A stretch of 6,996 nt of DNA from Deltaproteobacteria bacterium (GTDB lineage: Bacteria; Bdellovibrionota_F; JAHFAK01): assembly GCA_023250585.1 (NCBI GenBank), contig JAHFAK010000115.1:1-6996 (forward strand), read 5' to 3'. Positions 1 to 6,996 of this stretch are shown here, one piece after another. The notes beneath the pieces are model-generated. The model was not told where the DNA came from, ran no database searches, and saw nothing but the letters and a program-made list of their open reading frames with translations. The stretch's first letter is position 1. Each line of letters begins with the position of its first letter. The translations under genes were made by a program, and so were the position numbers.

Positions 1-36
1 TTGCTTTTAGGAATGGATACCGATATAAAAACGTGA
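1..36 (+). CDS. 3' end of an upstream gene (partial; possibly an MlaE-type permease)
   Basis: Frame 1 reads eleven codons (LLLGMDTDIKT) and stops at TGA 34-36, just before the MlaC-like gene on the same strand. A 'LLLG'-like hydrophobic end would fit the C-terminus of an MlaE-family permease, which is often encoded near mlaC, but eleven residues cannot prove this. It could instead be the end of MlaD or of an unrelated gene. The stop overlaps a possible GTG start (33-35) of the next reading frame by four bases, a geometry common in translationally coupled operons. Confidence 0.4.
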   Translation: MLLGMDTDIKT

Positions 37-44
37 TTTCCTAT

Positions 45-48
45 GAGG
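45..48 (+). promoter_or_regulatory. Shine-Dalgarno GAGG that decides the mlaC start
   Basis: GAGG lies eight bases upstream of ATG 57. The earlier in-frame GTG at 33 has no such site at normal spacing, so ATG 57 is preferred. Confidence 0.55.
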
Positions 49-56
49 TATTTGCA

Positions 57-740
57 ATGAAATGTGTATCATTTATGTTATTTTCTATAATTTTGATGAT
101 TTCTTTTTCTGTATTTGGTGGAATGTCTGAACAATCTTCTGTACAGAAGATGTTAGAATCGCCTCAGACTGGATCTCCCCGAGAAGTTATTGAATCAATA
201 ACAAAAGATTTAAAGAAGCTTATCGATGAGAAGCCTGCACAGAATACCCAGAAACTCAAAACCATTATAAGTTCTACTATGAAGAAGGCTTTTGATTTTA
301 ACAACTTAAGTGAGAAAACAATTAAAAAGGAATTTTGGAAAAAGCTGAGCAAAAGCCAAAAAACAAGATTTAAAACCCTTTTTTCAGAACTTCTTACAAA
401 GCTTTATTCAAAAAAGACCGAAGAAATTCTCGCTATGGTTGATTTAGATTTCAAAAAAGAATCTGTTTCTGGCAACCAAGCTACCGTTGATTATATAATC
501 AAAAGAAAAGATGTTGATATTGAGATAAACTATGAAATGTGCAAAGGAAAAAGCTTAAATTCCAGCGAAAACCCATGGAAGATATGTAATGTTACCTTTG
601 ATGGAGCAGACCTTGCTCGAACGTATGCGCTTCAATTCAATAGTAAGCTTGAAAACAGTATAACTCTTAAGAAAACGTCCCTTCAGAGGTCTTTTGATCA
701 GCTTTTAGCCCAACTCGATAAAAAGGTTAAAACAATTTAG
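57..740 (+). CDS. mlaC: MlaC/Ttg2D-family periplasmic phospholipid-binding protein
   Basis: Predicted 227-residue periplasmic lipid carrier of the Mla/Ttg2 ABC system, which moves phospholipid between outer membrane and the MlaFEDB complex. Seen: an N-terminal signal peptide (MK, then a hydrophobic stretch to about residue 19, FGG before the likely cleavage site) without a lipobox; a helical region with the family-like 'FW..L...Q...F...F..LL...Y' pattern (about residues 93-117); and the C-terminal 'WKI..V..DG..LA..Y..QF' pattern (about 174-194), the most recognisable part of MlaC. Cys162 and Cys177 could pair in the periplasm. Length fits the family (about 200-220). ATG 57 is chosen over GTG 33 because GAGG precedes it and the signal peptide then begins with Met-Lys. 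GTG 33 would add eight residues including a Glu, but overlaps the upstream stop and cannot be excluded. It is probably last in its operon, as a 393-base gap follows. Confidence 0.82.
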   Translation: MKCVSFMLFSIILMISFSVFGGMSEQSSVQKMLESPQTGSPREVIESITKDLKKLIDEKPAQNTQKLKTIISSTMKKAFDFNNLSEKTIKKEFWKKLSKSQKTRFKTLFSELLTKLYSKKTEEILAMVDLDFKKESVSGNQATVDYIIKRKDVDIEINYEMCKGKSLNSSENPWKICNVTFDGADLARTYALQFNSKLENSITLKKTSLQRSFDQLLAQLDKKVKTI

Positions 741-852
741 CTTTGAAATCTATATTCCTTTCGTAATTTTTAAGTTCTTCTCTTTTCAAAAAACAAATAG
801 ATCGTTAATGATTGATAATGCCTAATCCCTCACTCCATTCATTATAAAGATA

Positions 853-866
853 TATATACATAGTTT
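853..866 (+). repeat. 14-base direct repeat, copy 1 (TATATACATAGTTT)
   Basis: Identical to 989-1002, 136 bases downstream. Both copies are preceded by GATAT-like sequence. The two bracket the A/T-only block. The core with flank TACATAGTTTAAT (857-869) recurs inverted at 6978-6990. Confidence 0.5.
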
Positions 867-879
867 AATTAATAATTTC

Positions 880-950
880 TTTAATATAAATAATTTATTT
901 AATTTTATATAATTATTTTATTTAATTTATTTTTATATTTATTTTATTAA
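880..950. other. 71-base run made only of A and T
   Basis: No G or C occurs from 880 to 950. Inside it TTTATTTAATTT is repeated at 894-905 and 917-928, a 23-base offset of about two helical turns. Such DNA melts easily and often bends. Possible roles are binding of a nucleoid-associated silencer, promoter modulation, or simply neutral AT drift. Confidence 0.6.
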
Positions 951-988
951 GCATATACGCCAATTTTTTAGATAAATATAATGATATT

Positions 989-1002
989 TATATACATAGT
1001 TT
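989..1002 (+). repeat. 14-base direct repeat, copy 2 (TATATACATAGTTT)
   Basis: Exact match to 853-866, on the far side of the A/T-only block and about 75 bases upstream of the candidate lipoprotein promoter. It could be an operator half of a spaced pair, but low base complexity makes chance a real alternative. Confidence 0.5.
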
Positions 1003-1076
1003 TTAATATATTTTCTATGCAATGTTATCGTTTGTTTTGTTTTATTTTTATGTTTTTGTTGATTTTTTGTGATAGG

Positions 1077-1105
1077 TTGACTGGTTTGTTGTTTTATGAT
1101 ACATA
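1077..1105 (+). promoter_or_regulatory. Candidate sigma-70-type promoter for the lipoprotein gene
   Basis: TTGACT (1077-1082) matches five of six -35 consensus bases. At a 17-base spacer lies a weak -10, TACATA (1100-1105). A better -10 hexamer, TATGAT (1095-1100), is only 12 bases away from the -35. Transcription starting near 1112 would leave a short leader that includes the Shine-Dalgarno. Confidence 0.4.
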
Positions 1106-1120
1106 AGAGGCGAAATTATA

Positions 1121-1126
1121 AGGAGG
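1121..1126 (+). promoter_or_regulatory. Strong Shine-Dalgarno AGGAGG
   Basis: A full AGGAGG sits seven bases before ATG 1134, the best ribosome binding site in the window. It selects ATG 1134 rather than the adjacent in-frame TTG 1131 and suggests efficient translation of the lipoprotein. Confidence 0.8.
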
Positions 1127-1133
1127 TATTTTG

Positions 1134-2765
1134 ATGAGGAAAAAAACGAATATTCTCTATATTTCGAGTTTGCTTCTCCTTTGTGCCATGGTTTCCTGTA
1201 AAAATGGATCTCAGGGCAATACTAAGCCAGCTACCGGAGGAGGTTCGCCTAATGCTTCGAGTGCTCCCAATGGAAAAAATACGCCTAATGGTACTTCAAC
1301 TAATCCACCTTCATCTACTCCAAGCGATACAGCATCTCAGTCAACTAATGACAAAGAAAGTATTAACCATAAATTTTCCATAAATGAAACTAAATCTTCT
1401 ATAAAGAAACGAGGAGCTGATAAGGCCATGTTTCGCCTTCGAGGATTTTGGGAATTAATAAAAAAGGATGGGGAATTTAAAGTGGGACCCAATAATTCTC
1501 GTATAATCGAATTGTATGCTATTCAGGAAGGATTAGACAAATCAGATAAGAGCCCCGCAGAATTGGCAGAAGATTCGAGACAGCATTCTATTGATAAGAT
1601 AGTTCCTGTTGATAATGATACCTTTAAAGCTTATTTAAATGTAGGATTGCCCAAGGTAGATTTAGGAAAAACTGAATTAAAGGGAAAAAGCGCTGGATGT
1701 GATGCCATAAATCCAACTGAGAAAACCCCTGCGGATGTTAGAGACGATAAATATGTCCGCGGATCAATTATTGTAACCATAAAGCTTGGAGCGGCTCCCC
1801 AAAGAGAAACTTATACAGGAGATTTTAAAAATAACGCTGATGATAAAGAACAAAGCATTCAATTTCCCCACTGCGAATTACTCGCTCTAGCTATTGAGGG
1901 ACATGTTGAAGGAACATGGGATAAGGGTGGAGTAACGCAGGAAGTTCCTCCTTCTTCAGATAATGAAGGTACAGAAAAACCTTTACCTCAAGCTGCGACT
2001 ACCCTGCGTGAATTTAATACCCAAGAAGAAAAAACTGCATTTTTAGCGGATATTTCTCCTGACTCAAAAAAGGTTTATTACTGTGTCGATAAAAATAATC
2101 ATTTGGCAGACTATGGGATAGTGGGAAAGCTAACTTTATTTGGGGCTAAATCGAGTATCGAAGAGCTCTTTCTTCTCACCGAATATGGAAGGAAACTTGT
2201 AGGTGAGATGAAATCCAAAAACCTCGATGATCCAGCTATTTTATCTGAACTAGATAAAATAGCTGAAGAACAGAAAATATTAAAGAAAAAAAAGAATCTA
2301 GATGAGAGTAAGGATATAGGTGGGCGCTTAGCGGATCAGGTAGGGCTCCTCACCCAAGAGAAATGCGATACGAATGGAACATGTAACAATCTAAATACTG
2401 ACAAAATAGAGTCGCATTTATTTGAAAAAATTCAAGATGATAATAAGAAAATGACATATAACGATGGTACAGAAACTCGCCGCATATTGTATGATGATAC
2501 TTTTGCTAGTATTTATATCTATCCAATCACTATGACTCTCGAGCAATCTAAACCTTTATTGTTTTTGATTGATAATCGTATTCCAGCTTTAAAAACACGT
2601 TTGTATGTAAAACTTCTCCAAAATGCTGATAGAGCAAAAATTCAACTCATTATTGATAGAAAACAACTGGGCCAGCCTGATTGGAGAAATAGTCGTACTA
2701 TCCCGCCCGACAAGCTATTACGGGGCGATATCCTCTGTAAATCTGCTGCCTCAGCAAATGTTTAG
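1134..2765 (+). CDS. Putative lipoprotein of unknown function
   Basis: A 543-residue predicted lipoprotein that I do not recognise. The N-terminus has a basic start (MRKK), a hydrophobic core and the likely acylated Cys22 in CAMVSC. Met at -3 is not the textbook lipobox residue, so lipidation is likely but not certain. Residues 24-75 form a low-complexity Gly/Ser/Thr/Asn/Pro linker, typical of a tether from the membrane to a folded body. The body (about 80-543) mixes predicted strand and helix and carries six cysteines (189, 247, 317, 411, 417, 535), enough for three disulfides; 411 and 417 lie close together in KCDTNGTC. A Lys-rich helix near 350-390 includes an A8 run (2286-2293). No catalytic motif is visible. 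It has its own promoter candidate and a strong ribosome binding site, so it is probably monocistronic. The next gene is convergent and its stop lies 19 bases beyond. Confidence 0.8.
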   Translation: MRKKTNILYISSLLLLCAMVSCKNGSQGNTKPATGGGSPNASSAPNGKNTPNGTSTNPPSSTPSDTASQSTNDKESINHKFSINETKSSIKKRGADKAMFRLRGFWELIKKDGEFKVGPNNSRIIELYAIQEGLDKSDKSPAELAEDSRQHSIDKIVPVDNDTFKAYLNVGLPKVDLGKTELKGKSAGCDAINPTEKTPADVRDDKYVRGSIIVTIKLGAAPQRETYTGDFKNNADDKEQSIQFPHCELLALAIEGHVEGTWDKGGVTQEVPPSSDNEGTEKPLPQAATTLREFNTQEEKTAFLADISPDSKKVYYCVDKNNHLADYGIVGKLTLFGAKSSIEELFLLTEYGRKLVGEMKSKNLDDPAILSELDKIAEEQKILKKKKNLDESKDIGGRLADQVGLLTQEKCDTNGTCNNLNTDKIESHLFEKIQDDNKKMTYNDGTETRRILYDDTFASIYIYPITMTLEQSKPLLFLIDNRIPALKTRLYVKLLQNADRAKIQLIIDRKQLGQPDWRNSRTIPPDKLLRGDILCKSAASANV

Positions 2766-2784
2766 TTAATATAAGATCAGTTTG

Positions 2785-3185
2785 CTATCGAAGGGTTTTA
2801 AGTATATTCCCAATCATTTCTTTATCACGTTTTCGAGGATTAAAGCTCATGTATTTTTCAAGCGATTTTTTAGCTTCAGCAGTATGTCCTTCTTTTAAAA
2901 GAAGCATGCCCAGTTTTTTATAAGCAATCATGTAATTTGGATCAAGTTCAAGGGTTTTTTCATAGGAGTTAATCGCATCACTATTCGTTCGTTTTTCTTC
3001 AAAACAATTGCCCAGACGATAATAGTATTCAGATTGGAACGGGTTTAACTTAATTGCCGCTTCGTAGGCATTTCGTGCTTGGGAGTATTCACCTTTGGTA
3101 AAGTAAAATGAACCTTGGGCGAAAAGCTTCTTTGCTTCATTCCGATCTTCAATACTTATGCGAGCGATTTCTTCAGCTTGGGTAC
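2785..3185 (-). CDS. -1 frame continuation of the zinc-ribbon/TPR gene: C-terminal three-TPR segment
   Basis: After the A10 tract the - strand stays open in the -1 frame for 133 codons, to TAG at 2785-2787. The translation (starts STQAEEIARIS, ends NILKTLR) contains three consecutive 34-residue tetratricopeptide repeats in exact register: one ending AIKLNP, the next TLELDP, the third YMSFNP, each with G/Y/A positions normal for TPRs. No ATG, GTG or TTG lies in this frame between its upstream stop (TGA 3214-3216) and ATG 2931, which is within the repeats, so it is not a separate full gene. Joined through the A10 tract it extends the upstream product from 519 shared residues to 652. The shift may be real (ribosomal or transcriptional slippage), a recent mutation, or a homopolymer sequencing error; its coding quality is clear in all cases. 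Confidence 0.75.
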
Positions 3186-4742
3186 TTTTTTTTTTAATAC
3201 TGCTTGATGCAGTTCACTCAAAGAAGATGGTTTTGTTATAGCGGGAGGAGGTAGCATATCTTTTTGACCTGTAGCATGAGGAGTAAGTTCTGGATATTTA
3301 GCTTTTAATTCATTTTCGAGACTATCCACATATTTTTGATGGAAGTTAGCTTTAACCGTGTCTTCTTTGCTTTTTGCAATTTCGAGCAATTTTTTATGCG
3401 AACGAAGGAAGTTCTTATCATATTTTAAAGATGTTACAAAACTCGATGTGGCTTTAAGAATCAGTGCATTTTTTAAATAGTAAAGGCCGTAAAAGCAATA
3501 GACTTCCGGATCAGATTCATTTTCTGAAAGAAGGGCATCCAAGCTATTCTGCAGAAGGATAATATTTTCCGGCGTTGGATCTTTCGATAAATAATAAATT
3601 GCTAAGGTTTTGTCTTTTAACGTTTTTTCATTTTTTTCAAGAAGAGAAATAAGTTCTAAAGCTTGGTTAATAAGACTCGCATTATTTGAAACATATCCCC
3701 ACATTGCAAAATTCAATGCTCTATAGCCGGTAATAAGAGCATCAGGTTGATTTTCGGAGAGTTTCAAAAACTCATTTTCGGCCAATTGAAAAGAAGCCAA
3801 AGTATCAAAGCGATAAAAATCAACCGCTTTTTGGAAACGAGGATTTTCTAGAAGGAGAGTTCGTGTATCTTTTGGCTTTTCTGTGTGGGTCTTTGCTTGA
3901 GTATGTATCTGATTTACCGGAGTCTTTTTAAAGTATTTGCTGATCAGTGGCCTGCCAATATATGTTAATCCTGCAGTTATAACGACGATACATGAAATAA
4001 CCAGCCAACGAAAGGGTAGTTTAAAAATATTCTTTTTTGAAGATTCAGCAGCAGGTTTTTGTGATTCAATAGTATTCCGTTTTAATAGGTCTCCATGAGA
4101 CTTGCTCACATCTTTTTCAACAGGCAAAGGCTTATAATCCATGGGTAGCGGAATTTCTTCGTTCATAACTCCTTCATCAATAGAGAGGAGAGGCTCTTCT
4201 TTAAATTGAGGATTTGTTATCCCTTCATGTTGATTATCATCGATAACAATTTCAGGAATATTTTCTTTTGTTGTTTTTCGTATTTCACGCTGAGTTACTT
4301 CATGTATTTCTGATTGCTCGGGATCCAGAGAAGTTTGCTCGGTACTTTCAGTTTTATCAGGCGAAGTTTCTGCTTGAGAAATTTGTTGAGGTAATCGTTC
4401 AAATATTTTTTTAAAAGTATCAACTTCATTGATCTTTTGCCATTTCCCATTTGCATAGCAGACTTCATCATCTTGTCCTACTTTTTGTTCTTTTATCCAA
4501 TTTTTAATTATGCTGCTGTCATTAAAACCGTAGACTAATCCGTTTGATACACGAATACGCCAAAGGGTAACGCTTTCTTCTTCAGGCAGCTTTAAAGAAT
4601 TCGTAACAGGAATGCTTTCTTTAGGTACGCGAATGACAAATGTATACTGGCATTTTGAGCATTTTACTTTAAATTCCAAAGACTTAAGATTGTCTTCACT
4701 TAATCTATACTTTGTACTACATTTTGGACAGGTTATTTTCAT
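3156..4742 (-). CDS. MJ0042-type zinc-ribbon, GYF-like, single-TM protein with TPR-like C-terminal region
   Basis: The 0-frame product has 528 residues. Order: a zinc ribbon with CPKC (Cys5, Cys8) and CSKC (Cys28, Cys31), the MJ0042-type domain at the N-terminus of many deltaproteobacterial proteins; a domain at about 58-115 (W61, 'WIKEQKVGQDDEV', W101) like the GYF_2-type modules that often follow it; an acidic, proline-containing disordered linker (about 118-240); one membrane helix (about 246-263) preceded by basic residues; then a helical TPR/SEL-like region (about 300-470) and a Pro-rich linker (498-506). By the positive-inside rule the zinc ribbon is cytoplasmic and the repeats periplasmic. 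The likely role is scaffolding or transmembrane protein-protein contact; no enzyme motif is seen. The last nine residues (VPKLKKSLA) follow the A10 tract and are probably not the native end. Start ATG 4742 has AGGAAG upstream. It is divergent from the iron-sulfur gene. Confidence 0.82.
   Translation of the reverse strand: MKITCPKCSTKYRLSEDNLKSLEFKVKCSKCQYTFVIRVPKESIPVTNSLKLPEEESVTLWRIRVSNGLVYGFNDSSIIKNWIKEQKVGQDDEVCYANGKWQKINEVDTFKKIFERLPQQISQAETSPDKTESTEQTSLDPEQSEIHEVTQREIRKTTKENIPEIVIDDNQHEGITNPQFKEEPLLSIDEGVMNEEIPLPMDYKPLPVEKDVSKSHGDLLKRNTIESQKPAAESSKKNIFKLPFRWLVISCIVVITAGLTYIGRPLISKYFKKTPVNQIHTQAKTHTEKPKDTRTLLLENPRFQKAVDFYRFDTLASFQLAENEFLKLSENQPDALITGYRALNFAMWGYVSNNASLINQALELISLLEKNEKTLKDKTLAIYYLSKDPTPENIILLQNSLDALLSENESDPEVYCFYGLYYLKNALILKATSSFVTSLKYDKNFLRSHKKLLEIAKSKEDTVKANFHQKYVDSLENELKAKYPELTPHATGQKDMLPPPAITKPSSLSELHQAVLKKKVPKLKKSLA
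3186..3195 (-). other. A10 slippery tract (T10 on the + strand), frame-switch site
   Basis: Read on the - strand the codons are TTA AAA AAA AAA GTA, which include the classic slippery heptamer A_AAA_AAA. One extra A in the mRNA, or a -1 ribosomal slip, joins the zinc-ribbon frame to the three-TPR frame. It is the only homopolymer in the 55-base zone (3159-3213) where the switch has to happen. A 5-bp hairpin (ACTGC-ATCAA-GCAGT) lies just upstream. I see no strong internal Shine-Dalgarno or downstream stem-loop. Confidence 0.65.
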
Positions 4743-4746
4743 GAAT

Positions 4747-4752
4747 CTTCCT
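4747..4752 (-). promoter_or_regulatory. Shine-Dalgarno AGGAAG for the zinc-ribbon gene
   Basis: AGGAAG on the - strand lies four bases before ATG 4742-4740 (seven from its AGG core), supporting this start. Confidence 0.6.
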
Positions 4753-4767
4753 AGTCAATTTTTAATT

Positions 4768-4796
4768 ATTTTATACTATATTTCTTTTAATAGCAA
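4768..4796 (-). promoter_or_regulatory. Candidate promoter for the zinc-ribbon/TPR gene
   Basis: On the - strand TTGCTA (4796-4791) and TAAAAT (4773-4768) are separated by 17 bases. An overlapping TATAAA two bases upstream is an alternative -10. Transcription near 4761 would give a leader of about 19 bases containing the Shine-Dalgarno. Confidence 0.5.
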
Positions 4797-4819
4797 CCTA
4801 TTAGATCTTTAAGGCTTTT

Positions 4820-4848
4820 TTGCTTTTTAGTCTATTGTATATTATAAT
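4820..4848 (+). promoter_or_regulatory. Candidate promoter for the iron-sulfur/cytochrome gene, giving a near-leaderless mRNA
   Basis: TTGCTT (4820-4825) and a perfect TATAAT (4843-4848) are 17 bases apart. Initiation would fall near A4855, two bases before ATG 4857, and no Shine-Dalgarno is present. It lies back to back with the - strand promoter, the two -35 boxes being 23 bases apart. Confidence 0.6.
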
Positions 4849-4856
4849 AAATACAT

Positions 4857-6842
4857 ATGCAGAGTTCGGCCATCGAAAAAAAAACTTTTCGTATAGAAGA
4901 TATTCAAAAGATTAATCTTTTTATCGATATTCCGTCGAGTGTACTCTATATACTCCAAGATAAGGTAGAATTTATTCCCATCCCAAGAGATTCGGCAGCA
5001 CGAACTTTTACGAATGAAGATTTAGATGTTAATAATTTTTATTTTCTTCTCAATGGACAACTTCGGGTATTTGGTCGTGATCAAACCGGCAAGGATCGTA
5101 TCGTTAATTTCTTGCGTAAAGGTGAATTTTTTCTCGATAAACAATTTGAATGGAACCAAGAAAAAATAGTCAGAGCCGAAGCAATTGTCGATTGTTTACT
5201 GTTACGAGTAGGGAAAAAAGAAGTACAGGAAATTTGTGAACTTGCACCGGTTCTCTATGAAAAGCTCAATTATATTTCTGATCGTATCGACAAGAGATTT
5301 AAGATGTTTTCTGATGATCCCAAGAAGAAAAGTTTATTAAAATTCATTGTAGAAAATGAACTCACCTATGCCAAACGTCTTAAAGTAACGCTTCTGGACA
5401 AATGTATTGATTGCAATGCCTGTTACGATGCGTGCGAAAATCGTTTTGGTCATAAACGTTTATACCGAAATGAATTACGTTTTGGAATTATTGACGTTAA
5501 TAGAAGCTGCCGGAATTGTTTTTATCCAATTTGTATTCCGCCTTGTGATTATGACAGCATCAAAATTGATACAAAGACAAAAGAGATTGTAATCCTCGAT
5601 ACCTGTACGGGTTGTAATGCCTGTGTTATTGCATGTCCATTCGATTGTATTGAACTTGTCCCTCGTCCTGATGTACCCGGAGGACAAAAAGCAAGCCTCG
5701 CTATTAAGTGTGAACATTGTCGTGGATATAAAGATGAAGCCTGTGTGACTGAATGCCCAACGAGCGCTATGACCCATGTCGATATGGTCGACTTGATTGA
5801 AAATGATAAGGTCATTGATTTTTTTATTGGAGGAAAAACAATTCCACATGCTGAATTCAGCGCCAAGTCCGTGCTACAAGATCAACCCTCAGGAAAACGG
5901 ACGCGCCTCCAGAAAGTTCGTTTAGGATTACAAGTGGTAATTGCGATTTTTTATTTTGTAATCCTCGGATACGATTGGTTAATAAAACATTTTTTTAGTG
6001 ATTATAAAGCTATAAACGACTATCTCCTTCAACTTACTTTTTTACCTGAGGGAATTTTAAAAAACTTTGCTGATAAACGTTTTATCCATATGATTGGTGA
6101 TCTTGGCGCTTTGTGGTTTTTGGGTAGTCTGACTTATCCATTAAAAAGCGTATTTCCTAATCTCTTCAGAAAATATGTAAACCCTATTGGGTATCTTGAT
6201 TGGCATATTTTTTTCGGAGTTATTGGTGCACTCAGTGTTTTTTTTCATTCTTCATTTAATTTTAACGGTTTGTTATCATCAGTATTGCTTCTTGTTTTAT
6301 TCTTTACGGTACTCAGCGGCTTCTTGGGCAGATATCTCTATGTTTCATTACCCAAAGGCATTCGCGGGACTGAATTAAAACTTACCGAACTCGAAGCAGA
6401 AGATAGTGAGCTTACAAAAAAACTCGAGGTCTTTTTTATTGAAAGCAAACGACACAAAGATCTCGTGAATGATATTACTAAATTTGTAACGATCAAATAT
6501 CCAGATCTTAACCTCACGGTTGATGATCTCAAGTCCTTTTTTAGATATAGTGGTAGGTTGCTTTTAGGAACTGTTCTTTTAATGATAAGCGATTTTATCC
6601 GCATAGTACGTATGCTCAAGATCAAACTCTTTTTTCCTAAGGATATTGCAATCCATAAAAAGCAGGTGAATCAGTTCATTTCGATTCTCAACAAAAAAGC
6701 GATCCTCCGAAGAAACATCGTGATTTTTGAAACCCTCAGGCAATTTACTCTTACCTGGTCTTATCTTCATAAGCCGGCAAGTTATCTTTTCATTGGGTTG
6801 CTTGCTATTCATGTCGTAACAAAGATCCTTTTTTATACTTAA
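4857..6842 (+). CDS. Cyclic-nucleotide-binding-like / four [4Fe-4S] ferredoxin / diheme b membrane fusion protein
   Basis: A 661-residue predicted electron-transfer protein. Residues about 20-145 resemble a cNMP-binding beta-roll: a Gly-turn region near 66-90, GE at 89-90 and RA at 106-107 recall a phosphate-binding cassette, but the cassette is degenerate, so ligand binding is uncertain. Residues 183-300 hold sixteen cysteines in the four-cluster order of DMSO-reductase-B-like ferredoxins: C183/186/189/193, C218/221/226/230, C250/253/256/260 and C285/288/296/300. The C-terminal half has membrane helices near 353-372, 409-428, 447-466, 471-492, possibly 566-585, and 640-660. Two of them carry H-x13-H pairs, H450/H464 and H638/H652, the spacing of bis-His diheme b bundles in ferric reductase/NOX-like and other cytochromes b. 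No FAD or NAD(P) domain is present, so electrons probably enter through the clusters from a separate donor. The acceptor is unknown. No in-frame start exists upstream of ATG 4857 (TAA at 4848). An A9 run lies at codons 7-10. Confidence 0.85.
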   Translation: MQSSAIEKKTFRIEDIQKINLFIDIPSSVLYILQDKVEFIPIPRDSAARTFTNEDLDVNNFYFLLNGQLRVFGRDQTGKDRIVNFLRKGEFFLDKQFEWNQEKIVRAEAIVDCLLLRVGKKEVQEICELAPVLYEKLNYISDRIDKRFKMFSDDPKKKSLLKFIVENELTYAKRLKVTLLDKCIDCNACYDACENRFGHKRLYRNELRFGIIDVNRSCRNCFYPICIPPCDYDSIKIDTKTKEIVILDTCTGCNACVIACPFDCIELVPRPDVPGGQKASLAIKCEHCRGYKDEACVTECPTSAMTHVDMVDLIENDKVIDFFIGGKTIPHAEFSAKSVLQDQPSGKRTRLQKVRLGLQVVIAIFYFVILGYDWLIKHFFSDYKAINDYLLQLTFLPEGILKNFADKRFIHMIGDLGALWFLGSLTYPLKSVFPNLFRKYVNPIGYLDWHIFFGVIGALSVFFHSSFNFNGLLSSVLLLVLFFTVLSGFLGRYLYVSLPKGIRGTELKLTELEAEDSELTKKLEVFFIESKRHKDLVNDITKFVTIKYPDLNLTVDDLKSFFRYSGRLLLGTVLLMISDFIRIVRMLKIKLFFPKDIAIHKKQVNQFISILNKKAILRRNIVIFETLRQFTLTWSYLHKPASYLFIGLLAIHVVTKILFYT

Positions 6843-6880
6843 AAGATTCGTATAAAATAAATTGTTTAAATCTCGTTTTT
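6843..6880 (+). terminator. Weak terminator candidate after the iron-sulfur gene
   Basis: AGATT (6844-6848) can pair with AATCT (6869-6873), with an inner TAAA/TTTA extension across a CGTA bulge, followed by CG and five T (6876-6880). The stem is A/T-rich and bulged, so it is a poor intrinsic terminator. Confidence 0.2.
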
Positions 6881-6892
6881 CCTTCCCGCAAG

Positions 6893-6921
6893 ATGACTTC
6901 TCTAGAAAAATATGCTATAAT
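6893..6921 (+). promoter_or_regulatory. Extended -10 promoter candidate reading out of the window
   Basis: ATGACT (6893-6898), a 17-base spacer, and TGCTATAAT (6913-6921) with a perfect extended -10. Start would be near 6928. Short frames that follow (ATG 6932, ATG 6939) stop at once; ATG 6986 stays open to the window end but has no Shine-Dalgarno. The transcribed gene or RNA is therefore probably outside the window. Confidence 0.45.
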
Positions 6922-6977
6922 ATTGAATGATATGGTTTATGGACTTTAAACATATAACTATTTGAACTTATTATACT

Positions 6978-6990
6978 ATTAAACTATGTA
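6978..6990 (-). repeat. Inverted third copy of the TACATAGTTT repeat core
   Basis: ATTAAACTATGTA here is the exact reverse complement of 857-869 (13 bases), and its ten-base core matches copy 2 at 992-1001 (within 989-1002). All three copies are intergenic. Confidence 0.4.
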
Positions 6991-6996
6991 CAAACC

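Follow-up and report, generated by a model that had tools for sequence, protein, structure and literature searches.

We have studied a zinc-ribbon/TPR gene that is divided between two reading frames at a run of ten adenines (A10). The window, i.e., the whole stretch of DNA analyzed, comprises 6,996 nucleotides, and the gene occupies its minus strand. It comes from a genome represented by a draft of 164 contigs (2,240,314 bases, about 35-37% GC), in which a second gene is broken at an A10 with the same offset. The explanation that we tentatively favor, judging it almost as likely to be right as wrong, is that the A10 is genuinely present in the DNA and that full-length protein is restored by slippage, of either RNA polymerase or the ribosome. 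The elements of the split are as follows.

3156 to 4742, minus strand: 0-frame ORF of 528 amino acids (zinc ribbon, acidic linker, probable membrane segment, conserved domain, Pro-rich linker)
3186 to 3195, minus strand: A10 tract at the junction of the two frames, containing A_AAA_AAA, read from the sequence
2785 to 3213, minus strand: open −1 frame of 142 codons, 133 of them used after the tract, with no usable start of its own

The homopolymer on the minus strand is exactly A10, running from window position 3195 down to 3186, with GCAGTATT before it and GTACCC after it. In the 0 frame it is read as TTA AAA AAA AAA, placing the slippery heptamer A_AAA_AAA in phase, and a TAG terminates the ORF nine codons further on. 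The −1 frame is limited by a TGA at 3214-3216 upstream and by a stop at 2785-2787, and a product made with the frame change has 519 + 133 = 652 residues. The coordinates, frames and lengths confirm the proposal of a preliminary description of this DNA, that A10 splits the gene and would give products of 528 and 652 residues. That description also named the tract as the only slippery element where the frame must change, and A10 is indeed the sole long homopolymer within the 55-nt interval concerned. Its third claim, of 133 codons in the −1 frame that encode three TPRs with no start codon covering them, agrees with a Pfam match to TPR_2 and with the position of the earliest ATG, GTG or TTG of that frame, which is codon 95 and too late for the TPRs. 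Independent initiation of the TPR part was therefore ruled out, as no such codon occurs before codon 95.

The −1 frame has the character of coding sequence. Using a codon-usage model trained on long ORFs of the same genome, it scores 0.23 bits per codon, compared with 0.18 in frame 0 upstream of the tract, whereas the remaining two downstream frames score −0.16 and −0.20 bits per codon, as expected of non-coding sequence. From base composition, the chance of 132 open codons in this frame is about 6e-5. Both halves of the split gene have normal codon usage, and neither carries a further lesion.

A homologue is found in a class-level relative, Deltaproteobacteria bacterium RIFOXYA12_FULL_61_11 (G001), as one uninterrupted ORF of 840 amino acids with the same order of domains. 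The 0-frame part aligns with the zinc ribbon and middle domain of this protein (31% identity over 191 amino acids, E 6e-18), and the −1 part, over its full 141 residues, aligns with the C-terminal TPRs (28%, E 1e-14). Since both halves lie in one ORF in this relative, the TPRs belong to the split gene, and comparison of the sequences indicates that the long form is most likely ancestral. The two proteins thus share domain order and 28-32% identity over both halves, but the G001 protein is read in a single frame, lacks the A10 tract and has much longer linkers. The gene adjoining the homologue (L003 2-919) encodes another CxxC zinc-ribbon/TPR-like membrane protein, which suggests that such genes form a small paralogous cluster in G001. 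A search of the genome contigs with the protein alone as query found no relative, and a search with the two-sequence alignment found only G001 and unrelated zinc-ribbon proteins. The DNA pattern spanning the tract was absent from the viral contigs, and plasmid records gave no match.

The intact homologue could be taken as a sign that the gene has recently been inactivated, leaving a truncated 528-residue product that lacks the TPR part, with the gene on course to become a pseudogene. A single lesion located at a mutable run is what such an event would leave. The absence of any other lesion and the normal codon usage of both halves argue in the opposite direction and, if the A10 is real, published precedents (PMC4256274, PMC5009743) predict slippage, making complete loss unlikely. 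We therefore regard recent inactivation as improbable. The preliminary description had named homologues with an intact frame and no A tract as grounds for refutation, and the G001 homologue is of this kind, but a class-level relative with about 30% identity is too distant to discriminate a recent mutation from maintained slippage.

The domains of the predicted protein are distributed over the two frames in the following manner.

4635 to 4742, minus strand: zinc ribbon, residues 1-36, CxxC...CxxC, MJ0042-type (Pfam Zn_ribbon_4, E 1.8e-12; TIGR02098 MJ0042_CXXC, E 1e-8)
3954 to 4010, minus strand: hydrophobic stretch RWLVISCIVVITAGLTYIG, residues 245-263, probably one membrane span, from reading the translation
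Residues about 309-491 of the 528-residue ORF, minus strand: conserved domain, followed by the Pro-rich linker
2833 to 3138, minus strand: three 34-residue TPRs in the −1 frame (Pfam TPR_2, E 3.7e-17), aligning with the C terminus of the intact homologue

From the order of these domains we infer a bitopic inner-membrane protein, in which the zinc ribbon would be cytoplasmic and the helical and TPR region periplasmic. The TPRs probably dock a partner, in which case the short form would remain anchored but be without the docking surface. Assignment as a GltJ-type gliding protein was rejected; the match to NF033761 is confined to the GltJ N terminus and covers only residues 1-39, at 20.4 bits against a cut-off of 450. 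Inspection by eye had also suggested a GYF-like domain following the zinc ribbon, for which Pfam gave no support. Elsewhere in the window, 33-740 encodes an MlaC-like lipid-transport protein (Pfam MlaC, E 1.4e-21), and 1131-2765 is an ORF of 544 amino acids with a lipoprotein-like N terminus and no Pfam match. A divergent gene at 4857-6842 encodes a cyclic-nucleotide-binding domain, 4Fe-4S clusters and a membrane region, and has an intact A9 near its start (4876-4884).

The second broken gene encodes an M23 peptidase and lies on another contig, with its A10 at G000:C156:41322-41331 (L023 1501-1510). The upstream part of 132 amino acids ends QKKKF*, and the part in the −1 frame has 187 amino acids including Peptidase_M23 (E 1.8e-31). 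The equivalent gene of G001 is once again one ORF. Its C-terminal part is 43% identical (E 1e-45), and the N-terminal part matches up to a shared AIGPL motif with E 1.9e-6, a value from local BLAST calculated without composition correction. The lesions in the two genes are in the same direction, and one added A in the transcript would restore either. The RNA directly 3′ of the M23 tract (L023 1511-1575) is predicted to fold strongly (−16.1 kcal/mol, z −2.2), ranking second among 88 flanks, and this structure could promote slippage of the ribosome at that site.

We also examined the runs of A across the genome. There are nine A10 runs in the 2.24 Mb and none longer, together with about 145 exact A9 runs (163 A9 windows minus two for each A10). 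All nine A10 runs fall in genes or at gene ends; the frame is kept at seven and broken at two. By contrast, none of the 80 A9 runs read was classed as gene-breaking, where the classification used an automatic spanning-frame test for 63 of 89 runs and inspection by eye for most others, so that a short or weak case may escape. The difference (2/9 against 0/80) has a Fisher p of 0.009. A detector of frame breaks, seeking start-less downstream frames with coding usage, was run over about 0.47 Mb of partly overlapping stretches enriched in the neighborhoods of A runs. At its strict setting only the zinc-ribbon/TPR gene was found, and a relaxed setting added the M23 gene and pairs resembling ordinary adjacent genes. 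A general problem of indels in the assembly is thus not supported, as no further gene in the 0.47 Mb was clearly broken in frame. The conclusion that emerges from the run comparison and the clean screen is that the breaks are specific to A10 and do not reflect general sloppiness of assembly.

Long runs are disfavored in this genome. In a 197-kb sample the counts fall by a factor of 0.37-0.44 for each added base from A4 to A8, and by 0.15 at A9; the step from A7 to A8 is 0.37. Over the whole genome the ratio of A10 to A9 is 0.06. These step ratios indicate a steep depletion of A9 and A10. Avoidance of such runs has been linked to slippage, whether by RNA polymerase or in replication (Baranov et al.; PMC1088944), and the steep fall-off is as expected if such runs are harmful.

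The specificity for A10 leaves a serious competitor, one that we consider a substantial possibility while rating it below an even chance, in which the consensus lacks one base. In that case the DNA would contain A11, or replication slippage, possibly including phase variation, would have produced a mixture of A10 and A11. The identical one-base change would mend both broken genes, and a draft assembly, here of 164 contigs, can present a mixed A10/A11 population as a single length. There is also no run above ten anywhere in the 2.24 Mb. However, from the A9-to-A10 ratio only about 0.6 A11 runs are expected, with a probability of 0.57 of finding none, so their absence is unsurprising and neither supports nor weakens any reading; two real A11 runs would be a mild excess (P 0.11). 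Set against a short consensus are the seven A10 and 80 A9 runs without loss of frame and the lack of other frame breaks in 0.47 Mb.

The reading that we prefer supposes a genuine A10 in the DNA and slippage in this organism. The mechanism that we propose begins with a single gene for an inner-membrane protein, in which A10 sets the last 133 codons one frame out; the frame would most likely have been lost through deletion of one A from a longer run. The majority of transcripts would then give the 528-residue form without the terminal TPRs, and in a minority RNA polymerase slippage would add one A and so allow synthesis of the 652-residue form. Ribosomal slippage by −1 at A_AAA_AAA might possibly contribute. 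The loss of frame would be tolerated because slippage restores enough full-length protein. Polymerases are known to slip on A runs, insertion being the common type (PMC5574713), and by analogy with other systems a genuine A10 would be expected to cause slippage.

A possible stimulator of slippage lies upstream of the tract.

3199 to 3213, minus strand: small hairpin ACTGC-ATCAA-GCAGT of 5 bp, with a 3-nt spacer 5′ of A10

This 5′ hairpin has a folding energy of −6.1 kcal/mol and a shuffle z of −1.6. We give it little weight because its flank is only 6th in stability among 88 upstream flanks, and equally good folding is seen in 16 of 200 shuffles. The 61 nt downstream fold more weakly than shuffled sequences (z +1.4), giving no indication of a 3′ stem-loop, and no Shine-Dalgarno-like stimulator was seen on reading the upstream flank. 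Thus, of the elements of −1 frameshifting of the dnaX type, the slippery heptamer is present in phase, but a stimulator, as a 3′ stem-loop or a 5′ Shine-Dalgarno-like sequence, is not.

These data bear on whether the gene is a selected and programmed source of two products, both lengths being needed and slippage being stimulated by the 5′ hairpin. The split does fall at a domain boundary and the 0-frame tail is short, and, among the nine A10 runs, those in the two broken genes rank first and second for stability of the upstream flank (−6.1 and −2.1; next −2.0), although this was a post hoc test on nine runs. Against this, the hairpin is weak, the M23 flank is at the level of chance (z 0.05), and the intact homologue yields the long form only. 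We consider such programming very improbable. Scarcely more credence can be given to an extended version, a programmed envelope device outside the reduced-genome symbionts, in which hairpin-assisted polymerase slippage at A10 would set the ratio of short to TPR-bearing protein and would also control the M23 peptidase. Productive slippage generating two forms had been put forward in the preliminary description. It is supported in part, by there being a single gene whose frame shifts by a net −1 where two domains meet, and by precedents that make slippage at such a run physically likely; the usefulness of two products and a conserved stimulator do not share that support.

If the A10 is real, as in the reading that we favor, then one 2.2-Mb draft genome contains two envelope genes that need slippage to be read to the end. 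The class of "pseudo-pseudogenes" would be extended to a poorly known lineage, with a caution against annotating such genes as dead. If the A10 is not real, the genes are a reminder that a draft consensus loses frame at A10 runs.

The split gene has a number of characteristics of known poly-A slippage genes. There is an A/T run of at least nine in a coding region, homologous coding continues in the frame reached by adding an A, and such runs are depleted. The hairpin 5′ of A10 recalls the stem-loop that assists slippage in a Roseiflexus IS element (PMC5009743). Genes for dnaX with two ORFs and ten A's are known from several species (PMC3711429); like them, our gene is a bacterial gene in which A10 joins two ORFs, but it is represented by one genome. 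By the criteria of the same study, a single lesion in one genome falls in the singleton class, ascribed to likely indel mutation or sequencing error. In Blochmannia and Buchnera, frameshifted poly-A genes give 12-50% corrected transcripts (PMC5009743). There too, several otherwise intact genes per genome are interrupted only at long A runs (PMC3017870, PMC5009743), but the genomes of those symbionts, tiny and very AT-rich, have over 100 coding runs of at least nine, compared with 2.24 Mb, about 35-37% GC and depletion of such runs here. In Yersinia tssM3 a run of nine A's slips at 15-25%, and in Citrobacter rodentium tssM1 an A11 lies 28 nt before the stop, where added A's lead to 20-25% of full-length product (PMC4256274). 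The C. rodentium run is A11 rather than A10, and its slippage, the ratio of products and the need for both forms were established by experiment, whereas our case is drawn from sequence. Nevertheless, in both genes a poly-A run lies just upstream of the 0-frame stop (by 28 nt in tssM1 and nine codons in our gene), and in both an extra A restores the C-terminal domain of an inner-membrane protein, a domain that is present in homologues.
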